DNA from: Bacteroidota bacterium
GTDB lineage: Bacteria > Bacteroidota > Ignavibacteria > Ignavibacteriales > Ignavibacteriaceae
Length of the DNA: 64,000 bases
Direction of reading: 5' to 3'
Assembly: GCA_021824565.1 (NCBI GenBank)
Contig: JAKAKL010000121.1
Coordinates: forward strand, 214,363 to 278,362
The notes beneath the pieces were generated by a model, which ran no database searches, was not told the origin of the DNA, and saw only the letters and a program-made list of their open reading frames with translations. Numbering within the stretch: the stretch's first letter is position 1; the number at the start of each line of letters is the position of its first letter. Below are positions 1 to 64,000 of this stretch, one piece after another. Made by a program: the position numbers and the translations under genes.

Positions 1-160
1 TCCATCAGCAATACATCAGGCTTCAGCTTCTCTATATTCTTCAGCATTAACTCGCATTTTATGTATGCGCCTATGCAACTGTAGCCTTCCGTACCATCTA
101 TCAGCATCTTCAAGCCTTCGCGTATGGTATCGTTATCTTCTACTACTATGACTTTAATTT
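1..160. repeat. Duplicated receiver-domain coding segment (second copy at 839-998)
   Basis: By eye, bases 1-160 align without gaps to 839-998 and differ at one position (127 versus 965). The similarity stops inside the first few codons of both genes and does not extend into the upstream flanks. The left extent is unknown because it is cut by the window. Confidence 0.85.
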
Positions 161-173
161 CTTTTTTGTCCAT
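1..173 (-). CDS. Response regulator receiver domain, partial (cut by window edge)
   Basis: This is the first 57 codons of a LuxR/NarL-type response regulator whose remainder lies left of the window. It starts at an ATG complementary to 171-173 and carries the receiver-domain opening with the acidic pocket VEDND, running up to the phosphoacceptor region LLMD at the edge. It is a near copy of the neighbouring complete regulator: 1-160 matches 839-998 with one visible mismatch, while the first codons and the upstream flanks differ. It is third in line after the sensor kinase and the complete regulator, so it probably belongs to the same signalling cluster. Output domain not visible. Confidence 0.85.
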   Translation of the reverse strand, partial: MDKKEIKVIVVEDNDTIREGLKMLIDGTEGYSCIGAYIKCELMLKNIEKLKPDVLLM

Positions 174-339
174 ATAATACAAATACTATCACAATCTCTT
201 ATAACAGCTTGCTTAATCTAAAGCAATTTAGATATTAAGGCTACTACATAAACAGAGGTTTTTTTGCTAAGTGTTTTACCGAAATAGTATTTAAAGCTAC
301 CTAAATGGGGGGAAGTAAGTGTTGAAGATAAATCAGTAA

Positions 340-1011
340 TTAAATAATACCTTCTTTAATGGCTTTGGCTACTGCCTCTGATTGTGAGTGTACGTGTAGT
401 TTCTTGTATATGTTCCTAAAGTGAAATCTCACCGTCTCTATGCTGATGAATAAGTTGTCTGCTATCGTCTTAAAACTATTTCCATCTACCAGTCCGCTTA
501 GTATCTCTTTCTCTCTCGACGTTAATATGCTTGCTGCTGTCTGCGATGAAATCTGTCTTCTCTGCTGAGGAAATCCATCTCTCTTTGAAAAAAATTCTAT
601 CACCTTCCTTGCTATATGTGAACTCATCGGTGCCCCTCCCTCATATGCCTCCCTTATCGCCTCCAGAAGCTTCGACGGCGGCGTCTTCTTTACTAAGTAC
701 CCGCTTGCTCCCGCACATAATGCCTCAAATATTAAATCGTTCTCTTCATAGACCGTTAATACCAATATCGTCAAATCCGGTAACAGGCGCTTTACTTGTT
801 TTATTCCTTCTATACCGTTCATTCCTGGAAGACCTATATCCATCAGCAATACATCAGGCTTCAGCTTCTCTATATTCTTCAGCATTAACTCGCATTTTAT
901 GTATGCGCCTATGCAACTGTAGCCTTCCGTACCATCTATCAGCATCTTCAAGCCTTCGCGTATGGCATCGTTATCTTCTACTACTATGACTTTAATCTTT
1001 TTTTCCTGCAT
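340..1011 (-). CDS. NarL/LuxR-family two-component response regulator
   Basis: A 223-residue cytoplasmic DNA-binding regulator with the usual two domains. The receiver domain (about 1-125) has acidic residues in VEDND, the phosphoacceptor Asp58 in LLMDIGLPGMNG and the conserved Lys in LVKKTPP. The C-terminal LuxR-type helix-turn-helix (about 160-223) begins LTSREKEIL and continues IADNLFISIETVRFH. It lies 42 bp downstream of the sensor kinase gene on the same strand and is very likely its phosphorylation partner. Its N-terminal coding sequence is nearly identical to the partial regulator at the window edge, which points to recent duplication or gene conversion. Target genes cannot be deduced. 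Confidence 0.95.
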   Translation of the reverse strand: MQEKKIKVIVVEDNDAIREGLKMLIDGTEGYSCIGAYIKCELMLKNIEKLKPDVLLMDIGLPGMNGIEGIKQVKRLLPDLTILVLTVYEENDLIFEALCAGASGYLVKKTPPSKLLEAIREAYEGGAPMSSHIARKVIEFFSKRDGFPQQRRQISSQTAASILTSREKEILSGLVDGNSFKTIADNLFISIETVRFHFRNIYKKLHVHSQSEAVAKAIKEGII

Positions 1012-1053
1012 GAGTAACTCTCAATAAAACTAGTTCTAATATACCCAATTATC

Positions 1054-4000
1054 TTAAGAAATATTGCCTATAAAATGCAAGGTTGTTCCTTCACCTATCT
1101 TTGAAGAGATTTTCAAGGAGCCGCCGATTCTTTTCGCTCTATTTTTTATATTTGAAAGACCATTTCCATTCGGAAGATTTTCAAAATCAAAGCCATCGCC
1201 GTTATCACGAAGAATCATTTCGAGTCTTTTGCCGCGCACAAATGCGTCCAAGGAAATTTCGCTGCACCCGCTGTGCCGTATACAGTTATTAATGCCTTCT
1301 TTAAAAATCAGGTAAAGATGCTGGCGATGTTCCATTGAAAGAGAAACTTTTTCAAGCGATTTCAGATTTTCCGATTTGAATGAAATACTTTTATATGATG
1401 ACAGTTCTGTGTAGGTATCGCGCAAGCGTAAAATTAAATCGTACAATGAATCGCGTTTAGGATTTACAAGCCAAACAATATCACTCATATTATCAATGAG
1501 GTTTCTCGACTTATCGCTTATCATTTTTAAGTTTCTTATTACATCGCCAGAATTATTTACCGGCTCAAGTTTTCTTGAGATTACTTCGCTGATAATAGAA
1601 ATTTCGGTTAAGCTTGAGCCAATGTTATCGTGAAGATCGGCGGCTAATTTTGTTCTGAATCTTTCTATGTTCAGAAGGTGTTTTACGCGGTAAGAGATTA
1701 AAAATATGATTACAATTATGCCTGCAAATACAGAGGATAAAATAAACCACCATGTCCGCCAGAATGGAGGAAGAATTATTATTTTAATTGATGCACCGTT
1801 TGTATTCCAGACGCCGTCGTTGTTAGAGCCTCTGACCATAAAAGTATATTTACCGGGGTCAAGATTTGTGTATGTTATAAAATTACGATTGCCGGAGCGG
1901 ACCCAGCCTTTATCGAACCCTTCCATCATATACGCATATTGATTTTTCCCGGGCGCGGTGTAATCAAGTGCGGCAAAATCAAACGAAAAAACATTCTGGC
2001 TGTATGATAGAGTAATTTCTTTTGTATATGTTATTGCTGTTTTTAAGGGAGAATTCTTATCATTAATCGATACAGGTTTATTAAAAATGTAAAAACCTGT
2101 TATAACAACGGGCGGGACAAACGGATTATCTTTTAATCTTGACGGATAAAATGCGTTGAAGCCGTTCGTACCGCCAAAAAATAATTCTCCGTTTTTGCTT
2201 TTCCAGGCAGCTCCCCAGAAAAATTGATTACCCTGCAGACCATCGCTCTCATAATAATTCCGGAAACTTTGTTTAGACGGATTAAATTTTGATAGCCCGT
2301 CATCGGTGCTAAGCCATAGATTTTTATTTTCATCTTCAAGGATGCCATAAATAATATTGCTGGCAAGTCCATCCTTTGCTGAATAATGAATGAACCGCGC
2401 TTTATCAGGCGATAAACTTTGCTGGTCTGCAGGCAGTTTATTCAGACCTCCGCCGTAAGTGCCAATCCATAGATTACCGTTTTTATCTTCATATATAGAA
2501 ATTATTCTATTGTCGCTTAGACTGAGCGAGTCATTATAAAGATGCTGATAGAGAGCAAACTTGTAATCGGGTCCGGAATAATCATTAGGATTTTTTGGTA
2601 AAGTAATTTTATTCAAGCCGCCCCAGGTTCCCACCCAGAGGGAGCCGTTTCTATCCTGGTAAATACATGACTGAACTTGATTATTGCTGATGCTGTTCGG
2701 GTTATTCGGATCATTTACAAAATGGACGAACCTATTATTTTGTTTATCAAATAAATCCAAGCCTGATTCGGTGCCTATCCAGAGCCTGCCGGAATTATCT
2801 TCAAGAATTGCCTGCACAATATTACTGCTTAATGTGTTGGTATCATTCGGATCGTGCATGTAGCGAATAAATCTTGCGGAAGAATTTTTACCGGAGCTGA
2901 TCATTTTATTTAATCCGCCGCGCCAGGTGCCGACCCAAAGGAATCCCTGCCTGTCCCTATAGATAGCCGACACTGAATTGTCGCTAAGGCTAAAATTATT
3001 TTCCGGATCATGAATGAAGTGAATAAATTTATTTGTTGAAATATCCAGCCTATTTAATCCGCCTCCCAAAGTGCCAATCCAAAGCGTGCCGGAATTATCC
3101 TGATAAAAAGAGCGAATGGTATTATAGCTTAGGCTGAAAGGATCGGAAGGATCGTGCTTGTACTGCATAAATCTCATTCTTTCTCGATCATACTTTGCGA
3201 TTCCTCTTTCGGCTGTACCAATCCAAACAATTCCAGTGCGGTCTTCAAACAATGAAATAATATTATTATTAACAATGCTGAAGTCAGGAATATATCTTTT
3301 GTCGATTAAATTTCTTTCTGAACTATTCAGCAAGAAAACTCCGCCTCCGGTTCCAACCCAAATTTTCCCTGTCTTGTCTTCCATTATAGAATTTATCATA
3401 CTAAAACTATGATTATTCAACATGGCTTTATTATCTAATATTTTTGAGAAAGAATTTTTCTGCGGATTGAATTTATTTAAGCCTATAAGAGTGCCAGCCC
3501 ATAGATTACCATTTTTATCTTCGCAAAGAGAAAGCACCTCATCGTTGCTCAAACTATTCGGATCGTTTGGACTATGATTATAATGATAAAACTTTCCTGT
3601 TCTAACATCGAATTTATTTAATCCTCCTCCTTCCGTGCCTATCCACAGATAGCCATTTCTATCTTCAATTACAGCTCTAATGTTGTTGCTGCTAATACTG
3701 AACGGATTTTTAGGATCATTTTTATAAACAGTAAAATTTTGTTTGGCGCGGTTGAACCTGCATAAACCTTCGCTGTTTGTACCGACCCAAAGATTTCCTT
3801 CGCGGTCTTCATAAAGACATGTTACATTATTATCGCTCAGGCTTGTAGGATCAGACGGATTATTTTTATAAATAGTAAAGTTTTGCCTGCCGCGATTGAA
3901 CCTGCATAAGCCTCCGTTGTTGGTACCGACCCAGATTATCCCGTTATGATCTTCAATAACCGTCCAAATAAAATTATCCGGAATTGATTTGGGGTCGCCG

Positions 4001-4272
4001 GGATCATTTTTAAACACAGTAAAGTTGTAGCCGTCGTAGCGATCTAAGCCGTCTTCAGTAGCAAACCACATGAAGCCTTCATTGTCCTGTAGAATGCCAT
4101 GTATAGTATTCTGCGAAAGACCTCTATCTGTAGAGATAAAATCAAAGTTTAAATCACGCGATTGGGCTTTAATATTTTCGCGCGGGAAAAAAACGATGAG
4201 CACAAATAAAGTATTCAGCAGTAAATGGAATGTTAATTTTTTATTTTTCAAAGAAAGTACATTTTCTATCAT
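1054..4272 (-). CDS. Reg_prop/Y_Y_Y sensor histidine kinase (HisKA_3 type)
   Basis: A 1072-residue membrane sensor. An N-terminal hydrophobic segment (about 12-30) acts as signal or anchor. It is followed by a long periplasmic region of about fourteen Reg_prop blades with recurring G-x-LW-x-GT signatures, consistent with two seven-bladed propellers. A Y_Y_Y domain follows (about 745-825, ending in a TNLDPGKYTF motif), then one membrane helix (about 838-860). The cytoplasmic kinase core is of the HisKA_3 class, with phosphoacceptor His881 in LAADLHDNIGSS, N-box around Asn995 and the DNGDGF loop. In Bacteroidota such proteins usually sense glycans or other periplasmic ligands; the ligand here is unknown. 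Two LuxR-type regulators follow directly. Unlike many hybrid relatives, no receiver or AraC domain is fused. Confidence 0.95.
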   Translation of the reverse strand: MIENVLSLKNKKLTFHLLLNTLFVLIVFFPRENIKAQSRDLNFDFISTDRGLSQNTIHGILQDNEGFMWFATEDGLDRYDGYNFTVFKNDPGDPKSIPDNFIWTVIEDHNGIIWVGTNNGGLCRFNRGRQNFTIYKNNPSDPTSLSDNNVTCLYEDREGNLWVGTNSEGLCRFNRAKQNFTVYKNDPKNPFSISSNNIRAVIEDRNGYLWIGTEGGGLNKFDVRTGKFYHYNHSPNDPNSLSNDEVLSLCEDKNGNLWAGTLIGLNKFNPQKNSFSKILDNKAMLNNHSFSMINSIMEDKTGKIWVGTGGGVFLLNSSERNLIDKRYIPDFSIVNNNIISLFEDRTGIVWIGTAERGIAKYDRERMRFMQYKHDPSDPFSLSYNTIRSFYQDNSGTLWIGTLGGGLNRLDISTNKFIHFIHDPENNFSLSDNSVSAIYRDRQGFLWVGTWRGGLNKMISSGKNSSARFIRYMHDPNDTNTLSSNIVQAILEDNSGRLWIGTESGLDLFDKQNNRFVHFVNDPNNPNSISNNQVQSCIYQDRNGSLWVGTWGGLNKITLPKNPNDYSGPDYKFALYQHLYNDSLSLSDNRIISIYEDKNGNLWIGTYGGGLNKLPADQQSLSPDKARFIHYSAKDGLASNIIYGILEDENKNLWLSTDDGLSKFNPSKQSFRNYYESDGLQGNQFFWGAAWKSKNGELFFGGTNGFNAFYPSRLKDNPFVPPVVITGFYIFNKPVSINDKNSPLKTAITYTKEITLSYSQNVFSFDFAALDYTAPGKNQYAYMMEGFDKGWVRSGNRNFITYTNLDPGKYTFMVRGSNNDGVWNTNGASIKIIILPPFWRTWWFILSSVFAGIIVIIFLISYRVKHLLNIERFRTKLAADLHDNIGSSLTEISIISEVISRKLEPVNNSGDVIRNLKMISDKSRNLIDNMSDIVWLVNPKRDSLYDLILRLRDTYTELSSYKSISFKSENLKSLEKVSLSMEHRQHLYLIFKEGINNCIRHSGCSEISLDAFVRGKRLEMILRDNGDGFDFENLPNGNGLSNIKNRAKRIGGSLKISSKIGEGTTLHFIGNIS

Positions 4273-4511
4273 ACTAAGCTTTTGGTTCTGAAGAATAAAG
4301 TATAAGCTTTTCCAGCGTTAAAAGTTTTAGAAACTAAGTTAAAATTGCTATTTCTAAATTCTAAAATCAACTTTAAAATTATTATTTGAAATATATTTCC
4401 CCCTGATAATTAAAGTATATGTATGACTAATTTTTGTAAGTATTTGAAAATAAAATAACCTTTATGTATGTTGGAAACAAATTATTTTCAAAAAAATTTT
4501 TAATTAAAAAT

Positions 4512-5279
4512 ATGTGCCTGCTTCTAATTTCCTATAGAAATCATCCTAAATATAAATTGATCGTTGCAGCAAACCGGGATGAATTTTATAAACGCCCTGC
4601 TTTATCTGCGCATTTCTGGGAAGATGAAAACGTATTGCTCGCCGGAAAAGATTTGGAAGCTGGAGGAACATGGCTGGGATTAACAACTCAGGGCAGGTTT
4701 TCTGCGATAACAAATTACCGCGATATGAAAAATTTAAAGTTAAATGCGCCGACACGCGGCAAAATAGTTACAGACTTTCTTCTGAATAATATTTCTGAAT
4801 CAAAATTTGCTGATGTATTAAAAACGAAAGCGGATTTATATAACGGCTATAATTTAATCTTCGGAGCCATAGAAAGCTTGTATTATTTTTCAAATCAAAC
4901 TAAGAAGAGAACAAAGCTTGTCCCGGGCATCTACGGTTTAAGCAATCATCTTTTGGACACGCCCTGGTATAAAGTTGAACGAAGCAAAAAATCTTTTGCC
5001 AAAGCATTAAACAGCAAAGAAATTTCAGATAAAACTCTTTTTAATATTCTCTCAGACACTTCAATTCCGCCTGACGATTTATTGCCTCAAACCGGATTGA
5101 AATTAGGAATCGAACGGGCTGTTTCCCCGGTCTTTGTCGCCGCTCCTAATTACGGGACGAGATCATCAACTGTAATTTTAATCGACAAAAAAAATAACGT
5201 ACGATTTATTGAAAAATCATTAATTACTTCAAACGGAAAGTGGGTAAAATCTTCATACGAATTTGAACTGGAAAAATAG
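4512..5279 (+). CDS. NRDE (TANGO2-like) family protein
   Basis: A 255-residue protein beginning MCLLLISYRNHP, with the family hallmark ANRDEF at about 20-25 and the following GGTWLG segment. These identify the NRDE/TANGO2 family (PF05742), whose biochemical role is not settled; animal TANGO2 is linked to lipid and haem handling. I place the start at 4512 rather than the in-frame ATG at 4464, because family members begin with Met-Cys and the extra 16 residues are not family-like. The gene is followed after 77 bp by the formiminotransferase gene on the same strand. No signal peptide or membrane segment is evident. Confidence 0.85.
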   Translation: MCLLLISYRNHPKYKLIVAANRDEFYKRPALSAHFWEDENVLLAGKDLEAGGTWLGLTTQGRFSAITNYRDMKNLKLNAPTRGKIVTDFLLNNISESKFADVLKTKADLYNGYNLIFGAIESLYYFSNQTKKRTKLVPGIYGLSNHLLDTPWYKVERSKKSFAKALNSKEISDKTLFNILSDTSIPPDDLLPQTGLKLGIERAVSPVFVAAPNYGTRSSTVILIDKKNNVRFIEKSLITSNGKWVKSSYEFELEK

Positions 5280-5356
5280 ATTTTACGCTTTCTTAGGGTT
5301 CATACTTATTGTAATATTCTTTATCTTTATATGAAAAATTTTCAACGGACTAATAA

Positions 5357-6373
5357 ATGAAAATAATTGAATGTGTACCGAATTTCAGCGAAGGAAAGAA
5401 CGAAGAAATCTTCGATGAAATGAAACACGCTTTAGACGGAATTAAAAATTGCAAGATGCTCAGCCTTGAGCCTGACGGCGATTATAACCGCGTAGTTGTT
5501 ACACTTGCAGGCAGTGATAAAGGAATTCTGCACGGAGCCTTGGCAACGAGTCTTGCAGCAGCTAAGAATATCGACATGCGAGCTCATAAAGGCGAGCACC
5601 CGCGGCTCGGCGCTATCGACGTAGTTCCTTTTGTACCTATAAAAAATGCGACTATGGAAGACTGCGTTAGAATTTCGGAAACTTACGCCGAAACAATTTC
5701 AGAAAAATTAAACATACCGGTTTATTTGTACGAAGCCGCTGCAAGAAAATCTGCAAGAAAAAATCTTTCGGACATCCGCAAAGGCGAGTATGAAGCGCTC
5801 GAAGAAAAATTAAAAGACCCGGAATGGATGCCGGATTACGGCACAAACACATTCAATCCTAAGCTTGGCGCAATAGTTACAGGAGCAAGATTTTTTTTAA
5901 TAGCGTATAACGTAAACATAAAATCACACGACGTAAAATATGCAAAAGAAATCGGTGAGATGTTGAGAGAATCCGGCTATGCAAAACGCGATGAATCCGG
6001 CAAAGTAATCAAAGTAAATGGAGAGACAGTTAAAATTCCGGGGAGACTGAAATCAGTAAAAGCCATGGGCGTTTCGCTTGAGAAACTCCACACAACTCAG
6101 GTTTCAATGAATCTTACAAATTACAACATAACTCCGCTTCACACAGCATTTGAAGAAGTGAAGAAAGAAGCATCGAGGCTTGGCGTAGAAATAAACGGAA
6201 GTGAAATTGTCGGATTGGTTCCTCTGGAAGCTTTGATACAAACGGGAAAGTTTTATGCAGACGGGAAAAATTACGATGAGAAATCTTTAGTCGATCTTGC
6301 AATAGAAAAATTAGGATTAAACTCGATCAATTATTTCAACAAGAACGAAAAGATAATAGACTACATGATATGA
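5357..6373 (+). CDS. ftcD: Glutamate formimidoyltransferase (FtcD N-terminal-type, stand-alone)
   Basis: A 338-residue enzyme that transfers a formimino group between formiminoglutamate and tetrahydrofolate in histidine breakdown and one-carbon metabolism. It opens with the family signature MKIIECVPNFSEG, followed by VTLAGS and the folate-site stretch HKGEHPRLGAIDVVPF (about 75-95). The length matches the stand-alone transferase; the cyclodeaminase half is encoded separately 90 bp downstream. No other histidine-utilisation genes (hutH, hutU, hutI) are seen nearby, so the substrate route is inferred from family only. The start at 5357 is the only sensible one given the conserved N-terminus. 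Confidence 0.93.
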   Translation: MKIIECVPNFSEGKNEEIFDEMKHALDGIKNCKMLSLEPDGDYNRVVVTLAGSDKGILHGALATSLAAAKNIDMRAHKGEHPRLGAIDVVPFVPIKNATMEDCVRISETYAETISEKLNIPVYLYEAAARKSARKNLSDIRKGEYEALEEKLKDPEWMPDYGTNTFNPKLGAIVTGARFFLIAYNVNIKSHDVKYAKEIGEMLRESGYAKRDESGKVIKVNGETVKIPGRLKSVKAMGVSLEKLHTTQVSMNLTNYNITPLHTAFEEVKKEASRLGVEINGSEIVGLVPLEALIQTGKFYADGKNYDEKSLVDLAIEKLGLNSINYFNKNEKIIDYMI

Positions 6374-6463
6374 GCGCCTCGCAAATTAGATTTCATCAGC
6401 CAAAAGCAAATGAGGTTTTAATTTCTACAACTAAAATTTGAAAGGAAGAGAGGAATTAATTTA

Positions 6464-7096
6464 ATGGACACAAAAAAAACTTTACAAAATTATTTAGACG
6501 AGTTATCATCAGGCTCGCCTACGCCGGGCGGCGGAAACGTGGCTGCTCTTTGCGGAACGCTGGCAAGCAGCCTCGGCATTATGGTCTGCAATTTAACAAT
6601 CGGCAAAAAAAAATATTTAGACTTTGAGGCTGAAGCTAATAGGATCAAAGAAAAATTAACTTCATTCAAAAATGATTTTATAGAATTCGCGCGGAAGGAC
6701 AACGAAGCTTTTGATAAAGTAATGGAAGCGTTCAAGCTTCCGAAGAATAATGAAGCGGAAATAAATTCGCGCAGCGAAAAAATTCAAAGCGCAACTTTGG
6801 AAGCGGCAATGGTGCCCGCGGAAGTTTTAAGAAAGTGCAATGAAGTTATTCCGTTAATAAAAATAATTTCTGAAAAAGGAAATCAAAATTCGCTTTCGGA
6901 TGCGGGAGTGGCAGCCTCATTAATTTCATCCTCAGCGGAAGGCGCTTACTTAAACGTCTTGATAAATTGCACAAGCCTTACAAACCAAATAACTGCGCGC
7001 GAGGTGCTTAAGACAAACGAAATTATTTACCGCGAAGTAAAAGAAAAATCTGCGGAAATTATATCGACAATAATTAAAAGGATGAGCAGCCAGTAA
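6464..7096 (+). CDS. fchA: Formimidoyl-THF cyclodeaminase / methenyl-THF cyclohydrolase family
   Basis: A 210-residue helical folate enzyme of the FTCD_C family. It shows the signature SGSPTPGGGNVAAL near residues 16-29, followed by helices with LASSLGIMVCNLTIG, and late in the protein SDAGVAASLI. It would convert formimino-THF to methenyl-THF plus ammonia, or act as methenyl-THF cyclohydrolase. It sits just downstream of the transferase gene, so the two halves that are fused in mammalian FTCD are here neighbouring genes, probably one transcript. The exact reaction (cyclodeaminase or cyclohydrolase) cannot be told from the sequence. Confidence 0.9.
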   Translation: MDTKKTLQNYLDELSSGSPTPGGGNVAALCGTLASSLGIMVCNLTIGKKKYLDFEAEANRIKEKLTSFKNDFIEFARKDNEAFDKVMEAFKLPKNNEAEINSRSEKIQSATLEAAMVPAEVLRKCNEVIPLIKIISEKGNQNSLSDAGVAASLISSSAEGAYLNVLINCTSLTNQITAREVLKTNEIIYREVKEKSAEIISTIIKRMSSQ

Positions 7097-7334
7097 ACTA
7101 TTACGATAAATTATTCCTTCCTTTGCAAAACCTTGCAATCTTTTTCTATTATTCTCTGTCAATAATTTTTATTATTTCGTACATTTGGACTTCAAAAACT
7201 AACGGCACTTAAAATTCTCGAACTTGAACTTAACCCATGCCATCTGTTATAGTTCAAGATCAAGTGTAAGTTTAAGTATTGAAATTGATAAAGCAGATTT
7301 TATTCAGTAATAATTGTAATTCATAGAGGCGAAG

Positions 7335-9017
7335 ATGAAAGAAAATTTAAATAAATACAGCCGAAGATTGACGCAAACGCGCTCGCAAGTCGGCTCACAG
7401 GCAATGCTGCACGGCATTGGTTTAACAGATGATGATTTTAAGAAAGCGCAGGTAGGCATTGCAAGTATGGGCTGGGAAGGAAATACCTGCAACATGCATT
7501 TAAATGATCTTGCAAAGGTGGCAAAGAAAGGAGTAAACGACAGCGGACTTGTAGGATTAATATTTCATACAATCGGTGTTAGCGACGGAATCGCTATGGG
7601 CACAGAAGGGATGAAATATTCTCTTCCCTCAAGAGATATAATTGCCGATTCAATCGAAACAGTAATGGGCGCACAATGGTATGATTCTCTTATTGCAATT
7701 CCAGGCTGTGATAAAAACATGCCTGGCTCCATAATGGCTATGGCGCGATTAAACAGACCAAGCATTATGATTTACGGCGGAACGATAAGAGCCGGTTTTT
7801 TTAAGGGAAAGAAATTAGATGTGGTTTCAGCTTTTGAAGCTTATGGTCAATATCTTTCAAAGGAATTTACAGTGACAGATCTAGAAAACGTACTGCATCA
7901 TGCATGCCCGGGCGCGGGAGCATGCGGAGGAATGTACACGGCAAACACAATGGCGTCTGCAATTGAAACTATGGGAATGAGCCTGCCATACAGTTCTTCA
8001 TGCCCGGCAAACAGTGATCAAAAAGTAAAAGAATGTTACGACGCAGGCAAAGCAATTCTAAAAATTATGGAACTTGATTTGAAACCGCGCGACATTATGA
8101 CTAAGAAGGCGTTCGAAAATGCAATCACCGTTGTAATAGCGCTGGGCGGCTCAACAAACGCCGCGCTTCACTTAATTGCCATGGCAAAAGCCGCAGGCGT
8201 AAAATTATCTTTAAAAGATTTCCAGGATATTTCCGACCGGACTCCATATCTTGCCGACTTGAAGCCGAGCGGGAAATATGTAATGGAAGATTTGTATGAA
8301 ATCGGCGGCGTTCCGGCTGTGCAGAAATTATTATTGAATGAAGGTCTGCTAGATGGAAATTGCATTACCGTTACGGGAAAAACTTTGGGTGAAAATATTG
8401 AAAGCCTTGAAGGATTGAAGGAAGGACAAAAAATTATTTTCCCATTAAGTAATCCGATTAAGAAAACCGGTCATCTTCAAATTCTTTACGGCAATCTTGC
8501 AGAAGAAGGAGCCGTTGCTAAAATTACCGGCAAGGAAGGATTAAAATTTTCAGGCCCGGCAAAAGTTTACAACTCTGAAGAAGAAACTTTGCGCGCAATT
8601 GAGAACAAAGAAATATCGCACGGCGATGTAATTGTAATTCGGTATGAGGGACCGAAAGGCGGACCGGGAATGCGCGAAATGCTTGAGGTAACCGCCGCAC
8701 TTATGGGCGCGGGTTTAGGCAAGAGCGTTGCGTTAATTACCGACGGAAGATTCTCAGGCGGAACGCACGGGTTCGTAGTCGGGCATATAACACCCGAAGC
8801 GCAGGTCGGCGGCAATCTTGCTCTTGTAGAAAACGGAGACGTAATAACTATTGACGCTGAGAAGAATATGTTAAATGTTGATATGGATTCTAAAACTTTA
8901 GATGAACGAAGGAAAAAATGGCAGCAGCCTAAATTTAAAGCTGACAGTGGAATATTATTTAAGTATATTAAGAATGTTTCTTCCGCTTCAGAAGGATGCG
9001 TTACAGATGAGTTCTAA
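7335..9017 (+). CDS. ilvD: Dihydroxy-acid dehydratase
   Basis: A 560-residue iron-sulphur dehydratase that converts 2,3-dihydroxy-isovalerate or -methylvalerate to 2-keto acids in branched-chain amino acid synthesis. Family marks visible are the cluster cysteines in GCDKNMPG (about 123) and the [13 protein letters not shown] block (about 195), the [10 protein letters not shown] stretch, and near the C-terminus [16 protein letters not shown]. Length is standard. It stands alone: no ilvB, ilvC, ilvE or leu genes lie within the window. Upstream 7097-7334 holds no gene, and I saw no attenuator-like leader peptide or T-box in it. Confidence 0.97.
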
Positions 9018-9138
9018 ATAATAAAGAATTTTATCAGCTTAGTAAGATTTTCTTAGCGAAAAGGTCTTTTTTCATATTAAAATATTTTCTTTTTATTTGA
9101 AATTTTTTTTTCACTATTTCAAAACCAAAGGAGGAAGT

Positions 9139-9660
9139 ATGAGCAATGCTGGTAAACTCTTAATCATATTAGTTGTAATTATAATTGCCGCAATTCTGAT
9201 TACAATAAATGTCGGCGACAGCAGTAAGAAAAAAAGCACTAAATTTGTCGAGGCAAATAAATTATCTCTTATTAAAGCGGACGAGGATTTTTATACCGCT
9301 TCAACTATATACGGTACCGGAAGAGCGTTTATAGATTTTGCCGATGACAGCGTAATTCTACTTAGACAACAACATTTTCCAATCACAGGCAAAAGTGAAT
9401 TAACAAAGCTATATCTTAATCATGACACCGATAAAACCACGCTGCAATGGAAACCAATAAAGGCAGAAGTTTCGCCTGACGGACAATTAGGATATACAAT
9501 AGGAAATTGGACATATACTGGACGCGATGAACATGGTATCCCTGCAAATCAATACGGCAATTATATAACTATCTGGAAAAAACAAGCAGATGGAAAATGG
9601 AAGTATGTACTTGACGGAGGGAATTCAACTCCGCCGCCTGATTCAGCAAAATTAAATTAA
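9139..9660 (+). CDS. Membrane-anchored DUF4440/SnoaL-like protein
   Basis: About 173 residues: one N-terminal hydrophobic helix (LLIILVVIIIAAILI) followed by an NTF2-like fold domain typical of DUF4440/YybH proteins (opening SLIKADEDFYTAS, ending in ITIWKKQADGKWKYVLDGG). The start at 9139 is chosen because a strong ribosome site, AAAGGAGG at 9127-9134, precedes it; the in-frame ATG at 9097 lacks one. The domain is probably extracytoplasmic, tethered by the helix. Such domains often bind small ligands or form dimers; no catalytic assignment is possible. Confidence 0.8.
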   Translation: MSNAGKLLIILVVIIIAAILITINVGDSSKKKSTKFVEANKLSLIKADEDFYTASTIYGTGRAFIDFADDSVILLRQQHFPITGKSELTKLYLNHDTDKTTLQWKPIKAEVSPDGQLGYTIGNWTYTGRDEHGIPANQYGNYITIWKKQADGKWKYVLDGGNSTPPPDSAKLN

Positions 9661-9667
9661 GCTCAAG

Positions 9668-9907
9668 CTATTTATCTTCAAGCCCGAGAATATCCATCAG
9701 ACGGTTGTGCATTGCCGGATTAAATTCGAGATTGTATAGTTTATAAAATTCGATTGTCTTTTCAACAGAGTTAAAATACTGGCGGCAGTCCTTGCATTCA
9801 TCAAGATGGTTCTTTATAGCTATACACTTCGGAGAGTCAAGTTCTTCTCCAAGACTATCGCAAATATGGCTCATTACTTCTTTACAAGTAACATTATTTT
9901 CTTTCAT
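9668..9907 (-). CDS. Short zinc-finger anti-sigma factor
   Basis: A 79-residue protein with a ZAS-type zinc motif: Cys8, then H-x3-C-x2-C in HLDECKDC (about 30-37). There is no transmembrane segment, so it resembles soluble zinc anti-sigma factors of the RsrA/ChrR class rather than membrane-bound ones. Its start overlaps the end of the ECF sigma gene by four bases (9904-9907), the usual translationally coupled sigma/anti-sigma arrangement, and it probably holds that sigma factor inactive. The signal it responds to is unknown. Confidence 0.85.
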   Translation of the reverse strand: MKENNVTCKEVMSHICDSLGEELDSPKCIAIKNHLDECKDCRQYFNSVEKTIEFYKLYNLEFNPAMHNRLMDILGLEDK

Positions 9908-10464
9908 CTTTTAAATGCCTCGTTAATTTCTTTTCTTAAAAATGCCCTTGCGCGGTGAAGTCTTGATTTAACCGCGGGAACGGAAAGCTCTGTAATTTTT
10001 CCGGTTTCTTCGGTAGATAAACCTTCAACATCACGCAGTAAAAAAACAACTCTGTACTCCGGTGCAAGCTTGGTGATAGCTTCATCAAGAATTTGTTTTA
10101 ACTCTTCATTCTCAGTTACGTTCTGCGGTTCAAGATTCCAATCGCCCGCAAAGTTATTATCATAATATTCATCTTCGTCATCATCGATTGAAACGAATTG
10201 ATGTTTATTTTTTCTAACTTCCATTAAGCAGTGGTTTGCTACAATTCGATAGAGCCAGGTGGAGAGTTTCGATTTACCGTCAAACTGGTTAAGTGATTTA
10301 ACCATGCTCAGGAAAGTTTCCTGCATTATATTTTCAGCGCGTTCAGGATTGCGGCAAATTTTGAATGCAAAGTTATATATGGTTTTCTCATAGCTTTTAA
10401 CAAGCTGCGCCATCGCTTTGCGGTCTCCGTTTTTAGCCGCCTCAATTAGTTCTTCTTCGTTCAT
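9904..10464 (-). CDS. ECF-family RNA polymerase sigma factor
   Basis: About 186 residues with sigma-70 region 2 (AERA- and QETF-like elements and KLSTWLYRIVANHCL, about 40-85) and region 4 (LAPEYRVVFLLRDVEGLSTEE then VPAVKSRLHRARAFLR). An acidic linker (DDDEDEYYD) joins them. I place the start at the ATG at 10464; a TTG three codons upstream (10473) is possible. It is coupled to the zinc anti-sigma gene by a four-base overlap. Region 4 should recognise a dedicated promoter, perhaps its own, but I could not identify a convincing autoregulatory -35/-10 pair. Confidence 0.93.
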   Translation of the reverse strand: MNEEELIEAAKNGDRKAMAQLVKSYEKTIYNFAFKICRNPERAENIMQETFLSMVKSLNQFDGKSKLSTWLYRIVANHCLMEVRKNKHQFVSIDDDEDEYYDNNFAGDWNLEPQNVTENEELKQILDEAITKLAPEYRVVFLLRDVEGLSTEETGKITELSVPAVKSRLHRARAFLRKEINEAFKR

Positions 10465-10535
10465 CTGATGCAAAATTTAATTTAAAGATTCATGCAAATT
10501 TAATTTAATGATAGTTTAAATGCAGGATAGATAGT

Positions 10536-11147
10536 TCACATCTCGAGGCTTCGCCACAGGTACCAGCTTGCAATCGAATTGTACGGTGCCCAGTTGTATC
10601 TTTCGGAAAGCTTTAATAATTTTTCCTCGTCCGGAAGTTTCCGTAAGCTATAAACATTCATTGCGGCGCGGCGTATTCCAAGGTCGCCGACAGGAAGAAT
10701 GTTCAGTCTTCCAAGAGTAAAAATTAAAAACATGTGTGAAGACCAAACGCCGATGCCTTTTACTATTGTTAATACTTCAATAACCTCGCTATCTGTTTTA
10801 GAAGATATTTTTTTCAAATTTAATTCGCCGTTTAAAACTTTCCCGGCAAGATCTTTTGCGTATTTCACCTTTGCATTTGACATTCCAAGATTTCTTAAAT
10901 CGGAATTATCTGCAAGCATTAATTTTTCCGGAATGATCTTCCCATCAAAATAGGAAACAAATTTTTTATAAATCGAAGCCGCCGCCGCAGTAGAAAGCTG
11001 CTGCTGGACAATAGCTTTCAAAAGGGAGTTAAAATAATCCTTCTTCGGCTTCAGAGCGCATTTGCGGGAAGCGTTTATAATTTTTGCCAGGCGGTCATCA
11101 TTTTTAGAAAGATGGATAATACCGTTTTCTATTTCTGCAGAATTCAT
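10536..11147 (-). CDS. DNA-3-methyladenine glycosylase II-like (HhH-GPD)
   Basis: A 203-residue base-excision DNA glycosylase of the helix-hairpin-helix GPD superfamily. It shows IVQQQLST near 48, the hairpin VKGIGVWSSHMFLIF (about 128-142) and the catalytic Asp in LPVGDLGIRRA (about 150-160). No C-terminal iron-sulphur cysteines are present, which favours the AlkA/MAG branch over the EndoIII/MutY branch. The AlkA N-terminal domain is absent, giving the short form common outside enterobacteria. It diverges from the cNMP-GAF signalling gene at 11201, so 11148-11200 must hold both promoters. Confidence 0.88.
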   Translation of the reverse strand: MNSAEIENGIIHLSKNDDRLAKIINASRKCALKPKKDYFNSLLKAIVQQQLSTAAAASIYKKFVSYFDGKIIPEKLMLADNSDLRNLGMSNAKVKYAKDLAGKVLNGELNLKKISSKTDSEVIEVLTIVKGIGVWSSHMFLIFTLGRLNILPVGDLGIRRAAMNVYSLRKLPDEEKLLKLSERYNWAPYNSIASWYLWRSLEM

Positions 11148-11200
11148 TATAATTATATTTGTAATAATATTAATGTTGAAGCCAAATATAAATCAATTGT

Positions 11201-13219
11201 ATGCCTCAAATCAAAAATTTGTCTTTACTATTAAAGAACAAGCTGTTTTCCGGCATAAATGAAAGCAGTATAAAATATAATTTTGACGAAAGCGATTTAA
11301 TAAAATTCAAAGAGGGGGATGTTATTTTTAAAAAGGAAGACAGCAGCGAAGAATTTTATTTGTTACTAACCGGCAGTGTAAAGCTTAAATTCCCGGTACC
11401 AGACGGTGTTGCGACTGTTGAAAATAAAAGCCATAACGATTATTTCGGAGAAAAGGAATTTTTTGAAAATACTCCGAGAAAATCTTCTGCGGTAGCAGAA
11501 ACAGATTGTACAATATTTAAAATAAGACGCAATGATTATAACCAGCTTGTATCGGTTCACAGCGAAATAAAAAATAATCTGCCAGGTCAGCACTCTGATA
11601 ATTTTGAAGACAATTCGCACGATACTTTCCAAAAAAGATATATTAAAAGACCGTGGATCATTGAGCCGGAGAGAGTCACTCAGGAGTTCGAAGTAAGCAT
11701 TCCTGAAATTCCGTTGGAAGAAAATACATTAGATAAACAAGAAGAGCAGATAAAGATACAGCCGGAAGAACCGCCGTTAATCGCTGAGCAAAACAATAAA
11801 GAAATATCTATTGAAACTCCAATTGAATTAAATAATGAAAATCCAAGCGTTGAAGAAAACGCCGGGTGGGATTTCAGTGATCAAAGTGTTAGCGAAGAGC
11901 CGAAAATAAATTCCGACGAATTACCTCCGTTAGATTCCGAGCCCGAAAAGTTTAACTGGAATTTTACAGATCCTGAAATTCAAGAAGAAGCGGTACTGAA
12001 GCAGCCTGAGAGCCATGAAAACGCTTTTTATGAAACTGAATTTTTAATGGCAATAGAAGCTCTTAAAAAAATTAATTCAAGCATAGAACTTGGCGCCGTT
12101 GCTGAAAACATCATAAGAGAAACCACAAATATCACCGGCGCTGATTACGGCAGGCTATACTTATTCGACAAAGCAGCAAATGAATTTTACGGCTTAGTTC
12201 CCGGAACCAGCGAAAAAAACGAAATCAGAATAAAGCTGAACGAAGGATTGATAGGAATTGCTGCAGCGGAAAATCAAATAATTAATCTAAGTAATCCTGC
12301 TTCGGATGAACGTTATGTTCAGCAAGTTGATAATCCCGGCGACGATTATGTGAAAAATATTTTATGCGTACCCATCTGCAATAGCGATCTTGCGGTGAAC
12401 GCTGTGGTTGAACTTGTAAATTCGCCAAAAGAAATTTTCAGTACAAATGAAATAGATATTATTTCCAAGATAGCGTCGAATATTTCGCAGGCGATTGAAA
12501 ATGCTTTAAACAATGCTTCATCAGTTGAAACTAAAGTTGTTGTACAAAAAGCGGAGAGCCGGGCTGATATTAATGTAACGAAAATTGCAAACTCAATTAT
12601 TGAAGATGTAAACTCGTCGCTTGCTTTAATAAAGACATATTCGGATTTAATCAAAGACAGAAATATCTCTCAGGAAATAAATCCAATACTCGAGATGATC
12701 TCAAGCCAGGCGGAATCAATAACCGACACGCTTAAATTTACTTCAGATTTTTTTTCCGGTTCTCAATCTCTAAAACCTGTAAAGGAAGATTTCAATTCGG
12801 TAATGAACGATATTCTTTCGCTTCTAGTAGAATACTTAGGACAAAAGAAGGTTACGCTTTATAAAAAATTCAGCGGAAATAATTTTGTGAACGTCGATAA
12901 GAAAGCGCTTTATCAGGTTTGTTATCAAATTACGAAAAATGCTTGTGAAGCGATGCCGGACGGCGGTGAGATTTTTGTGGTTACAAAATACAGCGACAAT
13001 TTTGTGATTGCGGAATTCAGAGATACCGGCAAAGGAATACCGGAAAATATTTATGAAAATATCTTGGAACCGTTCTTTACATACGGCAAAGGAGAAAGAG
13101 CAGGAATGGGATTAACTATCGCTGATAAAATTATAAAAGAACATGACGGTAGAATTGTAATTTCCAAAACAGAAGGCTCAGGAGCAATAATTTCAATTTA
13201 TATTCCTATTGCGGATTAG
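11201..13219 (+). CDS. cNMP-binding / GAF / HATPase signalling protein with a degenerate phosphoacceptor box
   Basis: A 672-residue soluble protein. An N-terminal CRP-like cyclic-nucleotide fold (about 15-115) is followed by a long acidic, low-complexity linker (about 160-275), a GAF domain (about 285-425) and a C-terminal kinase-type ATPase. The ATPase is intact in its hallmarks: N-box TKNACEAMPDGG, G1 FRDTGKGIP, then FFTYGKGERAGMGLTIA. In the dimerisation helix the block IIEDVNSSLALIKTYS aligns with the usual HE-x-(R/K)NPL-x-x-I box but has Glu468 where the phosphorylated His should be. It may therefore bind or hydrolyse ATP without autophosphorylation, or act through another partner. It starts a plus-strand run with miaA and cysS. 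Confidence 0.85.
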   Translation: MPQIKNLSLLLKNKLFSGINESSIKYNFDESDLIKFKEGDVIFKKEDSSEEFYLLLTGSVKLKFPVPDGVATVENKSHNDYFGEKEFFENTPRKSSAVAETDCTIFKIRRNDYNQLVSVHSEIKNNLPGQHSDNFEDNSHDTFQKRYIKRPWIIEPERVTQEFEVSIPEIPLEENTLDKQEEQIKIQPEEPPLIAEQNNKEISIETPIELNNENPSVEENAGWDFSDQSVSEEPKINSDELPPLDSEPEKFNWNFTDPEIQEEAVLKQPESHENAFYETEFLMAIEALKKINSSIELGAVAENIIRETTNITGADYGRLYLFDKAANEFYGLVPGTSEKNEIRIKLNEGLIGIAAAENQIINLSNPASDERYVQQVDNPGDDYVKNILCVPICNSDLAVNAVVELVNSPKEIFSTNEIDIISKIASNISQAIENALNNASSVETKVVVQKAESRADINVTKIANSIIEDVNSSLALIKTYSDLIKDRNISQEINPILEMISSQAESITDTLKFTSDFFSGSQSLKPVKEDFNSVMNDILSLLVEYLGQKKVTLYKKFSGNNFVNVDKKALYQVCYQITKNACEAMPDGGEIFVVTKYSDNFVIAEFRDTGKGIPENIYENILEPFFTYGKGERAGMGLTIADKIIKEHDGRIVISKTEGSGAIISIYIPIAD

Positions 13220-13252
13220 AACTTTCAAGCGGTATTATTTCCAGAAAATTAA

Positions 13253-14161
13253 ATGGATGAAAAATTAATCGTAATTCTCGGACCGACTGCATGCGGCAAA
13301 ACGAAGCTTGCAGCGCAGCTTGCCTATGAATTCAACGGCGAAATAATTTCAGCCGATTCCCGCCAGGTTTATAAAGGAATGAATATCGGAACCGGAAAAG
13401 ATTTTGAAGATTATGTTGTCGGCGGCAAAATGATTCCTTACCATCTGATTGATATTATTGAGCCGGCTGAAGAATTTAATTTATACTTGTTCAAAGAAAA
13501 TTTTATTAAAGCATTCAACGATATTGTTTCAAGAAAAAAATTACCCTTGCTTGCAGGCGGAACAGGACTTTATTTAAGCTCCGTGATTCAAAATTATGAA
13601 TTAAAAAAAATTGAGCCGGATGATTACGATATTAACAGCCTGAATAGTTTTAAACTCGATGAATTGAAAAACCTTCTGTTAAAACTTAAACCAAAGCTGC
13701 ATAATACCACCGATCTGATCGACAAAGAAAGAATTATCAAAGCTATACTGACGGCGAAAGCTGAAAGAAATATTCTCGACAAGAAATTTGATTCTATAAT
13801 AATCGGTATCAAAAATGAAAGAGAAATAATTAAAGAAAGTATAACTCAAAGGCTGAAGAAAAGGTTGGAGTCGGGGATGATTGAAGAAGTCAATAATTTA
13901 TTAGCAGATGGAGTTTCATTTGACAAATTATATTTCTTCGGTCTTGAGTATAAATTCATCGGCATGTATTTAAAAGAAGAATTGAGCTACAAAGAAATGT
14001 TTTTCAAATTAAATTCTGCAATCCATAATTTTGCAAAACGACAGATGACCTGGTTTAGGAAAATGGAAAAAGAAGGTGTTAAAATTAACTGGATCACCGG
14101 CGCCGATTTTGAGGCTGCGAAAGAGATAATTCTTTCTGTTAATAATAATTTTAATTCTTAA
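13253..14161 (+). CDS. miaA: tRNA dimethylallyltransferase
   Basis: A 302-residue enzyme that adds a dimethylallyl group to adenosine 37 of tRNAs reading UNN codons. The P-loop GPTACGKTKLA is at 9-19, followed by ISADSRQVYKGMNIGTGK (about 34-51), the HLIDI motif, and the LLAGGTGLY stretch near 101. The C-terminal KRQMTWFRKM (about 262) is also typical. Length agrees with the family. The third element reads GTGK where GTAK is more usual, a small change. It lies 33 bp after the signalling ATPase gene and 28 bp before cysS, so the three may share a transcript. Confidence 0.95.
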   Translation: MDEKLIVILGPTACGKTKLAAQLAYEFNGEIISADSRQVYKGMNIGTGKDFEDYVVGGKMIPYHLIDIIEPAEEFNLYLFKENFIKAFNDIVSRKKLPLLAGGTGLYLSSVIQNYELKKIEPDDYDINSLNSFKLDELKNLLLKLKPKLHNTTDLIDKERIIKAILTAKAERNILDKKFDSIIIGIKNEREIIKESITQRLKKRLESGMIEEVNNLLADGVSFDKLYFFGLEYKFIGMYLKEELSYKEMFFKLNSAIHNFAKRQMTWFRKMEKEGVKINWITGADFEAAKEIILSVNNNFNS

Positions 14162-14189
14162 ATTTGTAAAACAAAAAATTAAAAGAATA

Positions 14190-15608
14190 ATGCTTTCAAT
14201 ATATAACACACTTACAAAACAGAAAGAAGAATTTAAGCCGATAAATCCGCCGAACGTAAACATGTACGTTTGCGGACCGACAGTATATGATTATTTCCAT
14301 ATAGGAAATGCTCGCTCTTTTATTATGGCAGACATAATCCGCCGCTATCTTGAATATAAAAATTACAAAGTAAAATATGTAATGAATCTTACCGACGTTG
14401 ACGATAAGATTATAAAGAAATCCATCCAGGAAAATAAAGAAGCAAAATCCGTAGCCGAAGATTTTGTTAAAGCTTTTTTTGAAGATATAAACAAACTTAA
14501 AATTAAACCCGCAGATATTTATCCAAAAGCTACCGAGCATATGAATGATATAACAAAACTTATTGAAGAATTGGAAGACAAGGGTTTTGCTTATAACGTT
14601 GACGGAAATGTTTTTTATGATGTTTCAAAATTTAAAGACTATGGAAAACTAAGCGGAAAAAAAATTGACGATCTTGAATCCGGCGCTAGAATAGAAATAA
14701 ATGAAGAGAAAAAAAACCCGCTGGATTTTTCTTTGTGGAAAAAAGCAAAACCCGGCGAGCCATTCTGGAGCAGCCGCTGGGGCAACGGACGACCAGGCTG
14801 GCATATTGAATGCTCCGCGATGAGCTGCAAGCATCTTGGAGAAACTTTTGATATTCATGCAGGAGGAAACGATTTAATTTTTCCGCATCATGAAAATGAA
14901 ATTGCGCAGAGTGAAGCCGCGAACGGAAAAAAGTTCGTCAACTACTGGATTCATTTTGGCTTCCTAAATATTAATGATGAAAAAATGTCCAAATCGCTCG
15001 GCAATTTTTTTACTGCGAGAGATATCGTAAAAAAATATTCACCCGAAGCTGTAAGACTTTCATTTGCTCAAACTAATTACGCAGGTCCTTTAAACTTTAG
15101 TGAAGAACTTTTATCTTCTGCCGAAAAAGGATTAGAGAAACTTCGTAATCTTGCTGATAAAACTAACGAAGAATTAAAAAATAAAAGCAAAGACGGTATT
15201 TTCCCTGAGTTTGATTTTGCTAGATATGAAAAGAATTTTGAAGCAGCTATGGATGATGATTTTAACACACCACAGGCTTCGGCTGTTATTTTTGATTTTG
15301 CAAGAGAAGTAAATAAAGCGGCTGCTGAAAACGCAAGCCTCCATTTTGAATTTTATCAAAGTGTAAAATCTTTTCTTGGAAAAACAGCGGAGGAAGTTCT
15401 TGGGATTTTAGATTTATCGGATCAATCTCAACTCAGCGGTAATTCAATAGAGAATGAATTAATTGAACTGCTAATCAAGCTGCGAGCCGAAGCAAAAATT
15501 GAGAAGAATTTTAAGCTGTCAGATAAAATTAGAGATAGTCTAAAAGAGATTGGAATTATTTTGCAAGACAGTAAGGATAGAACTACTTTCAAAAAAAATA
15601 AGCCTTAA
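14190..15608 (+). CDS. cysS: Cysteinyl-tRNA synthetase
   Basis: A 472-residue class I synthetase. The HIGH element appears as HIGNARSF (about 37-44). Zinc-site residues are seen in VCGPTVYD, HIECSAMS and the HAGGNDLIFPHHENE block, with KMSKS in DEKMSKSLGN (about 266-275). The C-terminal DALR-like and anticodon-binding parts are of normal length. The start follows miaA by 28 bp and the N-terminus MLSIYNTLTKQKE is family-like. It is an ordinary housekeeping copy with nothing missing. Confidence 0.97.
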   Translation: MLSIYNTLTKQKEEFKPINPPNVNMYVCGPTVYDYFHIGNARSFIMADIIRRYLEYKNYKVKYVMNLTDVDDKIIKKSIQENKEAKSVAEDFVKAFFEDINKLKIKPADIYPKATEHMNDITKLIEELEDKGFAYNVDGNVFYDVSKFKDYGKLSGKKIDDLESGARIEINEEKKNPLDFSLWKKAKPGEPFWSSRWGNGRPGWHIECSAMSCKHLGETFDIHAGGNDLIFPHHENEIAQSEAANGKKFVNYWIHFGFLNINDEKMSKSLGNFFTARDIVKKYSPEAVRLSFAQTNYAGPLNFSEELLSSAEKGLEKLRNLADKTNEELKNKSKDGIFPEFDFARYEKNFEAAMDDDFNTPQASAVIFDFAREVNKAAAENASLHFEFYQSVKSFLGKTAEEVLGILDLSDQSQLSGNSIENELIELLIKLRAEAKIEKNFKLSDKIRDSLKEIGIILQDSKDRTTFKKNKP

Positions 15609-15727
15609 TTTTCTGTCAAATCAAAAATAATTTGGCAAAGCACCAAGAAATATTTATACGGAAATTAAAAATCGACGAAGATGAATTTCCTTAAAGACTT
15701 CGATACAGTAAACGCGCAAAATATTTA

Positions 15728-16324
15728 ATGCTTCAAATCAACAACAGCGGTCTTGAAATGGTGTTACCATACGGCTACAATTTATTTTCTGCCGAGAATT
15801 TTTTGTCCGGGAAAAAATTATGGATAAAAAAACATCTTTCCAAACGCGGCAATACACCGGAAAAATTTTTGTTGTTTGGAAATGAAATATCCATCGTTCA
15901 AGAGTTTGATTTCTTCATCAAGAAACATAAAACAGTGTTCGAAAAAAATATTTTAACTATTACCAGCCCTTCAAACAGCAGCGTTGAATTAAAAAAACTC
16001 TACGAATTATGGCTCATGCATCAAGCAAAGAATTATCTGATCGAAAGAGTAAAAGAGCTCGCTTTAGATTATCATTTTTTGATAAATAAAATTTCAATAA
16101 AAAGACAAAAAACCCGCTGGGGCAGCTGTTCTGCACGCGGGAATTTATCTTTTAATTATAAACTGATTAGTTATAAAAAAGACATTATCGACTACGTTAT
16201 TATTCATGAGCTTTGTCATTTGCTGGAAATGAATCATTCACAAAAATTCTGGAAGCATGTAGAAAGATTGTGCCCTAACTATAAGAATTTAAAATCAGAT
16301 CTGAAGGAAAGCTCTGCCATATGA
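15728..16324 (+). CDS. YgjP-type (DUF45) zinc metallopeptidase domain protein, N-terminus interrupted by an in-frame stop
   Basis: From the ATG at 15728 this gives 198 residues with the catalytic zinc site HELCHLLEMNH (about 158-168) and the family core RWGSCSARGNLSFNYKL. The true N-terminus appears to lie upstream: the same frame before 15728 reads RLRYSKRAKYL, matching the SrRAk...L strand that normally opens the family, and before that IRKLKIDEDEFP. A TAA at 15692-15694 separates the two parts, most simply a changed Tyr codon. No Shine-Dalgarno precedes 15728, and the only upstream start candidate is a TTG at 15632. The gene may be a recent pseudogene, a truncated but active form, or carry a sequencing error. 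Confidence 0.7.
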   Translation: MLQINNSGLEMVLPYGYNLFSAENFLSGKKLWIKKHLSKRGNTPEKFLLFGNEISIVQEFDFFIKKHKTVFEKNILTITSPSNSSVELKKLYELWLMHQAKNYLIERVKELALDYHFLINKISIKRQKTRWGSCSARGNLSFNYKLISYKKDIIDYVIIHELCHLLEMNHSQKFWKHVERLCPNYKNLKSDLKESSAI

Positions 16325-16326
16325 AA

Positions 16327-17805
16327 TTACTCTTCGATGTCGAAGATATTTCCACGCCCGAGAATTAAATTCGGATCAAGGCTTCTTTTTAACGCAATCA
16401 TTTTTTTTATATCTTCATTGCCGTACATATAAATCAAGAATTCTTTTTTAACTTTTCCTATTCCATGTTCGGCAGAAACAGTCCCATTTAGTTCAATAGC
16501 TCTGAGGCAAATTTTTCTGTAGATAGATTTGCCTGTTTCAAACTCAATACTATTTCCAGGAAGCATATTCAAGTGCATGTGTGAATCTCCAAAGTGACCG
16601 TAGATTACATAATTTATTCCAGCTTCTTCCACAATTTTTTTTGAATAGAAATACAGATCTTCAAAATTAGCATCGGGAACGGCGACGTCTGTTCCTAATT
16701 TTCTGAGATTATTTTTTGTTATATGTTCATTCACTTTAGCAGAAATTGAGTGACGAAATTCCTGCAGTTTAATTTTATCGGTATTATTGACGGCAAACCA
16801 TGCGCTTTCCTCATCGCCGTGAAATTGCTTTATCAGGTCAATCCAGTAGTCAAAAAAAGTTTCTTCGTTTGAATGAGTTACTTCCTGTTCAAACCAAACA
16901 GCAGCTTTTGCATCTTCAGGAATTTGTGAATAAGAACCGCTTAAAAAATTAAGTGCGTTCACATCAAAAAATTCCAGCGCAAGCGCGTCAATAGTGCGCT
17001 CATCTGTTCTCAGCCTTGTATTAAGTGAAATGTTGCGTGCTTCCTTAATAAAAGAAAGTGCGTTTTTTTCATCATTAAAAAAAACAACACAAGAAATAAT
17101 TTTTTCCGGTGTTGACAGAAGTTTTAATTTAGCTTTCGTAATTATCCCAAGAGTCCCTTCCGAGCCGACGAAAAGATCAATTGCGTCCATATTCTTTTTG
17201 CAATAATATCCTGAGGTATTTTTGGTTGAAGGCATTTTGTAGACAGGAATATCAAGTTGAATTTCTTTACCGGAATCAGTTTGCATTTTGAGAGAATAAT
17301 CTTTTGCAATTTCTTTTCCGCGCGTTAGAGTTAACATTTCCGCTGTCGGCAAGACAATCTCAAGTTCCATTACATAATCTCTTGTGGGACCATACTTAAA
17401 AGTTTTTTCTCCTGAAGCATTAGTCGCTATTGTTGCACCGATAAAACAATTTTTTTCAGTTGGGTCCGGCGGATATAAAAGTTCTTTATCTGAAACAACT
17501 TTAATAAAGTCCGACAAAACTACTCCGGGCTCAACAACAGCAAACTTTTCGGTTTCGTTAACTTCAACTATTTTATTCAATTTTTCCGTAGAGATTACGA
17601 CGCCTTCTTGCGGAACGCGTGCGCCAGTAAGCCCCGTGCCATTGCCCGCAACTGTAACCGGCTTCTTTTTATCATTCATTTCTTTCAAGATTTGAACAAC
17701 TTCTTCCTTGCTTTCCGGAAAATAAACAGCTTCACAATTGCCGTGAAAATTAGAAGCGTCAACCAAATAATTCTCAATTTCATCAAGATTGTTTTTAATT
17801 ATCAT
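16327..17805 (-). CDS. FAD-linked 2-hydroxyacid oxidase/dehydrogenase (GlcD/D-lactate dehydrogenase-like)
   Basis: A 492-residue flavoprotein of the vanillyl-alcohol-oxidase fold. The FAD-binding_4 domain (about 35-215) has VTVAGNGTGLTGARVP for the pyrophosphate loop and CFIGATIATNASGEK. The FAD-oxidase C-terminal domain contains GHFGDSHMHLNMLP and SAEHGIGKVKKEFL, which carry substrate and metal ligands. Members oxidise glycolate, D-lactate or related hydroxy acids; the exact substrate is undetermined. No iron-sulphur partner (GlcF-like) is adjacent. It is the last gene of the long minus-strand run, 9 bp after the glycosyltransferase, and converges on the YgjP-like gene with a two-base gap. 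Confidence 0.88.
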   Translation of the reverse strand: MIIKNNLDEIENYLVDASNFHGNCEAVYFPESKEEVVQILKEMNDKKKPVTVAGNGTGLTGARVPQEGVVISTEKLNKIVEVNETEKFAVVEPGVVLSDFIKVVSDKELLYPPDPTEKNCFIGATIATNASGEKTFKYGPTRDYVMELEIVLPTAEMLTLTRGKEIAKDYSLKMQTDSGKEIQLDIPVYKMPSTKNTSGYYCKKNMDAIDLFVGSEGTLGIITKAKLKLLSTPEKIISCVVFFNDEKNALSFIKEARNISLNTRLRTDERTIDALALEFFDVNALNFLSGSYSQIPEDAKAAVWFEQEVTHSNEETFFDYWIDLIKQFHGDEESAWFAVNNTDKIKLQEFRHSISAKVNEHITKNNLRKLGTDVAVPDANFEDLYFYSKKIVEEAGINYVIYGHFGDSHMHLNMLPGNSIEFETGKSIYRKICLRAIELNGTVSAEHGIGKVKKEFLIYMYGNEDIKKMIALKRSLDPNLILGRGNIFDIEE

Positions 17806-17814
17806 TTTTAATTT

Positions 17815-19143
17815 TCAGCTAAACTTTCTTAAGTTATTTAAATATTTCATTTGAATTTCTAATGTTGGAACCGGATTATTTCTCCTTTCATGAATCGGAA
17901 ATATTTTAAAGTTGCTAAAAAGCTCGTCAAGCGCATCAAACATATTTACTTGGGGAAAAGAATTGTCACGTAAATAGTGAATGAGTTTCAACGTTCTGAA
18001 GCCGTCAAACCAGCGCATCTTTTGCAGAGTCAACTGTTTTTCAGTTCCGGAATTTTTAATAATCCTCTTCATACTTTCTTCAAAATTATTTTCTGCTAAA
18101 AAATTTAATAAATTGTAATTTATTTTTTCAGCGGCTTGAATATAAAAATTTACGCTAACATTTGTTGTTTTAGTAAATACTTCAAGCCAGTTTCTTAAAA
18201 TATAAAAAGATTTAGGATCGAAAAGCAGATATTCATTCTGCTCTTCTGACAAAAACCTTCTTACTCTCTGCCCGGTTCCAAATGGAACACGCCACGATTT
18301 TCTACTTGATGGATAAACCGTTGTAGAAAAAATATTTTCGATCTTAAAATTCTTTGCTAACTTTTCCATAAAATAAAAATCTTCAGCCGCCTTTTTCCTG
18401 TTCATTCCTTCAACTTTAATATAGCTGTCATAATCACAAACCATTGTTGACCCGATTGTATGAAATGCATACGGCGATGCAGCGTATTTAAGTCCTAAAA
18501 CATAGTACCTTAAAAATATTTCATAGCAAATGATAGCGGCGTAAGTTTCCGTTCCTTCGCCTATCGAGTGTTCATAATTTACCGCTGCTGCTGATAAGTT
18601 TCTTTGGTTAAAGTTGTCAATAATTTCTCTTAAATAATTTTCTTGAACAATGCAGTCAGCATCAAGATTTATAATTAATTTCTTTTCGTTAGAATTATAA
18701 TCGAAAATTCTTATGGCGAGATCCATTCCGATTTTTCTTGCAAAGCCAACACCGCCATCCCGCTTCGGCATTTCCTTACCGTTTGAAGAAGCATCGACCA
18801 AAGCAATTCTTAATCCGGAAGAAACAATTTCATTAACAAATTTTTTTTCTTCCTCAAAACTGTTCTTAATAATAGAACGAACAAGGCTCAAACTTTTTTC
18901 ATTTTGGTTTTTAATATTAAAAGAGGAAGATGCGAGATTATTAATGACTATCACTACAAGTGTTGAGCTAAAATATTTCCTCTCATTTTTTGAAAGAGAA
19001 ACTAAAAGCCCTTTTAGGTTTTCATATTCATCAATTGCAGGAATTACAATTACGGCATTTACATTTTCTAAATTCTCAGCTTCTATTTTCCAGTCACCAA
19101 GACTAAATTTATCAAGGTAGTTTTTAACTGCTTGGGGAATCAT
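17815..19143 (-). CDS. Family 2 glycosyltransferase-like protein
   Basis: A 442-residue cytoplasmic protein with a GT-A fold N-terminus: VIVIPAIDEYENLKGLL (about 31-47) and LIINLDADCIVQENYL (about 155-170), where DAD is the metal-binding DxD motif. A later AAEDFYFMEKL resembles the catalytic ED region, and VRRFLSEE follows. The long C-terminal part (about 300-442) matches no domain I recognise. Its start overlaps the end of rluD by four bases, so it is translationally coupled. The acceptor and sugar are unknown; no polysaccharide cluster surrounds it. Confidence 0.8.
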   Translation of the reverse strand: MIPQAVKNYLDKFSLGDWKIEAENLENVNAVIVIPAIDEYENLKGLLVSLSKNERKYFSSTLVVIVINNLASSSFNIKNQNEKSLSLVRSIIKNSFEEEKKFVNEIVSSGLRIALVDASSNGKEMPKRDGGVGFARKIGMDLAIRIFDYNSNEKKLIINLDADCIVQENYLREIIDNFNQRNLSAAAVNYEHSIGEGTETYAAIICYEIFLRYYVLGLKYAASPYAFHTIGSTMVCDYDSYIKVEGMNRKKAAEDFYFMEKLAKNFKIENIFSTTVYPSSRKSWRVPFGTGQRVRRFLSEEQNEYLLFDPKSFYILRNWLEVFTKTTNVSVNFYIQAAEKINYNLLNFLAENNFEESMKRIIKNSGTEKQLTLQKMRWFDGFRTLKLIHYLRDNSFPQVNMFDALDELFSNFKIFPIHERRNNPVPTLEIQMKYLNNLRKFS

Positions 19144-20114
19144 AATTTTTTAAGCAGCTGTTTAAAATCGTAGGGCAACTCGGAATCAAATCTTAAAAAC
19201 TCATTCGTATGAGGATGAAAGAAGCCCAGCGTTTTTGCATGAAGAGCCTGGCGCGTCATGATTTTAAAAAGATTTTCCACACGGCTATTCATTTTGGGTA
19301 ACGAAGATCCGTAGACAATATTGGTTCCGCCGTACGTTTGGTCGCCAAAAATTGGATGCCCGATGCTTGTTAAATGAACCCTTATTTGATGCGTTCTACC
19401 GGTTTTCAAATTTAATTTTAAGAGAGAAGTAAAATCAAATTCTTTTAAGACTTCGTAAAAAGTAACGGCTGTTTTACCATCAGCTTCAGATGCTGTAAAT
19501 TTTTTCCTGTCGGATTTACTTCGCACGATATTAGAATTAATCTCTCCGTTTTTTTTCTTAAAAATTCCCCACGCAACAGCCCAGTATTCTCTTTCAGTAA
19601 TATGTTTTGAAAACTGCTCGGCAAGTTTTGCGTGTGTCCAATCGTCTTTAGCAACCACCAGCAGTCCGCTAGTGTCTTTATCAATTCTATGAACTATACC
19701 TGGTCTTTCCGCTGTATTTTTGTTGCTTAAGTTTTGCGAGTGATGCAGCAGCGCGTTTACAAGCGTACCGGTATAATTCGCATAAGCTGGATGCGCAACC
19801 ATCCCTGCGGGCTTATTAACAACCAACAAGAATTCGTCTTCAAAAATAATTTCAAGAGGAATTTCTTCCGGCTCAATTTCATCGGGGCGGGGCGAGATTG
19901 GTATTGAAACTTCAACAAAATCTTTGGGCTGAACCTGGTAACTCGGCTTTACGAAAACGCCATTCACTTTTACAAAATTTGCTTCAATTAATTTTTGGAT
20001 TTTAGTACGGGTTGCGTTTTCTATGCAGTTAGTCAGAAATAAATCTATGCGTTCTCTTTTTTTACCATCCGGGGCTGTAAAGCTATAATTTTTTTGGGAG
20101 ATAATTTTCGACAT
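19140..20114 (-). CDS. rluD: RluA/RluD-family 23S rRNA pseudouridine synthase
   Basis: A 324-residue RNA-modifying enzyme. An S4 RNA-binding domain is at about 18-80 (TRTKIQKLIEANFVKVNG). The synthase domain carries the catalytic motif HRIDKDTSGLLVVAK (about 140-155, Asp nucleophile) and the C-terminal LKTGRTHQIRVHL. RluD modifies helix 69 of 23S rRNA; the specific uridines here are inferred from the family. It lies 68 bp after the second lspA gene, a linkage seen in many bacteria, and overlaps the next glycosyltransferase gene. Confidence 0.92.
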   Translation of the reverse strand: MSKIISQKNYSFTAPDGKKRERIDLFLTNCIENATRTKIQKLIEANFVKVNGVFVKPSYQVQPKDFVEVSIPISPRPDEIEPEEIPLEIIFEDEFLLVVNKPAGMVAHPAYANYTGTLVNALLHHSQNLSNKNTAERPGIVHRIDKDTSGLLVVAKDDWTHAKLAEQFSKHITEREYWAVAWGIFKKKNGEINSNIVRSKSDRKKFTASEADGKTAVTFYEVLKEFDFTSLLKLNLKTGRTHQIRVHLTSIGHPIFGDQTYGGTNIVYGSSLPKMNSRVENLFKIMTRQALHAKTLGFFHPHTNEFLRFDSELPYDFKQLLKKL

Positions 20115-20182
20115 AAAATCTAGTTCTTAGTTTAATCTTTATTATTTGTAAATTCGAAAATAAGATTAGATTTTATGAAATG

Positions 20183-20791
20183 CTAAAAGTTAGTTTCGTC
20201 CCGAGCAGGCTGGTCTTTTTCGCGATCTTCTTTTCTCTCGTCTTGATTTTCAAACTGATCAGCGCGATAAAAAATTATTAAAGTTAATACGCCGATTGTT
20301 ACAGCCGCGTCGGCAAAATTAAATATCGGCCATCTGTCAAAAGTTCTGCCAAAGAATGAAAATTTGAAAAAGTCAAAGTCAAGAAAGTCTACCACTCTTC
20401 CATAAAAAAGCGGAGCGTAGCCGTAAAAAATTCCATAAAACATTCTATCGATTAGATTGCCGACAGCACCGCCAAGTATTAATGCTATTGAAAATCTTAA
20501 AACAAAATTTTTATTTTTAATATAATACAGGTAAAAAAACAGTCCCGCGCTTGCCAGTAGTGAAAAAACTGAAAGCCACAGTTTCATGTTGAAGCCGGGG
20601 TCTAACCCGAAAGCCATTCCCGGATTCTCAATAAAAGTTATTCTAAAAAAATTCCCTATTACTCGGAAGCTTTCTCCTTCATACATTCCTTTATAAAAAA
20701 TTTTTAAAAACGGAATCGAAAAACCCTTAATAAGAAGTTTTGAAATTTGGTCAAGCAAAACTACGGCAAGTGAAACAAATAATATTTTCAA
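20183..20791 (-). CDS. lspA: Lipoprotein signal peptidase, second copy
   Basis: A 202-residue inner-membrane aspartyl peptidase that removes signal peptides from prolipoproteins. It has four hydrophobic segments, the catalytic aspartates in GNLIDRMFYG and FNFADAAVTIG, and the conserved FIENPGMAFG near 55. It is a close tandem paralogue of the copy just upstream, whose last four bases overlap its start (20788-20791). The C-terminal tail is charged (KEDREKDQPARDE) and longer than usual. Both copies keep the catalytic pair, so neither is obviously dead. Confidence 0.93.
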   Translation of the reverse strand: MKILFVSLAVVLLDQISKLLIKGFSIPFLKIFYKGMYEGESFRVIGNFFRITFIENPGMAFGLDPGFNMKLWLSVFSLLASAGLFFYLYYIKNKNFVLRFSIALILGGAVGNLIDRMFYGIFYGYAPLFYGRVVDFLDFDFFKFSFFGRTFDRWPIFNFADAAVTIGVLTLIIFYRADQFENQDERKEDREKDQPARDETNF

Positions 20792-21432
20792 TTCGATCCT
20801 TCTTTTTCTGCTAAAATATTTTCAACGTTTGTATCAATATTTTTTACGGCAGCTTTCTGTTTGTTAAAAACATATAGCAATAAAATCACTCCTGCCGTAA
20901 CAGAAACATCGGCAAAGTTGAAAACATAATTCCCAAAAGTTCGATTAAAAATAAAAAGATTAAACATTCTGAAATCAAGAAAGTCCACCACTTTTCCATA
21001 AAGCAGCGGGGCGTAGCCGTAAAAGACACCGTAAAAAATTCTATCTATTAGATTGCCTGCGGCGCCTCCCAGTATTAACGCAAGAGATAAACGAAAGTTA
21101 AAACTTTTTTCTCTGTTCTTTAAAAGATATATCAGAAGTCCTACGCTTGCTGCCAGCGTAAAAAGTGAAATCAATATTTTAAAATTTGATCCGAAATTAA
21201 TTCCGAAAGCTATTCCCGGATTTTCAACGAAAGTAATACTGAAAAGTCCATCGACGATTGGTATTCTTTGTCCGGTATGAATGCCCGAAAAATTTAATTT
21301 CAAGACTGGTATAGAAAAGCCTTTAACAAATAATTTACTTAGCTGATCAATAATCACAACACAAAATGAAACTAACAAAACTTTCAAGTTAGTACCTAAA
21401 ATTTTCCGGCGCTCTGCCGGTAAAAAATGCAA
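20788..21432 (-). CDS. lspA: Lipoprotein signal peptidase, first copy
   Basis: A 214-residue LspA with the same architecture as its neighbour: four hydrophobic segments, TFVENPGIAFGINFG, and catalytic aspartates in GNLIDRIFYG and FNFADVSVTAG. The annotated start adds about 15 polar residues (MHFLPAERRK) before the first membrane helix; an internal TTG just before KVLLVSFCVV is an alternative start giving a terminus like the second copy. The gene lies 16 bp downstream of the DksA-like gene. Two adjacent full-length lspA genes are unusual and could differ in substrate preference. Confidence 0.92.
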   Translation of the reverse strand: MHFLPAERRKILGTNLKVLLVSFCVVIIDQLSKLFVKGFSIPVLKLNFSGIHTGQRIPIVDGLFSITFVENPGIAFGINFGSNFKILISLFTLAASVGLLIYLLKNREKSFNFRLSLALILGGAAGNLIDRIFYGVFYGYAPLLYGKVVDFLDFRMFNLFIFNRTFGNYVFNFADVSVTAGVILLLYVFNKQKAAVKNIDTNVENILAEKEGSN

Positions 21433-21448
21433 TGTTAATATAATTAAT

Positions 21449-22186
21449 TTACTTTTTTTCCTGCCTCTGCTTTATTGGCAAACAAAGCTGGCTGTGAGGC
21501 ACAGCCTCGAGCCGCGCTTTTGGAATTAACGGACAGGTCGGGCACAAATGCTGCGGCTCATCGATGCATTCGATACAAATCCCGTATGTGCCGGCGTCAA
21601 TTCTTTTCAGAGCATCTTCAAGATATCCTAAAAATTTATTTTCTCTCTGAGCATACAAAAATGTTTTTTCTCTTTCCATCGCGTCTGTGCCTTGTTCAGC
21701 CATGTGCAATGAGTAAGGAGAGTTTTCATTAATATATTCGCCTGTCGTAGGATCGAGCATCTGATCTTTAAGATTTTGAAGCTGCTCGATTATTTCATCT
21801 CTCTTATTAAGAATTATATTCCTAAAATGATCAAGATCCTTTTTACCGTAGCCTTTAATCTTCTCAATAGCTTTTTGTCTAATCTCTGCGGCTGTCAACT
21901 CTACTACTTCTTTAACTGCAACAGCCTGCTCTTTTAACTTAGTCTTGGGCATAGATTCCTTTTTTACAACTTTCCTCTCAATAGTTTTCTGTTTCTTTAC
22001 TTTCTTAATCTTCACAACGCTCGCGGCAACTTTCTTTACTGCTTTTTTTGCAGCCGGCTTAGCAGCGGTCAAAGCTTTTTTCTTTGGCTTAATAAGTTTT
22101 GATTTGGGGCTGCTCTTTTTAACCGCTGCTTTCTTTGCTGTGGATTTTTTTGCAACGGTTTTTTTAGAAGTAGATTTCTTTGCCAT
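21449..22186 (-). CDS. TraR/DksA-type zinc-finger protein with a histone H1-like basic N-terminus
   Basis: A 245-residue protein. Residues 1 to about 90 are Lys/Ala-rich repeats (AKKST, AAKKA types) like bacterial histone H1 tails and should bind nucleic acid non-specifically. The rest is a DksA-like coiled coil (about 105-190) and C-terminal zinc region. The finger departs from the usual C-x2-C-x17-C-x2-C: it reads GICIECIDEPQHLCPTC, then RLEAVPHSQLC, so a second CxxC is inserted early and the final Cys is missing. Position in the run between ileS and lspA is common in related genomes. It probably modulates RNA polymerase, but this is inference from fold. Confidence 0.85.
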   Translation of the reverse strand: MAKKSTSKKTVAKKSTAKKAAVKKSSPKSKLIKPKKKALTAAKPAAKKAVKKVAASVVKIKKVKKQKTIERKVVKKESMPKTKLKEQAVAVKEVVELTAAEIRQKAIEKIKGYGKKDLDHFRNIILNKRDEIIEQLQNLKDQMLDPTTGEYINENSPYSLHMAEQGTDAMEREKTFLYAQRENKFLGYLEDALKRIDAGTYGICIECIDEPQHLCPTCPLIPKARLEAVPHSQLCLPIKQRQEKK

Positions 22187-22201
22187 AGTGGTCTCCTTTT
22201 C

Positions 22202-25200
22202 TTAGGGATTAACCTTTTCTATTTCAATGGAACAATCGTAATCTCCGATTTTCCATTCTTGTTTAAAGCCGCCTTCAAACTCATTCTTCTTTACAAGCTT
22301 TTCGGCGAGTGTTTCGTTTGTTATATAATTTTGAAATGAACTTACTGCTTGAACCAAATTTTCACTTCCATCGTATTTAATTCTAATTCTGTCAATAACT
22401 TCAAAGCCGGCATCCTTCCGCATGTTCTGAATTCTGTTTACAAACTCCCGTGCAAGTCCTTCATCTATCAGCTCCGGAGTTAATTCAGCATCTATTGCAA
22501 CTGTAACACCTTCTGCGCTTTCCACAACCCAGCCTTTTATTTCGGAACTTAAAATTTCAATGTCGGATTTGGAAATTATTATTTCCTCTCCTCCTGCATT
22601 TATTGAAATATTTTCTCCGTTTTCAAGCCTTGCAATTTTAGCATTGTCTAATTCCTTAATTGCACTTGCAACAGCATTCACCTTTTTGCCAAACTTTGGT
22701 CCTATCACCTTAAAGTTAGCTTTTGCAGATTTATTTACTATTTCAGAATCATCTTTCAATACTATTAGTTCTTTTATATTCACTTCATCCAGAATTACGT
22801 CTTTCATCTTAGACAGATCATCGCGTTTAGAACTTTCAACAACCACCATTATTTTTTTCAGCGGCTGGCGAACTTTCAAATTGTTTTTAGCGCGCATCGA
22901 TCTTGTAAGATAAACTACCTTCTGCGCTATTTCCATTTTGCTTTCTAATTCTTTGTCGATGTAAGATGATTTAGGGAATTCCGCAAGATGAATTGATTCA
23001 AAATTTTCTTTTGCCGTAACCGAATTTAAATTCTGATACAGTTCTTCAGAAATAAATGGAGCAAAAGGCGACGCTAATTTAGATATTTTAATTAAACATT
23101 CATATAACGTCTGATACGCCGAAAGTTTATTTTCATTCATTTCGGATTTCCAAAAACGTCTCCTGCAGCGTCTTACATACCAATTTGAAAGATGGTCAAT
23201 CGTAAAATCTGAAACTGCGCGCGCTGCCCGCGTAACATCGTAATTGTCCATCATTTCCTGATACTCTTCGACAAGAGTATTTAATTTTGAAATTATCCAC
23301 CGGTCTATTTCAGGCCGTGATTCGTAAGGAACCAATTCTTCTTCAAATTTGAATTTATCGATGTTGGCGTACAAAGCGAAAAAAGAATATGTATTAAGCA
23401 GCGTTCCAAAAAATTTTCTCTGGACTTCTACAAGACCTTCTTCGTCGAACAGCGTTGGTCGCCACGGCGGGCTGTTTGTAACAAGATACCATCGCGTTGC
23501 GTCGGCTCCGTATTTGTCAAAGAGAACAAACGGATCAACAGTATTGCCTTTGGACTTGGACATCTTCAATCCGTTTTTATCGAGGATCAGCTCGTTTACG
23601 ATTATATTTTTAAATGCAACGCCGTCGAACAACATTGTTGCTATTGCGTGAAGAGTATAAAACCAGCCTCTTGTCTGATCGATACCTTCGCATATAAAAT
23701 CAGCGGGGAAAAAACTTTTTTCAAATAATTCTTTATTTTCAAAAGGATAATGATACTGCGCGAACGGCATTGAGCCGGAATCAAACCACACATCAATCAG
23801 TTCAGGTGTTCTTCTATAAACTTTTCCGTTTCTTTCAAAAAATATTTTATCGACAAATGGTTTATGAAGATCGATGTCCTCAATATCTTTTACGGAAATT
23901 TTTTTGCCGACTTCCTCAATAAAGCCTTCTTTTAATTCCTCTACGCTTCCGATGGCAAACATATCCCCGTCCTCGCTAATCCATATTGGAAGCGGCGTTG
24001 CCCAAAATCTATCGCGTGAAAGAGCCCAATCTTTATTTTCTTCAAGCCAGTTTCCAAATCTGCCGGCACCTACTTCGGGAGGCTGCCAGTTAATTGTTTT
24101 ATTAAGCTCAACCATTCTGTCTGCAATTGACGTCGTCTTAATAAACCATGATTCGCGTGCGTAATAAATTACAGGAACATTTTCATGACGCCAGCTAAAA
24201 GGATAAGAGTGAGTTATGGTTTCTTTTCTGAAAAGCTTTCCTTCTTCCTTGAGTTTTTGAATAATTCCTTTATCGGCATCTTTAACAAATTGTCCGGCAA
24301 AATCTGTTACGTCTGCAGTAAATAATCCGCCGCGTGTTACCGGCTGCATCATCGGCAGATTATATTTTTTTGAAAGCTCATAATCGTCGGCGCCAAATGC
24401 AGGTGCAATATGTACAATGCCTGAGCCGTCTTCAGTACTCACAAAATCTCCAAGAGCAACGAAGAAAGCATTTTTGTCGGTCTTTATATAATTAAATAAC
24501 TGCTCATACTCGGTTCCTTCAAGGTCTTTGCCTTTCATCTCGGACAGAATTTCATATTCGCCGTCTATTACTGAAAGCCGTTCTTTGGCAAGAATAATTT
24601 TCTTGCCGTCAAAATTTATTTTCACATAATCGACTTCCTTACCGACAGCAAGCGCAACATTTGAAATTAGTGTCCACGGAGTCGTCGTCCAGACTAAAAA
24701 GTATTCATTCAAATTTTTTATTTTGAAATAAACATAGACAGACGGGTCTTTTGTTTCGCGGTAGCCGAGCGCTAATTCATGAGAAGATAAAACCGTTTCA
24801 GATTTAGGATCCTGCGGAACAATTTTATAATCTTTATAAATCAGTCCTTTGTCGAATAGGGTTTTAAGTGCCCACCAGACTGATTCAATATAATTATTGG
24901 TTAAAGTTATGTAAGCATTATCGAGGTCAACCCAGTAACCCATTCGGGTTGTCATCTTTTCCCAGAGATCAAGATACGTAAATACAGATTCGCGGCACGC
25001 TTGATTATATTTTTCAACGCCGTACTCTATTACTTCGCTTTTGTGCTTGATCCCGATTTTCTTTTCAACTTCAATTTCAACCGGAAGACCGTGAGTATCC
25101 CATCCGGCTTTTCTTTCAACTCTAAATCCTTGCAGAGTTTTATAACGGCAGACCAAATCTTTTAAGGTTCTCGCCATTACATGATGAATGCCCGGCTTGC

Positions 25201-25354
25201 CGTTTGCAGTCGGCGGACCTTCATAAAATGTAAATGATTTTGCTTTATCTCTTGTGGAGATGCTTTTATCAAATATTCTATTCTCTTCCCAGAACTTTAA
25301 TATTTTCTCTTCTATTTCAGGATAATTTATTTTTTCTAAATTTTGTTTGAACAT
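22202..25354 (-). CDS. ileS: Isoleucyl-tRNA synthetase (type 2, eukaryote-like)
   Basis: About 1050 residues. The HIGH element is the variant PGIHHVMAR (about 50-58) following FYEGPPTANGKP; the KMSKS loop is LKMSKSKGNTVDPF (about 600). The editing CP1 domain lies between them (TTTPWTLISNVALAVG). The GPP opening and GWDTHGLPVE block are those of the eukaryote-like IleS2 type, which in studied bacteria is often less sensitive to mupirocin. The C-terminal zinc finger of type 1 enzymes is absent, as expected. I start it at 25354 (MFKQNLEKINYPE), since the seven residues from 25375 are not family-like. Confidence 0.95.
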   Translation of the reverse strand: MFKQNLEKINYPEIEEKILKFWEENRIFDKSISTRDKAKSFTFYEGPPTANGKPGIHHVMARTLKDLVCRYKTLQGFRVERKAGWDTHGLPVEIEVEKKIGIKHKSEVIEYGVEKYNQACRESVFTYLDLWEKMTTRMGYWVDLDNAYITLTNNYIESVWWALKTLFDKGLIYKDYKIVPQDPKSETVLSSHELALGYRETKDPSVYVYFKIKNLNEYFLVWTTTPWTLISNVALAVGKEVDYVKINFDGKKIILAKERLSVIDGEYEILSEMKGKDLEGTEYEQLFNYIKTDKNAFFVALGDFVSTEDGSGIVHIAPAFGADDYELSKKYNLPMMQPVTRGGLFTADVTDFAGQFVKDADKGIIQKLKEEGKLFRKETITHSYPFSWRHENVPVIYYARESWFIKTTSIADRMVELNKTINWQPPEVGAGRFGNWLEENKDWALSRDRFWATPLPIWISEDGDMFAIGSVEELKEGFIEEVGKKISVKDIEDIDLHKPFVDKIFFERNGKVYRRTPELIDVWFDSGSMPFAQYHYPFENKELFEKSFFPADFICEGIDQTRGWFYTLHAIATMLFDGVAFKNIIVNELILDKNGLKMSKSKGNTVDPFVLFDKYGADATRWYLVTNSPPWRPTLFDEEGLVEVQRKFFGTLLNTYSFFALYANIDKFKFEEELVPYESRPEIDRWIISKLNTLVEEYQEMMDNYDVTRAARAVSDFTIDHLSNWYVRRCRRRFWKSEMNENKLSAYQTLYECLIKISKLASPFAPFISEELYQNLNSVTAKENFESIHLAEFPKSSYIDKELESKMEIAQKVVYLTRSMRAKNNLKVRQPLKKIMVVVESSKRDDLSKMKDVILDEVNIKELIVLKDDSEIVNKSAKANFKVIGPKFGKKVNAVASAIKELDNAKIARLENGENISINAGGEEIIISKSDIEILSSEIKGWVVESAEGVTVAIDAELTPELIDEGLAREFVNRIQNMRKDAGFEVIDRIRIKYDGSENLVQAVSSFQNYITNETLAEKLVKKNEFEGGFKQEWKIGDYDCSIEIEKVNP

Positions 25355-25390
25355 TGAACAACAGATTTTTTGCATTATAATTTTTAAGGC

Positions 25391-26005
25391 TTAACCAATA
25401 TTTTCATATTTCTTAATTAATTCTTTTTCAGCCTGAATAAATTCCTTCAGCTCTTTTTCAATTCTTTCTTTTTTTAGTACCGTGTTTTTAGCATACAGGT
25501 CGGCATCGTTAATAATTTTTTGCGCTTTAAGTTTAGCTTCTCTTATTTCAAGTTCCGCTTCTTTTTTTGAATCGGCTAAATTACCTTTAAATATTTTTAG
25601 TTTTTCTTCAAGCAGCAGAATGTCTTTTTGAAGAGTAAGGTTTTCTGCAACTGACATTCCGAAAATTGCCATGGCGCCAAGCATAACATTTCTTAAGCTA
25701 TATAGGATTAAATTTTCTATCAGCAATTCATTTGCAGCAAAATAATCTCTGAAGAATGAAATCATCAAAACGCTGATAATAGTTGTGGAAATAATTATAG
25801 CAAAAACAACTTTACCGCCGAAATGCCAGCCTAAAGTCTTATTGATAAACCATCCGCTTGCAAAGCATAAAAATGAAAGTACAAACCAAACGGCAAAGTT
25901 ATTATCTCCAAACTTGAACAGGTTTGTATTAATAAAATTTGATGCGAAAATAAGAATCATCAAAAGCGTCGGAGTTAAATAATGATATGCCGGTTTCTTT
26001 TCCAT
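25391..26005 (-). CDS. Unknown four-helix membrane protein with C-terminal coiled coil
   Basis: A 204-residue protein I do not recognise. It has four hydrophobic segments (about 10-30, 38-55, 66-86 and 98-122) followed by a charged, heptad-like helix (about 125-204, rich in Lys and Glu) that should extend into the cytoplasm. Its start overlaps the last base of pnp and it is followed by ileS, so it is embedded in a housekeeping operon beginning with yggS and divIVA. The context hints at envelope or division work, but nothing in the sequence proves it. Confidence 0.75.
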   Translation of the reverse strand: MEKKPAYHYLTPTLLMILIFASNFINTNLFKFGDNNFAVWFVLSFLCFASGWFINKTLGWHFGGKVVFAIIISTTIISVLMISFFRDYFAANELLIENLILYSLRNVMLGAMAIFGMSVAENLTLQKDILLLEEKLKIFKGNLADSKKEAELEIREAKLKAQKIINDADLYAKNTVLKKERIEKELKEFIQAEKELIKKYENIG

Positions 26006-26829
26006 TATATTCTCTTAACAACTTCTTTCATTATTAAAGTCATCTTAGGCTCGGCGTTCATAGCTGTAGCAATAATCTCATTCACATCGACTGGTTTTAG
26101 CGAGTCGGGGAAACATTCGTCGGTAATAATGCTAATCCCGAGAACTTTCATTCCCATATGGTTGGCAACAATATTTTCAGGAATAGTCGACATGCCGACG
26201 ACGTCTGCGCCTGTGGCTCTTAAGAACCGGTATTCAGCTCTTGTCTCAAGATTTGGTCCCGGCACTGCAACATACACTCCCTTTTGGATTTTTATTTTAT
26301 TTTCAAGAGCAACATCCTCGGCAAACTTGATTAATTCTTTATCGTATGGCTCGCTCATGTCGGGAAATCTTGGTCCAAGCTCATCAATATTTTTTCCAAT
26401 CAAAGGATTATCGCCAAGCAGATTTATATGATCTGTCATAAGCATAATATCGCCGCGCTTAAAATGAGGATTCATACCGCCGCATGCGTTTGAAACCAGC
26501 AAAGTTTTAACGCCAAGAAATTTCATCACTCTTACTGGATAAGTAATCTGCTTCATCGAGTAGCCTTCATAATAATGAAAGCGCCCCTGCATTGCTACAA
26601 CTTTTTTATTTCCGATTGTTCCAAAAATTAATTTACCTTTATGCGATTCAACGGTAGAAAGAGGAAAGTGTGGTAAATCGGCATAATCGATTTCATGATC
26701 GATTTCAATTTCTTTTACTAATCCGCCAAGACCGGTTCCCAAAATAATTCCAACCGGATATTCTTCCTTTGTATTCTGCCTAATTATATTAAGCGTTTCG
26801 TGAATTTTTTCTATTAGATTTTCCATCAC
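26005..26829 (-). CDS. Purine nucleoside phosphorylase (trimeric, inosine/guanosine type)
   Basis: A 274-residue enzyme that splits purine nucleosides with phosphate to base and ribose-1-phosphate in salvage. Visible hallmarks are the phosphate loop ILGTGLGGL (about 29-37), the QGRFHYYEGY stretch (about 80), LLVSNACGGMNPHF (about 112) and, late, ATGADVVGMSTIPE around the base-binding region. The family is the trimeric PNP type II (PunA/XapA-like) rather than hexameric DeoD. It overlaps divIVA upstream by four bases and the membrane protein downstream by one base, indicating strict co-transcription. Confidence 0.93.
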   Translation of the reverse strand: MMENLIEKIHETLNIIRQNTKEEYPVGIILGTGLGGLVKEIEIDHEIDYADLPHFPLSTVESHKGKLIFGTIGNKKVVAMQGRFHYYEGYSMKQITYPVRVMKFLGVKTLLVSNACGGMNPHFKRGDIMLMTDHINLLGDNPLIGKNIDELGPRFPDMSEPYDKELIKFAEDVALENKIKIQKGVYVAVPGPNLETRAEYRFLRATGADVVGMSTIPENIVANHMGMKVLGISIITDECFPDSLKPVDVNEIIATAMNAEPKMTLIMKEVVKRI

Positions 26830-27362
26830 AGTAATTTGTTTACAATGTCGTCAACGTTTAAATCTATTTGTTTAGATTGTTCAATCTCTTTTGCAGGCGC
26901 CGCTTCGCTGCCAGCATCTTCCACCTTCATTTCAAGAAGATGTGCTTGAGAATTAATTATTGATTTTAAATTAGCGATAATCAAATCTTTTTCTTCGCGC
27001 AGGCTTATAACAGAATTACGTATTTCATTTGCGTTTTCTCTCGCTTTCTCTAAAAGCTGCGAGGCTTTTATCTCAGCTTCTTTAATAATAAGGCTCGCCT
27101 GCTTTTTTGTAGATTCAATCGATTTTGTTGTTGATTCCTGCGCCTTTAACAAAGTATCCTGAAGATTTTTTTCAATCTTCCTGAATTCAGCAAGCCTGGC
27201 AGTCGCCTGTTCAAGATCTTTTTTTAAAGAATCATTTTCTTTCAAAACATTTTCAAATTCATCAGCAAGTTTATCCAAAAAAGCCTGGACTTCTTCTTTG
27301 TCAAATCCCCGCAGCGATTTGTTAAATTCCTGCTTCTTGATGTTCACCGGGGAAACTTTCAT
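26826..27362 (-). CDS. divIVA: DivIVA-domain coiled-coil protein
   Basis: About 178 residues. It opens MKVSPVNIKKQEFNKSLRG and FDKEEVQAFLDKLADEFE, the conserved lipid-binding DivIVA N-domain, then a long coiled coil (about 35-135) and a low-complexity acidic tail. I start it at 27362, where its ATG overlaps the yggS stop by four bases; an upstream ATG at 27377 would add five unrelated residues. DivIVA proteins mark curved membrane at poles or septa and recruit other proteins. The yggS-divIVA neighbourhood is common in Gram-positives and also seen in several Gram-negative lines. Confidence 0.88.
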   Translation of the reverse strand: MKVSPVNIKKQEFNKSLRGFDKEEVQAFLDKLADEFENVLKENDSLKKDLEQATARLAEFRKIEKNLQDTLLKAQESTTKSIESTKKQASLIIKEAEIKASQLLEKARENANEIRNSVISLREEKDLIIANLKSIINSQAHLLEMKVEDAGSEAAPAKEIEQSKQIDLNVDDIVNKLL

Positions 27363-28063
27363 AGCTTCTCCTTCCAATCTTTTGAATAATCTCTTTCGCC
27401 GAAAATTGCAGAGCCGATCCTCAGCATTGTAGCGCCTTCTTCGATTGCTATTTCAAAATCGGATGTCATTCCCATAGAAAGTTCTTTTAAATTCAATCCT
27501 TCCGAATTAAGTTTGTTTCTTATTCTTCGCAAGCTGCCAAAACTTTTTCGTATCAGCTCTTTATCTTCTGTAAACGGAGCAATCGTCATTAAACCTGCAA
27601 GCTCTATATTTTTAAATTCCCGGCAGTAAAATGCTATATCTCTAACTTCGCTTTCGGCAACTATGCCGGACTTAGCCGCTTCGTCCGAAGTTTTAACCTG
27701 CAAAAGAATTTTTTGAATCTTGCTGATCTTACCGGCATATTTATTAATCTCAGAAGCAAGCAAAAGTGAATCAACCGAGTGAATATATTCTGCAGTGTTA
27801 ACCACGAACCTTACTTTGTTCCGCTGAAGATTGCCGATAAAATGCCACGTTATTTTATTTCCCAGCCTTTCAAATTTAGCGTCGAGTTCCTGCGCTTTAT
27901 TTTCGCCAAAATCTCTTAAACCTTCATCAAATGCAGTCTGAATATCATTCAGTCCAAAATTTTTAGAAACTGCTATCAGCTTTATTTCGGAAGAATTCCT
28001 GTTAACTGCACTGCACTTCTCTGAAATTTTTTCTCTGACAATCTTTAAATTTTCGGCAATCAT
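27359..28063 (-). CDS. yggS: YggS-family PLP-binding protein
   Basis: A 234-residue pyridoxal-phosphate-binding TIM-barrel protein of the PLPBP/YggS family. The PLP lysine is in LIAVSKNF (about 33), followed by DFGENKAQEL and WHFIGNLQRNK (about 75-85), and the C-terminal MGMTSDFEIAIEEGATMLRIG binds phosphate. It keeps vitamin B6 and amino-acid pools in balance and has no known catalytic reaction. It is the first gene of the long minus-strand run and diverges from pta; the 227 bp between them (28064-28290) hold both promoters and no gene that I can see. Confidence 0.93.
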   Translation of the reverse strand: MIAENLKIVREKISEKCSAVNRNSSEIKLIAVSKNFGLNDIQTAFDEGLRDFGENKAQELDAKFERLGNKITWHFIGNLQRNKVRFVVNTAEYIHSVDSLLLASEINKYAGKISKIQKILLQVKTSDEAAKSGIVAESEVRDIAFYCREFKNIELAGLMTIAPFTEDKELIRKSFGSLRRIRNKLNSEGLNLKELSMGMTSDFEIAIEEGATMLRIGSAIFGERDYSKDWKEKL

Positions 28064-28290
28064 GGCAAAATTAAGAGTGTGAATTTATAGGTTTTATAAT
28101 CAATAATCAACGTAAAATGAACCGGAAAATCAATCATCTCTAAAATATAATACATGAATATTACCTGTTTATTAAATAAAAATAAACCTGTTACGCCATT
28201 TTTCCGAATTAAATCTCTGCGTTAAGATAAAAAATTATTTTGATTTTTATTAAGTTTGAGTGAAACTTTTTACAATTAAGGAACAACGAA

Positions 28291-29268
28291 ATGGGTAACA
28301 ACCTTTTAACAGAAATAAAAAATAAGGCGGCACAAAGATTAAAGACTATTGTTCTGCCGGAATCTCATGATGAGCGGGCGCTAAAAGCAGCCGCCATTTT
28401 AACAAGCCAAAAGATCGCTTCGGTAATTACGCTCGGCAATGAAGAAAAAATTCTAAACGATGCAAAAAAATTAAATATCGATTTAAGCGGAGTTAAAATT
28501 ATTGATCCGTTGAAATCGGAATTGTTCGATCCTTTTGCTAATACTTATTTTGAGCTGAGGAAGAAAAAAGGAATTACGCTCGAGCAAGCTAAGGAAACGC
28601 TGAAGCGCGATCTCTTTTTCGGAGCGATGATGGTAAGAGAAAACATTGTTGACGGCAGTGTAGCCGGATCTACAGCTTCTACCGCCGATGTAATGCGCGC
28701 GGGAATTCAATGCGTCGGCATGGCTGATGGAATTTCAATTGTCTCAAGCTTCTTTTTGATGGTCTTCCCTGAAAAAACTTATACATTTACCGACTGCGGC
28801 GTTGTGCCGGATCCAAATGCAGAACAGCTTGCCGACATTGCAATTTCAGCGGCGGATAATCATAAAAAACTGACCGGCGAAAATCCGATCACTGCCATGC
28901 TTTCATTTTCTACAAAAGGAAGCGCGCAGCATGAATCGGTCGACAAAGTAATTGAAGCTACAAAAATTGCAAAAGCTAAACGCCCGGATTTAAAGATCGA
29001 CGGCGAACTTCAATTTGATGCCGCAATTGTCGAATCAGTTGGGAAAAAGAAAGCGCCGGGCAGCGATGTTGCCGGTCATGCGAATGTTCTTGTCTTTCCC
29101 GATCTGAATGCAGGAAATATTGGATATAAAATTGCTCAGCGTCTCGGCGGCTGCGAGGCTGTCGGTCCGGTTATTCAAGGATTAAAAAAACCGTACTTTG
29201 ATCTTAGCCGCGGATGCAGCGCCGAAGATATTGTAAACACTGCCGCAATTGCCGCGCTGATGTGCTAG
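28291..29268 (+). CDS. pta: Phosphate acetyltransferase (short form)
   Basis: A 325-residue phosphotransacetylase that interconverts acetyl-CoA and acetyl phosphate. Family features are IVLPESHDERALKAA (about 19-33), FFGAMMVRENIVDGSVAGS (about 110-128), the DCGVVPDP stretch and the C-terminal LVFPDLNAGNIGYKIAQRL. This is the single-domain form without the regulatory N-terminal region of the enterobacterial enzyme. No ackA is present in the window. It is followed by a repeat array and a bidirectional terminator. Confidence 0.95.
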   Translation: MGNNLLTEIKNKAAQRLKTIVLPESHDERALKAAAILTSQKIASVITLGNEEKILNDAKKLNIDLSGVKIIDPLKSELFDPFANTYFELRKKKGITLEQAKETLKRDLFFGAMMVRENIVDGSVAGSTASTADVMRAGIQCVGMADGISIVSSFFLMVFPEKTYTFTDCGVVPDPNAEQLADIAISAADNHKKLTGENPITAMLSFSTKGSAQHESVDKVIEATKIAKAKRPDLKIDGELQFDAAIVESVGKKKAPGSDVAGHANVLVFPDLNAGNIGYKIAQRLGGCEAVGPVIQGLKKPYFDLSRGCSAEDIVNTAAIAALMC

Positions 29269-29284
29269 ATTAAAAATAGGTTTA

Positions 29285-29530
29285 CCTTCGGGAAAAATAT
29301 TTATACCTGAAGAGAAAATCACTTTTCTGAAAGGAAAATCTATTTTGCCCGAAGGAAAAATCATTTTACCCAAAGGAAAATCATTTTTGCCCGAAGGAAA
29401 AACCGATTTGCCAAAGGAAAAACTGTTTTGCCCGAAGGAAAAACAGCTTTGCCCAAAGGAAAATCTATTTTGCCCAAAGGAAAAATCATTTTGCCCGAAG
29501 GAAAAGTTATTTTCCCTTTGAGAAAAGTGA
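29285..29530. repeat. Intergenic tandem array of 21-bp units (array 1)
   Basis: About twelve units lie between pta and the terminator at 29588. The unit core is TTGCCCGAAGGAAAA or TTGCCCAAAGGAAAA followed by a six-base variable segment. The GGA of successive units falls at 29291, 29333, 29354, 29375, 29396, 29416, 29437, 29458, 29479 and 29500, so the spacing is 21 bp except for one 20-bp step; the unit near 29312 is degenerate. Apparent open frames through it (heptapeptides like FPSGK) are a by-product of the period and have no start signals or partners. Confidence 0.9.
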
Positions 29531-29587
29531 TAAATTTTAGCAAAAACGAATAAAAAGCCGAAAGAAGCCGTATTTTTTGCTTAAAAT

Positions 29588-29614
29588 AATAAAGCCGCAT
29601 GAAGCGGCTTTATT
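29588..29614. terminator. Bidirectional intrinsic terminator between pta and the FecR-like gene
   Basis: An 11-bp perfect stem, AATAAAGCCGC paired with GCGGCTTTATT, with a five-base loop. The AT-rich outer stem gives U-runs in both directions. It lies between two convergent genes. Confidence 0.85.
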
Positions 29615-29645
29615 TGTTAATTCGGTGTTTGCTTATTTCAAATCA

Positions 29646-30329
29646 TTATTTCATTAATTTCTTTGATAATGAATCAAGTTTGCTGGTTACTTCCTGCTTT
29701 TGACGGCTGTCTAATTTTAAAGAGCTGATCTGCTTGAACTCGTTGTAAGCGTCTTCATTTAAATTCAGATCGGCAAGAAGATTTGCGAAATAAATTCTGA
29801 AGCTTGCTATGCTTTTCGTCCCGGGATATTTTCTAAATGTTTCTTTCGCATCGACAATAGCAGATTCTTTAAAGCCGATTTCAGCAAGCTGAACTGCACC
29901 GTTCAAACGCTGCACTCCAAAATTTGAAGACGGCACGAACGGAATTTTAACCCCATTGATTTCGGCGCCGTAAACAGCGGTGTTTTTCGAGTTAGCTTCT
30001 TCCTTTTTTCTCGGCGAGTTTATCATGTCCTGCATTGCTAATGCTAATATCAAATCGTCGACGGACATTTTTTTCAGGTACGGCAGCGGCAGCGCAGACG
30101 ATTCTTTCAAAGACAACTTTGTCCCGTTTCCGCCGAGCACTAAAGATGATTTTTCGCCGGTTAATACTATTGAATTGGCAGCAAGAACGTCTCCGGTTTT
30201 TATCGCCGTCCATTTTTCACTGCCTCCAATCTGGGCTTTAACATTTCCAGCAGCCTTTTCAACTTTAAACTGCTGCGCTGAAAGAATTCCGGCAGCTAAG
30301 AATAAAACTAAGATCAATATCTTTTTCAT
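29646..30329 (-). CDS. Exported FecR-domain-like protein
   Basis: A 227-residue protein with a signal peptide (MKKILILVLFLAAGILSAQ, cleavage near 18-19). Residues about 20-75 resemble a FecR-type beta domain: VEKAAGNVKAQIGG, then TAIKTGDVLAANSIVLTGEKSSLVL. The rest is helical and TPR-like in flavour (SFRIYFANLLADLNLNEDAYNEFKQISSL), without a clear family. It is last on the minus strand after the beta-barrel/transglutaminase-like gene, with 22 bp between them, suggesting the two exported proteins work together in the envelope. Confidence 0.75.
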   Translation of the reverse strand: MKKILILVLFLAAGILSAQQFKVEKAAGNVKAQIGGSEKWTAIKTGDVLAANSIVLTGEKSSLVLGGNGTKLSLKESSALPLPYLKKMSVDDLILALAMQDMINSPRKKEEANSKNTAVYGAEINGVKIPFVPSSNFGVQRLNGAVQLAEIGFKESAIVDAKETFRKYPGTKSIASFRIYFANLLADLNLNEDAYNEFKQISSLKLDSRQKQEVTSKLDSLSKKLMK

Positions 30330-30351
30330 AATAAACCTCTAACTCATAAAA

Positions 30352-32343
30352 TTAATATATATCAACAATCTCAACGCTTCCTTTAGCCAGACCGAGATTT
30401 GTAAGTGCGTCTTGATTAAATTTTTCGGCGCCAAGCTCCCATGCTTTATCAAAATTTGTAAGCGAAGTTGTCTCGACCGGAATCCATACTTCATCAACGC
30501 CGGATTCGTTCTTCCTAATAAAATATTTGCTGTCGTTATCCGTTATCAGTCTTGCCTGGTCGGGAGAAAGCTGTGTATTTACCAAAACACTTACATGACC
30601 GATTCCATTCTGAGGCTTATAATCTACGAGCGCTGTTTGTATTCCAACGCTTTCGAGCAGCGAGCTGTAAAGAACGCTTAGGTCATCGCAGTTGCCGCCT
30701 TTCAGATTCAAAGTCTCATTAGGGAATTGAACATAATTTTGCGCCGCCGTAGGGTTTGAAGAATAAACCAGTTCCCTAACACAGTTGTTAAAAATTATTT
30801 TAGCTTTATAAAAAATTGAAAGCGAATAAGACATAGTATCAAGCTCTGATTTATAGTTGCTCAATATTTTTTTCGAGTAGTCCATCGAGAACTCATAATT
30901 GCGTTTTATAAAGTAGCGCAGGTTGATAACTTTGCCGTCCCACGCGTTTATTCCGTTGATCAAAATTGGCTTTTGCGTTTGGTCGTCGGGGTTATCATTG
31001 TTCGCAGTAACAAAAAAATCGACAAAGGAAATTCCCGTTTTCTTTTTATCATAAGACTGAGGAATAATAGTGTAAAAAGGAACGTCGGCAGTGTCTTTCG
31101 GACCGATGGTTACTACCGGAGAAATTATTCTGTCTTCGTTGATGCCTTCAATTTTACTTGACGGCTTAACGGAAATTGTTTTATCGGTAAGGTTAACAAT
31201 TTTAGCGTCGGCGAAAGGGCGATTAAGATAGTTATCGGACATCGTCGGATAAATATCTCTTATCATATCAACATCTAAGAATTCTACTTCTTTTTCCGGG
31301 ATCGTATTTAGAGCGAAGGTAACCGTCAAGACGGCTTTGTCAAAGCTGTAGCGGTTATTAATAATGTTGTTCAGCCCGTCGTTAGTAAACTCGCTGAACG
31401 TATGGGGAATATTTCTATTTGAAAAATATTTTATTCCGCTCAAAGAAAAACTGAACTTGTTTGTGTTGAATGAAATTGCAGGTACTATTCCCGCAAAGAA
31501 CGGCGATTGAAATTTATCGTGAAATACGGATACGCCGAATCCAATTTTGTTCCCGAATAAATTGAAATATGAATTAATGCCTGTCTGGAGCGCATTTGTA
31601 GTTTCATAAATTAAGTTCAGATCATAGCTTTCTGAAGGAGCGATTGACAAGCCGAAAGAAACTCCTTTATCCTTTTTAATCTCGTAAGGCGCAAGAGTTG
31701 AGTCCGCAACAGATTCATTGACATTCAATAAATTTATTGTTGCAAAAGAAAGCGAAAAATATTTTGACGGGCTATAATTAATTCCCAGATCGCCGCGCCA
31801 GAAATTGATATTATTAATTTTGTTAACCTGGTTCAAATAAACAGTATCGGAAAATACAGGGAGAACCGACTGCTGATCGAATTCCTGTTTAAAATATCTG
31901 AGAGAAAATCCGGCGCTTAATTTCTCCGAAAACTTATAAGAGTAACCGAGCCCGAATAATTCTTTATAGGTAAACTGGGAGCTTAGCGACTGTGTGGAGG
32001 AATCATGAAGGACGATTGATTCTCCGTTATTAAAAATAAATTCTTTTTGATAACCCGGCGTATATCTTAACGAAATAAAATGGCTGCCTATTTGTTTATC
32101 CAGGGAGATTAAATACAAGCTTGAAGTTGGAGTTCCCGAAAATTCGCCGCCGTAAGAGAATGACAATCCCCAATCTTTAAGCGAAGAAAAATTACCGGGG
32201 TTTGCTTCAAAGCTGTTAAGCAGAGTGCTGCTTTGCTGAAGCGGCGTCCAGTATCCCGAAAGCCCGAATGAGCTTTGCGCCTGTATGTTTAATGTCTCTA
32301 TCATAATAAAAAATATGATGGAGATGATGTAGCTGTTTCTCAA
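30352..32343 (-). CDS. Outer-membrane beta-barrel-like protein with C-terminal transglutaminase-like domain
   Basis: A 663-residue exported protein. After a signal peptide (about 1-22), residues about 25-345 alternate like a beta-barrel of the PorV/FadL-like type (LGYSYKFSEKLSAGFSLRYF is typical). A presumably extracellular or periplasmic region follows. The C-terminal part (about 490-640) is a transglutaminase-like papain fold with Cys in LKGGNCDDLSVLYSSLLES and His in GIGHVSVLVN, plus a later acidic residue, consistent with the Cys-His-Asp triad. I have not seen this combination described, but such fusions may exist in related genomes. It overlaps the upstream lipoprotein gene by four bases. 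Confidence 0.75.
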   Translation of the reverse strand: MRNSYIISIIFFIMIETLNIQAQSSFGLSGYWTPLQQSSTLLNSFEANPGNFSSLKDWGLSFSYGGEFSGTPTSSLYLISLDKQIGSHFISLRYTPGYQKEFIFNNGESIVLHDSSTQSLSSQFTYKELFGLGYSYKFSEKLSAGFSLRYFKQEFDQQSVLPVFSDTVYLNQVNKINNINFWRGDLGINYSPSKYFSLSFATINLLNVNESVADSTLAPYEIKKDKGVSFGLSIAPSESYDLNLIYETTNALQTGINSYFNLFGNKIGFGVSVFHDKFQSPFFAGIVPAISFNTNKFSFSLSGIKYFSNRNIPHTFSEFTNDGLNNIINNRYSFDKAVLTVTFALNTIPEKEVEFLDVDMIRDIYPTMSDNYLNRPFADAKIVNLTDKTISVKPSSKIEGINEDRIISPVVTIGPKDTADVPFYTIIPQSYDKKKTGISFVDFFVTANNDNPDDQTQKPILINGINAWDGKVINLRYFIKRNYEFSMDYSKKILSNYKSELDTMSYSLSIFYKAKIIFNNCVRELVYSSNPTAAQNYVQFPNETLNLKGGNCDDLSVLYSSLLESVGIQTALVDYKPQNGIGHVSVLVNTQLSPDQARLITDNDSKYFIRKNESGVDEVWIPVETTSLTNFDKAWELGAEKFNQDALTNLGLAKGSVEIVDIY

Positions 32344-33269
32344 GGTATCTTTATTATAAAACTGTGAATACTCTGCGATAAAACAGTTAAATCATTTCCT
32401 TGTATGTTTTGCTGACTTTCTAATCTTCTTACAAACGTAAAGACAAGCCTATCATAATTAGCAAAGGGAATTCCATTGAGAAGCTTCGGAGGAACTGTAA
32501 GCTTGCCGCTGTCTTTTGCTTCAAGCATATAAAGCGGGAAGGAAATATTTGTTCCTCTGACTTTTACTCCAAGTATAACTTCAATGGTGTCGTTAGCAAC
32601 ATAAGATTTATTCCAATGCAGTACGGCATTCAAAGTTTGGTTAGCCTTGCTGCCGGAAAGATCAATGCTGCCCGTAATTTCGTCTGGGGTTGGAATATCA
32701 AAACTTATTGTATCCCTGCCCATTCCAATCATACGCCTTTTTATAAGCTGAAAGGATACGCTTGAGTTATAAACAAATCCGAAAGGATTAAGGCTGCCGC
32801 TGCGCAAATATTGAACGCCGAGAGAGTCTACTACATGAACACCGGAATCATTAAACCTCAGATAGTAAGGGATGATCGATGCAATTTGGGAATTAAACCT
32901 AACCTCTCCCAGATTTCTTGTACCATATCCCATCATCTTTCCTTTGGAAGTAAAAATCGGTTTGCTCCTGTCAAAGAAGATTGCCTGAGCTAAATAGTTA
33001 TTTGTTGTAATGCCCGCCGCAGTTGTTTTTACTCCGCTAATAGTAATAACATCAGTATTGCCGGAATAATTTGTAGCAACTCCGGTGGTATCAAAACCGT
33101 TGCTGTAATACTCGTTGCTGGTATCCTTCGTAAGCACTTGAACTTGAACCGGATTTTGTGAATCCGGGTTATCCTGAACAAGCTGTGTCGGAGCCGGATT
33201 ATCGCAGCCTGCGGTATAAAGCAGCAGTCCCGAAAATATTACCACAATATATGATTTAACTTTTTTCAT
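32340..33269 (-). CDS. Lipoprotein of unknown function
   Basis: A 309-residue protein with a lipoprotein signal peptide: hydrophobic helix ending in the lipobox YTAGC, Cys22 becoming the lipidated residue. The mature part begins with a Pro/Gln/Asn-rich tether (about 23-50), then a beta-rich region of no recognised family (KGKMMGYGTRNLGEVRFNSQ, GSIDLSG). It shares a four-base overlap with the barrel/transglutaminase-like gene, so the two products are probably made together and may form a surface complex. Confidence 0.7.
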   Translation of the reverse strand: MKKVKSYIVVIFSGLLLYTAGCDNPAPTQLVQDNPDSQNPVQVQVLTKDTSNEYYSNGFDTTGVATNYSGNTDVITISGVKTTAAGITTNNYLAQAIFFDRSKPIFTSKGKMMGYGTRNLGEVRFNSQIASIIPYYLRFNDSGVHVVDSLGVQYLRSGSLNPFGFVYNSSVSFQLIKRRMIGMGRDTISFDIPTPDEITGSIDLSGSKANQTLNAVLHWNKSYVANDTIEVILGVKVRGTNISFPLYMLEAKDSGKLTVPPKLLNGIPFANYDRLVFTFVRRLESQQNIQGNDLTVLSQSIHSFIIKIP

Positions 33270-33347
33270 CGCTGGCTAACATAACATTGTGGCAAGTTTT
33301 ATTCAATCTAAATTTTACAGTAAAAAGAATCATTTTTCAAAATTCAC

Positions 33348-33403
33348 TTTAAAACCATTCCCCCGGGAAAATTGCTTTTCCCGAGGGAAGAAGTGGTTAA
33401 AAC
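33348..33403. other. Compound stem-loop between two lipoprotein genes
   Basis: The inner hairpin pairs CCCCGGGAAAA (33361-33371) with TTTTCCCGAGGG (33376-33387). An outer arm pairs TTTAAAACCA (33348-33357) with TGGTTAAAAC (33394-33403). It lies 3' of the lipoprotein gene ending at 33427 on the minus strand and may stabilise that mRNA or terminate transcription, although no strong U-run follows directly. Confidence 0.55.
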
Positions 33404-33426
33404 GGGTATCCGCGTTCTAACCGTTA

Positions 33427-34431
33427 TTATTTTATAAAATAAGGGATACCCCAGGTGCTTATTTCAACAGCAGAAGAATCATCAAAAATAACCTGCTTCG
33501 GGAAGGCGTTAACTACAGCATGATGGAAACCTGCCCAGTTTCGAGTTACATAAGTGCCTTGATAAACTTTAATGTAACCGCTGCCCGACGGCGTAGAAGA
33601 TACTAAAGTTAATCTTAACTTTTCAGGATGAAATACACCGAAACTATCTCCGCCGTGAGTTATAGTTACAAAATCGGTATCGGCATAAGCGCTGTTTAAA
33701 GTAACCTTAACCGTAACCGCGCTGTTTTTTCCGATTGCTGGGAAGCCTCTCCACCAGCCCATTCCTCCGAAGCCACGCATTCCAGCCATGCCATGCGCTT
33801 CTACTTTTTCGCCGACATTCCTATCAATATAATAATCGTTTGGAGAATCAATTGAGAGCGTATCGCCGTTAGCTAAAAATACCGTTACATTTGAAATATT
33901 AATATTTGAACTTGCGGTTCCTCCTTCAGGCAATGAGAACGCCGCCAAACGCCAATTGAATGAAGGATTGTTTGATTTACCTACGCGTACGAAAATTAAA
34001 TTTAAAGTAATGGTCGAGGTAAATGGTTTAGAGTAAACTGTGTCCTGACCTGACAAACCGGATACAGCGGTTATATATAATACGCCTTCAAAAGTTCTGG
34101 TGAAGGTTGCATAAGACGTATCATTAACTACATTATAAGTAAAATTTTTGCTGACCACTCTTACTTCCTGTCCGACTTTTATCGGCGTAATTGCGGCGGC
34201 TGTTTTACCCATAAAACTAACTGCCTGACCTTCATTATAATTTGCATCAAACGCTGTTATCGAGGAATCGTTTTCGGCTATACTCTGCATTGCTGTCGCA
34301 TCCGATGAAGTATTAGCCGAAGGACCCGTTGGTGAATTTTTGCAGCCGGTAACAAAAGCGAAGGCTGTTATCAAACTTAGCAACGAAATCCATTTTACAA
34401 AGTTGGAAATTCTATTAAAGAGACTTTTCAT
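33427..34431 (-). CDS. Lipoprotein of unknown function with Gly/Trp-rich segment
   Basis: A 334-residue protein with an N-terminal hydrophobic signal ending in the lipobox FVTGC (Cys30), followed by a Ser/Thr/Pro-rich tether. The mature region is beta-rich. A short stretch around residues 215-230 is unusually rich in Gly, Met and Trp (GMRGFGGMGWWRGFP). No known domain is recognised. It stands 157 bp upstream of the next lipoprotein gene on the same strand, separated by a strong stem-loop, so it may be transcribed with it at a different level. Confidence 0.7.
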   Translation of the reverse strand: MKSLFNRISNFVKWISLLSLITAFAFVTGCKNSPTGPSANTSSDATAMQSIAENDSSITAFDANYNEGQAVSFMGKTAAAITPIKVGQEVRVVSKNFTYNVVNDTSYATFTRTFEGVLYITAVSGLSGQDTVYSKPFTSTITLNLIFVRVGKSNNPSFNWRLAAFSLPEGGTASSNINISNVTVFLANGDTLSIDSPNDYYIDRNVGEKVEAHGMAGMRGFGGMGWWRGFPAIGKNSAVTVKVTLNSAYADTDFVTITHGGDSFGVFHPEKLRLTLVSSTPSGSGYIKVYQGTYVTRNWAGFHHAVVNAFPKQVIFDDSSAVEISTWGIPYFIK

Positions 34432-34729
34432 TTTATTACTCCAGATTATTTAATTTAGAAAATTCATGTCCATATTCTGATTTTTGTTTCCCTAAAACCA
34501 TGCCAGCCTGGAAAATATTTGAATATCTTTCAAATCCTATAAAAAATTTATTTTCAATTAGTTTCTTATGCCTGGGTTATTTGTCGAAGTGCCTGGAATA
34601 ATTTAATCAGGCAAAAAAATTTTGCATAGCTGAAACATTTTATGATGCAAAAAAGAAAGTTTATCATTAACTTTATTTCACATAAACAAACACAACTAAT
34701 TTTATCATGAAAAAATTATAGGAGAAGCT

Positions 34730-35185
34730 ATGCTGAAGGAATTTAAAGAATTTGCGATGAAAGGGAACGTTCTGGACATGGCGGTAGGAATTATTATCGG
34801 CGCCGCTTTTGGGACTATCGTTAAGTCGCTGGTGTCAGACATTATAATGCCGCCGATAGGACTGATTCTTGGCAATGTAGATTTTTCAGAGTTGTTCGTA
34901 GTTCTAAGATCCGGCGCAAAAGCTGCTGGACCTTATGCAACGTTAAAGGATGCAAATGCCGCCGGTGCGGTTACAATAAACTACGGTTTATTTTTAAATA
35001 CCGTCATCAGCTTTTTAATTATAGCATTTTCTGTTTTCATACTTGTTAAAGCAGTGAATCAACTTAAGAAGAAAGACGAATCAACCGAAGCACAAAAACC
35101 TTTAACAAAAGATTGTCCTTTCTGCTTCTCGAAAATTCCTCTGCAGGCAACAAAGTGCGCGCACTGTTCATCTGAATTAATTTGA
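34730..35185 (+). CDS. mscL: Large-conductance mechanosensitive channel with C-terminal zinc ribbon
   Basis: A 151-residue inner-membrane channel that opens under membrane tension to release solutes on osmotic downshock. It has the MscL opening [24 protein letters not shown], the first pore helix (about 15-45) and a second helix (about 85-110). In place of the usual charged helical bundle at the end it carries a small zinc ribbon: CPFC (about 128-131) and CAHC (about 143-146). A good ribosome site (AGGAG at 34721-34725) precedes the ATG. It is 12 bp upstream of the acetolactate decarboxylase gene. Confidence 0.95.
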
Positions 35186-35197
35186 AAAGTTTTTATT

Positions 35198-35953
35198 ATG
35201 AAGAACATATTAATTTTTCTAATCATTGTTTTATTAATCTCTTCCGGCGATACAGCTTTCTCCCAAAGCAAGCGAGCTGCATGTGTTTATCAAAGCGCTC
35301 CAATCACCGCATTGTTAAACGGAGTTATGAACGATGATTTTACAGTGGCACAAATAAAGCACAGCGGCAATTTTGGATTAGGAACTTTTAACGGTGTTGA
35401 CGGCGAAATGATTATTCTTAACGGGATTGTCTATCGCGTGGAATTCTCAGGCAAGGTAACCCTGCCAGCAAATTCAGTTAAAAGCCCTTTTGTAACCGAA
35501 ACATTTTTTCACGCAGATACAACGTTCAAAATAAATGATACGCTTGATTTTAGCGGACTGGATAAACTTATCGATAAAGTATTGCCTTCAAAAAATATTA
35601 TCTGCGCAATAAAGATAAACGGAATTTTTTCTTCCATACAAACGAGAAGCGAAGAAAAACAAACCGCACCTTATTCAAGTCTTGCTGACGTTCTGAAAGA
35701 TCAATCGGTTTTTAATTTCAAAAATATTACAGGGACAATTGCCGGGTTTTATTTTCCTCCTTATATGGAAAATATAAATGCCGTCGGTTATCATTTTCAT
35801 TTTATTTCAAAAGATAAAAAAAGCGGCGGGCATGTTCTTAATTTAATAACAAAATCCGTAAGTGTTGAAGTTGAGTTCATTAAAAATTTTGAAATGCGCA
35901 TTCCTTCAACCGGAGATTTTTATTCAAAGGATTATGCAAAACTTAAATATTAA
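35198..35953 (+). CDS. budA: Alpha-acetolactate decarboxylase with signal peptide
   Basis: A 251-residue zinc enzyme that turns 2-acetolactate into acetoin. The family core QSAPITALLNGVMNDDFTV and HSGNFGLGTFNGVDGEM is at about 33-75. The zinc site is visible as YHFHF plus a later His in SGGHVLNL (His199, His201, His212). An N-terminal hydrophobic signal (about 1-23) suggests export to the periplasm or outside, known for some members of this family. It follows mscL closely. No budB/alsS acetolactate synthase lies in the window. Its 3' end overlaps the convergent pseudouridine synthase gene by 11 bp. Confidence 0.9.
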   Translation: MKNILIFLIIVLLISSGDTAFSQSKRAACVYQSAPITALLNGVMNDDFTVAQIKHSGNFGLGTFNGVDGEMIILNGIVYRVEFSGKVTLPANSVKSPFVTETFFHADTTFKINDTLDFSGLDKLIDKVLPSKNIICAIKINGIFSSIQTRSEEKQTAPYSSLADVLKDQSVFNFKNITGTIAGFYFPPYMENINAVGYHFHFISKDKKSGGHVLNLITKSVSVEVEFIKNFEMRIPSTGDFYSKDYAKLKY

Positions 35954-36527
35954 TATTAAAGCCTGAGACCTCTTCTTCGGTCAACTGCCTTATTTCGCCA
36001 GGCTGCATATCACCGAGAAAGATTTTTTCTATTCTGACTCTGATCAATCTTAAAGTAGGATGACCAATCGAAGCGGTCATCTTGCGCACCTGTCTGTTTC
36101 GCCCTTCATGTAGTGTTAAGCTAACCCATGTGGTCGGGATGTTTTTTCTTTCTCTGACCGGTGGAGTTCTTTCCCAAACTTTAAACGAGTCTACCATCTT
36201 AACTTTTGCAGGCAGCGTAAGTTTTTTTTCTATTATTACTCCCGCTTCCAATTTTTTTAGCTCTTCTTCAAGCGGGATGCCTTCAACTTGAGCATAATAT
36301 TCGCGCTCATGTTTATAAACCGGATTAAGAAGAAAGTCTGTTAATTTTCTGTCGTTAGTTAATATTAGAAGTCCTTCGCTGTCAAGATCAAGCCTGCCGA
36401 CCGGATACACATCATTCGGGATTTCAAAACAATCCGACAAAGTTTTCCTTCCTTGCCTATCTCTAAATTGCGACAGTATTCCGAAAGGTTTATTTACAAC
36501 GTAATAAAGAAAGTCATTATGGTTCAT
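35943..36527 (-). CDS. RsuA/RluE-family pseudouridine synthase (no S4 domain)
   Basis: A 194-residue rRNA-modifying enzyme. It opens directly with YYVVNKPFGILSQF and carries the catalytic motif PVGRLDLDSEGLLILTND (Asp about residue 46), followed by the C-terminal LTLHEGRNRQVRKMTASIGHPTLRL. The absence of an S4 domain and the short length match RluE, which modifies a single uridine of 23S rRNA; the exact site is inferred. It overlaps the glycosyltransferase gene upstream by 11 bp and the convergent budA gene by 11 bp. Confidence 0.9.
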   Translation of the reverse strand: MNHNDFLYYVVNKPFGILSQFRDRQGRKTLSDCFEIPNDVYPVGRLDLDSEGLLILTNDRKLTDFLLNPVYKHEREYYAQVEGIPLEEELKKLEAGVIIEKKLTLPAKVKMVDSFKVWERTPPVRERKNIPTTWVSLTLHEGRNRQVRKMTASIGHPTLRLIRVRIEKIFLGDMQPGEIRQLTEEEVSGFNINI

Positions 36528-37152
36528 AGCTGTTTGTAATGCTGCCGGGATCGTCCCGGTGATATTTATATGTTAGAAAATTTACTTTTTGTACTTTAAA
36601 TATTTTTTCTGCGCGCTCGAGAAAATCTGAATCTTCGCTGTATTTCAAGTTTCTAAATCCTTTCAGTTCGGTAAAAACTCTTTTCTTGCCGAAAAAAGTT
36701 CCGCCGATCGTACACTCTGATAGATGAATAAACTTATCTGGATTAAATTTATCTCTTACGTATTTATCTCCGATAATCTTTGCGCTGCCGTGAATCAAAT
36801 CCAGATGAGGATTGTTCTTCATAAATTCCAAATGCTTTTCGAGATGATCTTTTTCATACTCATCGTCGCTGTCCAAAAAAGTTATATACTTCCCCGAAGC
36901 TTCGCTAATGCCTTTATTGCGGCTCAGCGGCAGCTTTCTATTTGTCTGCCAGAATATTTTAATGTTAGAATAATTATTTGAATATTCTTTAAGCACATCA
37001 AAAGTATCATCGTCGCTTCCGTCGTCGACTGCGATTAGTTCCCAGTCTTCATGTGTCTGATCAAGCAGTGAGCCTATACATCTGCCTAAATAATTTGCCC
37101 TGTTGTACACAGCCATTATTACGGAAATTTCTGGTTCTTGTTTATTAGTCAT
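36517..37152 (-). CDS. Family 2 glycosyltransferase
   Basis: About 211 residues with a classic GT2 N-terminus: ISVIMAVYNRANYLGRCIGSLL, then ELIAVDDGSDDDT and the DxD metal motif in ITFLDSDDEYEKDHL. I start it at 37152 (MTNKQEPEISV), since family members begin a few residues before this strand; in-frame ATGs at 37182 and 37230 would add a Gln/Ile-rich extension and none has a clear ribosome site. It probably adds a sugar to an envelope glycan. The adjacent pseudouridine synthase overlaps its end. Confidence 0.85.
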   Translation of the reverse strand: MTNKQEPEISVIMAVYNRANYLGRCIGSLLDQTHEDWELIAVDDGSDDDTFDVLKEYSNNYSNIKIFWQTNRKLPLSRNKGISEASGKYITFLDSDDEYEKDHLEKHLEFMKNNPHLDLIHGSAKIIGDKYVRDKFNPDKFIHLSECTIGGTFFGKKRVFTELKGFRNLKYSEDSDFLERAEKIFKVQKVNFLTYKYHRDDPGSITNSYEP

Positions 37153-37396
37153 ATCAATCGAAATGTTCTTTCCGTCTTGCATCGTCAATATAATTATACT
37201 AATAAATTGTCTATAACAAAAATACAGCATAAATAAATTTAAAAAAATTCATTTTAAAGCGTGCCGAAAAACATGCTTTTTTATTGTCCGCCGCTTTGGT
37301 TATTTTAGCGCAGAAAATAGTATGATATTATTATGCTCATAGAAATTTGTTTATTGATATAATATCCGAATTTATCCAACAGAAGGAGGATAAGAA

Positions 37397-37618
37397 ATGT
37401 CATTTAGAGATCAACAGAAATATCTTGATGCGTTGAAAAAATACGAAACTAAGTTTGATAGGAAAGAATTGGAAGATTACAAAATGTTTGTGAAAATGCA
37501 GAAGGATGAAGAAGATTTTGATTCTCTTTCTCTCGAAAGACTTCAAGAACTTTACAGCAAGTACGACAAGCCGGTAGATAAAACTAAGTTTGATTCTTTC
37601 TTCAAAAAAAATAATTGA
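37397..37618 (+). CDS. Small acidic/basic helical protein of unknown function
   Basis: A 73-residue protein with an excellent ribosome site (GGAGGA at 37385-37390) just before ATG, which supports it as a real gene. It is almost entirely predicted helical and rich in Lys, Asp, Tyr and Phe (for example YLDALKKYETKFDRKEL and LSLERLQELYSKY), with no Cys and no membrane segment. It lies 25 bp upstream of the heptosyltransferase-like gene on the same strand. No family recognised. Confidence 0.7.
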   Translation: MSFRDQQKYLDALKKYETKFDRKELEDYKMFVKMQKDEEDFDSLSLERLQELYSKYDKPVDKTKFDSFFKKNN

Positions 37619-37643
37619 ATTTGAATAAGGTAGAAATAGTTTT

Positions 37644-38720
37644 TTGATAAAGAAAATATTAATCTTCGCCTTATCAGGGATCGGCGATGCACTAATGTTT
37701 ACGCCCGCTCTGCAGCTCCTGAGAAACGCTCTGCCCGATGCTAATATTGATGCGGTAACAATGTTCAAGGGAGCAAAAGAGCTGCTTGAAAGAAATCCTA
37801 ACCTGGATAATGTTTTTTATTTCGATCTCTTAAACAGCTCAAAATTAAATTCACTAAAATCTATCCTCAGCCTTCGAGGCAAATACGACGCTTCGATAAA
37901 TGTTTATCCTTCCAACAGAAAAGAATACAACATAATAAATTTTCTTGCCGGCGCACAAAAGAAAGCAGGGATAAAATATCTGAGGCGCGATCTCCGTAAT
38001 TTCGGATTTCTCAACAATACAAGAATCGTCGAAAACGATCTACGGCATAACGTAAGAACAAATATCATGCTTGTAGAAAAACTTCTGCAAAAAAAATTCG
38101 ATGAGGAGCCTGATCTCTGTTTCCCTTTGACTAATGAGGATGAAATCTATTCAGCAAAATTTTTTGAACAAACCGGGATTAAACAGAATAACGTCGTGAT
38201 AGGGTTTCACCCGGGTTCGTCTACATTAAAAAATCACATCCATCGACGTTGGGCGCCGGAAAAATTTGCAGAACTCGGCAGCAGGTTAATCAAAGGACTT
38301 AACGCAACGATTCTTATTTTCGGCGGTCCGGAGGAAGACGAACTAAAATCTTCAATAAAAAAAATGATCGGTCACCCGCAGGTATACGAAATTCACACCA
38401 AAGGATTAACGGAAAGTTTAGGCTTAGTAAAAAGGTGCGATGTGTTTGCTACTAATGATTCCGGTATGATGCACATTGCCGCCGCGCTGAAAAGGAACGT
38501 CGTTGCGCTGATTGGTCCTACTAATTCAAATTATATCCACCCGTGGAATACAAGATATAAAATCGTATCGCTTGATCTTGAATGTTCACCGTGCTTTTTT
38601 TATTCGCCGCGTCCATTAATTTGTTCTCGAAGCGATATAAAATTTAAATGCCTCAAAGAACTCGAAGCCGATGCTGCCTATAAAGCTGTCGATGAATTTT
38701 TAAAAACACTGAAAGATTAA
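37644..38720 (+). CDS. Glycosyltransferase family 9 (heptosyltransferase-like)
   Basis: A 358-residue enzyme of the ADP-heptose:LPS transferase superfamily. The N-terminal loop LSGIGDALMFTPALQLL (about 9-25), the nucleotide-site VVIGFHPGSS (about 185) and the C-terminal ATNDSGMMHIAAAL (about 270) with LIGPTN are typical. It uses a TTG start at 37644; the next Met lies inside the conserved glycine-rich loop and would truncate it. It likely builds lipopolysaccharide core or a related surface glycan. Its last bases overlap the convergent LOG-family gene. Confidence 0.88.
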   Translation: MIKKILIFALSGIGDALMFTPALQLLRNALPDANIDAVTMFKGAKELLERNPNLDNVFYFDLLNSSKLNSLKSILSLRGKYDASINVYPSNRKEYNIINFLAGAQKKAGIKYLRRDLRNFGFLNNTRIVENDLRHNVRTNIMLVEKLLQKKFDEEPDLCFPLTNEDEIYSAKFFEQTGIKQNNVVIGFHPGSSTLKNHIHRRWAPEKFAELGSRLIKGLNATILIFGGPEEDELKSSIKKMIGHPQVYEIHTKGLTESLGLVKRCDVFATNDSGMMHIAAALKRNVVALIGPTNSNYIHPWNTRYKIVSLDLECSPCFFYSPRPLICSRSDIKFKCLKELEADAAYKAVDEFLKTLKD

Positions 38721-39256
38721 AAAGAAATTATCCTGCTTTTTAAATACTCCACTATCTCTTCAACATTATCAATACTCTCTACCAAACCTGCAGTGCGTTT
38801 CTCATGCTCGATTTGTTTATCCATAATACTCACTATTTCTTTCCACATAGAAGAGTGACAAACAATTGGCTTACTGCGGATTAATTTTTTGTTCATCAAT
38901 TCCCAAACAGCCGAAAGCTCAAGCAGAGTTCCAGTGCCTCCTTTCAGAATAATATAGCCGTCACCGGTTTCTATCAGCTTTGTAATTCTTTCAAAAAGAC
39001 TATCGCACTTAATTTCTTTAGTGAGATATTCGCTTGGAACTGCTCCCCACAGATCCACTGTAATTCCAATAGCCTCCGTACCATTTTCTGACGCGCCTTT
39101 AGAGGCTGCGTGCATTATGCCGCGGTATCCGCCGGTACAGATGTTAAAATTATTTTTAGCGAGAAGGCTGCCAAGCTGATACGCAATTTCAAATTCTTTA
39201 TCGCCTTCTTTTGGAAGAGAACTCCCAAAAATTGTTATTGTTTTTTTCACGTTCAT
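38717..39256 (-). CDS. LOG/SLOG-family Rossmann-fold protein
   Basis: A 179-residue protein with a Rossmann-like N-terminus (ITIFGSSLPKEGD) and the motifs ICTGGYRGIMHAASKGA (about 38-54) and GGTGTLLELSAVWEL (about 112-126), the latter corresponding to the PGGxGTxxE signature of LOG phosphoribohydrolases with Lys for Pro. LOG enzymes release cytokinin-like bases from nucleotides; bacterial members may instead act on other nucleotides. It is the last of three closely spaced genes after malQ and the membrane protein. Confidence 0.8.
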   Translation of the reverse strand: MNVKKTITIFGSSLPKEGDKEFEIAYQLGSLLAKNNFNICTGGYRGIMHAASKGASENGTEAIGITVDLWGAVPSEYLTKEIKCDSLFERITKLIETGDGYIILKGGTGTLLELSAVWELMNKKLIRSKPIVCHSSMWKEIVSIMDKQIEHEKRTAGLVESIDNVEEIVEYLKSRIISF

Positions 39257-39271
39257 TCTTTTTATAAAATG

Positions 39272-40414
39272 TTAATCAGTAAGAATATTTCCGATGAATT
39301 CTTCAGATGCTCTTTCTTGCAGCGATAATAAGAAGAATGGGATGCTGAAAATAAAATAAGAATGATCAAAAATATCGTTTACAAGAGCATTATAAAACCC
39401 AAAGGCAAATATTTTATAAAGCATTGAAAGAAACACCGGTATGAATAGCATTAAGCCGGCAGAGAAAAATACTTCATGCAAATTAGATGCAAGCCATCCG
39501 AGAATCACAGCGGCAGCGGTAATAATAATTATGTTCCAGAGCGGTAAAAATGAAACGTAAGATTGTATTGCAAATGGTCCGTTTGCTATAAAAGAATTTT
39601 GATCCCACAAAAAAAACGGCAGCAGCGTAAACCAAAAAACAAGAATAACAAGAAATGTGAAGGTTATTCCTTTCGGAATACTTGCTTTGAACTTATAAGT
39701 TAAATAAACAGCATAGACAATCGCTACGACGGACCTTGTGGACAGAGCTAGACCAAATAATATTCCCAGCAAATCAAATTTGAAGCTCTGTTTATCCGGG
39801 TCATAAAATTTTTCCATCATAAAGATCAGCATTATTATGATCATCATATTAAAGAAAAGTTCGTCGCGAACTGCAAAACCGTAATAAAATGCCGGGCAAA
39901 GAAGTAGAACTATTATCCGAAATAAATTTTCTTTAATTGTCCTGGAAAAATAAATGACGAAAAATAAAAATAACGCCAGCCCCACGGCTTCAAGGTAGCC
40001 GACATTTTTTAGAAAGTAAAAAGGTGCGGCGAGAAAGAACAAAATAGGAAATCCTGACGGAGCAATACGCGAACCGTATGGAAATATTCCGCTAAAGAAT
40101 TTTCCCAGCCAATCCTCTATTGCGGGCTGTCTCCCTATGCCTCCAAAGCGAGGCAGTAATGCAATCCATAGTATTGAAATTACACAAAGAAAACTTGAAA
40201 TTACTACAACAAATTTCTGATTAATGAAGAAAATTTTTGGGTAGTCTATTTTATCCAGGAAGAAAACCGCGCCGACAAATACTATTAAATAAAGCGCCGT
40301 CAATATTGCCGGATATTTTAAATATATAGCAGAGTATTTAAAAAAATACAGCCCGCTGATAAAACCGATGAAAATAATCGCTGCAATGTTTCTCGGATTA
40401 TTTTTCGCAAACAT
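39272..40414 (-). CDS. Polytopic membrane protein (glycosyltransferase C-like)
   Basis: A 380-residue integral membrane protein with roughly ten hydrophobic helices and short polar loops. The loop RFGGIGRQPAIEDWLGKFF between early helices and the YGFAVRDELFFN segment resemble the general style of GT-C/ArnT-like mannosyltransferases, but no diagnostic catalytic motif is certain. It starts 3 bp after malQ ends and is followed by the LOG-like gene, so the three share a transcript. Function undetermined. Confidence 0.7.
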   Translation of the reverse strand: MFAKNNPRNIAAIIFIGFISGLYFFKYSAIYLKYPAILTALYLIVFVGAVFFLDKIDYPKIFFINQKFVVVISSFLCVISILWIALLPRFGGIGRQPAIEDWLGKFFSGIFPYGSRIAPSGFPILFFLAAPFYFLKNVGYLEAVGLALFLFFVIYFSRTIKENLFRIIVLLLCPAFYYGFAVRDELFFNMMIIIMLIFMMEKFYDPDKQSFKFDLLGILFGLALSTRSVVAIVYAVYLTYKFKASIPKGITFTFLVILVFWFTLLPFFLWDQNSFIANGPFAIQSYVSFLPLWNIIIITAAAVILGWLASNLHEVFFSAGLMLFIPVFLSMLYKIFAFGFYNALVNDIFDHSYFIFSIPFFLLSLQERASEEFIGNILTD

Positions 40415-40417
40415 AAA

Positions 40418-41932
40418 TCAGAGCAGCTTTTTCTTTAGCGGTCTATCAAAAAGCTCCGACATTTCTCTATAAGTTTGCGCCAAACTTGTGGGAATTTGGT
40501 CCCATGTAAAGCGCCATGCCCAGTTGCCTCCAAGCTTTCCCGGAAAATTCATTCTTGCTTCTCCGCCGAGATTTAAAATATCCTGCATCGGTATTATCGC
40601 TAAATCAGCGACAGAAGCATAGGCAAGCCTGATCAAATGAAATGTTATATCGTCGCCGTAATAGTTCAAATACTTTTGAGTGTGAGAATAAATATCATTC
40701 TCTTCGCTCCTCGCTTTTTCAAAGTAAGCCCGCGTTGTGTCGTTATCATGCGAACCGGTATGCACGAGACAATTATTTATAAAATTATGCGGAAGAAACT
40801 TTGTCTCCATATCTGTTCCAAAAGCAAACTGAAGAATTTTTATACCGGTAAAATTAAACTTGTCCCTAAGAGCCACTACTTCTTTTGTAATTACTCCAAG
40901 ATCTTCGGCAATTATTGGAAGTTCGCCCATGTGTTTTTGCAGCGTGTTAAAAAGTTTTTCTCCTGGCGCCTTTATCCATTTCCCGGTCTCTGCCGTAGGC
41001 GCATCTCCCGGAATTTCCCAGTAAGCTTCAAAGCCGCGGAAGTGATCGATGCGGACAATATCTACTAATTTTAAAAGAGACTTCATTCTATTGCGCCACC
41101 AAAGGAAATCATCCTTTTCCATTTCCTCCCAGCGGTATAATGGATTTCCCCACAATTGTCCTGTTGCGCTGAAATAATCCGGCGGCACTCCGGCAACTGT
41201 TAGGAGCTTACCATTCTCATCAACAGTAAAAAGTTTTTTGTTAGCCCAGAGGTCGGCGCTGTCGTAGGCAATAAATATCGGCATGTCGCCTATTATTTTT
41301 ATTCCTTTTTCATTAGCATATTTTTTTATGCTTAGCCATTGCCTGAAAAAATTAAACTGAACAAATTTATGATAAAAAATATCGTCTGCTAATTTTTTCC
41401 CCCATTGCTTAAGAGATTCAGAATCGCGCTTGATAAGACCATTATCCCAGCTTGTCCATACCTGCCCGCCGTGAAAGTCTTTCGCCGCCATGAACATCGC
41501 AAAATCTTCAAGCCATTCGGCATTTTCTTTGCAGAATATTTCATATTCATTTTGCATGCCGTTGGAATTTTTTTTGAATGATTCAAATGCTTTCTTCAAA
41601 ATAAATTTTTTGTAGTTGATTACATCGCCGAAATCAACCTGATGAGGATTCTGATAAGGAATATTTTCTATATCGTGTTCTTCAAGAAAGCCGTCTTCAC
41701 AAAGTTTTTGAGGGCTGACCAGAAGCGGGTTGCCCGCAAACGCCGAGAAGCACTGATATGGCGAGTCGCCGTAGCCTGTAGGACCAAGAGGGAAAACCTG
41801 CCACACCTTTTGTCCTGCCGCTTCTAAAAAATTAATAAAATTATAAGCTTCATTTCCTAAATCGCCGATCCCGAATTTTCCAGGCAATGAAGTAGGATGT
41901 AATAAAACCCCGGCTGCGCGTTCGAATCTCAT
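40418..41932 (-). CDS. malQ: 4-alpha-glucanotransferase
   Basis: A 504-residue amylomaltase of GH77 that moves maltosyl and longer glucan segments between alpha-1,4-glucans in glycogen or maltodextrin metabolism. It has the opening RAAGVLLHPTSLPG, PTGYGDSPYQ (about 50-59), the nucleophile region IVRIDHFRGFEAYWEIP (about 290-306), the acid-base IIAEDLG and the GSHDNDTTRAY block. Length is standard. It heads a minus-strand group with the membrane protein and LOG-like gene, downstream of a terminator. No other glycogen genes are visible. Confidence 0.96.
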   Translation of the reverse strand: MRFERAAGVLLHPTSLPGKFGIGDLGNEAYNFINFLEAAGQKVWQVFPLGPTGYGDSPYQCFSAFAGNPLLVSPQKLCEDGFLEEHDIENIPYQNPHQVDFGDVINYKKFILKKAFESFKKNSNGMQNEYEIFCKENAEWLEDFAMFMAAKDFHGGQVWTSWDNGLIKRDSESLKQWGKKLADDIFYHKFVQFNFFRQWLSIKKYANEKGIKIIGDMPIFIAYDSADLWANKKLFTVDENGKLLTVAGVPPDYFSATGQLWGNPLYRWEEMEKDDFLWWRNRMKSLLKLVDIVRIDHFRGFEAYWEIPGDAPTAETGKWIKAPGEKLFNTLQKHMGELPIIAEDLGVITKEVVALRDKFNFTGIKILQFAFGTDMETKFLPHNFINNCLVHTGSHDNDTTRAYFEKARSEENDIYSHTQKYLNYYGDDITFHLIRLAYASVADLAIIPMQDILNLGGEARMNFPGKLGGNWAWRFTWDQIPTSLAQTYREMSELFDRPLKKKLL

Positions 41933-41988
41933 TTAAAAACCTCTCACTTTTTTTGATTCAAAAAATAGGAAATGATTTGACAAAATAA

Positions 41989-42013
41989 AAAACGGCTCTT
42001 ATGGGAGCCGTTT
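41989..42013 (-). terminator. Intrinsic terminator after the dienelactone hydrolase gene
   Basis: A 9-bp stem, AAACGGCTC paired with GAGCCGTTT, with a short loop. On the minus strand it is followed by a T-rich run (TTTTTTATTTTG). It lies 21 bp beyond the stop of the hydrolase gene and 57 bp before malQ, separating the two transcripts. Confidence 0.85.
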
Positions 42014-42033
42014 ATTTCTTTCTGCTGTCAATA

Positions 42034-42840
42034 TTAACGCAATAAATTTTTATCAAGGAAAACATAAATATCTTTCCATGCTTTCTCGGCATCAGCTTTA
42101 TTATACGCTCTTTTATTATACTTATTCATAAAAGCGTGCTGACCTTCATGATAAAAAATTACTTTTGTTTTTAATGAATTTTCTTCCGCTTCTTTTTCAA
42201 AAGCCTTTACAACTTGCGGAGGGAAGACTTTGTCGCTGTCGCCGTAAACGCAAAGTATAGGACAGTGAATTTCATTTAATGAATTGCCGGAATAATCCAA
42301 ACTGCCGTAGCAAACTACACAGCATTTTAATGTAGGAATATTCAGCGCGGCTTGAAATGAATATCCGCCGCCGAAGCACCAGCCGATTGAACCAATCTTC
42401 TTTTTATTCACTTCAGATAAATTGTTTAGATAATTATATGCAGATTTTAAATCCGTTATTGCTCTTGCTTTTGGAAGAGAGCGGCTCAGTTCAGCGGCAA
42501 CCTTAGGATCGTCCGTAACTTTGCCGCGGTAAAGATCGATTGCAAGTGCGACAATACCACGCTTGGCAAAGCCTTCTGCATTTTCCTTCATCCAGGGAGT
42601 TAGCCCCCACCACTCATGCACTAATATTAATGCAGGAAATTTTCCTTTGCCTTCTGGAACTGCCAGGTATGCGCTTACTGTATCTCCGCCGCTTAAATAT
42701 GTTACTGTTGAAGTCTTGATCTTAAATTCTTTGGAAGATTTTTCCTTAGCAGAATTTTCCTTTAGCATTCCAAAATTATTCACACTAAAAAAAATTGATA
42801 AAAGAATGATAAACGAAAACCGGATAAAAATATTTTTCAT
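42034..42840 (-). CDS. Exported dienelactone hydrolase-family protein
   Basis: A 268-residue alpha/beta hydrolase with an N-terminal signal (FSFIILLSIFFSVNNFG). The nucleophile is cysteine in IGWCFGGGYS (about 153-162), and the acid and base fit VYGDSDKVFPP and GQHAFMNKY, giving the Cys-Asp-His triad of dienelactone hydrolases. Substrate is unknown; family members cleave lactones or esters. The signal suggests periplasmic action, which is common in this group in Bacteroidota. It lies 28 bp downstream of transketolase on the same strand. Confidence 0.85.
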   Translation of the reverse strand: MKNIFIRFSFIILLSIFFSVNNFGMLKENSAKEKSSKEFKIKTSTVTYLSGGDTVSAYLAVPEGKGKFPALILVHEWWGLTPWMKENAEGFAKRGIVALAIDLYRGKVTDDPKVAAELSRSLPKARAITDLKSAYNYLNNLSEVNKKKIGSIGWCFGGGYSFQAALNIPTLKCCVVCYGSLDYSGNSLNEIHCPILCVYGDSDKVFPPQVVKAFEKEAEENSLKTKVIFYHEGQHAFMNKYNKRAYNKADAEKAWKDIYVFLDKNLLR

Positions 42841-42868
42841 AATTTTATTCCTTAATGTTTAACATAAT

Positions 42869-44890
42869 TTATTTTCTATTTGCCGCAAGAACGTTTCTCG
42901 CTGTTTCATAAACATGCTCTGCCGTAAAGCCGTACTTTTCCATTACTATTTCAACCGGAGCCGATGAGCCGAATTTTTCGACGCTGATGCTCTCGCCGCT
43001 GTCTCCTATATATTTTTCCCAGCCCATTTTTATTCCTGCTTCAACCGAAACTCTTGCCTTTACTGCTGAAGGAAGCACGCTTTCCTTGTATTCTTTTGAC
43101 TGCTGCTCAAACAGTTCCCAGCTTGGGAAACTTACTACGCGGACCTTAACTCCTTCGGCTTTTAATTTATCCGCAGCTTTAATAGTTATAGAAACTTCCG
43201 AACCCGACGCCATTAAAATTATTTCCGGAGCGCCTTCACAGTCCGATAAAATATATGCGCCGCGCACTAGTCCTTCTGCTGAAGCAAATTTATTTTGATC
43301 CAGCACCGGCAAGCCCTGGCGTGTTAATAAAAGCGCCACCGGACTTCCTTTATGTTCAATCGCCGCTTTCCATGCATAAGCAGATTCGTTTCCATCCGCC
43401 GGACGAATTACCACTACTTTAGGTATTGCTCTCAGCGATGCGGGCTGCTCTACCGGCTGATGCGTTGGTCCGTCTTCGCCCACTCCTATGCTGTCGTGTG
43501 TAAATACATAGATCGGTCTTATTTTTGAAATTGACGCGAGCCTTATAGTTGGTCTCATGTAATCGGAAAAAATTAAGAAAGTAGCTCCGAATGGGATTAC
43601 CCCTCCGTAAAGCGCCATGCCGTTTAATATTGATCCCATTGCGTGTTCGCGTATTCCATAATGAATTGTTCTTGCCTTATAATTATCCCCGCTGAAACTT
43701 CCGAATTCCTTTAGAAAAGTATCTGTCGAAGGATGAAGATCGGCAGAGCCGCCGATCATTGTGGTAAGATAAGGAGCAATCGTATTCAAAACTTTTCCAG
43801 ACGATGATCGTGTTGCAATCTTTTTTCCGTCATCAGGGAAGACAGGCAGTTTTGATTTCCACTCATCGCCGAAATCCCCGCTCATAACTTTCTTAAAATA
43901 CTTTGCATCATCTGGATATTTTTTTTCGTAACTGCTTAACAAGCCGTTCCATTCTTTCTCTGATTGCTTTCCATTGTCCGAAACTGTCTTAAATAATTTT
44001 GCCACTTCATCCGGTATTAAGAAAGACGGTTCTTCAGGCCAGCCGAGATTTTTCTTGGTCAGCTTTACCTCTTCAGCGCCGAGAGGAGAGCCGTGAGAAG
44101 AAGCTGTATCCTGTTTATTCGGACTTCCAAAACCAATATGCGTCCTTGTAATAATTAATGAAGGTCTGCCGCTTTCCTCCTGAGCATTCTTCAAAGCAGC
44201 TTCGAGCGAGGATAGATCATTTACATTTTCCACATGCTGAACATGCCAGTCATAAGCTTCAAATCTTTTCCCTACGTCTTCTGAAAATGCAAGAGAAGTT
44301 GGTCCGTCGATAGTAATTTTATTATCGTCGTAAAAGAAAATAATTTTCCCAAGCTTAAGATGGCCTGCAACCGACGCGGCTTCATGAGAAATACCTTCCA
44401 TCATTTCGCCGTCGCTGCATATCCCGTAAATGTAATGATCAAGAATCTTTATATCGTCTTTATTAAACAATGATGCAAGATGCGCCTGCGCTATTGCCAT
44501 ACCGACGGCATTCGCAAAGCCCTGCCCAAGCGGTCCGGTTGTAGTTTCAACTCCGGGAGTAAGTCCGTATTCCGGGTGACCGGGTGTTATACTTCCCCAC
44601 TGCCTGAACTGCTTAAGCTGATCAAGCGGGAGATCGTATCCGCAAAGATGAAGAAGAGAATAAAGAAGCATGCTGCCGTGTCCGGCTGACAGAATAAATC
44701 TATCCCGGTTAAGCCAGTTAGGATTTGAAGGATTGTGCTTCATGTATTTCGCGTACAGAGTGTATCCGATAGGCGCGCATCCCATCGGCATGCCGGGATG
44801 ACCGGAGTTAGCTTTCTGCACTCCATCTACCGCGAGGAATCTTATTGTGTTTATCGCTAATTGCTCTAATTGTTGTTCGCTTAAGGACAT
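42869..44890 (-). CDS. tkt: Transketolase
   Basis: About 673 residues. A thiamine-diphosphate enzyme that moves two-carbon units in the pentose phosphate pathway. Marks include the N-terminal [27 protein letters not shown], the TPP motif [16 protein letters not shown] and [12 protein letters not shown], the pyrimidine-domain [15 protein letters not shown], and [18 protein letters not shown] start it at 44890 (MSLSEQQ) because a GGAG sits seven bases upstream; a second ATG at 44902 lies four codons earlier and contains that site. It precedes the dienelactone hydrolase gene. Confidence 0.96.
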
Positions 44891-44902
44891 TCTTTTCTCC
44901 AT

Positions 44903-45335
44903 CTAAAAAATTTTATTTCTGATTATTTTAAATATATTAAAAAGCTGAAGAAGTTCTTAAGGTAATTTTATTAATTGTGATTTAATATCGGCAATTTATT
45001 ATACGTAAGCTTAAATAAAAGTAATTGTAACTCTTTTATTTTCTTCTTGCTTTGTATTATCATTTTCTTTTGATCTGGGCGTAAACAATTTAGCTAACGT
45101 AATTGCAAATTTTATTACACAGAAAAGACTCAAGCCTTTCTTCAAAAAATAATAGAAAAATAAGAAGGAACAATAGTTCAGCTTCTTATCATCAATGTTC
45201 ATTTCTAAAATATAAACGTAAGTTTAGTATGTTTTTTCAAGAGCATCATTTTGATTATTTTAATATTAACAAAAATTGGCTGTACCATCTTTAGGAAACA
45301 TTTACCGAACCTTCTCATCCTTCTTGGAGTAAATA
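44903..45335. other. Intergenic region without a convincing gene
   Basis: The 433 bp between divergent tkt and the exported propeller-like gene are AT-rich. A 63-codon frame on the minus strand (45011-45202) has a hydrophobic middle but no ribosome site and no recognisable family, so I do not call it. The stretch must contain promoters in both directions; I could not identify them reliably. Confidence 0.5.
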
Positions 45336-46709
45336 ATGAAAAAAATAATTCTATCTATTTTGATACTGACAACAGTCCACGTTTATTCGCAGCAGGAATT
45401 TAAAGTAACAAAAACATATTGTGATAGATTTCTTTGTTTTACAGATACTAGTAATAAATTAGTATCATTTATTACGAGAGTATATTCCTCTAAGGATAAC
45501 GATAGTAACTTCACTACTAATAATGTCATTTTTTTCTCGAGTAAAGATGGAAGTATTGTAAAAGAAATGACCGTAAATACCAGTGACACTACCATAACAA
45601 AAAATATTACTGAAGGCGCTACCAGAATACAAATTGTCACCAATCTAAAAGGTGACACTCTATCTACATTTACTGATAGTTGGAAATTGGACATAAATAA
45701 AAAAGTAACAGACAAAACAGAGTATGTGTTTGATTTTAAGCTATCACATGATGATTTGAGTTTCGTAATATTGTCATTATTAGGACAAGGTCAGTATACA
45801 ATAAAAAAATACTCGATTACTAATGGGAGCTTGATTTGGGAAAAGGTGTGGGATAGTAAGTCACCGCCTTTGAAATTGGCTTACACTTCAGATGACAAGC
45901 GCATTATTGGTGTTTCAATAAAAAATACAATTATTTTAAATGCCGAAACCGGTTCATTAATAAAAAAGAGTGATGCTATTTCATCTCTTGGTAATTTTGA
46001 TGATAAATATTTAAAATTCAATATCAGTAAAGATGGTAAGTATTTTGCATTTTGGCAGAGTAAATATTTAACATGGAGCTTAGAAGATGAAGGAGGCGGA
46101 AAACGATTAATAGATTTATCGTGGTTCGGATTAAAATGGTTGTTTTCCTTCGGGTCAATTTCTAATTACGTTTACATTTGGGATATAGAACACGACAATC
46201 TTTTTTCAAAGATCAGGATACCTTATATAACAGTAAAAGGAACACCTCTTTTTGTAGATGATAAAGATATACTAATCGATGAGGATTGTAATTATAAATT
46301 ATATTCTCTTATTAATAAGAAATTTGAAGAAGAGAAAGGCATTAAGGATACTTGTAATCTTACAATCTCTTATGATAAATATAATGATATTAAAATGATT
46401 TCACCTAACAATTCTTATCTGGTATTGGCCGATGATGGTAAAATATTTATTTATGATTATGCGAACGGGCAGTTGATAAAAAGTTTTGATCAAGATGAAT
46501 TATTTGATCTGATACCACCTAACGGTTCAGGCTCTGGAACTTATGCCATGGGATTTAGTTCCGATAGTAAATACTTTGCTTTTGTTACCTACAACTATCT
46601 CCATGTTGTACAAACCGAATATGGGGAATATACAAAAAAACAAGGAAGTAAAATGCTTTTGTATAATACTAAGACATGGAAACAAGTATGGGAAAAAACT
46701 ATACAATAG
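45336..46709 (+). CDS. Exported WD40/quinoprotein-like beta-propeller protein
   Basis: A 457-residue protein with a signal peptide (MKKIILSILILTTVHVYSQ). The mature part consists of repeated beta-strand units such as LSHDDLSFVILSLLG, ISKDGKYFAFWQSKYLTWSLE and FSSDSKYFAFVTYNYLHV, the S-x-D-x-K-Y-FAF pattern of propeller blades, interspersed with INT-like Asp/Lys loops. No catalytic motif or anchoring domain is seen. The codon usage and AT content look higher than in the neighbours. It is followed by the 21-bp repeat array. Ligand or partner unknown. Confidence 0.75.
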   Translation: MKKIILSILILTTVHVYSQQEFKVTKTYCDRFLCFTDTSNKLVSFITRVYSSKDNDSNFTTNNVIFFSSKDGSIVKEMTVNTSDTTITKNITEGATRIQIVTNLKGDTLSTFTDSWKLDINKKVTDKTEYVFDFKLSHDDLSFVILSLLGQGQYTIKKYSITNGSLIWEKVWDSKSPPLKLAYTSDDKRIIGVSIKNTIILNAETGSLIKKSDAISSLGNFDDKYLKFNISKDGKYFAFWQSKYLTWSLEDEGGGKRLIDLSWFGLKWLFSFGSISNYVYIWDIEHDNLFSKIRIPYITVKGTPLFVDDKDILIDEDCNYKLYSLINKKFEEEKGIKDTCNLTISYDKYNDIKMISPNNSYLVLADDGKIFIYDYANGQLIKSFDQDELFDLIPPNGSGSGTYAMGFSSDSKYFAFVTYNYLHVVQTEYGEYTKKQGSKMLLYNTKTWKQVWEKTIQ

Positions 46710-46740
46710 AACAACATTTATTATTATCTCTTCGTTTTTA

Positions 46741-47148
46741 CTCCAAATTCCGCTTTTCTTATTTGAAATACCGCTTTTCCCATTTGCAATAGTACTTTTA
46801 TAAATAACAAGAGTGCTTTTATTAATAACAATTGCGCTTTCATTAATAATAATACCGCACTTGTCAATAACAGTTGGGCTTTCATTAATAACAACTCCAG
46901 ACTTGTTAATAACAGTTGGGGTTTCATTAATAACAACTCCAGACTTGTTAATAACAGTTGCGCTTTCATTAATAACAACTCCAGACTTGTTAATAACAGT
47001 TGGGCTTTCATTAATAACAACTCTAGACTTATTAATAACGGTTGGGCTTTCATTAATAACAACTCTAGACTTGTTAATAACGGTTGGGCTTTCATTAATA
47101 ACAACTCTAGACTTGTTAATAACGGTTGGGCTTCCATTAATAACAACT
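46741..47148. repeat. Intergenic tandem array of 21-bp units with 42-bp higher-order repeat (array 2)
   Basis: About nineteen units between the propeller-like gene and the prolyl oligopeptidase gene. The conserved half is TTAATAACA; this element falls at exact 21-bp steps (46804, 46825, 46846, 46867, 46888 and on). The other half alternates between two versions (around GTTGGGCTTTCA and ACTCCAGACTTG), making a 42-bp unit. The first few units (46741-46800) are degenerate. Because 21 is a multiple of three, long open frames run through on both strands, but they lack start signals and are not genes. Confidence 0.92.
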
Positions 47149-47261
47149 CTGCCTTGGCAACTTACCGGTTAAATCTAATTTTAGAAAAATTCTCCTTGCC
47201 GTTTACCCAATCTTATTGTTATTATTATATACAAAAATTTTTAACTCATTTTAGGTCGATT

Positions 47262-49379
47262 ATGAAAACAATTTTAACGGCTTTTATTATGCTTACACTT
47301 TTTGCATCCACATTTATTATCCCGCAAACAAAATTAGTTTATCCTTATACAAGGAAGGATACCGTAAAAGATAATTACTTCGGGACTGTTGTCCCCGATC
47401 CATACCGGTGGCTTGAAGATGACACAGCGCAGGCGGTTAAAGAATGGGTGAAGGAAGAAAACGATGTAACTTTCAGCTATCTCGATAAAATCCCTTATCG
47501 CGGCAAAATTAAATCCAGGCTTGAGAAGCTCTGGAACTATCCGAAATACTCCGCGCCTTTTAAAGCCGGCGGCAATTATTTCTTCTTCAAGAATGACGGT
47601 CTGCAAAACCAGGCTGTGCTCTATATTCAAAACGGACTTAACGGCAGCCCGGAAGTTTTCCTCGATCCGAATAAGCTTTCAAAGGATGGAACAGTCTCGC
47701 TTTCAACTTATGCGCCTTCAAACGACGGAAAATATTTTGCGTATGGAACCGCTTCCGGCGGCTCTGATTGGAATGAGTTCCATGTTATGGATGTCGCTTC
47801 AAAAATAGTTTTAAGCGACGATCTCAAATGGATTAAGTTCTCCGGCATTGCGTGGTTCAAGGACGGCTTCTTCTACAGCCGCTATCCTACTCCCGCAAAA
47901 GGCGAAGAGCTTACTTCTAAAAATGAGTTTCATAAAATATATTATCATAAGCTCGGAACGGATCAGTCGGAAGATAAATTGATCTACGAAAATCTTAACG
48001 CTCCGAAATTAACAGTCGACGCGCAGACAACTGAAGATGAGAAATTTTTAATTCTTTATCTTTCAACCGGGACAAGCAACAACGCGCTTTATGTTAAAGA
48101 TCTTCAGCATGAAGATTCGCCGATGCTGAAAGTCGTGGACAACTTCGAACATAATTACAGCGTAGTTGACAACATCGGCGATAAGCTTTTGGTCTTGACC
48201 GACAAAAACGCGCCAAGGTACCGGCTCGTTCTGGTTGATCCTAAAAATCCAGAAGAAAAAAATTGGAAGACAATCATACCGGAAAAGAAAGACGTGCTTC
48301 AATCTGTTTCTCTCATCGGAGGGAAGCTGGCTGCAATTTATATGAAGGACGCGAGCAACAGGATGTTCATGTATGATCTTTCCGGCAAGCATGAAGAAGA
48401 GATAAAGCTGCCCGCGCTTGGCACTATCGAAAGCTTAAGCGGAAAGAGAGATGAAAATATCGCTTTCTATGATTTTACTTCCTTCACTTTCCCGCCGACA
48501 ATTTATGAACTGAACGTAGCGAAGAATACTTCTACCGTTTTCCGCAAGCCGGAAATTGATTTTAATTTTTCAGACTACGTTACCAAACAAGTTTTTTATA
48601 AAAGTAAAGACGGCACAAGAGTCCCGATGTTCATAGTTTATAAAAAAGGATTAAAACGGAACGGAAAAAACCCGGCTTTTCTTTATGCGTACGGCGGATT
48701 TGACATAAGCATAAATCCAGCGTTCAGCATAACAAGATTAATCTTTTTAGAAAACGGCGGTGTGCTTGCTATCCCGAATATCCGCGGCGGAGGCGAATAC
48801 GGAGAAGCATGGCATAAAGCGGGCATGCTGGGAAACAAGCAGAATGTGTTCGATGATTTTATCGCCGCGGCAGAATATTTAATTAAAGAGAAATATACTT
48901 CTTCAAAGATGCTTGCTATTAACGGCGCGTCGAACGGCGGAATGCTTATCGGCGCGGTTACAAACCAAAGACCGGATTTGTTCAGAGTAGCAATTCCGCA
49001 AGTCGGCGTGCAGGATATGCTCCGATTCCAGAAATTTACAATCGGCTGGGCTTGGGTAAATGAATACGGCTCAAGCGACGACTCCGCTCAGTTCCAATAT
49101 TTATACAAGTACTCGCCGCTGCAAAATATTAAGTCCGGCGTGAACTATCCCGCTGTTATGGCAACTACGGCTGACCACGATGACCGCGTTGTTCCGGCTC
49201 ATTCATTTAAATATATCGCGACTCTTCAGGATAAATACAAAGGGAACAACCCGGTTATTATTAGAATAGAAACACGGGCTGGACACGGTGCAGGCAAGCC
49301 GACTTCTAAGATTATTGATGAGTGGACGGATATTTGGTCGTTTATTTTTTATAATCTCGGCATGAAGACAATTTATTGA
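47262..49379 (+). CDS. Prolyl oligopeptidase family (S9A) serine peptidase, exported
   Basis: About 705 residues. After a signal peptide (MKTILTAFIMLTLFASTFI) comes the S9A N-terminal YPYTRKDTVKDNYFG and DPYRWLED, a propeller, and a C-terminal hydrolase with nucleophile GASNGGMLIG (about 550), Asp in TADHDDRVVP (about 640) and His in RAGHGAGKP (about 675). It cuts short peptides after proline. I start it at 47262; an in-frame ATG at 47154 would add 36 residues reading out of the repeat array. The gene ends before a bidirectional terminator. Confidence 0.93.
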   Translation: MKTILTAFIMLTLFASTFIIPQTKLVYPYTRKDTVKDNYFGTVVPDPYRWLEDDTAQAVKEWVKEENDVTFSYLDKIPYRGKIKSRLEKLWNYPKYSAPFKAGGNYFFFKNDGLQNQAVLYIQNGLNGSPEVFLDPNKLSKDGTVSLSTYAPSNDGKYFAYGTASGGSDWNEFHVMDVASKIVLSDDLKWIKFSGIAWFKDGFFYSRYPTPAKGEELTSKNEFHKIYYHKLGTDQSEDKLIYENLNAPKLTVDAQTTEDEKFLILYLSTGTSNNALYVKDLQHEDSPMLKVVDNFEHNYSVVDNIGDKLLVLTDKNAPRYRLVLVDPKNPEEKNWKTIIPEKKDVLQSVSLIGGKLAAIYMKDASNRMFMYDLSGKHEEEIKLPALGTIESLSGKRDENIAFYDFTSFTFPPTIYELNVAKNTSTVFRKPEIDFNFSDYVTKQVFYKSKDGTRVPMFIVYKKGLKRNGKNPAFLYAYGGFDISINPAFSITRLIFLENGGVLAIPNIRGGGEYGEAWHKAGMLGNKQNVFDDFIAAAEYLIKEKYTSSKMLAINGASNGGMLIGAVTNQRPDLFRVAIPQVGVQDMLRFQKFTIGWAWVNEYGSSDDSAQFQYLYKYSPLQNIKSGVNYPAVMATTADHDDRVVPAHSFKYIATLQDKYKGNNPVIIRIETRAGHGAGKPTSKIIDEWTDIWSFIFYNLGMKTIY

Positions 49380-49412
49380 AATTGTATTTGGGTGATTTGT
49401 CTTAAAAAATTT

Positions 49413-49451
49413 GGAGTAATGGAACCTTAGAATTCCATTACTCCTTTTTTT
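49413..49451. terminator. Strong bidirectional terminator between prolyl oligopeptidase and pruA
   Basis: A perfect 12-bp stem, GGAGTAATGGAA paired with TTCCATTACTCC, with an eight-base loop, followed on the plus strand by a run of seven T and preceded by an A-rich stretch that serves the minus strand. It lies between convergent genes. Confidence 0.92.
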
Positions 49452-49456
49452 GCGAA

Positions 49457-51088
49457 TTATTTTTCATTCATGAATGGATAGCGCCAATCTTTCGGCGGAA
49501 CAAAAGTTTCTTTAATTGATCTTGCAGTCATCCAGCGCAAAATGTTCATCGCGCTTCCTGCTTTATCATTTGTTCCCGACGCGCGTCCGCCTCCAAACGG
49601 CTGCTGACCCACTACCGCCGCTGTCGGCTTATCATTGATATAAAAATTTCCAGCAGCGTTGCGAAGCTTGTTCGACATCTTAACTAAAATATTTCTGTCC
49701 TGCGACCATATCGCCCCGGTTAACGCGTAAGGAGAAGTTGTATCGCAAAGCTCGAGCGTCTCATCGAATTTATCATCTTCATAAACATAAATTGTAAGCA
49801 CCGGACCAAAGATTTCTTCTTCCATAGTTTTGAAGTGAGGATTTGTAGTTACAATAGTCGTCGGCTCTATGAAAAATCCTTTCGAGTCATCGCACTTGCC
49901 GCCCGTAATTATCTCGGCATCTTTAGATTCCTTTGCGTAATCGATGTATGATTTAATGCTCTTGAAAGCGCCTTTATCAATTACAGCGGACATGAAATTT
50001 GTAAAGTCTTCCGGATCTCCCATTTTTATCTTGCCGACTTCCGCCGTATATTTTGTTTTGAACTCCTGCCAGCGTGATCTGGGAATATACATTCTTGAAG
50101 CAGCCGAGCATTTCTGCCCTTGATATTCGAAAGCGCCGCGGATTGCCGCCACAACAAGCGCATCAACATCGGCAGCGTTGTGTGCGAAAATAAAATCTTT
50201 ACCGCCTGTTTCGCCGACTATACGCGGATAATATTTTGCCTTTTCAATATTCTCTCCAACTGTCTTCCACATTCCTTGAAATACCGAGGTCGATCCTGTA
50301 AAATGAATACCTGCGAGATCGGGGCTTGCAAGAACCGGGTCGCCGACTTCTCCGCCCGAGCCGGGTACGAAATTAATTACTCCCGCAGGCAAGCCGGCTT
50401 CCTGCCAAAGCTTCATTAAAAAGTAAGCTACATAAACAGCGCTCGAAGCGGGCTTCCACAATGAAACGTTTCCTACAATAACCGGAGCCGTCGGAAGGTT
50501 GCCTGCAATAGAAGTAAAGTTGAAAGGCGTAACTGCAAAAACGAATCCTTCAAGCGGGCGGTATTCTTCACGGTTCCACATGCCTTTAGGAGAGTACGGC
50601 TGATCGCTCATTAATTGAGTCATGTAATAAGTGTTGAAGCGCCAGAAATCTATCAGCTCGCAAGCCGAATCTATTTCCGCTTGATAAATTGTTTTGGACT
50701 GCCCGAGCATTGTCGCAGCATTTAATGTAGCGCGCCAGGTTGTTGATAATAATTCCGCAGCCTTTTGAAATACCGAAGCGCGGTGTTCCCACGGCATTTC
50801 CGCCCAGGTTTTTCTCGCTTCGAGCGCTGCGTCTATTGCCATCTGCACTTCTTTTGCGCCGCCTTTATGATAAACGCCTAATAACTTTGAATGATCATGC
50901 GGTGCGCGGATCTCTGCGGTCTTTCCTGTTTTGATTTCCTTTCCGCCGATGATGAGAGGAATTTCTATTTGTTTAGATTGAAGCTCTGCAAGCTTCTTTT
51001 TTAACTCAGCTTTTTCCGGTGTACCAGGCGCATAAGTTAGAACCGGTTCGTTTACCGGCGTTGGCAGTTTGAAATATGAATTCGACAT
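49457..51088 (-). CDS. pruA: L-glutamate gamma-semialdehyde (1-pyrroline-5-carboxylate) dehydrogenase
   Basis: A 543-residue aldehyde dehydrogenase that completes proline breakdown to glutamate, using NAD. Hallmarks are FAVTPFNFTSIAGNLPTAPVI (cofactor region), HFTGSTSVFQ, the catalytic Glu in VGETGGKDFIF and the Cys in YQGQKCSAASRMYIP. The C-terminal QQPFGGGRASGTNDKAGS is also characteristic. Length matches the single-function enzyme found in Bacteroidota and other lines; no proline dehydrogenase is fused or adjacent. Confidence 0.95.
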   Translation of the reverse strand: MSNSYFKLPTPVNEPVLTYAPGTPEKAELKKKLAELQSKQIEIPLIIGGKEIKTGKTAEIRAPHDHSKLLGVYHKGGAKEVQMAIDAALEARKTWAEMPWEHRASVFQKAAELLSTTWRATLNAATMLGQSKTIYQAEIDSACELIDFWRFNTYYMTQLMSDQPYSPKGMWNREEYRPLEGFVFAVTPFNFTSIAGNLPTAPVIVGNVSLWKPASSAVYVAYFLMKLWQEAGLPAGVINFVPGSGGEVGDPVLASPDLAGIHFTGSTSVFQGMWKTVGENIEKAKYYPRIVGETGGKDFIFAHNAADVDALVVAAIRGAFEYQGQKCSAASRMYIPRSRWQEFKTKYTAEVGKIKMGDPEDFTNFMSAVIDKGAFKSIKSYIDYAKESKDAEIITGGKCDDSKGFFIEPTTIVTTNPHFKTMEEEIFGPVLTIYVYEDDKFDETLELCDTTSPYALTGAIWSQDRNILVKMSNKLRNAAGNFYINDKPTAAVVGQQPFGGGRASGTNDKAGSAMNILRWMTARSIKETFVPPKDWRYPFMNEK

Positions 51089-51243
51089 AAAAATTATCCT
51101 TCAGTTTTTTAATACGGGTATTTTTGTACCCTTTAATTTTAAATTCATTATTTAAATTTATGATTGGATGAATGTAAATCCAAAAAGATGTCAAAGCAGA
51201 TGCAGCTAGCGGAAGTTTAACAGATTTAGAGAGGAAATTATTG

Positions 51244-51318
<75 letters not shown>

Positions 51319-51324
51319 ATTATT

Positions 51325-51570
51325 TTATGACAATATTCTTTTTAGTTTTCTTCTTCCTGCCGCTGTTTTATAATAGCGCTCTTTATTTACAGCTTCTTCT
51401 TTGTTATTAAACTCTTCTTTATAAACTAATTTCCACGACATAAATTTGCTCGTATATTTCGATTTACCCGAATTATGTTCCTTCAGTCTACGTTCAATGT
51501 CATTCGTAAATCCAACATACGTTCTTTCAGAATTTAAGCTCTTTAATATATAAACAATATATATTTCCAT
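51325..51570 (-). CDS. Free-standing GIY-YIG nuclease
   Basis: An 81-residue single-domain nuclease: VYILKSLNSERTYVGFTND carries the GIY-YIG core (YI...YVG), followed by Arg in DIERRLKEHN and Glu in NKEEAVNKERYY, then a basic tail. It resembles the small UvrC-N-like GIY-YIG proteins that are abundant in Bacteroidota. Its ATG begins 8 bp after a truncated copy of the neighbouring tRNA-Arg and its stop lies 6 bp before the intact copy. No Shine-Dalgarno is seen, so expression may depend on read-through from the tRNA-half promoter. The placement suggests a selfish element that homes into the tRNA gene. Confidence 0.88.
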   Translation of the reverse strand: MEIYIVYILKSLNSERTYVGFTNDIERRLKEHNSGKSKYTSKFMSWKLVYKEEFNNKEEAVNKERYYKTAAGRRKLKRILS

Positions 51571-51578
51571 TTATACTG

Positions 51579-51717
51579 AAGTTTAAGAAACTTCTGCTCC
51601 CCGCCTCGACCGACTTAAATCGGAATTGTCCGCCTTGAACTATGCAAGTCGGGCAGGCCCGCCTCGACCGACACGAGTCGGGCAGGTATCCATACTGAGC
51701 TACGGGGGCATTATTTT
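51579..51717 (-). pseudogene. Duplicated 5' half of tRNA-Arg, interrupted by an 87-bp insert
   Basis: Bases 51687-51717 and 51579-51599 together repeat 51275-51326 of the intact gene: nine upstream bases, the acceptor 5' strand, D-arm and anticodon arm, with one visible mismatch that changes the anticodon loop to CTT. Similarity stops inside the 3' strand of the anticodon stem. The variable and T arms are missing, so it cannot give a tRNA. The 87-bp insert lies in the D-arm region. Confidence 0.9.
51600..51686. mobile_element. GC-rich palindromic REP/MITE-like insert
   Basis: An 87-bp segment, far richer in G and C than its surroundings, inserted in the truncated tRNA copy. It comprises two related units, 51600-51657 and 51658-51686, each beginning CCCGCCTCGACCGAC and ending GTCGGGCAGG, so each unit has imperfect inverted ends and can fold (for example CCGAC/GTCGG). 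No coding capacity. It resembles interspersed palindromic elements of other bacteria; its movement enzyme is not in the window. Confidence 0.75.
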
Positions 51718-51816
51718 TTTAGCGTACAAAAATACTCAACTTATTTATCAGTGGAAAGAACCAGATCTAACTTCTCCCAAAAGCATAAAAGGTCAGCGGA
51801 CTTAATATCTTACTAA

Positions 51817-52230
51817 TTAATTGCTGCATAGGTTTTTTCTTCCCATTCTTTTTATATAAACAAAATTCAAAGCATAGGAAACAGCTATTATAACAAAGCA
51901 TCCAGCGGATATTAAAACACTGTTTGAAAAATAAATCGAAGTAACCGAAGCGGCTAATAGCAGCGTCATTGTTTGAGCAAGCAAAATATTTTTGTCCTTA
52001 CCTAAAAGAATTGATATCCCATTCACACTATACGACTTTACAGCATTCCTAACCAGATAAACAATCCAAACAACAATAACCACGCCGCCCATACCTGTCA
52101 GAAATCCCTTTACAAAATCCTGCATTTCGTGATTTGCCTTTGACAAGCCCGGCAGAATAACATCCAGGGTAATAGCCAGTAATGATGCAGCTATGGAAAA
52201 CAACGCTGCTTTTTTATTTTTTATTTTCAT
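51817..52230 (-). CDS. Small membrane protein in ECF sigma operon
   Basis: A 137-residue protein with about four hydrophobic helices (ALFSIAASLLAITLDVIL, FLTGMGGVVIVVWIVYLV, then two more near the end) and basic termini. No family recognised. Its start overlaps the preceding gene by four bases, and it is the last of four coupled genes (hydrolase, ECF sigma, membrane protein, this one). It may serve in the sigma-factor signalling module or be one of its targets. Confidence 0.75.
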   Translation of the reverse strand: MKIKNKKAALFSIAASLLAITLDVILPGLSKANHEMQDFVKGFLTGMGGVVIVVWIVYLVRNAVKSYSVNGISILLGKDKNILLAQTMTLLLAASVTSIYFSNSVLISAGCFVIIAVSYALNFVYIKRMGRKNLCSN

Positions 52231-52844
52231 AATGACTCCTTTAAATCATCTTTTATTTTAATTAATTCTTTTTCAATCGGTGCGTTTTCATTCCTAAATC
52301 TCCGCATCCTGAACTTAATGCCTAAGAACAATACTGCAATCAAAAGTGCGCTCATCACTGTATGGAAGCCGATCCTTTCAAGTCCAGGCATGCCGTTAAG
52401 AAGATCAAGGTAAATAATATTAAGCGCTGCAATCAATACGGCGCCGAATACTTTAAAGTCCTTTTTGAAAAACTCTCGCTGCGCTGAAAAATTCTTAAGC
52501 ACCTCGTCAATAAAATCTACGCTGTTCTCCTTTACGTTAAACTTCGCAGTCTTTAACTGAAGTTTTAAATATCTTGTCCAAAAGACAGTTATTGAAATTA
52601 AGAGCACTGCTACAGCCGCAGTCTTAAATACGGTAGGCGGCGTAGCAATAAGCATTGTATAGATCAGAAGTATGACCGCAATAATTATCCCGGCAGTCTT
52701 TACGGCATTAATCCGAAATATTTTTTTCTCAAACTTTTTCAGCATGGACAAAGCAGACTCGGTGATTTTTCCCTCATCCATTTTAATTTCTGAAGCAGCC
52801 TTTTGTTTCTGCCAATTATTTTTTAATACATCTAGTTCTTTCAT
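52227..52844 (-). CDS. Membrane protein, probable anti-sigma partner of the ECF factor
   Basis: A 205-residue protein. A soluble N-terminal segment (about 1-45, ELDVLKNNWQKQK) is followed by two close hydrophobic helices (about 48-66 and 72-90), a helical charged region (about 95-135), two further hydrophobic segments and a basic end. It lacks the zinc motif of classic anti-sigma factors. Position directly after the ECF gene with a four-base overlap, and a cytoplasmic N-terminus before membrane helices, fit an anti-sigma role, but this is inference. Confidence 0.7.
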   Translation of the reverse strand: MKELDVLKNNWQKQKAASEIKMDEGKITESALSMLKKFEKKIFRINAVKTAGIIIAVILLIYTMLIATPPTVFKTAAVAVLLISITVFWTRYLKLQLKTAKFNVKENSVDFIDEVLKNFSAQREFFKKDFKVFGAVLIAALNIIYLDLLNGMPGLERIGFHTVMSALLIAVLFLGIKFRMRRFRNENAPIEKELIKIKDDLKESL

Positions 52845-53353
52845 TCCATTCCTCCCATAGTTTTAGCCAGGGCGGTTTTTATTCTATTAATTTTTACACC
52901 TACATAATTCTGACTTATTCCTACGATCTCCGAAATCTCTTCGTAGCTTGTGCCTTCGAGGAACAGACCGATAATAATTCTGTCCTGTTTGCCTAACTCT
53001 GCAATTGCTTTGTGAAGGTTCTTTAAATCGTCATCCAGGCTTTTTTCAAACGGACTGCCCGCATGCATCTCTTCAAGTTCGTGTGGCTCTAGGTTTTGGA
53101 ACCTGCCGGATTTTGTCTTATATCTTTTGTTAAACAGAAGCGCGGAGTTTACAGTAATCCTATAAATCCATGTGCTGATTTTTGATTCGTTCCTAAAGCC
53201 GTCAAGACTGCGCCAGACGTTTGCCATTACTTCCTGGAACAGGTCGTCTACTTCATCCTTGTTGTTCAGCGAAGTATAACAAAGCCTGAATATCCTGTCT
53301 TTGTTTTCTTTGAAGACTTCGTTAAATAGTTTTTCTTTTTCTTCGGAGCTCAT
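52841..53353 (-). CDS. ECF-family RNA polymerase sigma factor
   Basis: A 170-residue sigma factor. Region 2 shows DRIFRLCYTSLNNKDEVDDLFQEVMANVWRSL in parts (about 16-45) with STWIYRITVNSALL (about 60); region 4 has LGKQDRIIIGLFLEGTSYEE and SQNYVGVKINRIKTAL. It is coupled to an alpha/beta hydrolase gene upstream and a membrane protein downstream, each overlapping by four bases. In contrast to the sigma factor at 9904, no zinc anti-sigma gene follows. Confidence 0.9.
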   Translation of the reverse strand: MSSEEKEKLFNEVFKENKDRIFRLCYTSLNNKDEVDDLFQEVMANVWRSLDGFRNESKISTWIYRITVNSALLFNKRYKTKSGRFQNLEPHELEEMHAGSPFEKSLDDDLKNLHKAIAELGKQDRIIIGLFLEGTSYEEISEIVGISQNYVGVKINRIKTALAKTMGGME

Positions 53354-54210
53354 TCAGAAAGAAACCTTGTAATTTGAGAGTTAAGCCATTCCGGCGCATC
53401 TAACATAATAAAATGTTTTGAATCATCTGAAACCGCGATCGATTTATTCTTTAGGTTTTCATACTGTGCTGCAAAAATTTTCGGAGTTGTTACTTTGTTG
53501 AATCCCAGCTGCTCTTTCCCTTTCCACGTCCCGATTATCAAAGCACTGCATTTTATTTTTTTCAGCTCCGGTCTCAAGTCGGTCGATATCATTTCATAAG
53601 TCGCTGCGGCAATTGCATTCCGGTCCGAGAGCATCATCCAGTTCAAGACGGTATCAATATCTTTTTCGCCGCTAATTAAGCCTGAGAGCATGGCTCTCTC
53701 GCTTTTCTTAAATTCTTCATCGTTTTGTTTAAGGATCATGTCTTCATAAATCTTTCCCTGCTGCTTTGCCTTTTCGACAGTTATTGCAGGACTGTAAACA
53801 GCAAGCGCAAACGGGAACGAGTCCACTATGATCAGCTTTGAAAATACATCCGGGTTCTCAGCAGCGGCTTTAAGCGCGATGAACCCGCTCAAGCTGTGCC
53901 CGATCAGAACGGGATGCTGCAGCTTCTGCTGATTAATAAATTTTATAATGTCTTTAATTATCCGGTCTATTTTGAAGGTACCGTCCGGCGGCATGCCGGC
54001 AAATCCCGCGTACGAAATTTCGTAACAGCAATAACCGGCGGACAGCTTATTAACGGCGCTGTCCCATACACTTCCTTTGCAGCCAAGACCCGGCAAAAAA
54101 ATTACAGGCCTGCCTTTCCCTTTCTTAATAAATGAAATCGAGCTTTGCGGCAGCGTTTGTGAAGTATAAAAAAACAAAACAGCAGTAAAAAGTAAAAACA
54201 ATCTTTTCAT
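53350..54210 (-). CDS. Exported alpha/beta hydrolase
   Basis: A 286-residue protein with a signal peptide (MKRLFLLFTAVLFFYTSQT) and an alpha/beta hydrolase fold: oxyanion loop VIFLPGLGCKG (about 35), nucleophile Ser in VLIGHSLSGFIAL (about 103), and late His in DDSKHFIMLDAPE (about 266). The substrate is unknown. It is first of four overlapping genes with an ECF sigma factor in second place, an unusual opening gene for a regulatory operon. It may act on an envelope substrate that also signals to the sigma factor, though this is a guess. Confidence 0.8.
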   Translation of the reverse strand: MKRLFLLFTAVLFFYTSQTLPQSSISFIKKGKGRPVIFLPGLGCKGSVWDSAVNKLSAGYCCYEISYAGFAGMPPDGTFKIDRIIKDIIKFINQQKLQHPVLIGHSLSGFIALKAAAENPDVFSKLIIVDSFPFALAVYSPAITVEKAKQQGKIYEDMILKQNDEEFKKSERAMLSGLISGEKDIDTVLNWMMLSDRNAIAAATYEMISTDLRPELKKIKCSALIIGTWKGKEQLGFNKVTTPKIFAAQYENLKNKSIAVSDDSKHFIMLDAPEWLNSQITRFLSE

Positions 54211-54316
54211 AATATTTCCGGCTCTCTAAATAATTTTTTTCATCTACATTACTTTAGAGAATCTAAAGCCGGAAATATTACAGTCTGATTGAAAAATTTT
54301 TCCGCTGCTGATGTTT

Positions 54317-54910
54317 TTATTCCGCAGTCTCTATCTTAAACGGAACTTTCAGCTTTTCCCACCGGAGATAAGCCGTGCACGATGTTCCCGCCAGATCATC
54401 AAACCCGTATGAAAGCCATTCCTGGAAAGGAACTTTAACCGGAGTAACTTTTATCCGTAGAGCATCTTCCTTTTCATTATATAAAAAGCTGCCCCAGATA
54501 GTTGTATCCTTATTGAATATTACAGTCCATTCTTTCGGTTCGGGAATGAAGTCCATGCTGTACTTGCCTGCCGGAAGTTTGTGCCCGTCAATCGTAACGT
54601 CTTTGCTGAACTCGATAGTAGTGCATTCATTGGCTCCGCCGCGCCACGGGAAAGGTTTGTCTTTAGATTCTTTTGTTCCCGGTGCCATGCCGTATGGGAC
54701 TAATCCGCCCCAGATCTTTCTTCCTTTTACTCCCGGTCTGCTGTATGAAATATTTATATCGGTATCTATTCCGATCCTTTGAAATACCCCGGCTTTTAAA
54801 CTTAGACGGGGCTTCTTCGCCTTCTGCATTTGAGCTGAAGCCGTGGATGAAAGAATAAAAATTAATGAAAATAGAAAAACGATGCCGCTGAAAAGCTTTT
54901 TTTGTTTCAT
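54317..54910 (-). CDS. DUF2911 exported protein
   Basis: About 197 residues. A signal peptide (KKLFSGIVFLFSLIFILSSTASA) precedes a beta-rich domain of the DUF2911 family, recognisable by ISYSRPGVKGRKIWGGLVPYG (in part), then WRGGANECTTIEFSKDV and LPAGKYSMDFIPEP. Start chosen at 54910 because TGAGGA lies just upstream; an in-frame ATG at 54988 would add 26 residues. Function of DUF2911 is unknown; members are common in Bacteroidota. It stands alone between the hydrolase operon and the unknown paralogue pair. Confidence 0.85.
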   Translation of the reverse strand: MKQKKLFSGIVFLFSLIFILSSTASAQMQKAKKPRLSLKAGVFQRIGIDTDINISYSRPGVKGRKIWGGLVPYGMAPGTKESKDKPFPWRGGANECTTIEFSKDVTIDGHKLPAGKYSMDFIPEPKEWTVIFNKDTTIWGSFLYNEKEDALRIKVTPVKVPFQEWLSYGFDDLAGTSCTAYLRWEKLKVPFKIETAE

Positions 54911-55221
54911 AACTTCCTCACAAAATTGATTTATGGATTTAACCGCGGCATAATAATAGAGATATTCCATTAATAATTCAATACTCAATAAAGATTCGGC
55001 AGGTAAAATTTCTCTATAATAAATTTTTATTGAAGTTGAAATAAAATTCTTAGTGAAAACGTTAGCGCTAAGAACAAAATAGCGGCTATGCTCTTAGCGC
55101 TCTGCATGTTTAGCCGTGTATTTGCTTCCGGCGAGTTAATAGAAACATACTAAAAAATTCAAAGCGCATGATTGATATTATCGGCTTTAATATTTAAGTT
55201 AGACAAAAAGGAAAGGGACAA
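54911..55221. other. Intergenic region with an inverted repeat
   Basis: The 311 bp separating DUF2911 from the paralogue pair are AT-rich. A perfect 10-bp inverted repeat (55064-55073 with 55092-55101) is present. Its loop also holds AGCGGCTATG. I saw no gene. Confidence 0.5.
55064..55101. repeat. Inverted repeat upstream of the unknown paralogue pair
   Basis: AGCGCTAAGA at 55064-55073 is mirrored by TCTTAGCGCT at 55092-55101, with an 18-bp spacer. No U-run follows, so it is not a typical terminator; a regulator-binding site or mRNA hairpin is possible. It lies about 120 bp before the first paralogue. Confidence 0.6.
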
Positions 55222-56277
55222 ATGTATTTAGACATTTTAAATTCGGAAAATTCAAAGACCGGTGTTGAAACCGAGGCAAACCTAATTAGGGCTGCGCTTC
55301 TTATGTCCGACAAGATAACAGTTGCGGGCAAGTGCTCCTTCTTCCTATATCTCAAAGAATATTTGGATAAGACTGACTTAGAACATAAAAAGGAACTTCT
55401 TATTGACAACGTAAAAAGTCTTTACAAAAAGCATCCCAAGTTAGTTAATTATTACTGCCGGACAATTGACCTATACACATCTATGATGAAGAAAAAAAGC
55501 AAAAGCAACGACGCCACTCTTGCTATGATGAAGTTGAAGCCTTACCTGGACCACTTTCAAAATGATATTATTGAGTATTATAACAAAATCGCCGGCGCTT
55601 ATAAAATTACTGACTTAGTGCGGTTTGCCGACTGTGAGCGAAATAATATTACAATATTCGTAAAGTCTGATACTTCTTCCAAAGCAAATATTTTTTTAAT
55701 TAAAACCATTACAAAAAATATTGACGACATTTTAATCCTCGACTCGAACGTATTCGGCATGGCAAGTTATAAGGAGTTAAACGATCATGATGACGAATTT
55801 GTCGGATTTTTCCAAAATACCTCCGATCCGATTTTCGTATGGAAGCCCATGTTGAAGATGAAAGTGTTACGTAACCTCGATTACGAACACCTCAAGACAA
55901 TACGAAATAATTATATTTCCGTTACAGAGCCGTTCCGCAATGAGCTTCTACACGTCAGTGAAACTTTAAGAAAAATATTTTTTTCTGAAGAAAATATACA
56001 GGCGCTTAAAGAGCATTGCGATAACGTGTGCCGGCTTGCTGTCGAGTTCGAGAAGGTCGAAATAGAAAATGCGCTCATTGAAAACTTAATAAAAGCAGGC
56101 ACCGAATCGAAGCAATTAAAGATAAACTTTGCCGTAACAAGCCTTGACAATATGATTCGGATGCTTGAGCGAATTGGAATAATTACCGAAAAGGAAAGAA
56201 TGTATTCATGCTGGGAGCTTAGTCAAAATATAAATCTGTCTATGAGCGTACCGTTCCTTATTGCGGAGGAAGAATAA
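55222..56277 (+). CDS. Unknown protein, tandem paralogue A (351 residues)
   Basis: A 351-residue soluble protein I do not recognise. It opens MYLDILNSENSKTG, and its closest visible relative is the next gene, also 351 residues. Shared parts are the first 40 residues (LIRAALLMSDKITVAGKCS here), a central ILDSNVFGMASYKELN stretch that follows a run ending in NIDDI, and the C-terminal quarter (NFAVTSLDNMIRMLERIGIITEKE). Predicted mainly helical with a beta patch in the middle. No signal peptide, membrane helix or known catalytic motif. Ribosome site AAAGGAAAGGGAC precedes the ATG. Possibly part of a two-gene system with its paralogue. Confidence 0.8.
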   Translation: MYLDILNSENSKTGVETEANLIRAALLMSDKITVAGKCSFFLYLKEYLDKTDLEHKKELLIDNVKSLYKKHPKLVNYYCRTIDLYTSMMKKKSKSNDATLAMMKLKPYLDHFQNDIIEYYNKIAGAYKITDLVRFADCERNNITIFVKSDTSSKANIFLIKTITKNIDDILILDSNVFGMASYKELNDHDDEFVGFFQNTSDPIFVWKPMLKMKVLRNLDYEHLKTIRNNYISVTEPFRNELLHVSETLRKIFFSEENIQALKEHCDNVCRLAVEFEKVEIENALIENLIKAGTESKQLKINFAVTSLDNMIRMLERIGIITEKERMYSCWELSQNINLSMSVPFLIAEEE

Positions 56278-56350
56278 TTCTCAAAACAAAACCCAAAGCG
56301 AATAATCAAATGTTTTAAAATTTAAATTAATCAAATATGAAGAGGGACAA

Positions 56351-57406
56351 ATGTATTTAGATATTTTAAATTCGTATGACAGCAAGATAGAAATTCAGTC
56401 TGAAGGAAATCTTATCCGCGCTTCCCTTTTGATAGCGGATGGATTAATTGTAGCGGGCAGAAGTTCATACCCCCTCTGCATAAGAGAATTTATGAAAGAA
56501 GCGAGACAAAAAACAAAGATAGAATTTCTTAAAAGAAGATTAGAACAATATTACGAAGATGATCCGCAAATGCTTCAAAACTTCTGCAAAGCCATAGATG
56601 ATTATACCGTTCTTTCGAGAAAAAGAGGAAAGAATAAACGAGAGGTTTTGATAGAAATTATATCCAAGAAATTTATTAACGGTATCGAAAGAATCGTTGT
56701 TCAAGACATAGAACTAAGGGCTGAGAATGACGGTATAAAAGATATAATGCCATTTGCTCCATGCAGAAATAATGTAATAAACGTACAACACATGAATGAT
56801 AAAAATCCGCAGTATAATATTAATCTTGCATCGGATCTGCTTATTTCTAAAGAAGATTACCTTATCTTCGATGCAAACGCGTTTGACTCGGCAAAACATT
56901 CAGAGTTGAATAATGCGGCGAATGTTCCGGATAATATGTTCTGCGGTACTTCTTCGCCGTTCTTTTTATGGGAGGAAATGTTTAGTATGAATTTACTCAT
57001 GAACTTAACCCCGGAACATTTCAAGCTGATAAGGGAAAACTTCCTTGCAGGCACAATTGCTTTGCGCAGCGCTCTTCTTAATGCAAAGATCGTTCTATTG
57101 AATACTGCTTTTTCAAACTCGAACCGGGATGTTTTTAACGATCAGCTCGAGAAAATAAAATTGGAAGCAGCCGAATTTGAAAAGATAGAAAAGGGAAATG
57201 AGCTCATAAATAAATTGACAGCCGCAGGCATTCCTTCTAAGAAAATGAAAATTATACTCGCCGTAACAAGCTATAGAAATTTAATTAATATGCTTAAGGA
57301 AATGTGCATAATAACCGAGCGCGAGGACTTATACGTGCAGAAAAAGATTTCCAATCATTTCGATCTGTCAACGAGCATACCATTCTTCATTCTTAAAGAA
57401 GTATAA
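56351..57406 (+). CDS. Unknown protein, tandem paralogue B (351 residues)
   Basis: A second 351-residue member of the unknown family, 73 bp after the first. It opens MYLDILNSYDSKIE and shares LIRASLLIADGLIVAGRSS, YLIFDANAFDSAKHSELN and the C-terminal ILAVTSYRNLINMLKEMCIITERE with its neighbour, but elsewhere the two are clearly diverged, so the duplication is not recent. The start region DNA (GGGACAAATGTATTTAGA) is almost identical in both. The region about 80-130 is more basic than in copy A. No motif suggests an enzymatic role. Confidence 0.8.
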   Translation: MYLDILNSYDSKIEIQSEGNLIRASLLIADGLIVAGRSSYPLCIREFMKEARQKTKIEFLKRRLEQYYEDDPQMLQNFCKAIDDYTVLSRKRGKNKREVLIEIISKKFINGIERIVVQDIELRAENDGIKDIMPFAPCRNNVINVQHMNDKNPQYNINLASDLLISKEDYLIFDANAFDSAKHSELNNAANVPDNMFCGTSSPFFLWEEMFSMNLLMNLTPEHFKLIRENFLAGTIALRSALLNAKIVLLNTAFSNSNRDVFNDQLEKIKLEAAEFEKIEKGNELINKLTAAGIPSKKMKIILAVTSYRNLINMLKEMCIITEREDLYVQKKISNHFDLSTSIPFFILKEV

Positions 57407-57619
57407 TTCCTATGCTAAGATTAACATGCTTCTAATGCGCTGTTAAAGATCTATTCCCAGAGCCGCATATACAGCCGGAATTTTATTCTTTTACTTTTTC
57501 CTTTGACTCTACACCGGGCAAAGGTGTGCCGTAACCTTTCGCAGAAAAAAAATTAATTTTCCCGGACACACCTGCCTTTGTTTAATATATTGCAGCGAAC
57601 TTCAAACCATAATGCAGAA

Positions 57620-60600
57620 TTATTTATTATAGTCCACAGATTTATCCGGGTAAGCCGGAGGAGGAGGCAGCACAACCGGGTGCTCTTTGATCTGTTCCTT
57701 CAAATATTTAATCGCCTCATCGAGCTGCGCGTCTTTGCCTTCAAAAGTTTCATGCGGGGTATTGTCTATAACAATATCCGGATCGACGCCGTGCCCTTCA
57801 ACCAGCCATTTTCTTTCAGGACCGTAAACGCCGTACTCAGCGGCAGACGCAATGCCGCGGTCCAAAAGCCAGTTATCAAACGAGAGCCATATCTCTCCTC
57901 CCCACGTTCTTGTCCCGATAACCTTTCCGAGATGCAGCCGCTTGAACCCTTCAGTAAAAGCCTCGCCGTCCGAAGCGGTGAACGCGTCGCAAAGCACTAC
58001 TATATGACCTCTGAATGCATACTGCATGTTCCAGGTCGGTTTGCCCGTCCTGCCTTTCCAGTACATCCACACTTTCCGCATCAGCTTCTCTAATATCCAG
58101 CTATCTATATTTCCTCCCCGGTTATGCCTTACGTCCACGATCAATCCTTCGCGGTCGAATACCGGATAAAAATCTTTTACCCATTCAGTGTAGTTGTCAT
58201 TTCCCATAGCTCGTAGATGGACGTACCCGATGCTGTCGCCGCTTTCCTTATCTACCATTAATCTTCGCGTGTACTCCCAGTCATCGTATCTAAGATTTGC
58301 TTCCGCCTGCTGCGAAATAGGAACTACAACCGCGTCATATTCTTTGCCGCTGTCTTTTGACTTCAAATGCAGCAGCACCTGCTGTCCCGCCTGGTTCTCA
58401 AGCAGTATGTTAGGCGAAGGCACTGAAAGCACGTTCACTCCGTTGATCGACTGGATTACATCGCCTTCTTTTACATTAACGCTCTGCTTCAGCAGCGGGG
58501 ATATATCGTCAATATAATCCGGCTCCGATTCATAAATATGCGTTATCCTGTAGCCGCCTTCTTTTTCATCCTTCGAAAGAAGCGCCCCTAAAGAGCCTAT
58601 GCCGACCTGCTGAGATTCTTTTCTAACGTCGCCGCCCACGACGAAAGTATGCAGCGCCGAAAGCTCGCCCACTATCTGGCTGATAAGATCGTTCAGCTCG
58701 TCCCTGTCTCTTACCCTGTCAACAAGCGGCAGGTACATCTTCAGCATCTTTTCATAATCAACTCCCTGCATGCCGGGGTCATAGAAATAATCTCTTTCAA
58801 GACGCCACGCTTCAATGAACATCTGTCTCCATTCTTCTCTCGGGTTAAATGAGAATGTCCAGTTCTTCAAGTTCACTTCATTCTCCGAAAGCTCCTTTGT
58901 CGGCGATGCCGCCGCATCGATAACATAAAGACCTTCGCCCTTGTACAAAAGTATCTTCTTGCCGTCGGCTGAAAGCTCGTATGATTTGATGTCTTCAGCT
59001 ACCTGCTTAACCGAAACATTTTTATTCTTAATTTCAACTGCTTCGAGCTTTGTCTTTGCGCCTTCTTCATTTGATCTCTCTGTAAAGAACAAAGTCTTTT
59101 CATTCATCGACAGGTTTGAGTAATTTCCAACAGGTACAGGCACTTCATTTATCCTGCTCTGTATGCCCTCAAGATCGATCTTAACTTCAAGCTTCTTTTC
59201 TTTCTTTGTTTTGTCTTTGGCTTTATCGTTGTCCTTAGATTTAGAAGTGTCTTTTGATTTTTCCGCAGCGGTATAAAGCTCGTCGTCGGGGGCAAACTGG
59301 AAGCGCTCGTCTTTTAATAGAGCAATAGCATAAATTTTTGTGGTCTTATCGAAGAAAGGCTCAGGCTGACGCTGTCCCCACGGACCCGGTACAATTGAAT
59401 TGAAAGTCCTGTCGGATAAAAAATAAATCCACTTGCCGTCGGGGCTCCATACCGGGTTGTAGCTGTCGACGCGGTCATCAGTAATAAAATCTTTCTTCCC
59501 GTCGCTCAAATTATAGAGTGTTAATTGCGAGTTTGTATTTTCAGAAGGAGAATCATAAGCGAGCCACTTGCTGTCGGGCGACCATTTTATATCGCCGAAT
59601 CCGCCGTTCTCCGATGAATCAATGATCGCGGTCTTCTTTGTGTCCGCATCAAAGACCAGCAGCATATCTTTTTTATCCGTGAAGGCGATCTTCTTGCCGT
59701 CCGGCGAAGGAATGCCTTCGAAGCGGAATCCTTTTCCGTCGCTGGTCAACTGCTCGCCTTTGCCGATGCCGTTGGCTGGATATTTCCAGAACTCGACTTC
59801 GCCTGTTTCATCGGATTGGATTATCAATGATTTACCGTCCGGCATGAAGCACGCATTGCGGTATCTTACACCGGACTTCCTTGTAACTTCAACGAACCTA
59901 CCCTGCGATGCGGGCGCGACAAAAACCTGACCGCGCGCTGTCAGAACAACCTTATCTCCCTCCGGCGAGATGTGCACTGAAGTAAGATAGGACATCGGGT
60001 TCTTTACCCACGTCGTTACTTCCTGATCGAAGTCTGATGAAAGATTTATTGACACTACTTTATCCGTGCTTGAAGCGATATCATAAAGATGGATATCCGC
60101 GCCGCACTGGTAAACTATCTTCCCGTCGTCGAGGCTTGCGGACTGCGCGTCGAATCCTTTGCTGAATGTTTCCTGCTTTAATTCCTTGCCGTCTTTATCC
60201 ATCGACCAGATGTTCATTGTGCCGTCGCGGTCGCTTATAAAATAAACTCTGCCGTTCCACAGCATCGGATCTTTGCTTGTCCCCGTGTAATCCGCCGTAA
60301 GAGGCACCGCTTCTTCCTCTCCGTTCACATAACGCCATATATTCTGCGCTGTCCCTCCTTTGTATCTTTTAGTATGACTTCCCTGGAAAGGAAGACGAGT
60401 AAAATATAACGTATCGTCGTCCGCGCTGAATACTCCGTCGCTCGCCTGTTCAAGCGGAATTAATTTGTTCTCGAGCGAAGCGGGATCAATTATGCAAAGC
60501 TGAACATCCGGCAGCGTTGAGAAGTCGGAAGTCGCATATATGATCTTTCCGCCGTGCGTCCATCCGGCTACTGTCGAATAAGTTCCGTTATATGTAATTC

Positions 60601-60898
60601 GTTTTGGAACTCCGCCGTCGACAGGCATTGTATATACTTCTGTTGGACCTTCATACTGGGCAGAGAATGCAATCGTCTGTCCGTCAGGTGAAATATAGGC
60701 GTGCGACTCTGTCCCGGTGCTTGTGGTTAATCTCGTTGCCGTACCTCCATTAATGTTTACAGACCATAGATCGCCTTCCGAAGTAAATACAATTTCGTTT
60801 CCGTGGATCGATGGGAACCTGTAATAACCTTCCCTTGAACTTGCGAATGCTGAAATAGAAAATACAACCGCTGATAAAAGTATAATTAAGCGTTTCAC
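57620..60898 (-). CDS. Tricorn-like protease (S41 family), exported
   Basis: A 1092-residue periplasmic or secreted protease. After a signal peptide (MKRLIILLSAVVFSISAFA) come two beta-propellers (about 25-340 and 345-670, with many SPDG-x-x-IAF blades), a charged Lys/Asp linker (about 545-575), a core helical domain, a PDZ domain (about 770-860, GVDYEKMLKMYLP precedes it) and a C-terminal protease domain. Active-site candidates are His in LSALHTFVVGG, the nucleophile Ser in TASDGEAFTEGF and Glu in GPERKWLVEG. Tricorn proteins degrade peptides released by other proteases. It stands alone with its own promoter region at 60899-61031. Confidence 0.92.
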   Translation of the reverse strand: MKRLIILLSAVVFSISAFASSREGYYRFPSIHGNEIVFTSEGDLWSVNINGGTATRLTTSTGTESHAYISPDGQTIAFSAQYEGPTEVYTMPVDGGVPKRITYNGTYSTVAGWTHGGKIIYATSDFSTLPDVQLCIIDPASLENKLIPLEQASDGVFSADDDTLYFTRLPFQGSHTKRYKGGTAQNIWRYVNGEEEAVPLTADYTGTSKDPMLWNGRVYFISDRDGTMNIWSMDKDGKELKQETFSKGFDAQSASLDDGKIVYQCGADIHLYDIASSTDKVVSINLSSDFDQEVTTWVKNPMSYLTSVHISPEGDKVVLTARGQVFVAPASQGRFVEVTRKSGVRYRNACFMPDGKSLIIQSDETGEVEFWKYPANGIGKGEQLTSDGKGFRFEGIPSPDGKKIAFTDKKDMLLVFDADTKKTAIIDSSENGGFGDIKWSPDSKWLAYDSPSENTNSQLTLYNLSDGKKDFITDDRVDSYNPVWSPDGKWIYFLSDRTFNSIVPGPWGQRQPEPFFDKTTKIYAIALLKDERFQFAPDDELYTAAEKSKDTSKSKDNDKAKDKTKKEKKLEVKIDLEGIQSRINEVPVPVGNYSNLSMNEKTLFFTERSNEEGAKTKLEAVEIKNKNVSVKQVAEDIKSYELSADGKKILLYKGEGLYVIDAAASPTKELSENEVNLKNWTFSFNPREEWRQMFIEAWRLERDYFYDPGMQGVDYEKMLKMYLPLVDRVRDRDELNDLISQIVGELSALHTFVVGGDVRKESQQVGIGSLGALLSKDEKEGGYRITHIYESEPDYIDDISPLLKQSVNVKEGDVIQSINGVNVLSVPSPNILLENQAGQQVLLHLKSKDSGKEYDAVVVPISQQAEANLRYDDWEYTRRLMVDKESGDSIGYVHLRAMGNDNYTEWVKDFYPVFDREGLIVDVRHNRGGNIDSWILEKLMRKVWMYWKGRTGKPTWNMQYAFRGHIVVLCDAFTASDGEAFTEGFKRLHLGKVIGTRTWGGEIWLSFDNWLLDRGIASAAEYGVYGPERKWLVEGHGVDPDIVIDNTPHETFEGKDAQLDEAIKYLKEQIKEHPVVLPPPPAYPDKSVDYNK

Positions 60899-61232
60899 TG
60901 CAGCCTCCAGGACTATAAATTTTTGATAAGAAATTTTTGCTGAAAAATATATAGCAAGAAGAATAAATGCAAAGAGATTTACATGAATGAAATTTACCCT
61001 AATAACTCGATGTTCCCTTCGTGCTTTTTCCTTTTCACTTCTTACCTCTCACTTTTTACTTCTTACTTCTCACTTTTCACTTCTTACCTCTCACTTTTTA
61101 CTTCTTACTTCTCACTTGTTAATCCATAGAAGAAGATAATATGATGTCAGTCTCAGCCTTTGCAGTATTGATTATACATTTCTACCTTTATAACTTTATG
61201 CCAAATTTTAGATCAATATAACAGGCGCATAT
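60899..61232. other. Intergenic region with the third repeat array
   Basis: 334 bp between the divergent tricorn-like and AbrB genes. It contains array 3 (61032-61115). The rest is AT-rich and should hold both promoters; no gene is seen. Confidence 0.6.
61032..61115. repeat. Intergenic tandem array of 21-bp units (array 3)
   Basis: Four units of exactly 21 bp at 61032, 61053, 61074 and 61095. Units 1 and 3 read TTTTCACTTCTTACCTCTCAC in composition and units 2 and 4 differ at two positions, giving a 42-bp higher-order repeat, as in array 2. The strand is pyrimidine-only apart from A. Confidence 0.92.
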
Positions 61233-61469
61233 ATGAACACAAGAAAAATATTATCCGGCGGAAGAGTTACTATACCGGCAGGACTGAGAAAAAAGTATGG
61301 CATTAAAGCCGGCACTAAAATATTTTTTAAAGAAGAAAAGGACGGAATAATATTATATCCGGTAACCGCTAAAACAATTAAAGACGGAATTGGTTTCTTG
61401 AAGCATGATAAAGGGATGCTGAAGTCTTTGATGGAGGAGAAGAAGAGGGAGAGGGAGAGGGAACTTTAA
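61233..61469 (+). CDS. AbrB/SpoVT-type DNA-binding protein (copy 1)
   Basis: A 78-residue protein with a swapped-hairpin AbrB domain: ILSGGRVTIPAGLRKKYGIKAGTKI (read in parts) at about 6-30. The C-terminal tail is highly charged (EEKKREREREL). Such proteins are usually antitoxins of VapC-type pairs, with the toxin gene overlapping their end. Here no PIN-domain gene follows; instead the convergent MNT gene overlaps by four bases. It is a near copy of the gene at 62607 and of a broken copy at 62249. Probably an orphan antitoxin or an autoregulator. Confidence 0.85.
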   Translation: MNTRKILSGGRVTIPAGLRKKYGIKAGTKIFFKEEKDGIILYPVTAKTIKDGIGFLKHDKGMLKSLMEEKKREREREL

Positions 61470-61786
61470 ATTGTAATCTGAATACCTTCCTGTCTTACTA
61501 TCTCAATGATCGGTGAGACGTCATCTTCAATAAATCTCTTTTCGCCTATTGCTAAAGGTTCAATCCTGTTTTCTGTTCTTATTTTAGAAAGCCAAATAGC
61601 GGGCATATATTTATCTGTTTCGGAATCAAAGAGAGGTGATACAAGCATAAGGTCTATGTCGCTGTCAGGCGATGCAGTACCGTTTGCCTGACTGCCGTAA
61701 AGGAATGCCTTTTTTATCTCTATTCCTTTAGCGGCTAACTCATCTAGATATTCCTTAACTATCTTTATAACTTTTGCGTTAACCAT
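61466..61786 (-). CDS. MNT-type nucleotidyltransferase (MntA-like antitoxin)
   Basis: A 106-residue minimal nucleotidyltransferase with the signature GS-x10-D-x-D in GSQANGTASPDSDIDLML (about 31-48). In HEPN/MNT pairs this enzyme adds AMP groups to the HEPN ribonuclease and silences it. It is encoded directly after, and overlapping the end of, the frameshifted HEPN gene. A third acidic residue, expected near 80 for full catalysis, is plausible in FIEDD but not certain. Its stop overlaps the AbrB gene on the other strand. Confidence 0.88.
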   Translation of the reverse strand: MVNAKVIKIVKEYLDELAAKGIEIKKAFLYGSQANGTASPDSDIDLMLVSPLFDSETDKYMPAIWLSKIRTENRIEPLAIGEKRFIEDDVSPIIEIVRQEGIQITI

Positions 61787-62141
61787 AATAATAAATCTTT
61801 AGTCTTGCTTAAATAATCATTTATCTTTTCTTTTGAAGGAATCAAAGGAGAATAATCAGGATACCTTCCTTCCAGCTGATATTTCATTAATACAGGTAAA
61901 AACTCTAAATATTTTTCTTCAAGTTCTAGTTCTGAATGTTCGGTAAGGTAAATAAGATCATGAGTTTTTGGCGCTGCCGTCTTATTATGTTTTACATAAT
62001 TTGCTTTTAATATCTTTTCTATCGCAAGATGACAAAAAACAAACCGTGAAGATATTTTCCCTTCTCAATCAATATCTCAGCAGTTTCAATATCGGAAAAT
62101 GAACCGCTTTTCCAATATTCGATTTGTTTGTTTATATTCAT
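61765..62141 (-). pseudogene. HEPN-domain toxin-like gene with a frameshift
   Basis: From ATG at 62141 the frame reads MNINKQIEYWKSGSFSD, then EILIEKGKYLHGLFF, after which it ends early at a TAG. In a second frame the family continues CHLAIEKILKANYVKHN, then KTHDLIYLTEHSELELEEKYLEFL (read in parts) and stops at 61765. The switch lies at a run of six A at 62033-62038 (T on the coding strand); one extra base would restore a HEPN protein of about 125 residues. It may be inactivated, be expressed by slippage on the T-run, or be a sequencing error. It overlaps MNT at its 3' end. Confidence 0.8.
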
Positions 62142-62248
62142 AATAGATAGAAAACTTTAAATCATGTTGGGAGAATTTAATCATAATAATCATAATAATA
62201 AATGAATACCTCTAATTATAGGTATTTAAACAGAAGAAAATTATTTTT

Positions 62249-62318
62249 ATGAACACAAGAAAAGTATTATCCGGAGGAAGAATAACAATACCGCGTCGCT
62301 GCGGAAGAAATACAATTT
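62249..62318 (+). pseudogene. Broken third AbrB copy
   Basis: It begins MNTRKVLSGGRITIP as in the two intact AbrB genes, then the frame slips after CCGCGTCG. The next frame still reads LRKKYNL, the sequence that follows IPA-x in the intact copies, after which similarity ends. The C-terminal half is gone. It sits between the HEPN gene and the small minus-strand frame at 62330. Confidence 0.8.
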
Positions 62319-62329
62319 GACCGTATTTA

Positions 62330-62539
62330 TCAGTCAGTTATCTCTTCGGCTTCGAACGCGTCGTTAATTACCATTTCTATTTCCTCGAAAACAAAATTGA
62401 GTTCCGATTTTTCTTTATCCGTTGATGCGTCCCTGGCGCTGCCTATAAAATACTCCGTCAGCTCTATTGCTTTGTCTTCGTCTTCTGCTTGTATTGTTAC
62501 GCTGTATAACTTGTGAAGTCCTACTCTAAATGTTTTCGT
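62330..62539 (-). CDS. Possible small protein with ACG start (or start-codon loss)
   Basis: A 69-codon frame on the minus strand reads KTFRVGLHKLYSVTIQAEDE, then KAIELTEYFIGSARDAS and ends VINDAFEAEEITD. The amino-acid pattern is protein-like (alternating, acidic helix), but the only start at the expected place is ACG at 62539-62537, in the position where ATG would be natural; AAAGGAT lies about nine bases upstream. Either it uses a rare ACG start or has lost its ATG. No family recognised; its size and context suggest an antitoxin-like or HicB-like partner, without proof. Confidence 0.45.
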   Translation of the reverse strand, partial: TKTFRVGLHKLYSVTIQAEDEDKAIELTEYFIGSARDASTDKEKSELNFVFEEIEMVINDAFEAEEITD

Positions 62540-62606
62540 TTTATGTTATCCTTTTTATTATTGTGTAAATTACTTTTGAAAATTTATTTGACAAAGGAAT
62601 ATTTTT

Positions 62607-62837
62607 ATGAACATAAGAAAAATATTATCCGGCGGCAGAGTAACCATACCCGCAGAGCTAAGAAAGAAGTACGACATTAAAGCCGGTACTAAGATATTTT
62701 TTAAAGTAGAGAAAGACGGAATTGTACTATATCCAGTAACCTCGAAAACAATTAAAGACGGAATTGGTTTCTTTAAGCCTGATAAACAGATGCTGAAATC
62801 GCTGATGAAGGAGAAGAAGTTTGAAAGAGAATTGTAG
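62607..62837 (+). CDS. AbrB/SpoVT-type DNA-binding protein (copy 2)
   Basis: A 76-residue protein nearly the same as the one at 61233 (differences such as AEL for AGL, VEKDGIV for EEKDGII and KPDKQ for KHDKG). A ribosome site AAAGGAA (62594-62600) precedes ATG. The AbrB fold is at about 5-32 with the GGRVTIPAELRKKYDIKAG element. No toxin gene follows: 62838-62899 is empty and the next gene is the C-protein. It is likely an orphan, or acts on sites shared with copy 1. Confidence 0.85.
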   Translation: MNIRKILSGGRVTIPAELRKKYDIKAGTKIFFKVEKDGIVLYPVTSKTIKDGIGFFKPDKQMLKSLMKEKKFEREL

Positions 62838-62900
62838 TTCGTTCTTATTATACAATCCTACTAATATTTGAAACTTTTTATATAAATCCCCGCTAAAACA

Positions 62901-62935
62901 ATGTGACTCATAGTCCGTTGTCTCATAATCCTCAC
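62901..62935 (+). promoter_or_regulatory. C-box operator of the restriction-modification controller gene
   Basis: The left site GACTCATAGTC (62905-62915) and right site GTCTCATAATC (62920-62930) are spaced 15 bp start to start, with CCGT between them, closely matching the operator layout known for C.Esp1396I-type controllers (ATGTGACTnATAGTCCGT). It ends 17 bp before the C gene ATG. The left site is the better match, as expected for the activating site in this family. Confidence 0.85.
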
Positions 62936-62952
62936 AAATCTAATTTAAACTT

Positions 62953-63186
62953 ATGGATATACAACAAAAGATTGGCAAAAGGATTCGCGAATTGCGTAAG
63001 GAAAAAGGCTTATCTCAGGAAGCTTTTGCTGATCTTGCAAGGATAGATAGAACATATGTGAATAGCGTAGAAAACGGGAAAAGAAATATATCCTTAAAGA
63101 ACATTGAAAAGATAGCAAACGCTTTTAATATATCTATTTCTAATTTTTTCTATGATGATATTTTTTCTGATAGTAAGAAAAAATGA
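62953..63186 (+). CDS. Restriction-modification controller (C) protein, XRE family
   Basis: A 77-residue single-domain helix-turn-helix protein: IGKRIRELRKEKGLSQEAFA, then DLARIDRTYVNSVENGKRN, the recognition-helix element (DRTY-x-S-x-EN-x-x-RN) shared with C.Esp1396I and C.AhdI controllers. C proteins bind C-boxes to delay restriction enzyme expression until DNA is methylated. Here a matching C-box lies just upstream and a C5-methyltransferase gene starts 18 bp downstream, so I assign the role with good confidence. The restriction enzyme gene is probably outside the window. Confidence 0.9.
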   Translation: MDIQQKIGKRIRELRKEKGLSQEAFADLARIDRTYVNSVENGKRNISLKNIEKIANAFNISISNFFYDDIFSDSKKK

Positions 63187-63204
63187 TTTTTATTTATTCA
63201 ATTA

Positions 63205-64000
63205 ATGGAAACAAAACTTACCTTTATTGACCTCTTTGCAGGAGCAGGTGGTTTATCAGAAGGATTTATACGCACCGGATTTAAACCAATTGCATTCGTG
63301 GAAAAAGATAGTAATGCATGTTTTACAATTAAAACTAGATTAGCTTACTATCATTTAAAAAATGATAAAGGATTTGAGTCTTACATCAATTATCTTAACC
63401 AAACTATTTCCCGCGATGAATTATATAGTGAAGTACCGGAAAAAACGCTAAGCTCTGTTATTAATAAAGAAATAGGCTCAAGAACAATAAAAACAATTTT
63501 TAATAAGATTGATAAATTAAATGGGAAAAATAAAGTCGACCTAATCATTGGGGGTCCTCCCTGTCAGGCATATTCATTAAGCGGAAGAGCGGCTGACGAA
63601 AATGGTATGAAAAGAGATCATAGAAATTTTCTATATAAATATTATGGTAAGTTTCTTTCTAGATATTCCCCGAAGATATTTTTATTTGAAAATGTTCCGG
63701 GATTATATACAGCTAATAACGGGAAATATTACAAAAATATGCTCTCATATTTTGACAGGCTTGGTTATAATGTCAAAGACGAAATTCAAGATGCTGCCGA
63801 CTTTGGTGTTGTTCAAAGAAGAAAGAGAGTAATTATTGTTGGTTGGAAAAAGGATTTAGATTTTCTATACCCGGACTTCGATAAAATCGAACACGAGTGG
63901 ACAATAAAAGATTTATTTGTTGATCTGCCTTTATTAAAATCGGGTGACATAGTTCCGGTTGCCAAATATAAAGGTGAAATGAATGAGTATTTAAAAAGAT
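63205..64000 (+). CDS. DNA (cytosine-5-)-methyltransferase, partial (cut by window edge)
   Basis: The first 265 codons of a C5-methyltransferase. Motif I is FAGAGGLSEGF (about 11-21), motif IV with the catalytic Cys is GGPPCQAYSLSGR (about 115-127), motif VI FENVPG (about 161-166) and motif VIII QRRKRVIIVGW (about 203-213). The target recognition domain and motifs IX and X lie beyond the edge. A long insertion between motifs III and IV (about 35-110) is present. It follows the C-protein gene by 18 bp and should protect the host's sites in a type II system; the recognition sequence is not deducible here. Confidence 0.93.
   Translation, partial: METKLTFIDLFAGAGGLSEGFIRTGFKPIAFVEKDSNACFTIKTRLAYYHLKNDKGFESYINYLNQTISRDELYSEVPEKTLSSVINKEIGSRTIKTIFNKIDKLNGKNKVDLIIGGPPCQAYSLSGRAADENGMKRDHRNFLYKYYGKFLSRYSPKIFLFENVPGLYTANNGKYYKNMLSYFDRLGYNVKDEIQDAADFGVVQRRKRVIIVGWKKDLDFLYPDFDKIEHEWTIKDLFVDLPLLKSGDIVPVAKYKGEMNEYLKR

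Follow-up and report, generated by a model that had tools for sequence, protein, structure and literature searches.

Two neighboring genes lie in the same direction in a 64,000-nucleotide stretch of DNA from a Bacteroidota bacterium of the family Ignavibacteriaceae (the window), and encode proteins of equal length that resemble each other. What kind of protein do they encode, and is the pairing itself the functional unit? The original prediction proposed a system of paired subunits, perhaps in stress or defense. We have analyzed the divergence of the pair, its relatives in other genomes, and the genes beside which it and its relatives are found.

Results

The tandem pair is an old duplication

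The two genes, termed XA and XB (Table 1), are complete open reading frames with ATG starts, 351 codons each and 73 bp between them, exactly as the original prediction described them, and each is preceded by a purine-rich ribosome site ending GGGACAAATG, which agrees with its claim of good ribosome sites. Alignment of the two proteins spans 350 residues and needs no gap (35% identity, 57% similarity, E = 2e-70), and their global score lies 34 s.d. above those of shuffled sequences. Identity peaks at the two ends, over the first 37 and the last ~70 residues. Third codon positions are 63% different, compared with 37% for second positions, and synonymous change is saturated (the NG86 dS is not computable). 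The saturation, taken with the contrast between third and second positions, indicates that the duplication is old and that both frames have been constrained and kept. The long retention of both copies that had been suggested is thus borne out by synonymous saturation in frames that are still intact.

Table 1. Positions in the window of the XA and XB genes and associated features
Feature	Positions	Strand	Basis
XA, 351-aa member of the X family (our name)	55222..56277	+	ORF, alignment and profile searches
XB, second 351-aa X protein (35% identity with XA)	56351..57406	+	ORF and alignment
Ribosome-binding site of XA, GGAAAGGGA	55210..55218	+	Read directly
Ribosome-binding site of XB, AAGAGGGA, inside the 73-bp intergenic gap	56340..56347	+	Read directly
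Imperfect inverted repeat upstream of XA, 13-nt arms 55064-55076 / 55089-55101, 92% complementary	55064..55101		

XA and XB match no known family

No family in the Pfam, NCBIfam or PADLOC profiles reached significance with XA or XB. Among the defense profiles of PADLOC-DB 2.0.0 the best value for XA was 0.032 (WYL, chance level), and the other proteins gave no match; nor did the defense or toxin-antitoxin libraries match X or the ribonuclease described below. A search of the PDB with the X profile returned DcpS as the best entry, at a chance-level E of 0.24. The claim that the proteins have no known domain therefore stands across Pfam, NCBIfam, PADLOC and the PDB, where no significant relative was found. 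A PHROG family of unknown function (phrog_8539) weakly matches XB over 41 residues (6.6e-4), a match that is absent from the paralog. Weak HTH-like matches at residues 299-329 of XA, far below significance, hint at a C-terminal winged helix. Structure prediction from the two-sequence alignment failed, with pLDDT values of 37 and 36 for XA and XB.

X is a rare family

The source genome (G000) comprises 4.6 Mb in 148 contigs. A third paralog is encoded on a different contig from the window pair (G000:C83:34118-35170; E 3.7e-14), with an identity of about 21-22%. A profile built from these three copies found a fourth member (E 8.4e-24, 18-21% identity) in the genome G242, which belongs to the same class but to a different family. 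The four proteins are similar over their full length, with genome-search E values of 4.7e-60 and 3.7e-14 in addition to the profile value, and all six pairwise scores are at least 10 s.d. above shuffles. In a four-taxon tree XA and XB are placed together, apart from the other two copies, with a bootstrap value of 87.

No further copy was found in samples of 146 relatives, 391 genomes of the class, 80 relatives of G242 and 395 genomes of the phylum, which overlap one another, and none of the genus's 12 other genomes carries X. Searches of viral contigs, plasmids and phages for X and for the ribonuclease found no relative, and neither did the genome_contigs scans with X and with the ribonuclease. 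Two candidates were rejected as chance matches: a tblastn match in a viral contig (L001; 5e-4 over 75 residues) falls inside a phage gene of another kind, and the gene matched in G591 (E 3.2e-4) looks like a glycosyltransferase. In the genomes sampled, the family is rare and patchy.

The other two X genes directly precede a predicted ribonuclease gene

What stands beside the single X genes? On C83, the X gene overlaps by 17 bp a downstream gene in the same direction, encoding a 489-aa protein with a C-terminal PF11977 (RNase_Zc3h12a) domain (E 1.2e-16). In G242, the X gene ends 14 bp before a co-directional gene encoding an ortholog of 472 aa, again with PF11977 at its C terminus (E 4.6e-15). 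Both lie well above the gathering cut-off of the family (61.2 and 56.1 bits, compared with 23). The acidic motifs of the NYN domain, IDxSN, ADxFIxE and SNDTFxDW, are intact in both proteins, and the profile aligns with the solved structures of ZC3H12C and ZC3H12B across IDxSN, ADxFIxE and SNDxFxD. The N-terminal part of the RNase contains about ten units of 14 residues, of the form GFxxxxxFYxAxxx, and we refer to the protein as the repeat-NYN RNase. X and the full-length repeat-NYN RNase co-occur in these same two genomes only, as judged by profile searches of the 391 class and 395 phylum genomes.

The two partners have diverged to very different extents. Between C83 and G242 the RNases are 48% identical, rising to 59% in the NYN domain, whereas the adjoining X proteins are 17% identical. 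The adjacency of X and an RNase expected of a type II toxin-antitoxin system holds at both loci. No evident mobile element surrounds either of them. A MazEF-like gene pair, judged by eye, is located ~2.3 kb beyond the operon of G242 (L009 10982-11565).

Two further NYN matches were set aside. One, in G125 (9.9e-4), is interrupted by an in-frame stop and falls within a different gene, and is attributed to chance. The other, in G508 (6.7e-6), belongs to an NYN protein that is built differently and is not accompanied by X. This coiled-coil protein (6928-8172), which carries its NYN domain at the C terminus, is encoded among unknown genes on L017 (1657-8172). The array also holds an HTH-GTPase protein and an integrase-like gene, and is a candidate accessory island.

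The window pair has no adjacent ribonuclease

The arrangement at the window site is different. Neither XA nor XB matches the PF11977 profile, tblastn revealed no trace of an NYN domain in the window, and neither an RNase gene nor any other toxin candidate lies adjacent to the pair. A single PF11977 protein above the cut-off is encoded in the whole genome, the one on C83. The original prediction had held that relatives carrying only one copy would count against its system of paired subunits, and this is what both C83 and G242 present: a single X gene followed by an NYN-RNase gene. Pairing of X is thus local to the window site and not a conserved arrangement.

Upstream of the pair is a divergent gene that we take to be DUF2911-like, and downstream a convergent gene of 1092 aa, presumably a tricorn-like protease. 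The tricorn ortholog in G004 has different neighbors, as do, in sister genomes, orthologs of the second flanking gene, and on neither side of the pair is synteny with the sister genomes preserved. The flanks therefore form no conserved unit and the site is fluid, so that no clean empty site could be demonstrated. The inverted repeat noted upstream in the original prediction is present, in imperfect form. It has no second occurrence in the window, and the region before the C83 copy contains no inverted repeat of similar kind, so that nothing ties it to XA and XB; it may belong to either divergent gene.

That accessory DNA lies nearby was a fair description. At 61.2-64 kb, beyond the tricorn-like protease gene as seen from the pair, there are AbrB-like repeats and genes for a nucleotidyltransferase, an HTH protein and a DNA cytosine methyltransferase. 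Two small AbrB-like genes share 84% identity over 225 nt and flank a third, broken copy (61233-61469, 62242-62292, 62607-62837), and the adjacent nucleotidyltransferase gene (61466-61786) matches the PADLOC candidate PDC-S09 (2.9e-12). An HTH controller-like gene and then the methyltransferase gene, which runs off the window, occupy 62953-63999, possibly the beginning of a restriction-modification or DISARM-like locus; the best PADLOC match of the methyltransferase is DrmMII (8.8e-95). Elsewhere, the window contains tandem arrays at 29291-29513 (21-nt period) and 46822-47149 (42-nt period), the latter with 7.8 copies, 93% matches and open frames on both strands.

Discussion

The only two other members of the X family that were found are each encoded directly before a predicted RNase, and the XA/XB pair therefore probably derives, minus the enzyme, from a two-gene module built on an RNase. 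The explanation that we tentatively prefer, holding it slightly less probable than even, is that X is a rare, fast-evolving partner of the repeat-NYN RNase, typically encoded in an operon of X then RNase, and that XA and XB are a duplicated pair lacking an effector. From just two operons we infer that X acts on the RNase as a regulator, sensor or inhibitor. X changes much faster than the RNase (17% against 48% identity), as a sensor or inhibitor would be expected to do, although this could instead reflect weak constraint. X would bind the repeat region of the RNase, keeping it inactive or steering it to a target RNA; a trigger such as infection or stress would alter X, and the freed RNase would then cut RNA. 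XA and XB might provide the genome's one RNase, in trans, with a further inhibitor or sensor; alternatively, they might have been re-used as a heteromer with a role of its own. Speaking against the explanation are the small number of operons, the lack of any defense or toxin-antitoxin library match for X or the RNase, and the lack of an evident mobile element at C83 and G242. An effector-less pair could also have any other function.

A role in stress or defense is plausible but unproven. The RNase partner and the faster divergence of X speak for it indirectly, but there is no match in the defense libraries. It is rather unlikely, in our estimation, that X and the repeat-NYN RNase constitute an undescribed immunity or toxin-antitoxin module, in which a fast-evolving X sensor or inhibitor of ~355 aa controls the RNase via the 14-residue repeats, with the window pair as a natural effector-less heteromer that tunes the RNase in trans.

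Could X serve the cell in a more ordinary way? It might be a subunit that binds RNA or serves as an adaptor, in the manner of RNase substrate adaptors, for a nuclease processing RNA in housekeeping or under stress, with no role in defense, the window pair being a specialized duplication that selects substrates. The operon with an NYN RNase and the conservation of the RNase itself (59% in the NYN domain) are consistent with such an adaptor, as is the view that NYN proteins can trim RNA rather than act as toxins: a crRNA-trimming role has been proposed for the CRISPR-associated NYN protein of Bacteroides fragilis (PMC11346440). Yet a presence in two of the 391 class genomes, and in none of the 12 other congeneric genomes, is unlike a housekeeping function, and X diverges far faster than the nuclease; we consider an adaptor role unlikely.

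Two further explanations concern the pair alone. XA and XB might be a self-contained heteromer of two subunits with its own activity, independent of any RNase. They are in tandem and co-directional, 73 bp apart, both intact after synonymous saturation and with no RNase nearby, but the other two members are single copies beside an RNase and no other pair was found, leaving this a poor prospect. Alternatively, the pair could be the decaying remnant of an X-RNase operon that has lost its effector, in keeping with the missing RNase and the synteny broken on both sides. Decay is hard to reconcile, however, with full-length frames that align without gaps over 350 residues and retain good ribosome sites despite saturated synonymous divergence, or with a window containing no NYN remnant, and we regard it as very improbable.

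How does the X-NYN arrangement compare with known systems? The CRISPR-associated NYN ribonuclease (PMC11346440) is likewise bacterial and shares an operon with partner genes; here, however, the partner is X and not a Cmr complex, and no CRISPR genes were noticed in the open reading frames around either X-NYN operon. Type II toxin-antitoxin systems of VapBC type, with a PIN-like RNase, similarly have two adjacent co-directional genes, and the C83 and G242 loci also combine an RNase of the PIN-fold superfamily with a fast-diverging partner. But X, at ~355 aa, is not a small DNA-binding antitoxin, the RNases contain repeats and are 472-489 aa long, and no toxin accompanies the window pair. In domain, the RNase partners resemble the Zc3h12a/Regnase-like NYN ribonucleases (PF11977; PDB 7ndi, 6sjd), whose domain is found in both partner genes with its acidic motifs intact. 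XA and XB are not themselves members, and the bacterial partners differ in having ~ten 14-residue repeats before the domain and in being encoded with X.

An RNase with a co-encoded partner is of a known kind, while the X family and the X-NYN module are without description in the libraries and literature searched. In animals, Regnase-like NYN RNases regulate immunity, and to our knowledge little is known of the partners and triggers of the bacterial ones. If our explanation is correct, a repeat-rich Regnase-like RNase together with a partner that changes rapidly would make up a new two-gene RNase system open to experimental test, and the effector-less XA and XB would provide a natural test of whether the X partner works in trans.
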